Source of the DNA: a virus
IMG/VR virus record: IMGVR_UViG_3300034073_000455
Location: 1 to 35,866 of that record
Direction: 5' to 3' (one strand)
Length of the DNA: 35,866 bases
The notes beneath the pieces are model-generated. The model had not been told where the DNA came from and did no database searches. It saw only the letters and a program-made list of their open reading frames with translations. A program made the position numbers and the translations under genes. Positions 1-35,866 of the stretch are shown piece after piece; the stretch's first letter is position 1; every line of letters starts with the position of its first letter.

Positions 1-60
1 CGTTTGGACGACCCGCGGCAAACACCCCCGGAAGGACCCGCACGATGGGGGAGGGGGGGA
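1..60. other. Left terminus, candidate cos junction, no gene
   Basis: The first 12 bases are repeated exactly at 35854-35865, so this end and the right end probably join in the cell. A dyad, GTTTG at 2-6 and CAAAC at 19-23, is separated by 12 bases, the sort of symmetry seen at lambda-type nicking sites. The rest is purine-rich (GGGGGAGGGGGGGA) with no reading frame I can support. The minus-strand gene at 61-729 ends here. Confidence 0.4.
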
Positions 61-729
61 TCACCTTGCCGTGGCCACCGCCTTCTCGAGGCTGCTGCGC
101 AGGTAATCACCGAAGCGACGGTCGATCACCTTCTGCCCGATCTCGGCCATCGGGAAGATCTTGCCGTAGCGCGCACGAGGTACGGCGATAAACAGCGGGC
201 GAAGTTTCCCCTTCGCGGTCCGCTGGTACACACCAGGCGGCCTCCCAGCGCCGTCTGGACGCCCCAAGAAGACGCTGTTCTTCCCCTTGCTGGCTATCTG
301 CCCCTCGATGCGCCTCAGAGTGGCCAAGGAGACGTTCCCAGCGGCCGTCAGGTTGATGGCTGCGGGCACCAGCACCGAACCCTTCGGCATGGTCGCCTCA
401 GCCTTGGCGAGGTAGCGCAGCTCCACCGGCTTCTGGCCACGATCACCACCGCTGATCAGCGTGCGCAGGTATCGGGCGCGGCGACGCTCGGCGTAGACCT
501 GAGCCTCAAGGTTGCGCTTGCTTGACCTGTTGACCAGGAACGCGCGCTGGGTGAAGGCCACCGGGTTCTTGAAGTATTGGCGGGTGGCGCCGTTCATCGC
601 CTCCCGCATGTCGAACGCCGTGCGGTTCAGCGCCTGGCTGATCGCGAACGGAAGCTGCTTGGTCATGGTGTCGGTCCACCGGATGGCGGTGGGCAGCTCC
701 GACTTGATGTCCAGCTTCAGGGTGGTCAT
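61..729 (-). CDS. Minor tail protein Z-like (putative)
   Basis: This 222-residue protein is probably a structural tail protein of the lambda gpZ kind, which in lambda acts late in tail completion and is needed for DNA transfer. Seen: an N-terminal stretch with AISQALNRTA near residue 30, like the start of gpZ-type proteins, followed by a very basic middle (KRN, ERRRARYLR) and a C-terminus ending in a short amphipathic helix. No membrane segment or enzyme motif is visible. It starts 9 bases after the stop of the gene at 739-1353 and is the last minus-strand gene before the terminus. Lambda Z lies between FII and U, so the position is odd: that slot here (27044-27682) holds a fibre-like gene. 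The family call rests on pattern memory; a generic HK97 gp10-like tail completion protein is the alternative. Confidence 0.5.
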   Translation of the reverse strand: MTTLKLDIKSELPTAIRWTDTMTKQLPFAISQALNRTAFDMREAMNGATRQYFKNPVAFTQRAFLVNRSSKRNLEAQVYAERRRARYLRTLISGGDRGQKPVELRYLAKAEATMPKGSVLVPAAINLTAAGNVSLATLRRIEGQIASKGKNSVFLGRPDGAGRPPGVYQRTAKGKLRPLFIAVPRARYGKIFPMAEIGQKVIDRRFGDYLRSSLEKAVATAR

Positions 730-738
730 GCACCGACA

Positions 739-1353
739 TTAGCCAGAGCCGATCTTGCGCTTGAGCTGGTTGATCTTGGCCTCGCAGACTCCACGCCGCT
801 CGCACCACTGAACGTGGAAGCCACCGCCGTGCTTGATGAACGACCAGCCATCACGGTCATGGTTGATCAGCTCGCCGACGTTGTGCTGGCCGAGTATGCC
901 GCTGATGGCGTAGCCCATCCCGGCGTTGAAGACCTGCTCATCGGTGAGCGGATCGTTGCGCTTGTAGGTGTGCCCGATCCAGTCATCATCCACCCTGCTG
1001 CATGGTGTCCATGCGCGGTAGAGCCGGTAGACCTCGATCTGCTCAAAGCCTGGGCAGTAGAAGATCGGCAGCCCAGAGCCAAAGCCCTTCCAGTCGACGA
1101 TGGTGTAGTCGAGGCATTGCCTGATGACACGGCTGCTATCGCCTCGCGCCGAGGCTGCTGAGCGCTTGAACTCGATGCCGAGGGCAATGTCCGGCCTAGC
1201 CCATTGGCTGGGGTCACGGGGCACGGCGATGGCATCGATGCGCAGGCGCTTGCCTGCAGGATGCAGGCCAGTCACCTCACGATGGATGTGGAAGTGCGGC
1301 TCAAGGCACGGCAGGACCTGATCGGGCAGGCCGCCGTCGGGTTGGGTTGGCAC
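739..1353 (-). CDS. Putative PD-(D/E)XK-fold nuclease, phage type unknown
   Basis: A 204-residue protein with a GTG start at 1353. Residues about 37-85 read like a PD-(D/E)XK core: an Ile-Asp (RIDAIAV), then GIEFKRS supplying E-x-K, then RQCLDY, the Q-x3-Y helix seen in several restriction-like nucleases. The C-terminal half is rich in Trp, Tyr and His and I cannot assign it. It lies between the candidate origin (1354-1620) and the Z-like gene, so a role in DNA processing at replication or packaging is possible but only inferred. No upstream Shine-Dalgarno sequence is obvious. The order of motifs fits the fold, but the first acidic residue is uncertain, so this is a moderate call. Confidence 0.45.
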   Translation of the reverse strand: MPTQPDGGLPDQVLPCLEPHFHIHREVTGLHPAGKRLRIDAIAVPRDPSQWARPDIALGIEFKRSAASARGDSSRVIRQCLDYTIVDWKGFGSGLPIFYCPGFEQIEVYRLYRAWTPCSRVDDDWIGHTYKRNDPLTDEQVFNAGMGYAISGILGQHNVGELINHDRDGWSFIKHGGGFHVQWCERRGVCEAKINQLKRKIGSG

Positions 1354-1517
1354 GTCCGGTGAGAGCGGAGTGGAGGCACCAGCGTACTGGTTGGAGGCGG
1401 CAGCCGGATGAGACTGGAGCTGTTCCTAGTTCCTACCGTGCCTACCTTCCTTACAAAGTTTTCCTTTTGCCCTGTACCCCCTCCTACTCTCTATTTCATA
1501 TACCTCTATTAAATAGG

Positions 1518-1542
1518 TAGGAACAGTAGGAACATAGGAACA
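1518..1542 (+). repeat. Tandem TAGGAACA iterons (three copies)
   Basis: Three direct copies of TAGGAACA start at 1518, 1527 and 1535, spaced 8 to 9 bases apart, immediately after an AT-rich stretch (CTATTAAATAGG). The close spacing suggests cooperative binding by an initiator. They belong to the seven-copy set in this gap. Confidence 0.7.
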
Positions 1543-1567
1543 ACAGTGTGCACAAGCGGGATCTCGA

Positions 1568-1598
1568 TGTTCCTACCTGCTCCGATGAGGTAGGAACA
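1568..1598. repeat. Perfect 11-bp inverted repeat built from two iterons
   Basis: TGTTCCTACCT (1568-1578) and AGGTAGGAACA (1588-1598) are exact reverse complements with a 9-base spacer. The arms contain the TAGGAAC iteron, so this may be a dimer binding site or a cruciform or hairpin. It lies 23 bases past the stop of the primase-helicase gene and could also end its transcript, although no T-run follows on the minus strand. Confidence 0.6.
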
Positions 1599-1620
1599 GC
1601 TCCCAGTCTCATTTCAAGAC

Positions 1621-3744
1621 TCACGCGACGCTGCTGTCTCGAAAGTAGACCCATTTGAGAACGCCCTCGATCCGTTGGCGCCTCCTGTCGTACTTCAGAT
1701 CCCGCAGGATGCTGGCCACCTGCATCTGATCCGAGCGCGTCTGCCGCTCGATCGGCTTGGCGATGGCCTCGGCCAGCAGCACATCGGTCGTGATGTTCTT
1801 CGATCGGTTGTGGGGCGCCACCAGCCACGCCTCGATCGGTGCGCGCCATGGGGACTCGACCAGGTAGTCCTCGTTCTCCTGCGCCACCTGCGCCTCCTGT
1901 TCTGCCGTGAGCACGCTGGATTCACCGTTGCGGTAGGCCGCTACCGCTGCCGACCAGATTGCATCGCGCTCCTTGAGGAGGGCGGATACGTCGATGGGTT
2001 TCTGCAGGGTGCAGGTGACGGGGATAACCCAGAAGCGGCGGTTGCCGGTTTCATCGACCAGGAAGCCACTGTCGCGGTTGGTGGACCCCACGATGATGCA
2101 GCGCCTGGGGAAGGCCTCAGTGGCCTTGCCGTAGGGCACACGGAACATGTCGGTGGACTGGCTGAGGAAGGCCTTCACCTGACCGGCGTGCTTCTTGCTG
2201 GTGATGTGATCCAGCTCTGCCCACTCCATGATCCAAGAGCGGTGCAGGACCATGATGTCGTCCTTGGAGCTGATGTCCCGAAGGGCATCGGAGAAGAACT
2301 CACCGCCGATGGCAGCCCAGAAGGATGACTTGCGGGCGCCCTGCTCACCCATGAGCACGGTGGCGTTGTCGTGCTTGGAGCCAGGTTCGTAGATGCGGCG
2401 GACCGCTGCGATGAGTGTGCAGCGGAGCATATGGTCGTAAAGGGTGGGTTCGGGGCTGCTGGCATCAGCAGGTCGAAGGTAGGTCGATGCGAGGCGATCG
2501 ATGTAGGTGGGCTGGATGTGAGCAGCGACGTGATCGAGGTAGACCTGAATCGGGTCGTAGGGATTGGCCTTGGCGATCTTGACCAAGCAGTCGAGGGCGA
2601 TCTCCTTGGAGATTTTGCAGCCGGCTTCAGCGATCTCGAGGTAGTAATGCTCAGCACCTTCGAGGAGTTTGCCGTTGCGTTCGATCTGCTGCGTGAAGAT
2701 GTTGTAGCGGAGGTTATTGGCTTGTCGGAGCTGCACGAGAAGCTCATCAGCCTCCATCTTGGTGAGTCTGCGGCCTGAAGTTTGGATGGCTGTTGATGGA
2801 TTATCAGCGACAACATTTGGCACGATGCGCGCTGGCCGCCAGCCGTTATCGCGTGCGATGTACCAGAAGGTGCCAGCAGTGACTGAGTTGTAGGAACTGC
2901 GTGCGACCTGCTCGACTTCAGCGAAGTCTGGACTGTGGTGGCGCATCATGGTGATGGCCTGATCGATCGACCCACCGGCTTCGGTGACGGCTTCGATCAG
3001 ACCCCACATGAGGTTGCGAAACAGGGGATATTGGCCTTGCTTCGGAACTGCTGCGGGGATGCAGTTGAGAGCGTCTTGAATATCGGCGAGGGTGTGCGGC
3101 TTGTAGTCAGTGAACTGGCGCGCCTCGATCAGCTTGGTGTGAGTGGGTTCATCGGGCAGGCAGGCATCGAGCTGCTGCGGGGTGTAGTAAGCATCGGATT
3201 GATGGATGATGCAGACCTGATCACCGACGGTGCCATCAGGACCGATGTGGTGCGTGCCAGGCAGGCGCATCACACGGGATGGGTTCTTGAGGGTCCGATC
3301 TGCGTCGGCGTGCTCGAGGAGGCGCTTCTGAAGGGATCGCCACTGCTCAGGCGCGATGGCGGTGTCGAAGATCCAATAGGAGTGGATCGACTTGCCGCCG
3401 GTGTCCACCTGCATGGTGGGTTCTGGAAGGTTCAGCTCCTGCCAGGCCGTGACTTGCCAGTCTTTCGGGCGATCGTCCCATTCGCAGAACAGTGCGCGGC
3501 AGGCTGTGATCTCGGAGTCGGTGTCTCCGCCGTCGTTGATGACCACATAAACGCCGCGGCCTTCGGCTTGCCATTCTTCGACGATGGCGCGAGTTGGTGC
3601 GGCTTTACGACCAGAGTCGCCTGCCTTAAAGGGATGGCCTGAGGGATAGAAAGCGCGAAGTCTGATCGCATCCTTGGACTTCTTCAGGATCTTGAAGAAC
3701 AGACGTGCGGCATCGAAGTCAACAGGCTTTTGTAAAGTCGTCAT
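1621..3744 (-). CDS. Primase-helicase: archaeo-eukaryotic-type primase plus VapE-like ATPase
   Basis: A 707-residue replication protein. The N-terminal part (about 1-200) resembles RepB/AEP-type primases: CEWD at 87-90, GKSIHSYW around 117-124 and RLPGTHH near 160-166. The C-terminal part (about 430-650) is a virulence-associated-E type P-loop ATPase: Walker A GEQGARKS at 466-473, a Walker B-like WIMEWAE at 504-510, and TNRDSG plus GNRRFW at 555-572. Such proteins prime and unwind DNA at phage origins. Its stop is 23 bases from the iteron cluster, which supports an initiator role. The ATG start at 3744 opens the frame just upstream of the conserved region. The long open frames on the opposite strand are shadows. 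The family call is firm; the exact primase activity is inferred. Confidence 0.85.
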   Translation of the reverse strand: MTTLQKPVDFDAARLFFKILKKSKDAIRLRAFYPSGHPFKAGDSGRKAAPTRAIVEEWQAEGRGVYVVINDGGDTDSEITACRALFCEWDDRPKDWQVTAWQELNLPEPTMQVDTGGKSIHSYWIFDTAIAPEQWRSLQKRLLEHADADRTLKNPSRVMRLPGTHHIGPDGTVGDQVCIIHQSDAYYTPQQLDACLPDEPTHTKLIEARQFTDYKPHTLADIQDALNCIPAAVPKQGQYPLFRNLMWGLIEAVTEAGGSIDQAITMMRHHSPDFAEVEQVARSSYNSVTAGTFWYIARDNGWRPARIVPNVVADNPSTAIQTSGRRLTKMEADELLVQLRQANNLRYNIFTQQIERNGKLLEGAEHYYLEIAEAGCKISKEIALDCLVKIAKANPYDPIQVYLDHVAAHIQPTYIDRLASTYLRPADASSPEPTLYDHMLRCTLIAAVRRIYEPGSKHDNATVLMGEQGARKSSFWAAIGGEFFSDALRDISSKDDIMVLHRSWIMEWAELDHITSKKHAGQVKAFLSQSTDMFRVPYGKATEAFPRRCIIVGSTNRDSGFLVDETGNRRFWVIPVTCTLQKPIDVSALLKERDAIWSAAVAAYRNGESSVLTAEQEAQVAQENEDYLVESPWRAPIEAWLVAPHNRSKNITTDVLLAEAIAKPIERQTRSDQMQVASILRDLKYDRRRQRIEGVLKWVYFRDSSVA

Positions 3745-3787
3745 GCTTGCAGGTGAGAGCTGTGAGCCGTGGCCGGGGTGTGTCCAG

Positions 3788-3813
3788 CACCGCCGGCCTT
3801 TTACTTGGCGGTG
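3788..3813. repeat. Intergenic hairpin, 7-bp stem
   Basis: CACCGCC (3788-3794) and GGCGGTG (3807-3813) are perfect complements around a 12-base loop, in the 72-base space between the VRR-NUC gene and the primase gene. There is no U-run, so it is more likely an RNA-processing or attenuating structure than a classical terminator. Confidence 0.4.
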
Positions 3814-3816
3814 GGA

Positions 3817-4176
3817 TTATGGCTTGCCGTCGACTATGGCGAGCGCATCTGACACATTACGGGCGATTCCCGTTATCCCACCTGCGACTCGGACTGCTTC
3901 CAGCCAGTTGCGTTGCGCTGGTGAGAGGCGACCGGATTCGGTCTTCACCTCGATGCTGGTGAAGATGGCGACACGCTGCCCGACCATCTCGGGGGTGATG
4001 GTGATGGTGCGCCAGCCGATGAGGTCTGCGGAGCCTCGGGCGAGGCCGAACTGGACTGGCCTGCCGGTGCGTGGATCCGGGAGGGTGCCGGTGTTGTTGC
4101 GGAATAGGCGGAGATCGGATCGTGTGCCGAGTGCGAGGCGGATGCGCTGCTGGATGTCGGTCTCAGGATTTCTCAC
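3817..4176 (-). CDS. VRR-NUC domain nuclease
   Basis: A 119-residue protein with the layout of the VRR-NUC branch of PD-(D/E)XK nucleases, which are standalone in phages and often thought to act on branched DNA. Seen: an N-terminal helix (ETDIQQRIRLAL), then RNNTG, then GLARGSADLIG near 44-54 giving the conserved Gly and Asp, then SIEVKTESGRLS near 73-84 giving E-x-K, then PAQRNWLEAVRVAGG with the Q-x3-W helix. The length is normal for the family. It overlaps the homing endonuclease gene upstream by four bases (ATGA type). A Holliday-junction resolvase role fits the replication operon but is inferred. Confidence 0.85.
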   Translation of the reverse strand: MRNPETDIQQRIRLALGTRSDLRLFRNNTGTLPDPRTGRPVQFGLARGSADLIGWRTITITPEMVGQRVAIFTSIEVKTESGRLSPAQRNWLEAVRVAGGITGIARNVSDALAIVDGKP

Positions 4177-4685
4177 GCACCTCGCGCAAACTCGCCATGC
4201 AATTCTGCCGCGGCTTTGCAGTAAGCCATGTGAGCTAGTTCGGCAGTGGGGAAATATCCCAGGAAGATCGATTTATAATTTATGCAAATTCTAGCAACAT
4301 ATTTTTGTTTTAATTGATCATAGCTAACTCCCTTTATTTTCAATTTGCTTCGTTTATGATGGGTTCTATTTCTTATGTTTTCAGCTTGTGTGGCTAATCG
4401 CAAATTTTCAATAGCATTATCTAGCTTGTCGCCATTTATGTGATCAACCTGTTTTGCTCCAGGGTCTTCTTTGTAAAAAATATACCATGCCAATCTTTGA
4501 GCTGAGTAACGAATCCCATTTATGCATATATAAAGATAACCATCTTTATTCAATGAGCCTGCTATTCCACCTTTTTTGCATCTTGGCCTTGATTCAATCC
4601 AAATAAATATTCCATGCATAGGATCATATTTTATGATTTTGCATAACATATTTATGTCCGGCAATGGTTTAGCCTTGCTCATCAT
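4173..4685 (-). CDS. HNH homing endonuclease with AP2 DNA-binding domain
   Basis: A 170-residue free-standing homing endonuclease. The HNH core is visible as QVDHINGDKLDN (79-90) with D81, H82 and the Asn residues of DNAIENLRLAT (89-99). The C-terminal region (about 119-163: KGVSYDQ, YVARICINYKSIFLGYF, AHMAYCKAA) matches the three-strand and helix AP2 fold used to bind DNA. The gene is strikingly AT-rich compared with its GC-rich neighbours, and its last residues (EFARGA) return to high GC. It ends in a four-base overlap with the VRR-NUC start, so it inserted without breaking a gene. Either of the first two Met codons (4685 or 4682) could be the start. Confidence 0.9.
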   Translation of the reverse strand: MMSKAKPLPDINMLCKIIKYDPMHGIFIWIESRPRCKKGGIAGSLNKDGYLYICINGIRYSAQRLAWYIFYKEDPGAKQVDHINGDKLDNAIENLRLATQAENIRNRTHHKRSKLKIKGVSYDQLKQKYVARICINYKSIFLGYFPTAELAHMAYCKAAAELHGEFARGA

Positions 4686-4705
4686 CCGTTGCAGCGGGTG
4701 GTCAT

Positions 4706-4732
4706 GCCCTTGGCGTTAGCGCGCGCAAGGGC
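4706..4732. repeat. Intergenic hairpin between helicase and homing endonuclease genes
   Basis: GCCCTTG (4706-4712) and CAAGGGC (4726-4732) are perfect complements; the loop itself contains GCG-TTAG-CGC, so the stem can extend with a bulge. It fills most of the 55-base space upstream of the AT-rich endonuclease gene. No T-run follows on either strand. Confidence 0.4.
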
Positions 4733-4740
4733 GCATCACT

Positions 4741-6111
4741 TTACCTGTTTCTGGCATGGTAAATCCGGTACGCCCAGCCGGGACTGTAGCCGCGCTCATT
4801 GGCCAGGGCGAGGAGCTGCTCGAGGCTGCGGGCGGCGCCCTGCTTGCGGCGTTCAGCGATGCGCTGCTGGACGGCTTCGCGCTTCAGCTCCTGCAGTTCA
4901 CCTGCTAGCTGGCGGATCTTGCGGTTAGTGATCGGTGCGCATTGTGCGCCACAAACGGGACAGATCGGTTGCGGCTTGAAGGCGGCGTAGCACTCGGGGC
5001 AGGTGCGCACTGATGGCGCGGCTGTGCCTGCTGTGCGCTTGATGCCATCGTCGAGAGTCCAGTCACGGTGATCATCCGGGAAGCCGTGGCGGGTGACATT
5101 GCCCACATGGTCGAGGATCAGCGCAGCCTGCTTGCCAGGTGCTGGGCGAAGCACGCGCCCGACCTGCTGGAGGTAGAGGCCAAGGGACTTGGTGGGGCGC
5201 AGGAGGATGGCAACGCTGGCGGCCGGCACATCGAAGCCTTCAGAGACCACATCGACGGTCACCAATATCTGCACCAGGCCGGCGCCAAAGTCTGCAACGA
5301 CCTGATCGCGGTCGGTGGTAGTACCGAGGAGTAGTACCGCGCGGATGCCTGCCGCCAGAAACGCAGCGCAAACGGATTCAGCGTGGGCAATATTGCAGCA
5401 GAACGCGATCGCCTGCTGACCTGCTGCGAGCCGCTTGTAGTGCGCGATGGCGTCACCTGTGACGGTCGGGCGATCCATGGCCGCCGCGGCCTGATCGTTG
5501 GCATAGTCACCAGCTCGAGTGCGGATGCCGGATAGGTCGGCAACCTGGGGTGGTGCGTAAATCCGTGCCGAGGTGAGGTAGCCGGCGGTGATCAGATCCG
5601 CCATGGATGGACCGACCACCAGATGATCGAACGCACTGCGGAGGCCGCGGCCATCGAGGCGGCATGGGGTGGCGGTGACGCCCAAGCGATAGGCGGCTGG
5701 CCAGTGCTGCAGGGTGCGCTCCCATTGGCCTGCGGTGGCGTGATGTGCTTCGTCGATGATGATCAGGTCCGGATGCCAGTCGATGCGGGATAGGCGGCGC
5801 GCGATCGTCTGGACTGAGGCCACCTGCACGGGCGCCTCGGATGGCTCAATGCCTGCGGCGATGAGGCCGTGATGGACACCGATCCACTCGAGTTTGCTTG
5901 AGGCTTGCTTGATCAGCTCCCGACGGTGAACCAGGATCAGAACACGTCGACCTCGGTCGGCAGCCTGCTTTGCGATAGCGGCGAACACACAAGTCTTCCC
6001 ACCGCCAGTGCATAGGCACAGCAGCGGAGCGCGCGCGCCGGATCGATAGGCCTGGCGGAGATCGTCGATCGCTTGCTGCTGGTATGGCCTGAGCTGCATG
6101 GGGTTGCACAT
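4741..6111 (-). CDS. SF2 DEAH-box DNA helicase with C-terminal zinc ribbon
   Basis: A 456-residue superfamily 2 helicase of the type III restriction/SSL2-like group common in phages. Seen: a Q-motif-like LRPYQQQAIDDL at about 7-18, Walker A TGGGKT at 35-40, IIIDEAHH (DEAH box), VTATPCRLDGRG (motif III), and in the second RecA domain VVSEGFDVP and QQVGRVLRP (motif VI). A four-cysteine zinc ribbon (CPEC and CPVC, about 365-385) and a basic helical tail follow. It would unwind DNA or remodel forks alongside the primase-helicase. It is the first gene of the leftward operon and is divergent from the RecE-like gene. MQLRPYQ at 6099 is an alternative start. Confidence 0.88.
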   Translation of the reverse strand: MCNPMQLRPYQQQAIDDLRQAYRSGARAPLLCLCTGGGKTCVFAAIAKQAADRGRRVLILVHRRELIKQASSKLEWIGVHHGLIAAGIEPSEAPVQVASVQTIARRLSRIDWHPDLIIIDEAHHATAGQWERTLQHWPAAYRLGVTATPCRLDGRGLRSAFDHLVVGPSMADLITAGYLTSARIYAPPQVADLSGIRTRAGDYANDQAAAAMDRPTVTGDAIAHYKRLAAGQQAIAFCCNIAHAESVCAAFLAAGIRAVLLLGTTTDRDQVVADFGAGLVQILVTVDVVSEGFDVPAASVAILLRPTKSLGLYLQQVGRVLRPAPGKQAALILDHVGNVTRHGFPDDHRDWTLDDGIKRTAGTAAPSVRTCPECYAAFKPQPICPVCGAQCAPITNRKIRQLAGELQELKREAVQQRIAERRKQGAARSLEQLLALANERGYSPGWAYRIYHARNR

Positions 6112-6130
6112 GACGGCATCAGGCTATAGG
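6104..6130 (+). promoter_or_regulatory. Weak candidate promoter for the rec genes
   Basis: The divergent space (6112-6152) between the helicase and the RecE-like gene must hold promoters. On the plus strand TTGCAC (6104-6109) and TATAGG (6125-6130) look like -35 and -10 boxes, but the 15-base spacer is short. No clear Shine-Dalgarno sequence precedes the ATG at 6153. Confidence 0.25.
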
Positions 6131-6152
6131 ATCGCGCAAGTCGCCACACCCT

Positions 6153-6986
6153 ATGGAGAACGCTGACTATCACGCGCACCCTGCGATCTCAAAGTCGCAC
6201 CTGGATCTCATCGCGCGCAGCCCGCTGCACTACTGGGCGCGCTACATCGACCCGAAGCGGATGATCCCGGAGCCGACGCCAGCGATGCGCATCGGCAGTG
6301 CCGTTCACACCCATGTGCTCGAGCTGCACAAATGGGACGCCGAATACACCGTGGCACCTGATGGCCTTGACCGCCGCACCAAGGCAGGCAAGGAGGCATG
6401 GGCAGCGTTCGAGGCTGAGGCCAATGGCCGCACCGTGCTGAGCCGGGAGGATGCTGATCTGGTGATGCACATGGGCAGAGCAGTGCTCGGCCATCCGGCT
6501 GCTGCACTGCTGCTCGGCATGGCAGGTGAGGCCGAGACCACGCACATGTGGACGGAGCCGACCACCGGCTTGCAGTGCAAGTGCCGGCCGGACTGGATCA
6601 CCGAGGACGGCGGCATCGTGGTGGACCTCAAGACCACCGAAGATGCCAGTCCGCGGGAGTTCCGCCGCAGCATCGCGAAGTGGCGCTACCACGTCCAAGC
6701 CGGCTGGTACATGGAGGGCATCGAGGCCGCGTACGGCAAACGGCCATCGGGGTTCATCTTCATCGCAGTGGAGAAGAAGCCACCGTTCGCGGTTGGTGTC
6801 TATGCCGCTGATGAGCAGATGATCGAGCGCGGCTACGAAACCGCCATGCGCGACCTGCAGACGCTGGCGGAATGCAAGGCATCAGGCCGCTGGCCTGCCT
6901 ACAGCGATCGGATTGAGCCGATCAGCCTGCCGGCATGGATGACCGGCGAGGCCGCTACACAGACCACCGAGATCGAGATGTATTGA
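6153..6986 (+). CDS. recE: RecE-like exonuclease (PD-(D/E)XK, DUF3799)
   Basis: A 277-residue protein matching the C-terminal nuclease domain of exonuclease VIII. It digests one strand of double-stranded DNA ends to leave single strands for annealing. Seen: YHAHPAISKSHL near the N-terminus, GSAVHTHVLE around 48-57 (the His/Glu cluster), CKCRPDW at 142-148 with Asp147, VVDLKTT at 156-162 with the D-x-K pair, and a helix with HVQAGWYMEG at 180-189. It lacks the long non-catalytic N-terminal part of E. coli RecE, as usual in phages. The stop overlaps the next start (TGATG), so it is translationally coupled to the RecT-like gene, its expected partner. Confidence 0.9.
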   Translation: MENADYHAHPAISKSHLDLIARSPLHYWARYIDPKRMIPEPTPAMRIGSAVHTHVLELHKWDAEYTVAPDGLDRRTKAGKEAWAAFEAEANGRTVLSREDADLVMHMGRAVLGHPAAALLLGMAGEAETTHMWTEPTTGLQCKCRPDWITEDGGIVVDLKTTEDASPREFRRSIAKWRYHVQAGWYMEGIEAAYGKRPSGFIFIAVEKKPPFAVGVYAADEQMIERGYETAMRDLQTLAECKASGRWPAYSDRIEPISLPAWMTGEAATQTTEIEMY

Positions 6987-7636
6987 TGGAATCCACAGCA
7001 CTCACCACTACCCAGCCCGCGGGCTCTGTCTTCTCGGGGATTCAGGCGTTCGAGGACGCCCAGCGGATAGCGAAGGCCTTGGCCAGCAGCACGCTGATCC
7101 CGCCTCAATTTCAAGGACAGCAGGGGTTCGCCAACTGCCTGGTCGCGCTCGAGATCGCCAATCGGATGGGCATCAGCCCGTTCTTGGCGATGCAGCACCT
7201 GCATGTGATCCATGGCCGCCCATCGTGGAGCAGCAGCTTCATCATCGCGATGGTCAACGGCTGCGGCCGGTTCAGTCCGCTGCGGTTCGAGCTGAGCGGC
7301 AGCGGCGATAGCCTGGCCTGCTACGCGATCGCTAAGGATCTTGCCAGCGGGCAGGAGCTGAAGGGACCGACCATCACGATGGCGATGGCGAAGAAGGAAG
7401 GCTGGGCGACCAAGGCGGGCAGCAAATGGCAGACGATGCCCGAGCTGATGATCCGCTATCGCGCCGCAGCGTTCTGGGGTCGCTTGTATGCCAGCGATCT
7501 GCTGCTAGGGATGCAGAGCCAAGAGGAGGTGGTCGACATTGAGCCGGTCACTGTGAGCGATCAGGTTGCTGATCTGAACGCCGCCATCCCCGAGCCGGCA
7601 CCTGCGCCCGAACCTGAGAGCGATGAACTGTTCTGA
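6986..7636 (+). CDS. recT: RecT-like single-strand annealing protein
   Basis: A 216-residue RecT-family protein, which coats single-stranded DNA made by the RecE-like nuclease and anneals it to complementary strands. Family hallmarks: NCLVALEIANRMG near 48-60, PFLAMQHLHVIHGRPSWSS near 65-83, GPTITMAMAKKEGW, and SKWQTMPELMIRYRAAAFWGRLY in the C-terminal third. The acidic, proline-rich tail (PEPAPAPEPESDELF) ends in Phe. The ATG at 6986 overlaps the RecE-like stop by one base; a longer in-frame extension back to 6935 lies inside the upstream gene and lacks conserved sequence, so I rejected it. Confidence 0.92.
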   Translation: MESTALTTTQPAGSVFSGIQAFEDAQRIAKALASSTLIPPQFQGQQGFANCLVALEIANRMGISPFLAMQHLHVIHGRPSWSSSFIIAMVNGCGRFSPLRFELSGSGDSLACYAIAKDLASGQELKGPTITMAMAKKEGWATKAGSKWQTMPELMIRYRAAAFWGRLYASDLLLGMQSQEEVVDIEPVTVSDQVADLNAAIPEPAPAPEPESDELF

Positions 7637-7814
7637 GTACCTGACCGCCACCCAGCTTGCGCAGCGATGGGGGTTGCACCCTGACACGCTGATGCGCTGG
7701 CGCAAGGCAGGCAAAGGTCCGGCGTATTTCCGCACGCCAGGCTTCGTGCTCTACCCATTGGCCGGGGTGGAGCAATACGAACAGGCCAACACCGTTACCA
7801 ACGAACAACCATGA
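7623..7814 (+). CDS. Small MerR/excisionase-type HTH protein
   Basis: A 63-residue protein with a winged-helix layout: LTATQLAQRWGLHPDTLMRWR (residues 7-27, helix-turn-helix) followed by KAGKGPAYFRTPGFVLYPLAGVEQY, a wing with two short strands. This is the AlpA/Xis-like HTH_17 pattern used by excisionases and small regulators. It overlaps the RecT-like gene by 14 bases and the next gene by four. No integrase gene is present in the window, so a regulator of the rec or early genes is more likely than a true excisionase. The fold is clear; the function is inferred. Confidence 0.7.
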   Translation: MNCSEYLTATQLAQRWGLHPDTLMRWRKAGKGPAYFRTPGFVLYPLAGVEQYEQANTVTNEQP

Positions 7815-8125
7815 GCTTCAAGTTGAACCTGAGCATCTTCAAGTCGACCAAGCCTGAAAGCAAGGTGGACTTCAGCGGGATGATGAACATCAAAGTGGAG
7901 GAGCTGGATGCGCTCTGCCGCTTTGTGATGAGCCAGACGCCCGACCAGTACGGCAGCGTCCAGGTGCCGATCAGCGGCTGGAAGAAGACCAGCAGCAAGG
8001 GACTGGCCTATGTGAGCGCGGTGGCGCAACCGCCGCGGGACTGGGTGGATCCTGGTGATGCTGCGCAGAAGCTGGCCGCGGCCACCGATGGCGTGGTGGT
8101 TGATGTGAGCGACGATATGTTCTGA
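7811..8125 (+). CDS. Candidate single-stranded-DNA-binding-like protein
   Basis: I do not recognise a firm family for this 104-residue protein. Seen: an N-terminal basic strand-like segment (FKLNLSIFKST), alternating strand and loop segments typical of a small beta fold, and a C-terminus (VVVDVSDDMF) that copies the acidic tip ending in Phe by which SSB proteins recruit partners. It is the last gene of the RecE-RecT set, coupled by an ATGA overlap, the place where phage SSBs are often found. Its length suits a single OB fold. An unrelated recombination accessory protein is the alternative. Its stop lies one base from the stop of the convergent gene on the other strand. Confidence 0.4.
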   Translation: MSFKLNLSIFKSTKPESKVDFSGMMNIKVEELDALCRFVMSQTPDQYGSVQVPISGWKKTSSKGLAYVSAVAQPPRDWVDPGDAAQKLAAATDGVVVDVSDDMF

Positions 8126-8126
8126 G

Positions 8127-8324
8127 CTACATCAGCTCCAGCTCGAGGCGGGCGATCTCATTGACCGCCTGCTGTAGGAGCTGCTGCTGGTAGTGGGCTT
8201 GCTTGAGGAGAGCAGCCGCCATGATGCCTGCATCCGGGCTTGAGAGCAGGGTGCGGGCTTGTTTTTCTAGCTCAAATTGCTGTTCTGGTGAAACCTCCAC
8301 CAGCATCCACTCACCGAACCGCAT
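8127..8324 (-). CDS. Small two-helix protein, NblA-like in outline
   Basis: A 65-residue minus-strand protein between plus-strand operons. After a short strand (MRFGEWMLVEV) it is predicted almost wholly helical: SPEQQFELEKQARTLL, a turn at SSPDAG, then a long Gln/Leu-rich helix ending in LELELM. This outline and the S-x-EQQF start resemble NblA, the small adaptor that triggers phycobilisome degradation and that some cyanophages carry, but conservation is too weak to call it. No good Shine-Dalgarno sequence is seen. Its start lies 36 bases from the divergent zinc-ribbon gene. Confidence 0.5.
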   Translation of the reverse strand: MRFGEWMLVEVSPEQQFELEKQARTLLSSPDAGIMAAALLKQAHYQQQLLQQAVNEIARLELELM

Positions 8325-8352
8325 TGTGCTAGACCAGTGGGGTACCTATTCA
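8325..8352 (+). promoter_or_regulatory. Promoter-like motif copy 1 (TGTGC-N9-GGGGTA)
   Basis: TGTGC (8325-8329), nine bases, then GGGGTA (8339-8344) and CTATTCA. The same spacing occurs at 8618 and 11875. Read as sigma-70 boxes, TTGTGC (8324-8329) and TATTCA (8347-8352) have a 17-base spacer, which would start transcription close to the ATG at 8361. Confidence 0.45.
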
Positions 8353-8360
8353 GGATAGCG

Positions 8361-8594
8361 ATGCAGTGCCAACGATGCTCCAGCAGCGCAGTGAAGGCTA
8401 TGGCGACCAATGGCAAGGAGCGCAACGTGACGGTGCGGAAGCGGCAGTGCGTCGACTGTGGGTTCGTGTGGTTCACGGTGGAGCTGCCCGTTAGCCCGGC
8501 GGTGGTCGGCTGGGGGCGGATTGATGCGAAGGGACAGAGCAAGCCGGTGCTGCGGGTGCCGGTGGAGATCGCGGTCGGCACTGAGGCCGTGTGA
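8361..8594 (+). CDS. NrdR-type zinc ribbon protein
   Basis: A 77-residue protein from the ATG at 8361, which has AGGA seven bases upstream; the in-frame start at 8337 is less likely. MQCQRC (C3, C6) and RQCVDCGFVWFTVE form a C-x2-C...C-x2-C zinc ribbon with the KRxC..C...F.T.E pattern of the NrdR N-terminus, but the ATP-cone domain of NrdR is absent. Phage proteins of this sort usually bind DNA or RNA polymerase. The C-terminal half (PVSPAVVGWGRIDAKGQ) is unassigned. It follows copy 1 of the promoter-like motif. A transcription regulator is the best guess. Confidence 0.6.
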   Translation: MQCQRCSSSAVKAMATNGKERNVTVRKRQCVDCGFVWFTVELPVSPAVVGWGRIDAKGQSKPVLRVPVEIAVGTEAV

Positions 8595-8607
8595 AGAACT
8601 GTCACAC
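8589..8607. promoter_or_regulatory. Inverted repeat GTGTGA-N7-TCACAC, operator candidate
   Basis: GTGTGA (8589-8594) and TCACAC (8602-8607) are perfect complements with a 7-base spacer, overlapping the stop of the zinc-ribbon gene and lying 11 bases before promoter-like motif copy 2. Its right part, AACTGTCACAC (8597-8607), recurs inverted at 11837-11847 upstream of copy 3. It resembles a CRP-type site, but CRP uses a 6-base spacer. Confidence 0.5.
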
Positions 8608-8611
8608 GGGG

Positions 8612-8641
8612 TTGGCATGTGCCCCGCCGATGGGGCATCAT
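8612..8641 (+). promoter_or_regulatory. Promoter-like motif copy 2 (TGTGC-N9-GGGGCA)
   Basis: TGTGC (8618-8622), nine bases, GGGGCA (8632-8637), then TCATT. TGCCCC (8620-8625) and GGGGCA (8632-8637) also make a 6-bp inverted repeat. A -35-like TTGGCA (8612-8617) lies upstream of CATCAT (8636-8641) with an 18-base spacer. It lies 41 bases before the gene at 8682. Confidence 0.5.
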
Positions 8642-8649
8642 TAGTGCAT

Positions 8650-8667
8650 CGGAGGGAAACGCCTCCG
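8650..8667 (+). repeat. 5' leader hairpin
   Basis: CGGAGG (8650-8655) and CCTCCG (8662-8667) form a perfect 6-bp stem with a GAAACG loop. It lies in the leader between motif copy 2 and the ATG at 8682; it holds GGAGG but too far upstream (26 bases) to act as that gene's ribosome site. Confidence 0.4.
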
Positions 8668-8681
8668 CCGCTTTCCGAATC

Positions 8682-8846
8682 ATGACCAAGCGCACTCGCC
8701 AGATCGCCTTCACTGCCAACCGCAAGGGACAGGCCATCGCCTATCGGTGGTGCACTTCCTGCATCCGCTGGTTCCGTATTGGCTACGAGGAAGCCAAACT
8801 CGCTGTCGCCACTGGTGAGGCGATTGAGGTGCGCTACGTCAAGTAG
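8682..8846 (+). CDS. Small basic CxxC protein of unknown function
   Basis: A 54-residue protein from the ATG at 8682; the frame is open back to 8619, but that part crosses the promoter-like element. Seen: a basic N-terminus (TKRTRQ, NRKGQ), YRWCTSCIRWFRIGY with one C-x2-C pair near 24-27, and a helical C-terminal half. A single CxxC could bind zinc as a dimer. I do not recognise the family. It has its own promoter-like element and leader hairpin and is followed by a stem-loop. Confidence 0.5.
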   Translation: MTKRTRQIAFTANRKGQAIAYRWCTSCIRWFRIGYEEAKLAVATGEAIEVRYVK

Positions 8847-8855
8847 CCGTCAACT

Positions 8856-8890
8856 ACAGCGCTGTGGTTAAAAGGCTTGCCGCCACAGCG
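8856..8890 (+). repeat. Stem-loop after the 8682-8846 gene
   Basis: CGCTGTGG (8860-8867) pairs with CCACAGCG (8883-8890) around a 15-base loop, followed by TTTAGG. ACAGCGCTGT (8856-8865) is also a perfect palindrome. The stem is strong but the T-run is only three bases, so it may be a weak terminator, an operator, or an mRNA end-protecting hairpin. Confidence 0.4.
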
Positions 8891-8948
8891 TTTAGGAAGC
8901 CTCAATCGCAACCCGCCATCCTCCTGATCAAGTACCCATCAACTAACC

Positions 8949-9083
8949 ATGACCAACCGCATCAACAACTCCATCTGTCTCCTTGTCGTCGCGGCCGTGT
9001 TCGCGATGATCGGCATCGAGGCCGGCGACCAAGCAGGCGCCACGCACTCCGGCACGCAGTCCTACATCGAGGTGCGCAAGTGA
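8949..9083 (+). CDS. 44-residue single-pass membrane peptide
   Basis: A short protein with a basic N-terminus (MTNRINNS) and one hydrophobic span, ICLLVVAAVFAMIGI (about 9-23), then a polar Gly/Ala/Ser tail ending EVRK. It is likely inserted in the inner membrane with its tail outside. The next gene starts by GTG overlapping this stop (GTGA), which supports its being translated. The family is unknown. A role in host takeover or superinfection control would fit an early small membrane protein, but nothing in the sequence proves it. Confidence 0.5.
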   Translation: MTNRINNSICLLVVAAVFAMIGIEAGDQAGATHSGTQSYIEVRK

Positions 9084-9253
9084 CCCCCCGCCGCTTCTAC
9101 TTCACGATCAAGGAGGCCAACGTGGTCGAGTGCGTGCAGGCGCACAGCCTGACCGAGGCCAAGCTGATCGCTGCTGATACATGGCTCCCTTGGTGGAATC
9201 AGATCGAATGGCTCAATCCTGAAACCGTCACCGATCCGAATGTCTACATCTAG
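9080..9253 (+). CDS. Hypothetical small protein, GTG start
   Basis: A 57-residue protein starting at the GTG that overlaps the previous stop; the in-frame extension further upstream lies over the membrane-peptide gene in another frame. Seen: a strand-like RRFYFTIKEANVVECVQAHS, a helix (TEAKLIAADTWL) and an aromatic tail (PWWNQIEWLNPE). The alternation resembles small phage proteins whose AHSLTEAKLIA unit looks like a beta-beta-alpha repeat. The related-looking pattern YRLLVYP...ESQKDAIRYAQ in the next gene may point to a shared ancestor. Function unknown. Confidence 0.5.
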   Translation: MTPRRFYFTIKEANVVECVQAHSLTEAKLIAADTWLPWWNQIEWLNPETVTDPNVYI

Positions 9254-9476
9254 CTCTCCGATCGCCTTCCAATGGCGTATTGATCCCGAGGATCAGGGTA
9301 TCTATGGCGAGGGCATCAGCAGGCCTCGCCATGGTGCCCGTACTCGAGAGTATCGCTTGCTGGTTTATCCGAAGGGCGCGCGCCCGTTGACATGGATCAC
9401 GCGCGCTGAATCACAGAAGGATGCAATCCGTTATGCGCAGAACCGCTGGCCATCTGCCGCCGTGGAGGTGGCATGA
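9240..9476 (+). CDS. Hypothetical small protein
   Basis: A 78-residue protein overlapping its upstream neighbour by 14 bases and its downstream one by four. Seen: FQWRIDPEDQG, REYRLLVYPKGARPLTWITRA as paired strands, then a helix (ESQKDAIRYAQNRWP). The C-terminal half has the same strand-strand-helix plan as the gene before it. No catalytic motif, membrane span or cysteine pair is present. The family is unknown. Confidence 0.5.
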   Translation: MSTSSSPIAFQWRIDPEDQGIYGEGISRPRHGARTREYRLLVYPKGARPLTWITRAESQKDAIRYAQNRWPSAAVEVA

Positions 9477-9676
9477 ACAACGCCGCATCCCGCGCCCGTC
9501 TCTATAGCCTGCTCGAGGGCAGCAATACCTTCAAGGCTGGCCAAGCATCAGAACGCGATCGCCTCCGCCTGTTGATCGACATCCGCATCGATCAGCTACG
9601 GGGCATCACCGGCATCAAGAACCGCGACCAGCTTTGTGCTGAGCTGCTTCATCTCCGCCAGTACCTCAACGAATGA
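9473..9676 (+). CDS. Hypothetical helical small protein
   Basis: A 67-residue protein, charged and predicted mostly helical (SRARLYSLLEG, ERDRLRLLIDIRIDQLRGI, QLCAELLHLRQYL). ATGA-type overlaps on both sides place it in a coupled run of small genes. It carries one copy of the cyanobacterial octamer GCGATCGC (9555-9562). The family is unknown; a small DNA- or protein-binding helix bundle is plausible. Confidence 0.5.
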   Translation: MNNAASRARLYSLLEGSNTFKAGQASERDRLRLLIDIRIDQLRGITGIKNRDQLCAELLHLRQYLNE

Positions 9677-9939
9677 AAGCCACCTTCTTCGACGATCAAC
9701 GACACGAAATGATGGAGGCGCTCTATCGCGCCAGCGGTCGCACCTGCGGCACCTACAGCGGCCTATGGGAGGAGTTCGCGCGTGATGTTGCCAGCAACTT
9801 CCGCGATACCTACTACCCGGAGCTGTTCGCGAAGGTGGTCAAGGCGATGGACCTGACCGAATCAGTCCTAACCGAGAAGCAAGCGCAGCAAGCGATCGAG
9901 GTATGTCGGCAGCACCTGCTGGGGGACAAATGGCGATAG
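9673..9939 (+). CDS. Hypothetical acidic helical protein
   Basis: An 88-residue protein with an N-terminal DDQRHEMMEALYRASGR, a middle rich in aromatics (YSGLWEEFARDV, DTYYPELF) and a C-terminal helix (EKQAQQAIEVCRQHLLG). No known motif is recognised. It starts by ATGA overlap and its end overlaps the next start by ten bases. The dense overlaps argue that the whole run is one transcript of small early proteins. Confidence 0.5.
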   Translation: MKATFFDDQRHEMMEALYRASGRTCGTYSGLWEEFARDVASNFRDTYYPELFAKVVKAMDLTESVLTEKQAQQAIEVCRQHLLGDKWR

Positions 9940-10169
9940 CTGCCAGGATCCGCAACCGCACGCTGAACATCCGGGTGACGGACGAAGAAGTAGCAATGGC
10001 GCGGCAGATCGGCAACGGCAATGCCAGCCACGGCTATCGGCTCGCTATTCGTTGGATGGCCGACCGCTCGATCAGTGGCATCCCGCTCAGCACCATGCTG
10101 CGCGCTGCTGCGGAGATGGCGGCCGACCTTGAACGCACACCTAAGAGAGGAGCACCATCCCGTGGCTGA
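9930..10169 (+). CDS. Ribbon-helix-helix-like small protein
   Basis: A 79-residue protein from the ATG at 9930, preceded by GGGGGA at 9921-9926. Residues about 9-40 read as strand RTLNIRV, helix TDEEVAMARQI, then a helix around SHGYRLAIRWMAD, the order of an Arc/CopG ribbon-helix-helix DNA-binding domain. A C-terminal helix (STMLRAAAEMAADLER) follows. If correct it would bind DNA as a dimer and could regulate the early genes, perhaps at the inverted repeats near 8589 and 11837. The start at 9903 is possible but unsupported. Confidence 0.5.
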   Translation: MAIAARIRNRTLNIRVTDEEVAMARQIGNGNASHGYRLAIRWMADRSISGIPLSTMLRAAAEMAADLERTPKRGAPSRG

Positions 10170-10404
10170 TTTGGTCAACCATCCACCGCACTACCAAGCA
10201 GGCACCGTAGAGGCGATCGACTTCATCGAGTCGGTCATCGCCGATGCACCGCACATGGTCTTGGCCTACCTGCAGGGGCAGGCGCTCAAATACATGATCC
10301 GCATGTGGCTGAAGGGCAATGCGCTCGAGGATGCCCGCAAAGCGGAGTGGTATCTGCAACGACTAATTGCCAAGATGGAGCCATGCTCGAACATCTCCGC
10401 CTGA
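10162..10404 (+). CDS. DUF3310 protein
   Basis: An 80-residue protein with a GTG start at 10162 preceded by GAGAGGAG. It carries the DUF3310 signature almost complete: VNHPPHYQAGTVEAIDFI near residues 5-22, then a long helix with LQGQALKYMIRMWLKG near 45-60 and DARKAEWYLQRLI near 64-76. The family is widespread in phages and sometimes called a nucleotide kinase-like protein, but no kinase motif is present and its biochemical role is not settled. It overlaps both neighbours. Confidence 0.8.
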   Translation: MADLVNHPPHYQAGTVEAIDFIESVIADAPHMVLAYLQGQALKYMIRMWLKGNALEDARKAEWYLQRLIAKMEPCSNISA

Positions 10405-10604
10405 ACTGGCTTGAGCGCCAAGCGCTGCGGATCCTATGCCGTAGCGATCGGATCGGCCTGCTGGTGATCAAGCGCCATAGCTCTCGGATGGTCTTCATCG
10501 TCCGAGATCAGACTGATCCCATTGACATTACGGACGCCAATGAGCCGGTGACGATGCAGCTCGAGCGGTTGTATCACCAACCGAGCTACGGAGAGGATGA
10601 GTGA
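10383..10604 (+). CDS. Hypothetical small protein
   Basis: A 73-residue protein from the ATG at 10383, which lies inside the end of the DUF3310 gene; the frame is open back to 10305, but that segment is unlikely to be coding. Seen: a basic, helical N-terminus (LNWLERQALRILCRSDRIGLLVIKRHSSRM), a strand FIVRDQTDPIDI and an acidic end (YGEDE). The family is unknown. The stop overlaps the GTG of the next gene. Confidence 0.45.
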   Translation: MLEHLRLNWLERQALRILCRSDRIGLLVIKRHSSRMVFIVRDQTDPIDITDANEPVTMQLERLYHQPSYGEDE

Positions 10605-10939
10605 TCAGGTTGCACGCCGGCCGACTGCTGCTGGTGTGCGACCGCACCGATCGAAGCTGGCACGCTCGTGTCCTGCTTGGTCCAAAGGCTGAGCACCAGG
10701 TCGAGGTTGATACCGGCACCAGCAGCCTCCACGATGCGCTGCTGAAGGCTGAAGCGGTCTTCCAGGCGGCGGTGGCCAGCATCAGGCCGGAGACCGCCAG
10801 CGTGATGTGCTGGGACTGCATCCAATGGGAGATGAGCACGCAGCGGTGCGATCTGCTGCTGCCGGAGAGCAAGCGAAGTGGCGGGCGCTACGCAGGCCGC
10901 TGTGACTTCTTCCAGCGGGCATTACCGGCGGCAGACTGA
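10601..10939 (+). CDS. Hypothetical protein with possible zinc site
   Basis: A 112-residue protein with a GTG start overlapping the previous stop (ATGAGTGA). The N-terminal half is strand-rich (LHAGRLLLVCDRTDRSWHARVLLG) followed by a helix (LHDALLKAEAVFQAAVAS). The C-terminal third has four cysteines, MCWDCIQWE, RCDLL and GRCDFF, which could coordinate a metal. That cysteine layout resembles small phage zinc fingers, but the family is unknown. It is the longest of the small early genes. Confidence 0.5.
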   Translation: MIRLHAGRLLLVCDRTDRSWHARVLLGPKAEHQVEVDTGTSSLHDALLKAEAVFQAAVASIRPETASVMCWDCIQWEMSTQRCDLLLPESKRSGGRYAGRCDFFQRALPAAD

Positions 10940-10959
10940 TAGAGGCCGTCCTGGTCGCT

Positions 10960-11172
10960 GTGTCCAAGCGTGAGTTCAACACGCCTATCCGTGAGCCGTG
11001 GAATGTGCTCATCCATCAATCGTTGCAGGCAATCGACAGGCACAACCGCCTGTGGTTTGACTCCGGTGATGGATGGCACCTCCAGCAGGCGCAGGTGCTG
11101 CGGGACTATGTGGCGGACCTAAAAACATGGATCCATCGTGAAGAGGCACGGCAATGTTCGGACCTGAAGTGA
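10960..11172 (+). CDS. Hypothetical helical protein, GTG start
   Basis: A 70-residue protein beginning at GTG 10960, 20 bases after the previous stop. It is predicted to be mainly two helices: EPWNVLIHQSLQAIDRHNRL and GWHLQQAQVLRDYVADLKTW. The WHLQQAQVLRDYV segment is typical of helical bundles. No known motif. The downstream gene starts inside its last codons. The GTG start carries some doubt because no clear Shine-Dalgarno sequence precedes it. Confidence 0.45.
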   Translation: MSKREFNTPIREPWNVLIHQSLQAIDRHNRLWFDSGDGWHLQQAQVLRDYVADLKTWIHREEARQCSDLK

Positions 11173-11330
11173 TCAGCCGGGATGACCGCGACGGCGGTTA
11201 CATCGAAACGCTGCTGCCAGCGGAGAAGGGTGAGGTGTATTACCGGAGCTGCGTCGGTGGCGTGTGCCGGTATTCGAGTGACTTGTTTCAAGCGGAGATA
11301 TACCTCAATCAGATGCTGCGGCCTGGTTGA
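11154..11330 (+). CDS. Hypothetical 58-residue protein
   Basis: A short protein from the ATG at 11154, overlapping the previous gene by 19 bases. Seen: MFGPEVISRDDRDGGYIETLLP, then GEVYYRSCVGGVCRYSSD with two cysteines five apart, then a helix (LFQAEIYLNQML). The strand-strand-helix form resembles the genes at 9080 and 9240. Its last 26 bases overlap the convergent HNH gene, so no terminator separates them. Confidence 0.45.
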   Translation: MFGPEVISRDDRDGGYIETLLPAEKGEVYYRSCVGGVCRYSSDLFQAEIYLNQMLRPG

Positions 11331-11619
11331 GCCACTGCGCAATCGCCCACTCGCGGGAGGCTGTCCAGAACGGCTGCTGGCGATACCACTCAAAGACCGG
11401 CTTGTGACCTTTCTGGCTGTTGCACATCAGGCAGCAGGAGACCAGGTTTTCGCGCACGGTGAGGCCGCCATGGACCTTCGGCACCACATGGTCAAGGGTG
11501 GGGCTGCGGCCTAGCGGATCACCGCAATAGGCACATTCATAGTTCCAAGCGAGGTGGATCTGATCACGGGCGGAGCGCCGGGTGACCAGGCGCGTCTCAT
11601 CAATGTGGTGTTGATCCAC
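11305..11619 (-). CDS. HNH endonuclease
   Basis: A 104-residue minus-strand HNH nuclease. C29 and C32 (CAYCGD) and C63 and C66 (CLMCNSQKGHK) form the structural zinc site; TLDHVVPK (D43, H44) supplies the catalytic His, RENL holds the central Asn58 and CNSQKGHK the last Asn/His. It is GC-rich like its neighbours and lacks an AP2 or NUMOD domain. It may therefore be a resident enzyme, such as the HNH proteins that assist cos cleavage in some phages, rather than a homing element; those usually lie beside the terminase, which is far away here. Its start overlaps the gene at 11600-11785. Confidence 0.85.
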   Translation of the reverse strand: MDQHHIDETRLVTRRSARDQIHLAWNYECAYCGDPLGRSPTLDHVVPKVHGGLTVRENLVSCCLMCNSQKGHKPVFEWYRQQPFWTASREWAIAQWLNQAAASD

Positions 11620-11785
11620 TGAGATCGACCGGCAGGGGAACGGCGTTGACCTCTAGGTCGAGAATGTCGTCATCGCTGGGGAGGAACTCAGCGATGTGTG
11701 CGTAAATATCAGCCGGCAGCTCCTCTGGATCGGTTTCGGAGCGCACCACCAGCTTGGCGGTGATCTCGACGATGAACGCCCGCAT
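11600..11785 (-). CDS. Hypothetical small acidic protein
   Basis: A 61-residue protein from the ATG at 11785; the frame stays open to 11935, but the upstream part crosses the regulatory region and was not chosen. Seen: RAFIVEITAKLVVRSE as a strand, then EELPADIYAHIAEFLPSDDDILDLEVNAVPL. The strand-helix-strand order with an acidic face resembles small cyanobacterial and phage proteins with the same VEIT...V.SET start, but I cannot name the family. It is divergent from the gene at 11925. Confidence 0.45.
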   Translation of the reverse strand: MRAFIVEITAKLVVRSETDPEELPADIYAHIAEFLPSDDDILDLEVNAVPLPVDLSGSTPH

Positions 11786-11836
11786 GGGCAGCAGCCCCGG
11801 CTGGCTTAACGGTAGCGACTGCGACGGGAGCAGCTT

Positions 11837-11898
11837 GTGTGACAGTTTGTGAAGGTGCCCTGCATCAGGGGCACTGTGCCCTGCCGGCGGGGTATAGT
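11837..11898 (+). promoter_or_regulatory. Promoter-like motif copy 3 with operator-like repeats
   Basis: GTGTGACAGTT (11837-11847) is the exact complement of AACTGTCACAC at 8597. GTGCCC (11855-11860) and GGGCAC (11869-11874) form a hairpin or dyad. TGTGC (11875-11879), nine bases, then GGGGTA (11889-11894) copies the motif at 8325 and 8618, and TATAGT (11893-11898) is a good -10 box. It lies 27 bases before the ATG at 11925 and 52 bases from the divergent gene. Confidence 0.55.
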
Positions 11899-11924
11899 TC
11901 ACACATCGACAGCCAACCACTCCG

Positions 11925-12056
11925 ATGCTCTCCACCTACCAGCGCGAAACCCTCACCGCTCTCTACGCTTCCCTGGACTACCTGACCTGCAACGATCTGC
12001 CCGGCCAAGCCGAGATCCAAGCCGCAATCAAAGCCATCGAGGAGCAGGCCGCCTGA
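11925..12056 (+). CDS. Hypothetical 43-residue protein
   Basis: A short protein downstream of promoter-like motif copy 3. Seen: LSTYQRETLTALYASLDYL, one cysteine (YLTCND), then a helix QAEIQAAIKAIEEQAA, that is, two helices joined by a short turn, probably a small dimer or partner protein. It is followed 23 bases later by another small gene. The family is unknown; support comes from the promoter-like element just upstream and from codon usage like its neighbours. Confidence 0.45.
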   Translation: MLSTYQRETLTALYASLDYLTCNDLPGQAEIQAAIKAIEEQAA

Positions 12057-12079
12057 GCGGCTCTTTTATCCTTCCCACC

Positions 12080-12268
12080 ATGAACTACGCCCTCCGCATC
12101 GGTCCGTGGCACATCGGACCGTTCACCACCCACATTGCTGCCACCACCTTCGCGGAGCAGCACGGCTGTGACGATTACACGATGATCCCGATGGACGATC
12201 CAGCCGAAGCGCCCGCCAAGATCCACCGCCTGCGGGCAGAGCTAGCCCTTGCTGCTGGTGACAGCTAG
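12080..12268 (+). CDS. Hypothetical 62-residue protein
   Basis: A protein from the ATG at 12080. Seen: YALRIGPWHIGPFTTHIAAT, a strand pair with the repeated IGP unit, then FAEQHGCDDYTMIPMDDP and a C-terminal helix (KIHRLRAELALAAG). The pattern of a strand pair, then a helix with HGC, resembles small phage proteins of unknown role. Its last 27 bases overlap the convergent dCTP deaminase gene. The start is likely, since the frame upstream runs through the previous gene. Confidence 0.45.
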   Translation: MNYALRIGPWHIGPFTTHIAATTFAEQHGCDDYTMIPMDDPAEAPAKIHRLRAELALAAGDS

Positions 12269-12757
12269 GTCGGCGTTGTAGCGGCCGGTCTGCGCATAGG
12301 AGCGCTCTGGCACGCCGGAGACCAAGATGAACTTCATCTGGCCGATCTTCATGCCAGGCCAGATCGGCAGTGATGTGAACTGCCGTGCGTTTTTCAGCTC
12401 CATGGTGAGCCGGCTGCCGTACCAGCCTGGATCACACCAGCCTGCTTCTGAGTGGTCCCATCCTTCTCTAGCGCGACTCGACTTAAGAACGAACTGGGCA
12501 CCAACATGATCGGGCAGGTGGAAGATCTCCTGCGTTTCAGCCAGGAACCATTCGCCGGGGTGGATCAGGAACGGCTGCTCTCGGCTGTATTCACAGAGGC
12601 CAACGATCTGCAGGTCGGGACCATCCTCCTGCTCGATCATGATGCGATCACCTAGACGCACGTCGAGACTGGCTGGGTTTAGCAGCTCCTCGCGGTAAGG
12701 CGACACCATGCGATGTTGCTGGCACAGCCGGCGGATCTCGTGATCAGGCAGAAGCAT
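12242..12757 (-). CDS. dcd: dCTP deaminase
   Basis: A 171-residue dCTP deaminase, which converts dCTP to dUTP (or, in bifunctional forms, on to dUMP) to feed thymidylate synthesis. Seen: LNPASLDVRLGDRI at about 26-39, HPGEWFLAETQE at 66-77, KSSRAREG at 92-99 (catalytic Ser/Arg), AGWCDPGWYGSRLTMELKN at 105-123 with the nucleophile-type Glu120, and IGQMKF at 138-143; TGRYN closes the lid. It is slightly shorter than E. coli Dcd. The start overlaps the endolysin stop (TGATG), so it is coupled to the lysis genes. Whether it also acts as dUTPase cannot be told. Confidence 0.92.
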   Translation of the reverse strand: MLLPDHEIRRLCQQHRMVSPYREELLNPASLDVRLGDRIMIEQEDGPDLQIVGLCEYSREQPFLIHPGEWFLAETQEIFHLPDHVGAQFVLKSSRAREGWDHSEAGWCDPGWYGSRLTMELKNARQFTSLPIWPGMKIGQMKFILVSGVPERSYAQTGRYNADLAVTSSKG

Positions 12758-13839
12758 CAGGTGTAATCCCAGCGGCGCCGTTGCTTATCAGCACGCCGCC
12801 CGAGATGGATAAACGCCGGTGCAGCGTAGCCGAGGCTGAACGGCCAGTTTTCATCGCACCACTTCTCGACAGCTTTCATGTCGGCGCCATCGATCACGAA
12901 GTCCACCGCACCAACGCCCGGTCCTGAGTAGAGGTGCTCGCTGTTGCTGGCACCACCAACCGAGGCATTGATCGCTGAAGGTCGATAGCCCGAGGTGATG
13001 ATGATGCTCTTGCCGCCGAACCGTTGCCGCACCCGCTCGAGGAACGCCGCCAGCTCCGCTGCAGTGTCGATCTGATACTGATGCCGGAAGCGCCTGGCCT
13101 CTTGGTCGAGTGCGAACTCACCCAGCCTGATGTGCGGCGTGACGCGCGCGCTGAACGATGAGTCTGGGGTCAGCCTGGCCGGCTCCTGCTGCACCTTCGG
13201 GCGATGATCACCCCATAGCTCGCCTTCTGCTCTGCGGCGCCGCAGCAGGCCAGCCTCGACGTTGGTGCCAGGGTTGCGGTACAGCTCGAGCGCTGCGGGC
13301 ACCTTGTCCCATGCCTGCTCGCGCAGCACCTTGCTGATCGTCTCGAAGCCTGGTGTGCCGTAGAAGTTGGCACCGAGATTGTAGGCGAAGCTGACCAGCG
13401 CTGATCGCTGGTTGTCATCCATCACCTTCCAGTGCGGGATGGTCCTGGCCAGCTTGTCGGCGATGCGATCCACCTCAAGGCGGAGCATCATGTCGGCCTC
13501 GATGATGTTGATCTTGTCGCCGCGCTTCACCGGCACGCCACCGCTATAGCGGGTGGTGCCATAGCCGATCGTCCATGGATCACCACCGCTGAGCGGATCG
13601 GGATAGGCGGAGAGGTGAACGCCCTCGAACTCCTTGATCAGGTTGATGCCAGCCGATAGGTCGATCTGCTTGCCATCTTGTGACCAAGCCTCAAACCACG
13701 GCCGATCACGCCGCATCGCCTGCTGGTAGCCATTAGCGGCGAGATCCTGCTCGAGCAGGTTGATCGCCGCGGCCTGATGGGGGAGTCCCTTGTAGTACCG
13801 AAACAGAGCCTGCAGGGTGATCGGTGCCGTGTTGGCCAT
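12757..13839 (-). CDS. Endolysin: GH24 lysozyme plus M15-type peptidase
   Basis: A 360-residue two-domain lysis enzyme. After about 60 residues (possibly a linker or a target-binding part) comes a lambdoid GH24 lysozyme: IKEFEGVHLSAYPDP at 68-82 with Glu72, and WTIGYGTT at 89-96. The second domain (about 240-355) is an M15-type D-Ala-D-Ala or L-Ala-D-Glu peptidase: TSGYRPSAIN, SEH at 300-302, AVDFVI with Asp313 and FIHLG with His345; the H-to-D spacing is longer than usual because of a SGPGVG insertion. It would cut both glycan and peptide bonds of peptidoglycan. No signal peptide is seen, so it probably needs a holin for release. It starts two bases after the preceding small gene's stop. Confidence 0.9.
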   Translation of the reverse strand: MANTAPITLQALFRYYKGLPHQAAAINLLEQDLAANGYQQAMRRDRPWFEAWSQDGKQIDLSAGINLIKEFEGVHLSAYPDPLSGGDPWTIGYGTTRYSGGVPVKRGDKINIIEADMMLRLEVDRIADKLARTIPHWKVMDDNQRSALVSFAYNLGANFYGTPGFETISKVLREQAWDKVPAALELYRNPGTNVEAGLLRRRRAEGELWGDHRPKVQQEPARLTPDSSFSARVTPHIRLGEFALDQEARRFRHQYQIDTAAELAAFLERVRQRFGGKSIIITSGYRPSAINASVGGASNSEHLYSGPGVGAVDFVIDGADMKAVEKWCDENWPFSLGYAAPAFIHLGRRADKQRRRWDYT

Positions 13840-13840
13840 G

Positions 13841-13981
13841 TCAGCGACGCTTAGGAAACATCAGACGCAGCGCTTGGAGGAGGAGCTGGATCCAGCTATT
13901 GGACTTCAGCGGGGTGATGGCGATGATCTCAGAGCCAGCGGCAATGATGATCGCGATGATCGCAATGGTTTCAGGGGTCAT
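13841..13981 (-). CDS. 46-residue membrane protein, holin candidate
   Basis: A short protein just ahead of the endolysin: MTPETIAIIAIIIAAGSE, a strongly hydrophobic helix from residue 4 to about 24, followed by SNSWIQLLLQALRLMFPKRR, an amphipathic helix with a basic end. I recall small proteins of this form in cyanophages. One membrane span, a basic tail and the position directly upstream of the endolysin make it a holin or pinholin candidate. It starts at the ATG at 13981, and its stop is one base from the endolysin ATG. Confidence 0.6.
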   Translation of the reverse strand: MTPETIAIIAIIIAAGSEIIAITPLKSNSWIQLLLQALRLMFPKRR

Positions 13982-14005
13982 AGTGATAGTGCCTGAATCC
14001 TTAAG

Positions 14006-14239
14006 TTACTGCTGAAGCTCCAGTGCGCGCACGCGCTTATCTAAATCAGCCAGTTCGGTGCGTGCATCGTTCTTCAGTTCTTCGATCGATTTGGCCATCT
14101 GCACTACGGTGGCCTCGATCCGTGCGGACTGGATCTGCATCGAGATCAGCAGGCCGCCGATCGCGACCATGCCAGTAGCCAAGACGGTGGGCAGCGAGGC
14201 GGAGAAGACGCCACCTACGCTCTGTGGTTCTTCAGCCAT
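14006..14239 (-). CDS. Membrane-anchored coiled-coil protein, holin/spanin candidate
   Basis: A 77-residue protein from the ATG at 14239, within four bases of the previous gene's stop. A short polar lead (MAEEPQSVGG) is followed by one membrane span, TVLATGMVAIGGLLISM (about 16-32), and a long charged coiled coil (SIEELKNDARTELADLDKRVRALELQQ). This is the plan of an inner-membrane spanin subunit or an XhlA-like accessory; no lipoprotein box or overlapping outer spanin is seen. It lies in the lysis cassette, 24 bases before the small holin candidate. A start at 14266 is possible. Confidence 0.55.
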   Translation of the reverse strand: MAEEPQSVGGVFSASLPTVLATGMVAIGGLLISMQIQSARIEATVVQMAKSIEELKNDARTELADLDKRVRALELQQ

Positions 14240-14399
14240 CGCTGCGCCGACCTGCGTTGATCCCATCGTAGCGATCGAACGGGTCCGGCCTGCCCTGCAG
14301 GATGACCAGCGCACGGCGGTAGTAGTGGTTATCTGTCTTCCCGACACGCTCAAGGTGGTCGCGGATCTTGCGCCAGTTTTCGAGCGTGTCCCGGTCCAT
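14232..14399 (-). CDS. Hypothetical 55-residue protein
   Basis: A short protein from the ATG at 14399, which overlaps the previous stop (TAATG). Seen: MDRDTLENWRKIRDHLERVGKTDNHYYRRALVI, a helix-turn-helix-like pair of charged helices, then QGRPDPFDRYDG. I recall small cyanophage proteins with the NWRKI...VGKTDN...YRRA pattern, but no function is known. Its end overlaps the membrane coiled-coil gene by eight bases. Confidence 0.5.
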   Translation of the reverse strand: MDRDTLENWRKIRDHLERVGKTDNHYYRRALVILQGRPDPFDRYDGINAGRRSDG

Positions 14400-14530
14400 T
14401 ACCGCCCCTGCCCTCTGAGTGGCTTGCGGCCGCGGCGTCGCGGGCGGGACTGCTGTCCATACCCTTGGCGCGTGGTCTTCGGCGGTCCCGGCTGATGCTC
14501 GATCCGAGCGGTGCCGGTCTTCGACTTCAC
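14399..14530 (-). CDS. Very basic 43-residue protein
   Basis: A tiny protein that starts at GTG 14530 inside the stop of the previous gene (GTGA) and ends in TAATG with the next. About a quarter of its residues are Arg or Lys, in particular GPPKTTRQGYG and SRPRRRGRKPLRGQGR. Almost no predicted secondary structure. Short Arg- and Gly-rich proteins of this kind can bind nucleic acid or sit in the virion. I recall similar ones in cyanophages. The stop-start overlaps on both sides are the main evidence. Confidence 0.5.
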   Translation of the reverse strand: MKSKTGTARIEHQPGPPKTTRQGYGQQSRPRRRGRKPLRGQGR

Positions 14531-14835
14531 TGCCACGGCACACCAGCGGCCTGTGTCGGATGCCGCTGTTCATCGAGCTGGTGCTGCAGGGCACCTTCGA
14601 TCTCGGTCACCTTCTCAGCGCCGAAGTTGTCCTTCACCCAGCCGATCACCATCTCCTCGGTGAGGTCCGCATAGGGGATCAGCTTGTCGGGGCGCTCGAA
14701 GCCGACAGACCCATAGGCCGAGCTGGCATAGGTGCCATCCTCAGCCGAGAGCGTCCAGTGTGCCGTCAGAACAAATCCATCGGCGGTCTCCCGCTCAAGG
14801 TTGGCGATCTTCCAAGTGAAAGTGGTGCTGGGCAT
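14527..14835 (-). CDS. Conserved phage protein of unknown function (DUF7936-like)
   Basis: A 102-residue protein: TTFTWKIANLERETADGFVLTAHWTLSAEDG-type beta strands first, GSVGFERPDKLIPYADLTEEMVIGWVKDNFG in the middle, and a helix (EIEGALQHQLDEQRHP) near the C-terminus. I recall this pattern from cyanophage proteins near the lysis or tail genes, annotated only as a domain of unknown function. It overlaps the truncated antitoxin-like gene upstream by 41 bases and the basic protein downstream by four. Confidence 0.6.
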   Translation of the reverse strand: MPSTTFTWKIANLERETADGFVLTAHWTLSAEDGTYASSAYGSVGFERPDKLIPYADLTEEMVIGWVKDNFGAEKVTEIEGALQHQLDEQRHPTQAAGVPWQ

Positions 14836-15007
14836 GGTGATGTGATCCGTGGGTGAAGTTTAGGTGGGGTGGCAAGTCGAGGCACTGCCGGATCTCCGCC
14901 TTGCGTTGTTCGATGCGCTCCCGGCGCTCAGGACCGAAGCCCTTGGTGAGGTCTGAAAAAGGACGCATCATCGGATTTTGTCCGATCTTTTCGCTGTTTT
15001 TGACCAT
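14795..15007 (-). CDS. Truncated XRE/HigA-like antitoxin fragment
   Basis: A 70-residue protein. Residues about 16-42 (PFSDLTKGFGPERRERIEQRKAEI) copy the N-terminal helix of HigA/XRE-type antitoxin regulators, in which this segment is normally followed by the helix-turn-helix. Here the frame instead runs into a His-rich, Pro-rich end (HGSHHHAQHHFHLEDRQP) that overlaps the next gene in another frame, so the DNA-binding part is missing. No matching toxin gene is nearby. It may be a decayed regulator or a short decoy. Met13 or Met14 (14971 or 14968) is an alternative start and lies at a hairpin. Confidence 0.4.
   Translation of the reverse strand: MVKNSEKIGQNPMMRPFSDLTKGFGPERRERIEQRKAEIRQCLDLPPHLNFTHGSHHHAQHHFHLEDRQP
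14970..14986 (+). terminator. Weak terminator-like hairpin (plus strand)
   Basis: ATCGGA (14970-14975) pairs with TCCGAT (14981-14986) around TTTTG, followed by CTTTTCGCTGTTTTT. On the plus strand this looks like a weak intrinsic terminator; on the minus strand it covers the alternative start of the antitoxin-like gene. Confidence 0.25.
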
Positions 15008-15032
15008 TAGGGAAGGTGACTAGCGAGTAGGA

Positions 15033-16763
15033 CTACAAGGCTTGGAGTTGCGCCTTAATTTCGGCCATCTCCGTTTCCAGCTGCTCAATGCGTTCCATTG
15101 CTTCTTGCAAGGCTTTGACGGCCTTCATGTAAACAATGGATTGCTTGACGCCTTTGGTGACAGTTCCAAGGTCAGCCCCATCTGCATCGGTATCGGGAAT
15201 GTCAAAGACAAGATCAGGACTTACTTCTTCGACTTCCTGTGCGATAAGACCAATTTGCGTGTGCTGCTCGTACCCAGTTTCTTCTTTAAAGTTGTATTTA
15301 ACAACACGCAGAGCCTTAATATCTTGCCACTGGCTTGGAGACTCAACGATGTTTTCTTTAAGTTTTACATCGGAAACCGTTGTGTATGTGCCGCTGGAGT
15401 TTACGACTGTGCCATTTGAAGCCTGAACGGCAAATAGACGGTTACCGCCAGAAGAAAGGTAATCTAGTTTATAGGTACTGGAACCATCATTATTGATGTC
15501 GAATACACCGTAGCTAGTTCCTACTGTTCCAATGCGTATATTTCGGTTTGCCGAAATCCGCATGTTTTCCGTCGGGCTGCTCGCTCCATCGGCGGTAGTG
15601 GAGAACACTAGGCGGCCTGGAACATCATCGTTGCCCCAAGTTGAATCTGCATAGGCTTCAATGTATGCAGAAGAGTTCTGCATGTCAGTTCCGTCATTGC
15701 CACCAAAATTGATTCTGGCTAGTAGTTTCCCGTTTGAGCAGACAGAGCCACCATTGTTTGTGCCAAAGGCGATGATGGCGCTGTCAACAACGTCAATTAC
15801 ACTCAGACCATGAACACCGGCGCTTGCTTGATGTTCAACTTGTAAACGTGCTCCAACAGTGGCTGCAACATTACGGCTAGTAGACGTGCCAACTAACAGG
15901 CGTCCCGAGCTGTCAAATCTTGCAACTTCCGATCCGGTCGTATTAAACGCCAGTGATTTTGATGATGCAGAAGTAAGTGTAAATGTGTTAGATGAATAAC
16001 CAACATTCAGATACGTGGAAGAGTCAATACCAAATCTTGCTATATCTCCGGTTCCACTTCTAGTGCATTCCAGCAATGTATTTGGCCCAGTAGTGCCAAT
16101 CCCTACTCGGCCTGAGGAGTCAATAAGCAACCTAGTTTGAGCCGCAGTTACATCGTAAAAACGCAAACCACTTGAAGCAGCGTTGCCAGACTGAATAACC
16201 CAATGTCCTTCAGAAGCCGTTTCAAGGTTAATGGTGCTATTAACACCAGTGCCAGATCCAGTAGCTTTAATCCTTAGCCGCGCGTCTGATGCGGCTTGAA
16301 TATGTAGCAGTGAATCAGGGCTAGAAGTCCCCAGACCTACCCTGTTGTTCGTGGCATCAACGTAGAGCGTGTTGCTGTCAATATCGACGTTGCCGTTGGA
16401 GTCGATGGTCAGGCGAGCCGTACCGCCCGTTGAAATTCCGACCTGATTGGCGCCAGGCGAATAGAAGCCGGTATCGGTGCCGCTGTCCTTGAAGTAGATC
16501 GACGGAGCGCCCGCCGTGCCGTTCTCGAAGGCGATGGTCGACCATTCACCATCAAGCTGATAGAGAGTGATCCATGCGCTGTTTGCACCATTGCGCATCT
16601 TCATCACGCCAGCGGTCGTATCCGCCCAGCGCATGTACGCATAGGTGGTGGTCGGCTCGGTCGCTCCGCTGTTCTGGGTGACGATTGCGGAAAGGCCGTT
16701 GTTGAGATCGGAACGGACGGCAGCGCCAGTACCGTTAGCGATCACATAGTCGTGTTGAGCCAT
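15033..16763 (-). CDS. Tail fibre with S74 self-cleaving chaperone domain
   Basis: A 576-residue fibre from the ATG at 16763 (AQHDYVIANGTGAA; TTG at 16778 is less likely). The N-terminal ~80 residues attach to the tail, with a form I know from cyanophages. The middle is a run of beta-rich repeats with the GIGT/VGIGTT motif (LLHIQAAS, RVGIGTTGP, GRLLVGTS). The last 113 residues are an intramolecular chaperone of the endosialidase/S74 type: SDVKLKENIV gives the Ser of the Ser-Lys cleavage dyad, followed by IGLIAQEVEEVSPDLV and a coiled coil. The chaperone trimerises the fibre and cuts itself off. Bases 15033 to about 16360 are clearly richer in AT than the N-terminal part, so the distal fibre looks acquired. 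Confidence 0.88.
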   Translation of the reverse strand: MAQHDYVIANGTGAAVRSDLNNGLSAIVTQNSGATEPTTTYAYMRWADTTAGVMKMRNGANSAWITLYQLDGEWSTIAFENGTAGAPSIYFKDSGTDTGFYSPGANQVGISTGGTARLTIDSNGNVDIDSNTLYVDATNNRVGLGTSSPDSLLHIQAASDARLRIKATGSGTGVNSTINLETASEGHWVIQSGNAASSGLRFYDVTAAQTRLLIDSSGRVGIGTTGPNTLLECTRSGTGDIARFGIDSSTYLNVGYSSNTFTLTSASSKSLAFNTTGSEVARFDSSGRLLVGTSTSRNVAATVGARLQVEHQASAGVHGLSVIDVVDSAIIAFGTNNGGSVCSNGKLLARINFGGNDGTDMQNSSAYIEAYADSTWGNDDVPGRLVFSTTADGASSPTENMRISANRNIRIGTVGTSYGVFDINNDGSSTYKLDYLSSGGNRLFAVQASNGTVVNSSGTYTTVSDVKLKENIVESPSQWQDIKALRVVKYNFKEETGYEQHTQIGLIAQEVEEVSPDLVFDIPDTDADGADLGTVTKGVKQSIVYMKAVKALQEAMERIEQLETEMAEIKAQLQAL

Positions 16764-16770
16764 CAGACTT

Positions 16771-16785
16771 TTAGGCAATGCCTAG
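16771..16785. repeat. Palindrome between the J-like and fibre genes
   Basis: TAGGCA (16772-16777) and TGCCTA (16779-16784) flank a single base, between the J-like stop at 16799 and the fibre ATG at 16763. It may be an mRNA hairpin, an operator or a recombination scar at the point where fibre modules are exchanged. Confidence 0.35.
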
Positions 16786-16798
16786 ATTCTTGCAGGAT

Positions 16799-19700
16799 TT
16801 AGGCCGCCTTGCCATATCCGACAGCGGACCATGCGAAGTTCCGGTCGACAGCGGTGCCTGCGCTGTTCCTGAATGTGACCGTGAAGCCGGTGCCACTGAC
16901 GCCAGTGACCACAAAGTAGTCACCTGTGGCTAGGTTCTGAGCAGTTATACCTACGCTTGGCAGGCTGCTATCAACACCACCCAGCGCGGCAGTGCCGGTG
17001 AAGAACGGCTTGTCGAACGTGACGGCCTTGGCACCAGCGCCGCTAGCGATGCTGCCTACGCTCTGCTCCTGTCGCCGCTGGAAGGTGGCCTCATAGCCCA
17101 GCTCATCGATCAGGATGTTCTGCGCAATGTCCTCGCTGGTTAGCTCAGCCTTGAACTGGAAGCCGCGCCCCTTGAAGGTGCCGTTCACGAACTCCTGCCA
17201 GCTTGACCATGTGGGCGATCCGCTGGGGTTGTCGCTGGTGCTGCGCAGGTAGAGCTTGGCATTGACGCCAGCCGCTGCGGTGCCATCCCAGTCGTCCCAG
17301 CTATCCACCTCTCCGGTGCGGCTATCGATCAGGTCTGATGGGAAGTAAGCGCGGGTGACGAAGAACCGCTTCAGGTCGAGGCTGTAGGCAGAACCCAGAT
17401 CCAACGTGCTGTTGAACTGATAGGTGCCGCTGCTGGATACATCGCCGAGAATATCGAACGATGTGATTGCATCGAAGTCGGTGATGCTATCGATCTCGCC
17501 AGTGCCATCCAGCGTCAGCGCGTCATACTCCTCGCTGTAGAACACATCGGTCTTGCTGCCCTGGAAGGGTGGCGTGTCGGCATCTTCGCGGCGGGACTGC
17601 ACCAGCAGGTTGCCCAGCGTGTCGGGCAGATCCACGATCACGCTGGTCTCGGTTGCTGATTGGCGGCCGCCATCGTCCTCGAACTTGACCAGCACCTCGC
17701 CTTCCACCAGCGGGATGATCGCCTCGGTCGCGCTGCCGGCCTTGGCTTCCACCAGGTCGACGCTGTTTGCCCAGGTAGCAGTGCCATCGGTCAGGTTGCT
17801 GTGGCGGATGTGGACCCGACCACCGATCTTCACGTCGAGATCAACGGTCGGATTCCACCGCAGGCGGCCGGAGTTGGCGCTGATCGCCTCGAAGGTGAGG
17901 TTCTGCACGTTGCCCGGCACTGCCGTCTTGCCGACTGCAGCGAAGTTCAGCGATGCAGGCGAGGTGCTGGGAGTGCGCGCACCGTTGAGGCTATAGACCC
18001 GGATCTCATAGGTCTGCGCAGTGGTGTCGAGGATCTCGTAATCAGTGCGCGGCACGTTGACCGTTGTCCAGTTGCCATTCACGGCGCGCCACTGGACCTG
18101 ATACTCCGAGACGCCAACGACTGCGGTCCAGCTCACGATGAGCTTCACGCGCACCTGGCCATTGCTTTCGTAGATCGTCTCGCTAGCCGACAGGTTGATC
18201 GGTGCCGGCCGTGGTTCGTTGAGCTGCGTTATGTCGCGCGTCTGCAGCTTGAAGCCACGTTCGACATAGTTGTATTTGCTGGCGTTGTACGCGATCGCGG
18301 TGACTTCATACTGAACGCGATCGATCTCGCTGATCGTCAGCACGCGCCAAGTGCTGGTCTCGACATTGCTGTTGCTCAGCACCCAGATGCTGTTTGCGTT
18401 CGGTGCAGTGCTGAACGCCGAGGCGACGGTGATGTTCGCGCCAGCGATGCTGCTGATCGCCTTGGTCTCGACGGTGCCATCAGGCAAGATCACCGATAGC
18501 GTCGCGCTGCCAGTGGTGACCAGATCGGTCTCGGCGGTGTCGTCGACCGTGATCACGGTGGTGGTCGCTGCTGCGATCCGGCCACCGCGGCGCACGCCAG
18601 CCTTCACCGGATCGGCGATCTCGATTACCTGTCCTGGTCTGACAAGAACGCCAGCGTCCACGGAGGTCTTGAAGGAGACCACCTCGGTCTCATACTGCTC
18701 GGTATAGAGCAACCACTCACCAAGACGGGCGGCCTGCCCGCGGCTGGTGCAGGCGAAGGCTTTGATGTTGGTGGTGATCACGCCATACTTCGCGATCGCC
18801 TCCTGGTCTTCCACCACCTCGTAGGCAATGTCTTGCGTCTCGAGATCGAGGTAGCTGACGATCGCGACCGTGTGCCTGGTCTTCAGATCCGAGCCGGTGT
18901 AGGTGAAGCCATCAGCACTGACATTGGCCAGCGTGAATAGGTAGCTGGCATCGGTCGGCTTGTCTTGGCTGATGGTCAGGCTGCCAGTGCTCCAGTACGG
19001 CATCACCCGCATCACGGAGCACAGATCGTTGATCAGCTTGTAAGCCTCCTCTTGGTTCTGGATCAGGGCATTGCAGGAGAACCGAGGCTCGGTGCCTCCG
19101 AAGCCATCGTCGACGCTGGTCGATGCGTACTGACTGGCGGAATAGAAGGCGAACTTGTCGAGCTGGCTGGCGGTGATGTGATCGCCCAGTCCCCAGCGGG
19201 TGTTCGTGAGCAGTGCGTAGAGGATCCAAGCTGGATCTGAAGTCCAGACCGCAGCGCCGAAGGTGCCATCCCATGCGCCGGCATAGCTGATGGCGCCAGT
19301 GGTCTGATTTACAGTTCCATTGCTCGGGATCTGCACCTTCATCCCGCGGACGCGATAGGTGCGGCTGGGGATGCTGCTGAACTGCTCAGCATCCAGGCGC
19401 ATCGCGACCAAGGCGCTGTTGGGATATTTCAGTTTTTGCTCAGTGATCTCGGTATAGCTCGACCAGTAGAAGTCGTTGAGCAGGTTGGTGTCGAGGCTGT
19501 CGGCCGTGATGCGCACCACGCGCACATCAACCGGGAAGGAGCCGGTGAAGCTGATCTTGTAGTCCTTCTGATATTGATCAGCGGTGCGGCCTGCGATCGT
19601 GTCATCAATGATGGTGGTGTAACCGCCGCCGTTGTATTGCACTCGGATCTGCAGGTTGACGCTGGTACCACGCACATCACCCTCGTCGGTGTATTGCTCA

Positions 19701-20191
19701 AGGCGCGGCACCGTGATGGTGACTCGCACAGCGTCGACGGTGGTGTCAGTGATGGTGCGCGTGATCGGCGTGGCCTGCTCGACCTTTACCTGCACGCTGG
19801 TTTCTCGCTCAATATCGGAGAAGCCGGGGATGTAGGTCTGCGCCTGCGTGCCGTAGCGAGCCTGCAGGGTGACATTCTGGAAGTTGTAGTCGGCAGATTG
19901 CGGGTTAGTCGCATCAGCGCCCTGCCGCAGGATCTGCGTGCCGTTCAGGAACACATCCTTCAGCAGCGCTCGGTTGTAGTCATCAGTGCCGCGCGTATAA
20001 GCAGCAGCAGATGGGAAGCCTTCGATCTCGCCTTCACTCAGCAGGTCGACGAACGTCGCATATTGCTTCGAGGCCAGCGTGTCGGGATCACGAACTGGCG
20101 TCCGAGTTGGCGCGACAACGGTCTGCTGGACAACGGTTGTCCCGCCGCCTCCACCTCCGCCACCACCTGCACCGCGGATCAATTCGCTCAT
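16799..20191 (-). CDS. Tail tip host-specificity protein (gpJ-like)
   Basis: A 1130-residue homologue of lambda gpJ, the central tail tip protein that touches the receptor. Seen: a Gly-rich start (GAGGGGGGGG), RDPDTLASKQYATFVDLLSEGEIEGF near 35-60, WVLYALLTN-type segments around 320, VRPGQVIEIADPVKAGVRRGGRI near 515-540, and fibronectin type III-like repeats in the second half (PAPINLSASETIYESNGQV, PGNVQNLTFEAI). The C-terminal end (FFTGTAALGG to AVGYGKAA) is beta-rich. Its start overlaps the I-like gene by four bases. The length is close to lambda gpJ (1132 residues), so it is complete. Confidence 0.93.
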   Translation of the reverse strand: MSELIRGAGGGGGGGGGTTVVQQTVVAPTRTPVRDPDTLASKQYATFVDLLSEGEIEGFPSAAAYTRGTDDYNRALLKDVFLNGTQILRQGADATNPQSADYNFQNVTLQARYGTQAQTYIPGFSDIERETSVQVKVEQATPITRTITDTTVDAVRVTITVPRLEQYTDEGDVRGTSVNLQIRVQYNGGGYTTIIDDTIAGRTADQYQKDYKISFTGSFPVDVRVVRITADSLDTNLLNDFYWSSYTEITEQKLKYPNSALVAMRLDAEQFSSIPSRTYRVRGMKVQIPSNGTVNQTTGAISYAGAWDGTFGAAVWTSDPAWILYALLTNTRWGLGDHITASQLDKFAFYSASQYASTSVDDGFGGTEPRFSCNALIQNQEEAYKLINDLCSVMRVMPYWSTGSLTISQDKPTDASYLFTLANVSADGFTYTGSDLKTRHTVAIVSYLDLETQDIAYEVVEDQEAIAKYGVITTNIKAFACTSRGQAARLGEWLLYTEQYETEVVSFKTSVDAGVLVRPGQVIEIADPVKAGVRRGGRIAAATTTVITVDDTAETDLVTTGSATLSVILPDGTVETKAISSIAGANITVASAFSTAPNANSIWVLSNSNVETSTWRVLTISEIDRVQYEVTAIAYNASKYNYVERGFKLQTRDITQLNEPRPAPINLSASETIYESNGQVRVKLIVSWTAVVGVSEYQVQWRAVNGNWTTVNVPRTDYEILDTTAQTYEIRVYSLNGARTPSTSPASLNFAAVGKTAVPGNVQNLTFEAISANSGRLRWNPTVDLDVKIGGRVHIRHSNLTDGTATWANSVDLVEAKAGSATEAIIPLVEGEVLVKFEDDGGRQSATETSVIVDLPDTLGNLLVQSRREDADTPPFQGSKTDVFYSEEYDALTLDGTGEIDSITDFDAITSFDILGDVSSSGTYQFNSTLDLGSAYSLDLKRFFVTRAYFPSDLIDSRTGEVDSWDDWDGTAAAGVNAKLYLRSTSDNPSGSPTWSSWQEFVNGTFKGRGFQFKAELTSEDIAQNILIDELGYEATFQRRQEQSVGSIASGAGAKAVTFDKPFFTGTAALGGVDSSLPSVGITAQNLATGDYFVVTGVSGTGFTVTFRNSAGTAVDRNFAWSAVGYGKAA

Positions 20192-20802
20192 GCTTCTATC
20201 TGCACTGTGTCGATGCCGGCCGAGATCACCACGGAGCCGCAGATCACTTCACCGAACGCTAGGGGCAGCGGCACGCCTGCCCGGCTGGTGTTCTGGATCC
20301 CGCTGAAGCTGTAGGACTTCTGCGGATCCATTTCGGTGTTGGTGGTCCCCTGCGGTCCGCTGTAGGTGCTGGATGCCGACAGCGTTGGCGTTGGCGTCAG
20401 CGCCTGCGAGATGCCACCGAGGATCAACGCACCGCCGAGCAGACCGATCTTGGTGACGGTGGCACCAGCAAGGCCAAGACCAAGGCCGGGAATGAAGATC
20501 GCTGCAGCGACCAAGGCAACACCAGCAAGGATCTGCCCCACACCACCACCAGCACCACCGATCACCGGCACGATCTTGATCGCATTGCTGCCAGCCGGAC
20601 CATGCAGCTCCTCCATTCCTACGGCATGATCGCCGACCATCACGCGGTAGTGCCGCCCCTCTTGACACATGTGCCGCTCCACCTGCGGATAGTTGGCCAG
20701 CAGGAATCGGATCGCCTCTGCTGCACTATCGACGGCCGCCATGAACTTGCGCCGTCCGAGGAACTTGGCTAGCTGCCCATACACTCGGATCTCGCGCAGC
20801 AT
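20188..20802 (-). CDS. Tail assembly protein I-like
   Basis: A 204-residue homologue of lambda gpI, which acts early in tail tip assembly. An N-terminal ubiquitin-like region (REIRVYGQLAKFLGRRKF, AIRFLLANYPQVERHM) is followed by a Gly-rich hydrophobic middle (GGAGGGVGQILAGVALVAAAIFIPG, ALILGGISQAL) and a conserved end (SGIQNTSRAGVPLPLAFGEVICGSVVISAG). It lies between K- and J-like genes exactly as in lambda and overlaps the J-like start by four bases. Confidence 0.88.
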   Translation of the reverse strand: MLREIRVYGQLAKFLGRRKFMAAVDSAAEAIRFLLANYPQVERHMCQEGRHYRVMVGDHAVGMEELHGPAGSNAIKIVPVIGGAGGGVGQILAGVALVAAAIFIPGLGLGLAGATVTKIGLLGGALILGGISQALTPTPTLSASSTYSGPQGTTNTEMDPQKSYSFSGIQNTSRAGVPLPLAFGEVICGSVVISAGIDTVQIEA

Positions 20803-20810
20803 GGCAGTTC

Positions 20811-21530
20811 TCAGCCTTCGGTCAGTTTATCGGCGTCGCGATGGCGCAGTCTACGGCCGGTGCAATTCTGCAGCCAGCCACCGTACAGATCACGGCTCGA
20901 GAGGCGCCCACGGAGATGGTGCAGCATCAACTGATCACCGATATACACACCGCAGTGGTTGAGGCCACTGCCTTCGATGTTCATCAGCAGGCCATCGCCA
21001 AACTGCAGCGGCTCCTCCTCCGGCAGTTGATAGAAGCCAGCATCCTTCCAGAAGCCATCAAATAGCGGCTGCGACTCAAAATCCGCATGGGTGGCCGGTC
21101 GATCCCAATCCGGTAGGTCGATGCCGTGCTCGCCATACCAGTCACGCACGAGCGTCCAGCAGTCGCTCACATCCCACACCCAACTCCGCCCGATGAGCGG
21201 TGCCTTGTAGCCAGTGGGGTGCGTCTCTGACCAGGCCTCGGTCTTCGGATTAACGATGTACCACGGCAGGCCAGTGGCCTCGATGCTGATCAGATCCGGC
21301 TGGCTCGGTTCCGGTGGTGTGATTGGATGGCTATGGAAGATCGCCTCGATCTCGCCAGCATCCTCCGCAGCGGCATAGTCCTCAGGAGAGAGGACAAACT
21401 GTGTGCCGTCTTGATCCAGATTGCTGCAAGGCCAATAGCGGCGACGGCCTTTGATGACCACCACCAAGCCGCAAGCCTCACGAGGATCTTCCTCCTGGGC
21501 GTGCCTGAGCGCGTCATCTTTCCAGCTCAT
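20811..21530 (-). CDS. Tail tip peptidase, gpK-like (MPN plus NlpC/P60)
   Basis: A 239-residue two-domain protein like lambda gpK. The N-terminal part is an MPN/JAB domain: IFHSHP at 65-69 with H66 and H68, and Ser76/Asp79 of PSQPD to complete the JAMM-like zinc site. The C-terminal part (about 116-235) is NlpC/P60-like: [11 protein letters not shown] with Cys124, and [12 protein letters not shown] with His192. It is thought to cut peptidoglycan during DNA injection and to help tail tip assembly. The gene sits between L- and I-like genes and overlaps the L-like gene by four bases. Confidence 0.9.
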
Positions 21531-22264
21531 ACGGTGTAGGCGCCGATGCCAGGGAAGCTGCCATAGGGCAGCTCAGAGGTTGCCCCGAAGCGCAACTTAC
21601 AACTGCTGAGGCGCTTGCCGCATACATCAGCGGCCAGTGTGCCGACCACGTTGTCATTCGCATCCCAATAGTTGCTGCCGGTGTAACCGCACTCCGTCGA
21701 GCGGTAGACCCATTGGCAGATGTTGGCAATGCACTGGCGCTTAGGTGCCCGCACACCCACCAGGTCGAACGCCGCGGCCAGCTCGAACTCGACCACCTGC
21801 CGGCTCTCGGATGACTTGCGCGCGATCTTGTAGACCTCTCGCGGGAACTCGGCGGTCGGGTCCGGTGTGCCGTAGGGGTTGGTGCCGCCAGTGAAGTTAG
21901 CGCCATCGATGTAGCGCGCCATCGTGCGGATTCTGGTCAGTGTCGCCCCTGTCAGATCATTGCCGGCAGTGGTCGCATTGACTGTCGCGAGGATCGTGGT
22001 GATGCTGCCGAGGATGTTGCTCACCTTGATCTTCGGCCGCGGCAGGCTGCCGGTGCCTGTGTATTCAAATCCCTCGGCCTCGACCGGGAACCGCTGATAG
22101 CTGTTGCTATTCCAGACCAGCTCGCCGTTGGCGTTCATGTTGCTGCCAGCGTGGAAGCGGTAGATCGTGTTGCTGCCATGCAGGGCAGTCACAAGCTGCA
22201 GCTCGAATAGCTCGATGATGCTGCTCGGCGCGATCTTCTGTAGCTCTGAGACGGGTATCGCCAT
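21527..22264 (-). CDS. Minor tail protein L-like, possible iron-sulphur protein
   Basis: A 245-residue homologue of lambda gpL, part of the tail tip hub. Seen: [22 protein letters not shown] near 16-38, [20 protein letters not shown], and the C-terminal cysteines C178, C183 (CIANIC), C192 (ECGY), C215 and C222 (VCGKRLSSC). Tail tip proteins related to lambda gpL are reported to hold an iron-sulphur cluster through this region. There are enough cysteines for one here, which I infer by analogy. It overlaps the K-like gene and precedes it as in lambda. Confidence 0.9.
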
Positions 22265-22266
22265 GG

Positions 22267-22602
22267 CTACGGCTCAAATACCTCGATGAAGGTGGCGGTG
22301 ATGTTGTTGAAGTTGCAGGAACGCAGCGTGGTCTGCCACTCCCTGCAGATGTATTTGCCAGCAGTGCCGCTGGGTGGTGTCCAGTCGAAACTTTCGACGC
22401 CAGCTCGGGCATCCAAGAAGGCCGTGATGTTGTCGCGCTCGGTGTCGGTGCGGTTCAGAAAGTTGAGCTGCCACTCCTTGCCATTGCGGTGCAGACCAAA
22501 GCCGACGCGATGCTGGTAGCCATCACCTGCCTCGAATGTGACCACCCGCGGCTTGCTGATCTCAGTGGCCTCGAAGCTGGGCGTGTAGGAGAAGGTGGCC
22601 AT
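22267..22602 (-). CDS. Minor tail protein M-like
   Basis: A 111-residue homologue of lambda gpM/DUF2163-neighbouring tail tip proteins: MATFSYTPSFEATEISKPRV at the start, GDGYQHRVGFGLHRNGKEWQ, TDTERDNITAFLDARAGVESFDWTPP and CREWQTTL near the end. It sits two bases before the L-like gene and starts within the stop of the tape measure gene. The protein is thought to cap the tail tip around the tape measure. Length and order match lambda. Confidence 0.88.
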   Translation of the reverse strand: MATFSYTPSFEATEISKPRVVTFEAGDGYQHRVGFGLHRNGKEWQLNFLNRTDTERDNITAFLDARAGVESFDWTPPSGTAGKYICREWQTTLRSCNFNNITATFIEVFEP

Positions 22603-24875
22603 TAGTTGAGCAAGCCTCCTGGGCGCTTCTGAATCACGATCTCATTCTTGACGGCTTCGCTGATTGCCCGGCCGAACTCGGCGCCCTTGGCGTTATCACC
22701 TTGAACGCTGGTGCCGCTGGCGTCAACATTCACGACCACGCTGACAGCACCGCCGCCGTTGGCAGCCTGCACGCCGAGGCGGCCATCACGCCCGCGGCGC
22801 AGCGGCATGATCGCCTCGGGTCCGGCCTCACCCATCAGGCCGATGCCGTTGGCGAAGGGGAACATCGTCGGCTTGTCGATGATGCCGCCGCGGGCAAACT
22901 TCTGGATGCCGTTCTGGGCGAAGACGTTGCCCATGGCGCTCGGCTTGATATTGAAGATATCGAAGATGCCACCCACCAGCGGCTTGATGATTGCCTGCCG
23001 GATGGCGATGCGAGCAATGTCAGCGATGATGCTGTTGGCCAGGTCGGTGAAGTTCGCCTTGCCGGTGGTGACGAAGCTGGTTAGCTGATCCTCTAGACCT
23101 TGGAAGGCGCCCTTGACTGAATCAGCGACTTGTGCGCCGAAGTTCTTCAGGCTGTCGTAATACTGCCGAAGGCTTTCGCCGAAGGTATCTCCGAAGCCAT
23201 CCTTCACCTGCTTACTGGCAGCCACCAGCTCCTTCAGCTTGTCGATCTGCGCCTGAGTCAAACCAGGCAGGCGCTCGAGGATTGTTTGCAGTTCGCGATC
23301 GATCTCGACCTGCTTGAGCTTGTCGCCGGTGATCAGGCCAGCCTTGATCTGCAGCTCCTCCACAGTGCGCTTGTAATCCTCCTGCAGTTGGTTGCGCTTG
23401 ATAAAGTCCTGCGCAACAGCGGCGCCCGTCTTCGTCGCTATGTCGGCAATGTCCTCCATGTATTGCCGCTCGGCCTTGGCTAGCTCAAGCATATCGTTGC
23501 GGTTCTTCAGCTTGCTCTCCGCAAATTTTTGCTGAGCGATCTCGTATTTGATCGAAGCGACCTGCGTTTCGTTTTCCTTCCGCTGCGCTTCAAGCAGATC
23601 CAGCTCGAGCTGATACAGCTTCTGGCTCATCTCCTCTGCTTTCTTCGGCTTCGCGCCAGCGCCTGTGCGCAAACCGCTTAAATCCGGCGTGGTGCCGGGC
23701 GGAGGTGTCGGGATGTTCGGCATCGTGAGTGCGCCTTGGATGCCGGTGCCGATCTTCTTCATCAGATCATCGATCAGCTTGCCAAGACTGACAGCCAACC
23801 CCAAGCCGACAGCGCCGCCGCCAATCACACCAAGCGCCTTCGCCTGCGCAGGTCCAGGAGTCTGCAGGCCAGCGATCAAGCTAAGCACCGCGGCGCGTGC
23901 CGTTTGCACTGCAAGAGTTGCTCTTTCAATGCTTAATAAACCGAGCATCAGGCCACGAAGAGCGCTTAGTGCCTTCGTAAAGTTAGTGATGTTGGTTGCG
24001 ATAAACACGCCAGCAGTCACACCACCGAGCACCACCATCGTCTTGATCAGACCAGCAGCTATTTGCTGCAATCCAGCCGCACCACCGATCGCCTTGTAGA
24101 ACTCACCTGCAAGATTGCCCACGAAAGTAATCGCCTGCGTGATCACGCTCACCAACCCACTCATCACCGGCAGCAGTGCTGAACCGATCTGCACGGTGAG
24201 CACAGTGGTCTGAGCCTTCATCAGGCCGAGCTGATCATTGAACGCATCAGCCTTGTCGGCAAAGTCGGGACCGATGCCGAGGCCGAAGCGCTGGATCTCC
24301 TTGCTGCCGAGGTTCAAGATCGGGATCAGTTCGGCGCCAGCTTTGCCGAATATCTTGATCGCCAGTGCTGCCTTCTCCGGTCCATCACGCAACTGAGCAA
24401 AACGATCAGCTACATCGAGGAACACCTTGTCAGCGCTACGCAGCGTGCCATCCGCCTCGGTGGTGGCAACGCCAACGGTCTTAAATGCAGCAGCCGCCGC
24501 CTCCGTGCCAGTGGCTGCGGCCACCATGTTCTTATTCAGGAATGTCAGTCCCTTCGCCACGCCCTCGAGGCTGCTGCCGCTCAGCTCCGCTGCCACCTTG
24601 AACTGCCCCAACGTCTCCACACCGACGCCAGTACGTTGCGACAAATCGCGCATATCGTCCGCCAAGTCGATCGCCGACTTGGCTAGCGCCACCACACCGC
24701 CAGTCACGGCCACAGCGGCCAGACTCTTGAGGCCGGTATAGAGCAGGTTGGTCGCCATGCTGGCGTTCTTGATGCGCCCCTCAAGGCCTTGCATCGAGTT
24801 GCCAAGGCGCCGGATATTGTTCTCACCCGCCACGTTGGCGGTGATCTTCAGCATGGCCTCCATGTTCATTGCCAT
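22602..24875 (-). CDS. Tape measure protein
   Basis: A 757-residue tape measure protein, which fixes tail length and forms the channel for DNA injection. Seen: an N-terminal helical segment (NIRRLGNSMQGLEGRIKNAS), several hydrophobic spans in the first half (LAAVAVTGGVVALAKSA; VVLGGVTAGVFIATNITN; LGVIGGGAVGLGLAVSLG), long coiled-coil runs (ELDLLEAQRKENETQVASI) and a Gly-rich C-terminus (FARGGIIDKPTMFPFANGIGLMGEAGPEAIMPL) typical of lambda H-type proteins. Using about 0.15 nm per residue the tail would be around 110 nm, a rough estimate. Confidence 0.93.
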   Translation of the reverse strand: MAMNMEAMLKITANVAGENNIRRLGNSMQGLEGRIKNASMATNLLYTGLKSLAAVAVTGGVVALAKSAIDLADDMRDLSQRTGVGVETLGQFKVAAELSGSSLEGVAKGLTFLNKNMVAAATGTEAAAAAFKTVGVATTEADGTLRSADKVFLDVADRFAQLRDGPEKAALAIKIFGKAGAELIPILNLGSKEIQRFGLGIGPDFADKADAFNDQLGLMKAQTTVLTVQIGSALLPVMSGLVSVITQAITFVGNLAGEFYKAIGGAAGLQQIAAGLIKTMVVLGGVTAGVFIATNITNFTKALSALRGLMLGLLSIERATLAVQTARAAVLSLIAGLQTPGPAQAKALGVIGGGAVGLGLAVSLGKLIDDLMKKIGTGIQGALTMPNIPTPPPGTTPDLSGLRTGAGAKPKKAEEMSQKLYQLELDLLEAQRKENETQVASIKYEIAQQKFAESKLKNRNDMLELAKAERQYMEDIADIATKTGAAVAQDFIKRNQLQEDYKRTVEELQIKAGLITGDKLKQVEIDRELQTILERLPGLTQAQIDKLKELVAASKQVKDGFGDTFGESLRQYYDSLKNFGAQVADSVKGAFQGLEDQLTSFVTTGKANFTDLANSIIADIARIAIRQAIIKPLVGGIFDIFNIKPSAMGNVFAQNGIQKFARGGIIDKPTMFPFANGIGLMGEAGPEAIMPLRRGRDGRLGVQAANGGGAVSVVVNVDASGTSVQGDNAKGAEFGRAISEAVKNEIVIQKRPGGLLN

Positions 24876-24877
24876 GG

Positions 24878-25168
24878 CTATGCCCCCTGCTTATTGATCA
24901 CCGTCATCGCTGCGGCCTCCATCACCTGAAGATCCTCCAGCAGCGCACGCGGTTCCTCTACGTCGTACAGCTTAAACAGCCAACGCACCGCTGCATAGTC
25001 CAATCCGATGACGCCACTCATCGTGGTGCGCCACTGCGTCTGGACTCGCAGGAACATCTCAACCACTGGCCAGTTCTCCGGCAGGATCCCGAAGTCTTCA
25101 TCAGGCGGCGGCGGCAGATCGGGCAGATCGAAGCCGAAGGCCGCGGCATCGTCGGCGGTTTCGTCCAC
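24878..25168 (-). CDS. DUF1799-like second part of frameshifted tail chaperone
   Basis: A 96-residue frame (GTG at 25168) lying in the -1 frame relative to the gene at 25204-25548. Reading back past the GTG, the frame is open to the slippery site at 25207 (LIEAAEHWAGGG), so it is probably translated mainly as an extension, giving a protein of about 223 residues. Seen: an acidic Pro-rich stretch (LPDLPPPPDEDFG), then FLRVQTQWRTTMSGVIGLDYAAVRWLFKLY and a helix ending at INKQGA. The pattern is that of DUF1799 and, by position, of lambda gpT. Such proteins guide tail tube assembly on the tape measure, whose gene starts two bases downstream. Confidence 0.8.
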   Translation of the reverse strand: MDETADDAAAFGFDLPDLPPPPDEDFGILPENWPVVEMFLRVQTQWRTTMSGVIGLDYAAVRWLFKLYDVEEPRALLEDLQVMEAAAMTVINKQGA

Positions 25169-25203
25169 AACGCCACCGCCTGCCCAATGCTCAGCGGCCT
25201 CAA

Positions 25204-25548
25204 TCAGTTTTTTCGCTTAGCTCCCTGCAGGCTCTCGAAGTAGGCCACCGTGATGGCGCTCGCCAGCATCGGCACATCGAGCAACTGCTCCAGCGCCTTC
25301 TGGCTGAAGGGCACATCCTTGCCATCGCCATCGGTCACGCCAGACCAGCCGACCAATACCTCAGCCGCAAGATCAGCATCAGTGATCTCCTCGGTCTTGA
25401 TCTGGGCGCCGATCTCCATGATGCGGGACTGGCTCAACCGACGAAACTCCCCGTCGAAGGTCTGCCGTTGCATACGGCCACCGTCGACGGGGATATCAAA
25501 TGCGACCGGCCATGAGTAGGTGTCCGACTGCTTAAGAACAAAAGCCAA
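25204..25548 (-). CDS. Tail assembly chaperone (gpG-like)
   Basis: A 114-residue chaperone that binds the tape measure and tail tube subunits: LKQSDTYSWPVAFDIPVDGG, then RLSQSRIMEIGAQIKTEEITDADLAAEVLVGWSGV and KALEQLLDVPMLASAITVAYFESL. The last residues are GAKRKN, where the codons CGA AAA AAC TGA hold the -1 slippery heptamer. The position between the major tail protein and the tape measure is that of lambda gpG. The start ATG follows the major tail protein stop by two bases. Confidence 0.85.
   Translation of the reverse strand: MAFVLKQSDTYSWPVAFDIPVDGGRMQRQTFDGEFRRLSQSRIMEIGAQIKTEEITDADLAAEVLVGWSGVTDGDGKDVPFSQKALEQLLDVPMLASAITVAYFESLQGAKRKN
25207..25213 (-). promoter_or_regulatory. Programmed -1 frameshift site A AAA AAC
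   Basis: The minus-strand heptamer A AAA AAC (X XXY YYZ form) lies immediately before the zero-frame stop TGA (25204-25206). Slippage by one base changes the reading to CTG ATT GAG, which stays open into the DUF1799-like frame down to 24878. This is the same arrangement as lambda G/GT. Confidence 0.8.
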
Positions 25549-25550
25549 GG

Positions 25551-26489
25551 TCAGGTGAAGGCGAGACTGAACTCATCATTGCCTGAACTGGTCGGAACCG
25601 CAATGAACGGCATGTTCAGCATCTGCACGCCATCCTGATCCGAGTAGGTCAGGTTGCCCAGGTCAGACTGAGCAGTGGTCACCGTGGCGATGTTGCCGCC
25701 GGTGGTGCCGTGCTGGAAGGTGATGCTGCCGGTGCTGCTGCCGGTAGCAATCGTGAAGAAGTCCTTGGCCGTGATGGTTGGAGCTTCGATCACGATGGTG
25801 CCGCTGGGCGCCCGGTTGGTGATCATGATCTCCTTCGCGCAGCCGACCAGCTCGCGATAGATCACGTCATTGGCCATGCTGAAGTTGTAGCTCTGCAGGC
25901 AGCCGCTGTAGGAGAAGGCGGTGAAGTTGGTGGTGTTGCCCTGCTTGAAGATCAGCGGAGTGGCCTGGTTCGCGTAGGTCGGGGTGGGCAGCGTCTCATC
26001 GGTCGGGGCGTTGTAGATGCCCGTCAGGGTGAAGCTGATCACGGGAATCTGACCCACCTCGCCGTTGATCTCGAAGGTACCGCGGCAGCCGGTCAGCTTG
26101 TGGCGGATGCCATCCTCGTGGTAGTGGATGGTGCAGCTCTCGAAGCCGCTGCTCTCGGGCGCGTAGGTGGCGCTGGTGCTGGTCACCAGTGTCTCAGACA
26201 GACCGCAGCTACGCAGCACCGGACCATAGGCCGGAGCGGTGCCAGCCGTGCCAGAGCCGGCCAGCTCCACCTCGAAGCTCACCTCGACCCTGGTCTGAGC
26301 CAGCAGTTGATCGGCTTGCCCCATGTAAGGGCGAACCAGATCGCGGTTCACAGTCTCAGCGACCAGTGGCTGGATCTCGAGGTTGCGCACCAAGATCGCA
26401 TTGCTCGCGCCGGTTGGGCTCGAATCTTGCGCGTAAGTGCTTTCAATCTTCGCCAGGATCAGGCGCCGGCGCGTCAGAACTGATGCCAT
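25551..26489 (-). CDS. Major tail protein
   Basis: A 312-residue tail tube protein: ASVLTRRRLILAKIESTYAQDSSPTGA at the start, then a beta-rich middle with EVSFEVELAGSGTAGTAPAYGPVLRSCGLSET, the KLTGCRGTFEINGEVGQIPVISFTLTGIYN signature common to phage tail tube proteins, and SYNFSMANDVIYRELVG. The last third (FFTIATGSSTGSITFQHGTTGGNIATVTTAQSDLG) completes the beta sandwich. It forms the stacked rings of the tail. The start overlaps a small gene at 26443-26607; its stop is two bases from the chaperone gene. Confidence 0.9.
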   Translation of the reverse strand: MASVLTRRRLILAKIESTYAQDSSPTGASNAILVRNLEIQPLVAETVNRDLVRPYMGQADQLLAQTRVEVSFEVELAGSGTAGTAPAYGPVLRSCGLSETLVTSTSATYAPESSGFESCTIHYHEDGIRHKLTGCRGTFEINGEVGQIPVISFTLTGIYNAPTDETLPTPTYANQATPLIFKQGNTTNFTAFSYSGCLQSYNFSMANDVIYRELVGCAKEIMITNRAPSGTIVIEAPTITAKDFFTIATGSSTGSITFQHGTTGGNIATVTTAQSDLGNLTYSDQDGVQMLNMPFIAVPTSSGNDEFSLAFT

Positions 26490-26607
26490 CGGTGGCTACC
26501 TCAGGTTGTGGATGGGGAGCCGGCTGAGTTCGCTCGATGAGCTTTCGCTTGCCGGTTTTCTTGTCGACCAGATAGCTGCCGCCCTGGCCTTTGTGTTCGT
26601 CCATCAT
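26443..26607 (-). CDS. Small tail-region protein (54 residues)
   Basis: A short protein that overlaps the start of the major tail protein by 47 bases in another frame. Seen: MMDEHKGQGGSYLVDKKTGKRKLIERTQ, then a Pro/Ala-rich acidic tail (PAPHPQPEVATDGISSDAPAP). Small proteins with the KG-x-GGSY...KTGKR...RTQ pattern between the tail terminator and the tube protein are known to me from other siphoviruses, without function. Either of the first two ATGs (26607, 26604) may start it. Confidence 0.6.
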   Translation of the reverse strand: MMDEHKGQGGSYLVDKKTGKRKLIERTQPAPHPQPEVATDGISSDAPAPDPGED

Positions 26608-26615
26608 CGTAGCTA

Positions 26616-27047
26616 CTACGGACTCTGCGCCAAATTAGCGACCTGAGTCCGATACTTCACAACGTAGTCGCAGGAGATCACACCAGATGGCTGGTCGGCC
26701 TCCTGCATATCGAAGCTCACACCAGTCGGTTGCACGTCGTAGGCATGGCCTCCGACCGTTAGATCCGCCATCACATTTGCGTGCAAACTCTCCACGATCG
26801 GATCAGCCACCTGATCTGGGATGTTGCCGCGCACGATCACTGCGATGCGAACCGTGAGCGTCCAGTCCAGCGTCGGTGTGCTGGTCAACTGCACGCACAC
26901 ATCATTGATCGGCTCGACCACGATCGCCGGCAGCTCGCCCCTAGCCAGCGGCTCCACCCTGCTGCGATAGATCCTCGTGCTCACGCCGGTGGTATTCGTG
27001 AGCGCCGTGCGGATACCGGCCAGGATCGACTCGCGCTTGGTTGTCAT
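26616..27047 (-). CDS. Tail terminator (gpU-like)
   Basis: A 143-residue protein from the ATG at 27047 (ATGA overlap with the previous gene). Seen: TTKRESILAGIRTALTN helix, YRSRVEPLARGELPAIVVEPIND, then TPTLDWTLTVRIAVIVRGNIPDQVADPIVESLHANVMADL and a final strand pair ending YVVKYRTQV. This is the alpha/beta plan of lambda gpU, the ring that ends tail growth and joins to the head. The order FII-like, fibre, U-like, tube protein is close to lambda. The in-frame start at 27074 lies inside the neighbour and was not chosen. Confidence 0.85.
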   Translation of the reverse strand: MTTKRESILAGIRTALTNTTGVSTRIYRSRVEPLARGELPAIVVEPINDVCVQLTSTPTLDWTLTVRIAVIVRGNIPDQVADPIVESLHANVMADLTVGGHAYDVQPTGVSFDMQEADQPSGVISCDYVVKYRTQVANLAQSP

Positions 27048-27682
27048 GCCGATGCCACCTGCACCACTGTGCAAATGATGCCCGGAATCCCCGGATGCGT
27101 GAACGGACTGGTCGCCGCGGCCTCGGCGTGGATGTATGCAGCAGCGTTGCTAGTCGCCCAGATCAGCTCGATATAGTCCGCCGCCGCCAGCTTGAGGATG
27201 AAGTTCACGGTCCCGATCACGTTGCCAGGCGTGCCGCCGTGACTAGCAATGATGCTGAACTTGCTATCGCTGTCAGCCACATCACCACTTGCGCCACTGT
27301 CGTTCTTGCGCAGCCACACGTTGATGTCGTGGATGCTGGTGTCGGTATTGCTGAACTGAATCGAGAACGTGAAGCTGTAGATCCCAGGATGATCGACCGT
27401 GATTCGGCTATCCGAGATCACTTTGATGCCACGATTGTCCAGGTCGTTCTTGCGCAGCAGGATCGACGTTGGCGTATTAGCCGTAGCCGTCTGCGACGTT
27501 GTATCCCAGAACGATGCCCAGTTCGCTGGACTGCTGAAATACGGCAGCGTATTCCATGCCGTTCTGCCGTCACCAATCTTCAGGTTGCCGGTCTGACTTT
27601 CAAGGCCAGGCTCTCCTGCCATCAGCACAGGATTCTGCGCTGCCCACTGGCTCCGTGTGTTGACCTTGAAGGGACCGCTCAT
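27044..27682 (-). CDS. Fibre-like protein: Mtd N-terminal type plus C1q-like domain
   Basis: A 212-residue protein. The first 50 residues (NTRSQWAAQNPVLMAGEPGLE, TGNLKIGDGRTAWNTLPY) match the N-terminal module of major tropism determinant and other fibre proteins, which attaches to the virion. The C-terminal ~130 residues are strand-rich with the TNF/C1q-like jelly-roll pattern (DHPGIYSFTFSIQFSN, VNVWLRKND-type, AAADYIELIWATSNAAAYIHAEAA). It may be a short head or collar fibre that binds host surface sugars or proteins. It sits where lambda has gene Z. Confidence 0.75.
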   Translation of the reverse strand: MSGPFKVNTRSQWAAQNPVLMAGEPGLESQTGNLKIGDGRTAWNTLPYFSSPANWASFWDTTSQTATANTPTSILLRKNDLDNRGIKVISDSRITVDHPGIYSFTFSIQFSNTDTSIHDINVWLRKNDSGASGDVADSDSKFSIIASHGGTPGNVIGTVNFILKLAAADYIELIWATSNAAAYIHAEAAATSPFTHPGIPGIICTVVQVASA

Positions 27683-27957
27683 GTCTTCTGAATCCCGAGC
27701 TGGACGAACTTGCCATCGTCGATGAGCATCGTCTCGCGGACGGTGTAAGAAGCCCCATCCACAGTGATTGAATCACCACGGATGAGGCTTCCAAATGCAG
27801 AGGCTCTGGCCGTCAGCGTGTAGTCGGTGGTGAGCACCATCCCATCGCTGATCACCTGGCTAGGCATGTCCAGGATCCCATTGGCGGTAGTGGCGCCAGC
27901 CGTACAGCTAACGCCAAAGTCCGCCAAGAAAATATCCAGATCCTCCGTGATCGCCAT
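27679..27957 (-). CDS. Head-tail joining protein (FII-like)
   Basis: A 92-residue protein with the fold pattern of lambda gpFII: AITEDLDIFLADFG at the start, strands with DYTLTARASAFGSLIRGDSITVDGASYTVRE and DGKFVQLGIQKT near the end. It caps the portal and connects it to the tail tube. Its start overlaps nothing but follows the next gene's stop by two bases, and its stop overlaps the fibre-like gene start by four. Confidence 0.78.
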   Translation of the reverse strand: MAITEDLDIFLADFGVSCTAGATTANGILDMPSQVISDGMVLTTDYTLTARASAFGSLIRGDSITVDGASYTVRETMLIDDGKFVQLGIQKT

Positions 27958-27959
27958 GA

Positions 27960-28340
27960 TCAGCCGTACTTAGCCGAGGCCAAACCGATCACAGCAACAG
28001 CACCAGCGCCAGTACCACCAGCCACGGTCACAGAGACCTTGACGTAGCGCTTCAGCGAGGTGACGTTGACGTAAATCTTCTGCAGCGAAGCAGTGTTGGC
28101 AGCAGTGGTGGTGAAGCCACCACCAGTCACGTCGGTGTAAGTACCGCCGGAGGTGTCGGATTCGGTCAGCTTCACGGCGTAGGTGATGCCAGCACCGCCG
28201 GCTTCGGCGTCCAGCAGCACAGCCATGTCGCCTTCATAGCCCTGCAGATCAATAGCAGAGCCAGTCCCGGTAGCAGCCACAACGTCGTTGCGGAGCAGAC
28301 CCAGGATTGTGGTCTTGGAGCCAAGGTTGTGGATGGTCAT
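27960..28340 (-). CDS. Head decoration-like protein, beta-rich
   Basis: A 126-residue protein rich in Gly, Thr and Val with regular strands (ITYAVKLTESDTSGGTYTDV, KRYVKVSVTVAGGTGAG, VAVIGLASAKYG). The jelly-roll-like alternation and the position after the capsid gene suggest a decoration or cement protein or a minor head protein. I do not recognise a fixed family, although similar Ig-like proteins occur at this place in HK97-like phages. It starts by ATGA-type overlap with the gene upstream. Confidence 0.65.
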   Translation of the reverse strand: MTIHNLGSKTTILGLLRNDVVAATGTGSAIDLQGYEGDMAVLLDAEAGGAGITYAVKLTESDTSGGTYTDVTGGGFTTTAANTASLQKIYVNVTSLKRYVKVSVTVAGGTGAGAVAVIGLASAKYG

Positions 28341-28543
28341 GATTTAGCCCTCCGTCGAGGGGTAGATGGTTTAGGTGCTGGCTGAGCAATAACCTCAACC
28401 AAATCGGCCACCTTGTCGGCGACCTCAACAGCTTTGCCAATACCGATCAGAAGCTTGGCGTCCGAGGGGGAAGCCTCATGGACTTCCCCGAGACGGATCA
28501 CTTGGCCTGCCAGCATTGTTTGCCGTAGGACCTTGATCAACAT
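28337..28543 (-). CDS. Small head-region protein with basic tail
   Basis: A 68-residue protein: MLIKVLRQTMLAGQVIRLGEVHEASPSDAKLLIGIGKAVEV, a small beta-beta-alpha unit like those found next to capsid genes in other phages, then a Pro- and Arg-rich end (QPAPKPSTPRRRAKS) likely to be unfolded. It lies two bases after the capsid gene. A role in head completion or DNA contact is plausible but not shown. Confidence 0.65.
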   Translation of the reverse strand: MLIKVLRQTMLAGQVIRLGEVHEASPSDAKLLIGIGKAVEVADKVADLVEVIAQPAPKPSTPRRRAKS

Positions 28544-28545
28544 GA

Positions 28546-31176
28546 TCAGAGGGTGTCGTTGCCGCGGCTGAAGGACTCAGGATGACGGACGGCAATGTCT
28601 ACATCCTGCATGGCCACCACACGCACAGTGCCGGAGGTGCTGTTGGTGTAGGGGTCCACCATGATGTCCAGGCCGGAGAAGTAGCCGATGATCAAGTCGG
28701 CGAAGTTGCCGAACCACAGATCGCCAGAGGCAACTTGATTGGACAGCACACCGCGGTAGCCGTTCACCTCGCCGTTCTCCATGATGAAGATGCCGGAGCC
28801 GGCGTCCTTCTTCGTGGTCTTGAGGTTGCCGCGCATAGCAGCGTTCATCAGGTAGACGGGGCTACCCAGCAGAGCGTTGGCGGTAGCCACATCGCTCTCC
28901 AGTGCCACCACCTCAGAGAAGGTAGGAGCAGCAGCAGCGAAGTCTTCGGTGCCGATGCCGGTGGTGTTCTTCAGACCCAGAGGCTCGCTGGAGGAACCAG
29001 TGCCGTACAGACCGGCGTAGTCGATCTTGAGGGCGATCACACGAGCCAGATCGCTGCGCACCATGTTCTCCACATCGATGGAGGACTGGATCATCAGGCG
29101 ACGGCTGTAGTCGGTGAAAGCAGCCACAGTGCGAGGAGTCAGGCTCACCTGATCCACGGTCTGCTGGCTTTCGGTAGGAGCGCCAGACTCGGCCACCCAG
29201 TAAGCAGTGCCAGCACCGGACTGACGGGGAATAGCGACGTTGCCGGTCAGGCCGGTCAGCACGGTGGCGCCAGCTTGATCCAGGGCAGAAGCATTACGGA
29301 GCAGGTCGATGAACGAACCGGCATCCAGCTCCGTAGCAACCAAGTTGCCGCCGGCGGTAGCAGCGCCCACGTTCAGGTCGCGACGCAGCACATCCTGGGG
29401 GATGGTGATGCCACGGGACTGGCGGCCAAGCTTGGCAGCAGCAGCTTCAGAAGCCTCGATCTCAAACGCAGCAGCCTCACGGGCAGAGCGGTCGGTCGGG
29501 TTGGCAAGGTAGTTGATGGCGCGCAGGAAGGAGAAGCTGCGGCTCTCCTTCTCGCTGAGGCCAATGTCGGCGGCCTGCATGGTCACAGTCTCCTGGGGGA
29601 TGTTGAGCTTGTCGAGGACAGCAGCGCGAGCCTCGTCGATTGAACGACCAGACTCGACCATCTGCCGACCAAGGTCTGCCATACCGTGCTTATCGCACAG
29701 GGCAGTGATGTCCGAGATGCGGGCGCGCTCAGCCTCAGCGGCTTCGGCACGCACCACGGCCAGATCGGGGGTGGTGTTTTCCATTGAAGGAATGGGATCG
29801 GGTGTTGGTGCTGCCGAAGCAGCAGTGTCTTCCGTTAGAGATCGGCCAATCCCGACACCGGGGTCAGCCGGCACCGAGACAACGCTGATCTCATAGGGAG
29901 ACCAGGCAGTTGCAACATAGTCACCACTGCCACGCTCCTCCATTTTGTCGATGGAGTAGCCGAAGGAGACATTCCGAAGAACGCCATCCTTCACATCACT
30001 CAGGATCTCCTGAGCGAATGGATTGCGGCTGAACCGCACACGCGCATAACCTCGGCGCTTATTGCCGTCGATATACGCGCGCTCCACCACACCGATCACG
30101 CGATCGGGGTTGTGGTTGAACAACAGCGGAGCGCCATCGTTCAGGCGACTCAGGTCAGCCGCCTTGCCTTCATGGCTCAGGATCTCGTTGCCGAAGTACC
30201 GAGCCACTGGATATTCAGAGCTGAAGGGGAACTCATAGATCCGTTCCTCCACCTCATCAAACGCAGTCATCTCGCTGCGCTGATACTTGCCCGTCAGGCT
30301 GCGCAGTGCCGCGATCTTGGTGAGCGTCGAGAACTTATGGCCGACCAGCGTTTCGGTCGCCTCCCAGCCTTCATCGCCTTCGCGGTAGATGCGGATCAGA
30401 GCAGCAGGATCCTCGGCGCTTGCCTCAATGCTGAACTCGGTGTCGGGTACGCCCAGCGTGCCCTCGCGCATCACATGCTCGATCCGGCCGCGCGCAGTGC
30501 CGCCGCTCGAATCCCACTGCACGAAGTCGCCTTCGCTTAGCTCACCTGCTGCAGCACGCTGGCCTTCACCATCGCCCGTGGCTTCCTCGAACTCGATCGG
30601 ATCGAAGTCATGCTCGGCCAACCACGCCCGTGCCTCAGCCGGCGTGAACTGCGAGCTACGGAACCGGATTGCCTGAATCTCAGACGTTCCTTCCTTGATC
30701 CCGTAGATGAAATCAATGCCTGAGCCGCCCGCATCGTTCTCTCGACGCAACGAGTCATATTGCTCGGGATCAGTCAACCGAGCAGCATGTTCGTTCAGAT
30801 AGGGGCGCTCTAAGTCCACGGCGCTTCTTTCTTGTAATGCCTTGATTCTATCGGCCTTTGATGTAGCCCATCCTTGGCCAGCATCTCCGCCCCATGCTGC
30901 CCATGCCACACGCCCCGGTGACGGATAGCCATCCTCGCCCGGACTGAATCCTTCGCCCTGTTTGTCCACTTCATGCCGCGCGAACCATGCCGCCATCGTG
31001 ATCACCGTGTCGGCGCTCAACTCATCACCGCCAAGGATCTGCCCAGCTCGCCTCGCTGCTACCTCAGTGCCACCATCACGCCCCTCAGCCTTCCAGTCCC
31101 GATAGCGCTGCGCCTCCTCCTTCATGCCGTCCGTCGGCATCAGGTCGATCTCCTCTCCGTTAACGGTTGCCATCAA
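28546..31176 (-). CDS. Prohead protease - major capsid fusion with Tudor-like domain
   Basis: An 876-residue head protein combining several modules. Residues ~20-120 are helical (AAWFARHEVDKQGEGF, GRVAWAAWGGDAGQGWA); ~155-200 resemble XkdF-type protease-linked sequence (AIRFRSSQFTPAEARAWLAEHDF). Residues ~213-285 match the DUF2945/HVA Tudor-like fold (GDFVQWDSSGGTARGRIEHV ... LVGHKFSTL). Residues ~310-450 are a U35-type prohead protease with LLFNHN (His355) and NVSFGYS (Ser404). Residues ~468-580 are a coiled delta/scaffold segment, and from ~585 a complete HK97-fold capsid runs to the end. Protease and capsid are usually separate genes; here they must be cut apart by self-processing. The start overlaps the portal gene by four bases. 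Confidence 0.9.
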   Translation of the reverse strand: MMATVNGEEIDLMPTDGMKEEAQRYRDWKAEGRDGGTEVAARRAGQILGGDELSADTVITMAAWFARHEVDKQGEGFSPGEDGYPSPGRVAWAAWGGDAGQGWATSKADRIKALQERSAVDLERPYLNEHAARLTDPEQYDSLRRENDAGGSGIDFIYGIKEGTSEIQAIRFRSSQFTPAEARAWLAEHDFDPIEFEEATGDGEGQRAAAGELSEGDFVQWDSSGGTARGRIEHVMREGTLGVPDTEFSIEASAEDPAALIRIYREGDEGWEATETLVGHKFSTLTKIAALRSLTGKYQRSEMTAFDEVEERIYEFPFSSEYPVARYFGNEILSHEGKAADLSRLNDGAPLLFNHNPDRVIGVVERAYIDGNKRRGYARVRFSRNPFAQEILSDVKDGVLRNVSFGYSIDKMEERGSGDYVATAWSPYEISVVSVPADPGVGIGRSLTEDTAASAAPTPDPIPSMENTTPDLAVVRAEAAEAERARISDITALCDKHGMADLGRQMVESGRSIDEARAAVLDKLNIPQETVTMQAADIGLSEKESRSFSFLRAINYLANPTDRSAREAAAFEIEASEAAAAKLGRQSRGITIPQDVLRRDLNVGAATAGGNLVATELDAGSFIDLLRNASALDQAGATVLTGLTGNVAIPRQSGAGTAYWVAESGAPTESQQTVDQVSLTPRTVAAFTDYSRRLMIQSSIDVENMVRSDLARVIALKIDYAGLYGTGSSSEPLGLKNTTGIGTEDFAAAAPTFSEVVALESDVATANALLGSPVYLMNAAMRGNLKTTKKDAGSGIFIMENGEVNGYRGVLSNQVASGDLWFGNFADLIIGYFSGLDIMVDPYTNSTSGTVRVVAMQDVDIAVRHPESFSRGNDTL

Positions 31177-32753
31177 TCCTCAGGCGCCTCGGTCGGATCC
31201 TCGAGCACAGACAGCTCCTCGTACTCCTCCTCCTCAACAGGCGCCTCCGTCTCCTCGAACGCAGGTGTCGCACCCATCGGCATAGCGGCCTGCACCGCAC
31301 CGCCCTCCGTCACCTCGCTCGGGTCGGTGTCGGTCACGATGTCCAGCTCATCGAGCATTGCCAGCTCCGCCTGACGCGCCACCAGCACATCCTCAAGATC
31401 ACCGCCCTGCTCAGCGATCACCTGGCCGAGTGTCTTGAAGCCACACCGCACCGCCGTCTTGTACGCATCCACCTCCTTCTGTGGATCCACCCAGTCCCAG
31501 CTTCTAGGCACCCAGCGGCTAGCACGATATCGATCCGGGTTGCTCTCATACCCAGGCAGGCTCAGCGCACCACTCAGCACCGCCATCTCAAGCCAAGCCT
31601 CAAAAACCGGCTGATGGAAGTTCTCGATCATGTACCGCTGCAGCACGCGGAACGTATCGCGCTCATCAAGCAGGCTCAGCCGGCTGCTGCTGTAGTTGCT
31701 CTCTGAAAAGTTCTTGCTGATGCTCTCGAAGCTGACGCCAACGCCAGCCGCTACCGCGCGCAGCATCGACCTGGTGAAAGGCTCGAGCTGACCATCAGGT
31801 GCGTTCAGGTCTGGCACCGTCACGCTCTCGCCCGGCTGCAGATACTTGAACACGCCCGGCTGGAACTCACTGACGCGCTCGCCTTCATACACCTCATCGC
31901 CCACCAGCTCGCCCTCGGGACTGCTGATGAATCCCATCAGTGCGCTGCTCGCCCGAGCGCGCACCACCTCCGCCTCCTCATAGCCCTGCAGCATGTGGAG
32001 CCGCATCAGCGCCGAGGCGAACCATGTCACGCCTCTGGTCTGGCCAGGCCGCTCCGGGATGAACAGATGGATCACCTCATCAGCAGGCACCCGGATCCGC
32101 CGGCCATTCGTCCGCGCATTGCCCGCATAGGTATCGCCCGGATGGTTCGCATAGAAGTGATACGCCTGCGGCCGCAGGTATTGATCCACCTCGATGCCCA
32201 TCCGAACCGTGTTGCCATCCCTGGCCTGCGGCACGTCGTCATCAATCAGGTAATCCGCCTCGAGCACCTGCAACGCGAACGGCACCCGGCTATCGCCGAA
32301 CGGCCGTTTGATCATGCGGATGAACACCTCGCCCGATTCCGCCAAGCTGCGCACCAGCAGGCGCTCCATATCGTGGAAGCCGAGCAAGCCGCTCACATCG
32401 CAGCGGCTCTTGTGCATCCACCGCTCCCATTCCTCATGGATGCGGCCGTTCACCGTCTCATCCAGCCGCCCGCCGCGCTGCATCCGCACCTGCCCTTGGT
32501 GCCGGATACCGTGCCCGATCACGTTGTTCTGGATTGATCGGACCGCCTGCCGCGCGTAGTCGTTATCGCGGCACAACTGCCTCGCCCGGTTGCGCAGGCT
32601 CTTGAAGCTCGACTTGATCTCGCTATCAGCGCTGGTGCCACTGGTCACCCAGTCAGCCGTCAACCGGCTAACGCGCGCGCCTTGATACGCGCGCTGCCGC
32701 GGCCGTACCGGCTCGAACCCCATCGCCCTAAACAGTCGAGTCCTCAGTCCCAT
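31173..32753 (-). CDS. Portal protein (lambda gpB family)
   Basis: A 526-residue portal, the dodecameric ring at the packaging vertex. Seen: GLRTRLFRAMGFEPV at the start, ADSEIKSSFKSLRNRARQLCRDNDYARQAVRSIQNNVIGHGI near 40-85, MERLLVRSLAESGEVFIRMIK near 128-150, IHLFIPERPGQTRGVTWFASALMRLHMLQGYEEAEVVRARASSALMGF near 228-278, and LSLLDERDTFRVLQRYMIENFHQPVFEAWLE near 356-388. All belong to the lambda portal family. The C-terminal end is acidic. It lies between the gpW-like and capsid genes. Confidence 0.93.
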   Translation of the reverse strand: MGLRTRLFRAMGFEPVRPRQRAYQGARVSRLTADWVTSGTSADSEIKSSFKSLRNRARQLCRDNDYARQAVRSIQNNVIGHGIRHQGQVRMQRGGRLDETVNGRIHEEWERWMHKSRCDVSGLLGFHDMERLLVRSLAESGEVFIRMIKRPFGDSRVPFALQVLEADYLIDDDVPQARDGNTVRMGIEVDQYLRPQAYHFYANHPGDTYAGNARTNGRRIRVPADEVIHLFIPERPGQTRGVTWFASALMRLHMLQGYEEAEVVRARASSALMGFISSPEGELVGDEVYEGERVSEFQPGVFKYLQPGESVTVPDLNAPDGQLEPFTRSMLRAVAAGVGVSFESISKNFSESNYSSSRLSLLDERDTFRVLQRYMIENFHQPVFEAWLEMAVLSGALSLPGYESNPDRYRASRWVPRSWDWVDPQKEVDAYKTAVRCGFKTLGQVIAEQGGDLEDVLVARQAELAMLDELDIVTDTDPSEVTEGGAVQAAMPMGATPAFEETEAPVEEEEYEELSVLEDPTEAPED

Positions 32754-32754
32754 C

Positions 32755-33324
32755 TCAGAACCTCACGAACAGATTGTGGGGGTTGCCCAGGCCGTTGGCG
32801 ATCAAGTCCGCCATCTGCTCGCGCTTCACCTCAGCCTTCAGTTTGCTCTCTAATTCCAGTAGGTCCTTCATGTCGTACTTCTTCAGGCTCCGATTCCCGA
32901 TCGTGTATTCCTTGACCACACCACCGGAGACGATCGCGCGGATCGCGGCCTGCACCGCATCGAGATCCTTCTGCGCTTGCGTCCGTCCATCCAGTGCTGC
33001 CGGTGTGCCCGAGTAGCTCAGCGCTGCCAGCACCGTGAGCTGACCGCTGCCCAGCGTGATCGTGCTACCAGTCTTGGTCGCGACCGCCTGCCAATACCAA
33101 GTGCCCGCATCGAACCCAGCGCTGGTGGCCGCGGCGATGCTGAACTCCCAGCCGGTCCCGTACGCAGTCCCGACCACCGTCGCGCCTTCGCTAGCAGCGT
33201 TGAACCGCAGGTAGTAGGTCAGCGTGTAGGCAGCACTGCTCACAGCATTGCCCAAGTTGTCCACGCCCTCAACGTCCCGCCACTGGATCGTGTCGCCTGC
33301 CCTGATCTCGCTCGGGATGTTCAC
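32755..33324 (-). CDS. gpW-like head-tail joining protein with extra N-terminal beta domain
   Basis: A 189-residue protein whose C-terminal ~70 residues resemble lambda gpW: LDAVQAAIRAIVSGG, KEYTIGNRSLKKYDMKDLLELESKLKAEV, the helix-strand-strand-helix order with the same spacing. Lambda gpW has only 68 residues; here about 115 N-terminal residues form a strand-rich Ig-like domain (AYTLTYYLRFNAASEG, WYWQAVATKTGSTITLGSGQLTV). The place between terminase and portal is exactly that of lambda W. It would help fix the DNA in the full head. The extra domain may sit outside the head or act as a spacer. Confidence 0.75.
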   Translation of the reverse strand: MNIPSEIRAGDTIQWRDVEGVDNLGNAVSSAAYTLTYYLRFNAASEGATVVGTAYGTGWEFSIAAATSAGFDAGTWYWQAVATKTGSTITLGSGQLTVLAALSYSGTPAALDGRTQAQKDLDAVQAAIRAIVSGGVVKEYTIGNRSLKKYDMKDLLELESKLKAEVKREQMADLIANGLGNPHNLFVRF

Positions 33325-33327
33325 GGC

Positions 33328-35184
33328 CTACCAGTTGCTGACGAAGCCACTAGCAGTCCCAGAGAGGGACTGCTTCCTTGATCTTAGCGGTGCCTTCTTC
33401 CCTTCTTCCATCTGCTGCCTGAGCTGCTCCCACATCGTTGCCTGATTCATCCGCCTGCTGTAAATCAACAGCGCCGCATAGCCATACACCGCACAATCCA
33501 GCGCTTCATTTCGATCGCCCGACTTCTTCACCCACTCCCTGATCGGGAATCCCCGGTGATATCGCAATGCCTGTCGCTCACTCGTGAGCTGCTTGAAGTA
33601 TTCCTCATCAGCAGCCATCCCGAAGTTCAAGCTGCCGCCAGCTTCGTTATGCCGCAGCCTTCCGAACAGCGTGGTCTTGATCGTGTCCGTCCCGAGCTGG
33701 TACAGCGTCACGCCCTTCTTCAGCACCTTCCCGCGCCAGTTCACATCGACCTTGCTGCCCTTACCAACCGCCGGGCTATTGCGCCGGCTGCTGCCCTTAA
33801 TAGCCACCACACCCTGCCGCACACGCTCGCGCACATAGTTGTAGACCTCATGCGTGCAGTGGCCGCCGGAGTCGATCGCCATCTGCGCGATCTTCAGCTC
33901 CTTCCCGCAAGCTGTCGCCCAGCCGGTGGCCAGCACATGATCCAACTGCTTCCAGACCTCGAGCTGCGTCGGGTCACCCATCAGCTCCTGATGCCACACC
34001 AGCCAGCCGGTCTCGCCCTCGCCCCATCCCCACACACTCACCGCCAGTCGGTTGTCCTGCACGTCCACCCCAGCCGTGAGTAGCACCACCCCATCGGGGC
34101 ATGTGCCCGGCTCATATGCCAGCCGCTTGGCCATCAAACCTTCAGCATTGACCGCCGCCGCATAGTCTTCCTCCCATGTCTCCGCCAGCCTGGTGTTCAC
34201 AAATGCCTTCAGCGCTGGACCGTCGCCCTTCGCCCGCAGGAAGTCATCCACCAACTGCTCCCAACTGCACCATCCCAGCGGGCTATACAGACCCGATAGA
34301 TGGAAGCCAGCCGTCTTGCCATCGCTCGGTGCTGTCGCTCGCCACTCACCAGCCGCCAGCATCCGCGGCTTATGCACCTCCTCGAATCGCTCGCCACATT
34401 TCTCGCACTCATACCGAGCCGTAGCCGGCCTGCCCTCCTCCCATTTCAACCTTGACCACTGCAGCCATTGCATCTCGCCGCAGCTCGGGCACGGCACATA
34501 GAACCGCCGCTGGTCGCTCCGCTCATACTCCGCCTCGATCCGGCTGAAGTCCTTCACGGTCGGCGTGCTGGTCAGCAGGATCTTCCGCCGCGCGAACGTG
34601 GTCGTCCTTCTCTCCGCCAGTGCCACCGGATCACCCTCGCCATCTACATCGCTCGGGAAGGCATCAATCTCATCGGCGAACAGATATCGGCACGGCGCAG
34701 ATCGCAATCCCGTCGCGCTGTTGGCTCCGGTCAACAACAGGATGCCGCCCTGATATTCCTTGCTGAACATCGTGTTGCCCGAATCCCGGCTCCTAGCTGG
34801 CGCGATCTTCTCCGCTAAACAAGGCGTTTCGCTAATCAAAGATTCCAGCCGTTGCTTGCTCAAGCGCTTCGCCATCTCCACCGTCGGCTGCACGCACAAC
34901 ATCGGACCAGGCGCATGGTCGATCACATAACCCAACCAGTTGCTGCCTGCCTCCGTCTTGCCCGTCTGCGCTGCGAACATCATCACCACCCGCTGCACCG
35001 GACTGCTGCTGCTCAAGCAGTCCATCGGCTCCCGCAAGTAAGGAGTCCTTCCCGTCCGCCACGGTCCAGGCTCTGCACTGGCCTTGCTGCTCAGCCGCCG
35101 ATAACGGTCCGACCACTGGCTAACCGTTAGTGGCTCCTCAGGCCGTAGCCCTTCCATGAACCCAGCGCGCCATGGATTAACCAT
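33328..35184 (-). CDS. terL: Terminase large subunit (lambda gpA family)
   Basis: A 618-residue packaging motor and nuclease. The ATPase has a Walker A-like AAQTGKTE at 71-78 and Walker B LFADEID at 168-174, with TSTPT (coupling motif) at 205-209. A zinc-ribbon-like insertion holds C232/C235 and C260/C263. The nuclease domain shows AGVDVQDNRL (Asp374), IDSGG (Asp438) and RNEALDCAVYG near the C-terminus. Sequence order matches lambda gpA, which makes staggered cuts at cos, so cohesive ends are expected. It overlaps terS by eight bases. Confidence 0.94.
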   Translation of the reverse strand: MVNPWRAGFMEGLRPEEPLTVSQWSDRYRRLSSKASAEPGPWRTGRTPYLREPMDCLSSSSPVQRVVMMFAAQTGKTEAGSNWLGYVIDHAPGPMLCVQPTVEMAKRLSKQRLESLISETPCLAEKIAPARSRDSGNTMFSKEYQGGILLLTGANSATGLRSAPCRYLFADEIDAFPSDVDGEGDPVALAERRTTTFARRKILLTSTPTVKDFSRIEAEYERSDQRRFYVPCPSCGEMQWLQWSRLKWEEGRPATARYECEKCGERFEEVHKPRMLAAGEWRATAPSDGKTAGFHLSGLYSPLGWCSWEQLVDDFLRAKGDGPALKAFVNTRLAETWEEDYAAAVNAEGLMAKRLAYEPGTCPDGVVLLTAGVDVQDNRLAVSVWGWGEGETGWLVWHQELMGDPTQLEVWKQLDHVLATGWATACGKELKIAQMAIDSGGHCTHEVYNYVRERVRQGVVAIKGSSRRNSPAVGKGSKVDVNWRGKVLKKGVTLYQLGTDTIKTTLFGRLRHNEAGGSLNFGMAADEEYFKQLTSERQALRYHRGFPIREWVKKSGDRNEALDCAVYGYAALLIYSRRMNQATMWEQLRQQMEEGKKAPLRSRKQSLSGTASGFVSNW

Positions 35185-35710
35185 CGGCCAACTCCACCAG
35201 CGCAGCGCGATGCTCCTCGCTCAACACTTGATGGATTCGAGCTGGATCCGTCTCGCCAGCAAGCTGATGGCTCAGCCGATCCGCCAAGTTCGCCAGCGCC
35301 TCACGCACGCTCCGCCCCATCGCATAGGCCTCCTTCTTCACATCCACCGCAGGCACCAGCTCGCGCCGCTTCAGGTCCACCTCCAACTTCGCTAGCTCCG
35401 CCTGGTAGTGCTCACGCCGCGCGCGGCTTTCGTTCAGCTCCGGGATCTCATCATCAGGCAGTGCAGCCAACCGCTGTCGTAGCTCCCGCGGATTAGCAGG
35501 CCGCGGCTCCACCGGATCAGGTTCATCCACCTTCGCGTTGTTGTTCTTCAGCGTGTTCTTCCGCCACAACTCCAGCGCAAGATCACGATCCAACCAACGT
35601 TTGCCGTCCTCCTCAACAACAGCATCAGCAATCCGGCTCTTGCTTGCATGAGTCACTGCTGCCTTCGTGCAGCCTTTGATCAATGCAAACTCCGCGAACG
35701 TGACTAGCAC
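35177..35710 (-). CDS. terS: Terminase small subunit (Nu1-like)
   Basis: A 177-residue DNA-recognition subunit with a GTG start at 35710. The N-terminal part is a winged-helix/HTH (VTFAEFALIKGCTKAAVTHASKSRIAD, then EDGKRWLDRDLALELW), as in lambda gpNu1. A Pro-rich link (DEPDPVEPRPANP) leads to a long coiled coil (NESRARREHYQAELAKLEVDLKRRELV) and a C-terminal helical region that should bind TerL. A purine-rich AAGGA lies 11 bases before the start. Repeated motifs upstream are its likely binding sites. Confidence 0.88.
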   Translation of the reverse strand: MLVTFAEFALIKGCTKAAVTHASKSRIADAVVEEDGKRWLDRDLALELWRKNTLKNNNAKVDEPDPVEPRPANPRELRQRLAALPDDEIPELNESRARREHYQAELAKLEVDLKRRELVPAVDVKKEAYAMGRSVREALANLADRLSHQLAGETDPARIHQVLSEEHRAALVELADG

Positions 35711-35769
35711 GCAGTTAACTGTCCTTAGCTTCTGTTAACTGATACTAAACCCCTCTAAACTCCCTCTAG

Positions 35770-35800
35770 GGGATCTCATTGTGGGAATCATTGAGATCCC
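35770..35800. repeat. Perfect 9-bp inverted repeat upstream of terS
   Basis: GGGATCTCA (35770-35778) and TGAGATCCC (35792-35800) flank a 13-base spacer. It may be a terminase-binding site or an operator for the late genes; as RNA it would form a hairpin in the terS leader. Confidence 0.6.
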
Positions 35801-35826
35801 TTGCGACGCAAGGCTTTAGAGGCTTT

Positions 35827-35852
35827 GCACGCTGGCGCTAGCCAAGGCGTGC
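35827..35852. repeat. Strong hairpin next to the terminal 12-mer
   Basis: GCACGC (35827-35832) pairs with GCGTGC (35847-35852), and inside it TGGC (35833-35836) pairs with GCCA (35841-35844) around GCTA, leaving a two-base AG bulge. It lies one base from the candidate cos repeat and could be a cos structural element or a transcription end for the leftward operon once the ends are joined. Confidence 0.5.
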
Positions 35853-35853
35853 G

Positions 35854-35865
35854 CGTTTGGACGAC
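35854..35865. repeat. Terminal direct repeat (copy of bases 1-12)
   Basis: CGTTTGGACGAC is identical at both ends of the window; the following base differs (G at 35866, C at 13). Twelve bases is the length of the lambda cohesive end, so filled-in 5' overhangs are one explanation; a chance or assembly overlap is the other. Confidence 0.45.
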
Positions 35866-35866
35866 G

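Follow-up and report, generated by a model that had tools for sequence, protein, structure and literature searches.

The window is the whole stretch of DNA that was analyzed, 35,866 nt from virus record IMGVR_UViG_3300034073_000455 (positions 1 to 35,866). The pattern TGTGC-N9-GGGGYA occurs in it at 8325-8344, 8618-8637 and 11875-11894, on the plus strand throughout and with an identical 9-base spacer. An earlier note had reported these copies, and our pattern search of the window finds the zero-mismatch form nowhere else. The gene starts it gave downstream of the copies (8361, 8682 and 11925) are also correct, and are backed by conserved homologues. Two of the three sites precede interchangeable genes, in places that we call slot 2 and slot 3, a point that the note missed along with the dyad and the second operator described below. 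The features are as follows.

8127-8324, minus strand: m8127, gene for a 65-aa helical protein, conserved in dozens of relatives and divergent from zr
8325-8346, plus strand: copy 1, an exact match within the 36 bp that separate two divergent start codons
8361-8594, plus strand: zr, gene for a 77-aa NrdR-type Zn-ribbon (PF22811, PDB profile, Foldseek), candidate reader of the dyad
8592-8608, no strand assigned: conserved, hairpin-capable element TGAAGAACTGTCACA that overlaps the stop codon of zr
8612-8617, plus strand: TTGGCA, the -35-like hexamer of copy 2, separated from CATCAT by an 18-bp spacer
8620-8637, plus strand: putative dyad operator of copy 2, TGCCCC-GCCGAT-GGGGCA, profile score 30.2 versus at most 14.1 in shuffled windows
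8636-8641, plus strand: -10-like CATCAT of copy 2, with YATNNT kept in aligned copy 2 sites
8682-8846, plus strand: slot-2 cargo gene, 54 aa, with unrelated genes in its place in relatives
8858-8893, plus strand: long hairpin followed by TTT, a possible terminator of the slot-2 cargo (fold -19.9 kcal/mol; missed by a consensus scan)
11600-11785, minus strand: m11600, 61-aa conserved flank gene left of slot 3, with homologues starting at the same Met
11838-11855, plus strand: conserved upstream element TGTGACAGTTTGTGAAGG, about 60 bp 5' of the predicted start site
11856-11873, plus strand: second dyad O2, TGCCCTGCATCAGGGGCA, a palindrome conserved in the closest relatives
11877-11894, plus strand: putative dyad operator of copy 3, TGCCCTGCCGGCGGGGTA, profile score 36.1
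11893-11898, plus strand: -10-like TATAGT of copy 3, at aligned motif positions 19-24, with T at 0.96 in the last position
11925-12056, plus strand: 43-aa cargo gene of slot 3, where about 20 unrelated families occur
12047-12066, plus strand: intrinsic-terminator-like hairpin and T-run closing the slot-3 cassette, within the stretch absent from contig L273
12080-12268, plus strand: conserved gene flanking slot 3 on the right, immediately after m11600 in relatives whose slot is empty

Order-2 Markov shuffles of the window (n = 300) contain a mean of 0.017 exact matches, with a maximum of 1. When up to 2 mismatches are allowed, the window has 22 matches versus 25.6 by chance, so the informative form is the exact motif only. 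Instead of an asymmetric TGTGC/GGGG pair, the exact matches mark an 18-bp dyad, TRCCCYGYSKGYGGGGYA, that overlaps a -10 box (YATNNTT). The palindrome is imperfect in copies 2 and 3, and at both of them -10-like hexamers overlap the 3' end of the motif. Among 300 position pairs in the aligned sites, the symmetric pair 6 and 17 ranks first in mutual information, at 0.45 versus at most 0.18 in shuffles by a test that ignores kinship among sites, and hence the arms of the dyad vary jointly; a diverged subgroup has both arms altered together. Directly 5' of copy 3 lies the palindrome GTGCCCTGCATCAGGGGCAC (11855-11874), which is O2, at a centre-to-centre distance of 21 bp or two helix turns. It is retained in the closest relatives and gone from more distant ones. 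Folding of the palindrome into a hairpin, in RNA or in single-stranded DNA, is an alternative to protein binding on the duplex, as copy 3 is foldable at -10.2 kcal/mol and the paired positions tolerate G-T combinations. However, the gene upstream of copy 3 is divergent, so that its transcript would not include the hairpin, the transcript driven by the element has its -10 downstream of the element, and the pairing of copy 1 is poor; we consider a hairpin very improbable.

The motif had been said not to fit sigma-70 spacing. This finds no support, since the dyad would sit between the hexamers of a promoter of ordinary type (TTGGCA-18 bp-CATCAT for copy 2, TATAGT for copy 3). The copy 2 arrangement agrees with the sigma-70 consensus at 9 of 12 positions, although the number of such matches is no higher than in shuffles, and copy 3 combines a strong -10 with a weak -35. 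The AT-rich -10-like block described after each copy holds for copies 2 and 3, but copy 1 has no convincing plus-strand -10. The idea of a promoter-associated regulatory site common to several transcription units is supported. Farther upstream, the reverse complement of TGAAGAACTGTCACA has TGTGACAGTTY in common with the element 5' of copy 3. That element has an RpaB/HLR1-like look, which is a resemblance only. Sigma-70 region 2 (PF04542) is found in S-CBS3 and in neither the window nor the nine relatives tested, and on this ground a phage sigma factor was rejected as the reader of the motif. Because no such domain was found in the window, host RNA polymerase would be the enzyme that transcribes from these promoters.

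Copy 1 has a good right half-site and a degenerate left half, and the start codon of m8127 abuts it. TGTGC...GGGGTAC is conserved upstream of zr in relatives, with the core altered in some. One subgroup has an outward palindrome GGGGCR..YTGCCCC before zr versus TGCGC...GGTGTA at its cargo promoters, so the match between the two types of site is imperfect. The product of m8127 has no family or fold match in Pfam, PDB sequences, or Foldseek, and the suspicion that it is NblA-like, raised by an SxEQQF helix, finds no support in those searches.

Slot 3 contains about 20 unrelated small-gene families and slot 2 a similar number, with 3 common to both; the slot-2 counts are approximate because automatic start-codon choice is unreliable there. 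For ten cargo families, Pfam and PHROGs give no functional assignment. Across 83 slot-3 intervals, promoter and cargo are both present in 63, both absent in 15, and discordant in 5 (Fisher P 8e-12), and the tree requires at least 14 gains or losses. What is gained or lost jointly is the upstream element, the dyad, the promoter, the gene, and the downstream hairpin, with the cassette ends taken from pairwise alignments of the window with L273 and of two further pairs. Morons are accessory phage genes, each equipped with a promoter and terminator of its own, and these promoters are generally unrelated to one another. The slot-3 unit is like them in its predicted promoter, small gene, and terminator, in its insertion between conserved, fixed neighbours, and in its presence or absence in close relatives. 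It differs in that one standard promoter-operator stands before unrelated cargo, with a third copy before a regulator gene.

Given these exchanges, the conserved block might serve mainly as a patch of homology. Recombination by the phage's own Exo/RecT pair would swap cassettes through the common promoter, and gene flow, more than regulation, would account for the conservation. Exo- and RecT-like genes are present at 6153-7636, and the 3 families common to both slots and the repeated gains and losses would suit it. The combination of dyad symmetry, a -10, and variable bases in between is instead the pattern of a binding site, as is the joint variation of the dyad arms in the diverged subgroup. 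We regard this reading as unlikely to be the main account, and it is compatible with a regulatory one.

Among S-CBS3-like cyanosiphovirus contigs, 14 of 20 have the motif, with 30 matches in all and 0 control matches, and the conserved motif occupies the same three sites as in the window. The dyad was not found in the examined stretches of the cultured cousins S-CBS3 and S-CBS1. In whole-collection viral scans, about one-third of newly fetched matches come from outside the family and resemble chance occurrences or terminators. A lysogeny-type repressor was considered and rejected, there being no integrase in the window or its close relatives; an integrase is present in two more remotely related contigs. 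A host transcription factor might read the dyad and/or the TGTGACRGTTTGTGAAC element, and phage cargo would thereby be tuned to host physiology. The upstream element is kept in most occupied slot-3 sites and recurs in inverted orientation at copy 2, as such a factor might lead one to expect. Yet dyad promoters are found only in contigs having both zr and m8127, the cultured cousins have none in the stretches examined, and among the matches listed from 84,980 prokaryote genomes there is only a scatter over unrelated taxa, as by chance. A host reader is thus distinctly unlikely. The co-occurrence of zr, m8127, and the dyad could itself be shared descent. Five contigs (L102, L110, L130, L131, L138) have zr only and no dyad, so another job is possible for the Zn-ribbon protein.

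The zr product has matches to the Zn-ribbon of NrdR by several measures. PF22811 is found in 38 of 38 zr relatives (best E = 1.2e-9), with the window product itself scoring 22.5 bits against Pfam, under the 27.2 cut-off. A PDB profile search gives NrdR at 2.5e-5, and the best 11 Foldseek matches are all NrdR. The two CxxC pairs (C3, C6, C30, C33) are invariant in the 38 sequences. The ATP-cone is absent, the 77-aa product aligning to NrdR over residues 1-43 only, and therefore it belongs to the NrdR Zn-ribbon domain family and is not NrdR itself. In NrdR, D15 and R17 contact bases, whereas basic residues contact the DNA backbone (PMC9110341). The basic residues that match the backbone contacts are kept in zr (K/R12 in most sequences, R26, R28), but position 15 is variable and position 17 is a nearly invariant N. 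By sequence, this is what would be expected for the same binding mode on a different palindrome. NrdR is a likeness also in its palindromic, promoter-overlapping sites, and it frequently represses its own gene (PMC9110341); here, by contrast, no ribonucleotide reductase target is seen. A scan of bacterial genomes for prophages with the zr Zn-ribbon found no relative.

The earlier note had proposed a phage-encoded activator, either the Zn-ribbon or a ribbon-helix-helix protein. The Zn-ribbon is the best candidate for the reader by its NrdR-type DNA-binding domain, the site in its own promoter gap, and the co-occurrence. The ribbon-helix-helix product (9930-10169) is rejected because three motif-bearing contigs that span the region (L124, L125, L139) lack its gene. 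Activation fares less well, as an 18-bp dyad between -30 and -11 suits repression at least equally. As an activator site, the dyad would let the Zn-ribbon or another phage protein recruit host RNA polymerase to promoters having a -10 and a poor -35, and the cargo would be delayed-early. T4 MotA at -30 and the P2 Ogr/Delta Zn-finger activators are parallels. Copy 3 has TGTGC at about -30 and a good TATAGT with no good -35, and 3 of 38 zr relatives weakly match the Ogr_Delta Zn-finger (best E = 0.0076). On the other side, the dyad covers a region in which bound regulators mostly block RNA polymerase, copy 2 does have a -35-like hexamer at an 18-bp spacing, and a repressor, NrdR, is the closest relative in both profile and fold. 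The dyad may be used for activation instead, a reading we find somewhat unlikely; for the Zn-ribbon protein, repression is more likely than activation.

In the explanation that we prefer, copies 2 and 3 would be phage promoters whose palindromic operator overlaps the -10 and fills the spacer toward the -35, and copy 1 would be a half-degenerate operator in the divergent promoter gap of zr. The slot-3 promoter moves within a moron-like cassette, in which the upstream element, operator, and -10 are followed by one or several small genes and a putative terminator, and which is gained, lost, and exchanged between the fixed flank genes. A dimer of the 77-aa Zn-ribbon would bind the operator, one ribbon per half-site, and repress both zr and the cargo promoters, giving a burst of cargo early in infection and then shut-off. 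Taken whole, promoter-operators on moron-like cassettes with a Zn-ribbon dimer as their repressor have, in our judgment, about an even chance of being right.

To our knowledge, hardly any work exists on cyanosiphovirus regulators and promoters. In the cultured relative S-LBS1, promoters were approached via a promoter predictor only (PMC6157547). The arrangement is like Aca/anti-CRISPR operons in having a conserved inverted-repeat promoter before interchangeable small genes and a linked gene for a small DNA-binding protein. Aca proteins are typically helix-turn-helix, whereas the candidate regulator here is a Zn-ribbon. AcrIF24 is reported to have an HTH (PMC9001735). A regulatory sequence of archaeal-virus early genes is similar as a single conserved promoter sequence on many unrelated small viral genes, with linked regulators, but there the promoters and viruses are archaeal, and here a bacterial-type -10 and an 18-bp dyad are found in cyanosiphoviruses (PMC11065993). 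In the archaeal viruses, a search with the conserved early promoter yielded new anti-defence genes (PMC11065993).

A group of uncultured cyanophages, viruses that infect photosynthetic bacteria, thus has the same control element before a small DNA-binding-type gene and two exchange slots. Because the promoter is shared at slots of exchanged genes, it is a tag for the fast-changing, probably host-directed genes of the family. It marks dozens of small, rapidly exchanged gene families that lack a functional assignment, the pattern expected of host-defence-related genes, and being defined it permits an archaeal-style promoter search for anti-defence genes in cyanosiphoviruses. The system is also a simple case of a Zn-ribbon without an ATP-cone as a possible sequence-specific repressor. 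Tentatively, and with less than even confidence, we suggest that a stand-alone NrdR-type Zn-ribbon without a nucleotide sensor may serve as a phage regulator of interchangeable cassettes through a common palindromic operator, and that this operator would be a searchable tag for host-takeover and anti-defence genes of cyanosiphoviruses.

The earlier note claimed three exact copies of the motif TGTGC-N9-GGGGYA, all on the plus strand, and these are indeed present, with no others in the window. The neighborhood is laid out as follows.

8127-8324, minus strand: m8127, encoding a 65-aa protein
8325, plus strand: motif copy 1
8361-8594, plus strand: zr, a zinc-ribbon gene divergent to m8127
8618, plus strand: copy 2, followed by exchangeable small genes (slot 2)
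11600-11785, minus strand: m11600, conserved gene flanking slot 3
11875, plus strand: copy 3, followed by exchangeable small genes (slot 3)
12080-12268, plus strand: g12080, conserved gene flanking slot 3

Markov shuffles of the window give a mean of 0.017 exact matches, with a maximum of 1. With two mismatches allowed, the window count is not above chance, so the evidence is the exact form and its conservation. The exact pattern occurs 30 times in 14 of 20 related contigs, confined to three places (before zr, after zr, and right of m11600), and the reversed control pattern has 0 matches.

The window, 35,866 bases long, is a virus record from IMG/VR, and the sole DNA matches to its small-gene region in a collection of annotated phage genomes are two Synechococcus phage S-CBS3 records. 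Its large terminase has 51-52% identity to the S-CBS3 and S-CBS1 counterparts; many uncultured contigs are closer kin. These related contigs are metagenomic, and we infer their hosts from S-CBS1 and S-CBS3. A tyrosine integrase is found in two more distant kin with a diverged dyad (L123 and L129; G023 and G022), and none in the window contig. An 876-aa protein (28546-31176, minus strand) matches head maturation protease and major head protein profiles, and is apparently a fusion.

Aligning 134 distinct sites from copies 2 and 3 gives TRCCCYGYSKGYGGGGYA at positions 3-20, which is a full 18-bp dyad. A -10 box, YATNNTT, occupies positions 19-25 and has two bases in common with the dyad. Scored by the profile, copy 3 of the window reaches 36.1 bits and copy 2 reaches 30.2, with shuffled windows at 14.1 or less; in the S-CBS3 stretch examined, no score rises above noise. 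A diverged subgroup has left arm TGCGC and right arm GGTGTA, such that C to purine at position 6 tends to accompany G to T at position 17. These symmetric positions have the top mutual information of 300 pairs, 0.45 against a shuffled maximum of 0.18, with the kinship of sites ignored; the association is not strict, as C paired with T is also present. A second dyad, O2, lies two helix turns upstream of copy 3, and upstream of both is the element TGTGACRGTTYGT, kept in most occupied slot-3 sites, the reverse complement of which recurs at copy 2 across the zr stop codon. As judged from sequence, the reading of copies 2 and 3 as promoter-operators is well supported. Copy 1 is a less clear candidate because its left half is degenerate, it has no evident plus-strand -10, and one subgroup breaks the pattern by having an outward palindrome.

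The candidate reader of the dyad is the 77-aa zr product, encoded directly after copy 1. All 38 of 38 aligned zr relatives match the NrdR zinc ribbon, and the family profile finds NrdR in the PDB at E = 2.5 × 10−5. The best Foldseek matches of the AlphaFold model (pLDDT 87) are eleven NrdR chains at modest E values of 0.005-0.05, one superimposing at 1.5 Å across 43 columns. In NrdR, each 16-bp palindrome is gripped by a pair of zinc ribbons, with arginines 12, 26-29, and 37 contacting the backbone and D15 and R17 reading bases (PMC9110341, PMC12051234). Most zr family members are basic at residue 12, and R26 and R28 are kept, but the family is no NrdR, having neither the ATP-cone nor the base-reading residues (D15 is absent and N17 replaces R17). 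This pattern fits a zinc-ribbon dimer on a palindrome other than NrdR's. Dyad promoters are found only in contigs with both zr and m8127, and in none of five contigs with zr alone or three with m8127 alone. The strongly conserved m8127 protein is all-helical, with invariant W6, E14, E20, R24, QQ46-47, and IA57-58, and has no recognizable family.

The dyad, -10 box, position, conservation, cassette behavior, and co-occurrence are established at the sequence level. Host RNA polymerase would transcribe from copies 2 and 3, since sigma-70 region 2 has no match in the window or nine relatives. The zinc-ribbon dimer would bind the dyad and probably act as a repressor, given a dyad that spans -30 to -11 and a nearest relative that represses its own gene; the main rival is that it activates instead.

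Among 83 distinct m11600-g12080 intervals, 63 have both promoter and cargo gene, 15 neither, and 5 are discordant. Full and empty states are not clustered on the tree of the two flank genes, 14-16 changes being needed. In L273, the window's nearest relative at slot 3, the slot is empty: the missing sequence begins a little ahead of the upstream element and ends beyond a terminator-like hairpin. Promoter, gene, and terminator thus make up one unit. Slot-3 cargo comprises about 20 unrelated families and slot 2 a similar number, with three common to both; ten families obtained no assigned function. After the -10, a handful of 5' leader types, such as CATCAACGCACCGGACCRATG or a GGAGG...CCTCC hairpin leader, recur ahead of unrelated cargo and in both slots. 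Overlapping exonuclease VIII-like and RecT-like genes (6153-7636, plus strand) are a possible engine for cassette exchange.

Parts of this system resemble morons, the early-promoter tag of archaeal anti-defense genes (PMC11065993), and Aca-controlled anti-CRISPR operons, although the fold of the candidate reader sets the system apart from the Aca class. No earlier description of the combination was found in open-licence literature, and it is in the combination of parts that the system appears new.

The cultured S-CBS3 and S-CBS1 have a sigma factor gene, in S-CBS3 downstream of ssb; in the window and nine relatives no such gene was found, and there the m8127/zr pair comes after the small gene that follows RecT. 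This comparison sets positions 10248-11147 of S-CBS3 (L160) beside window 8127-9000. Regulators, here the sigma factor and the m8127/zr pair, may have been exchanged.
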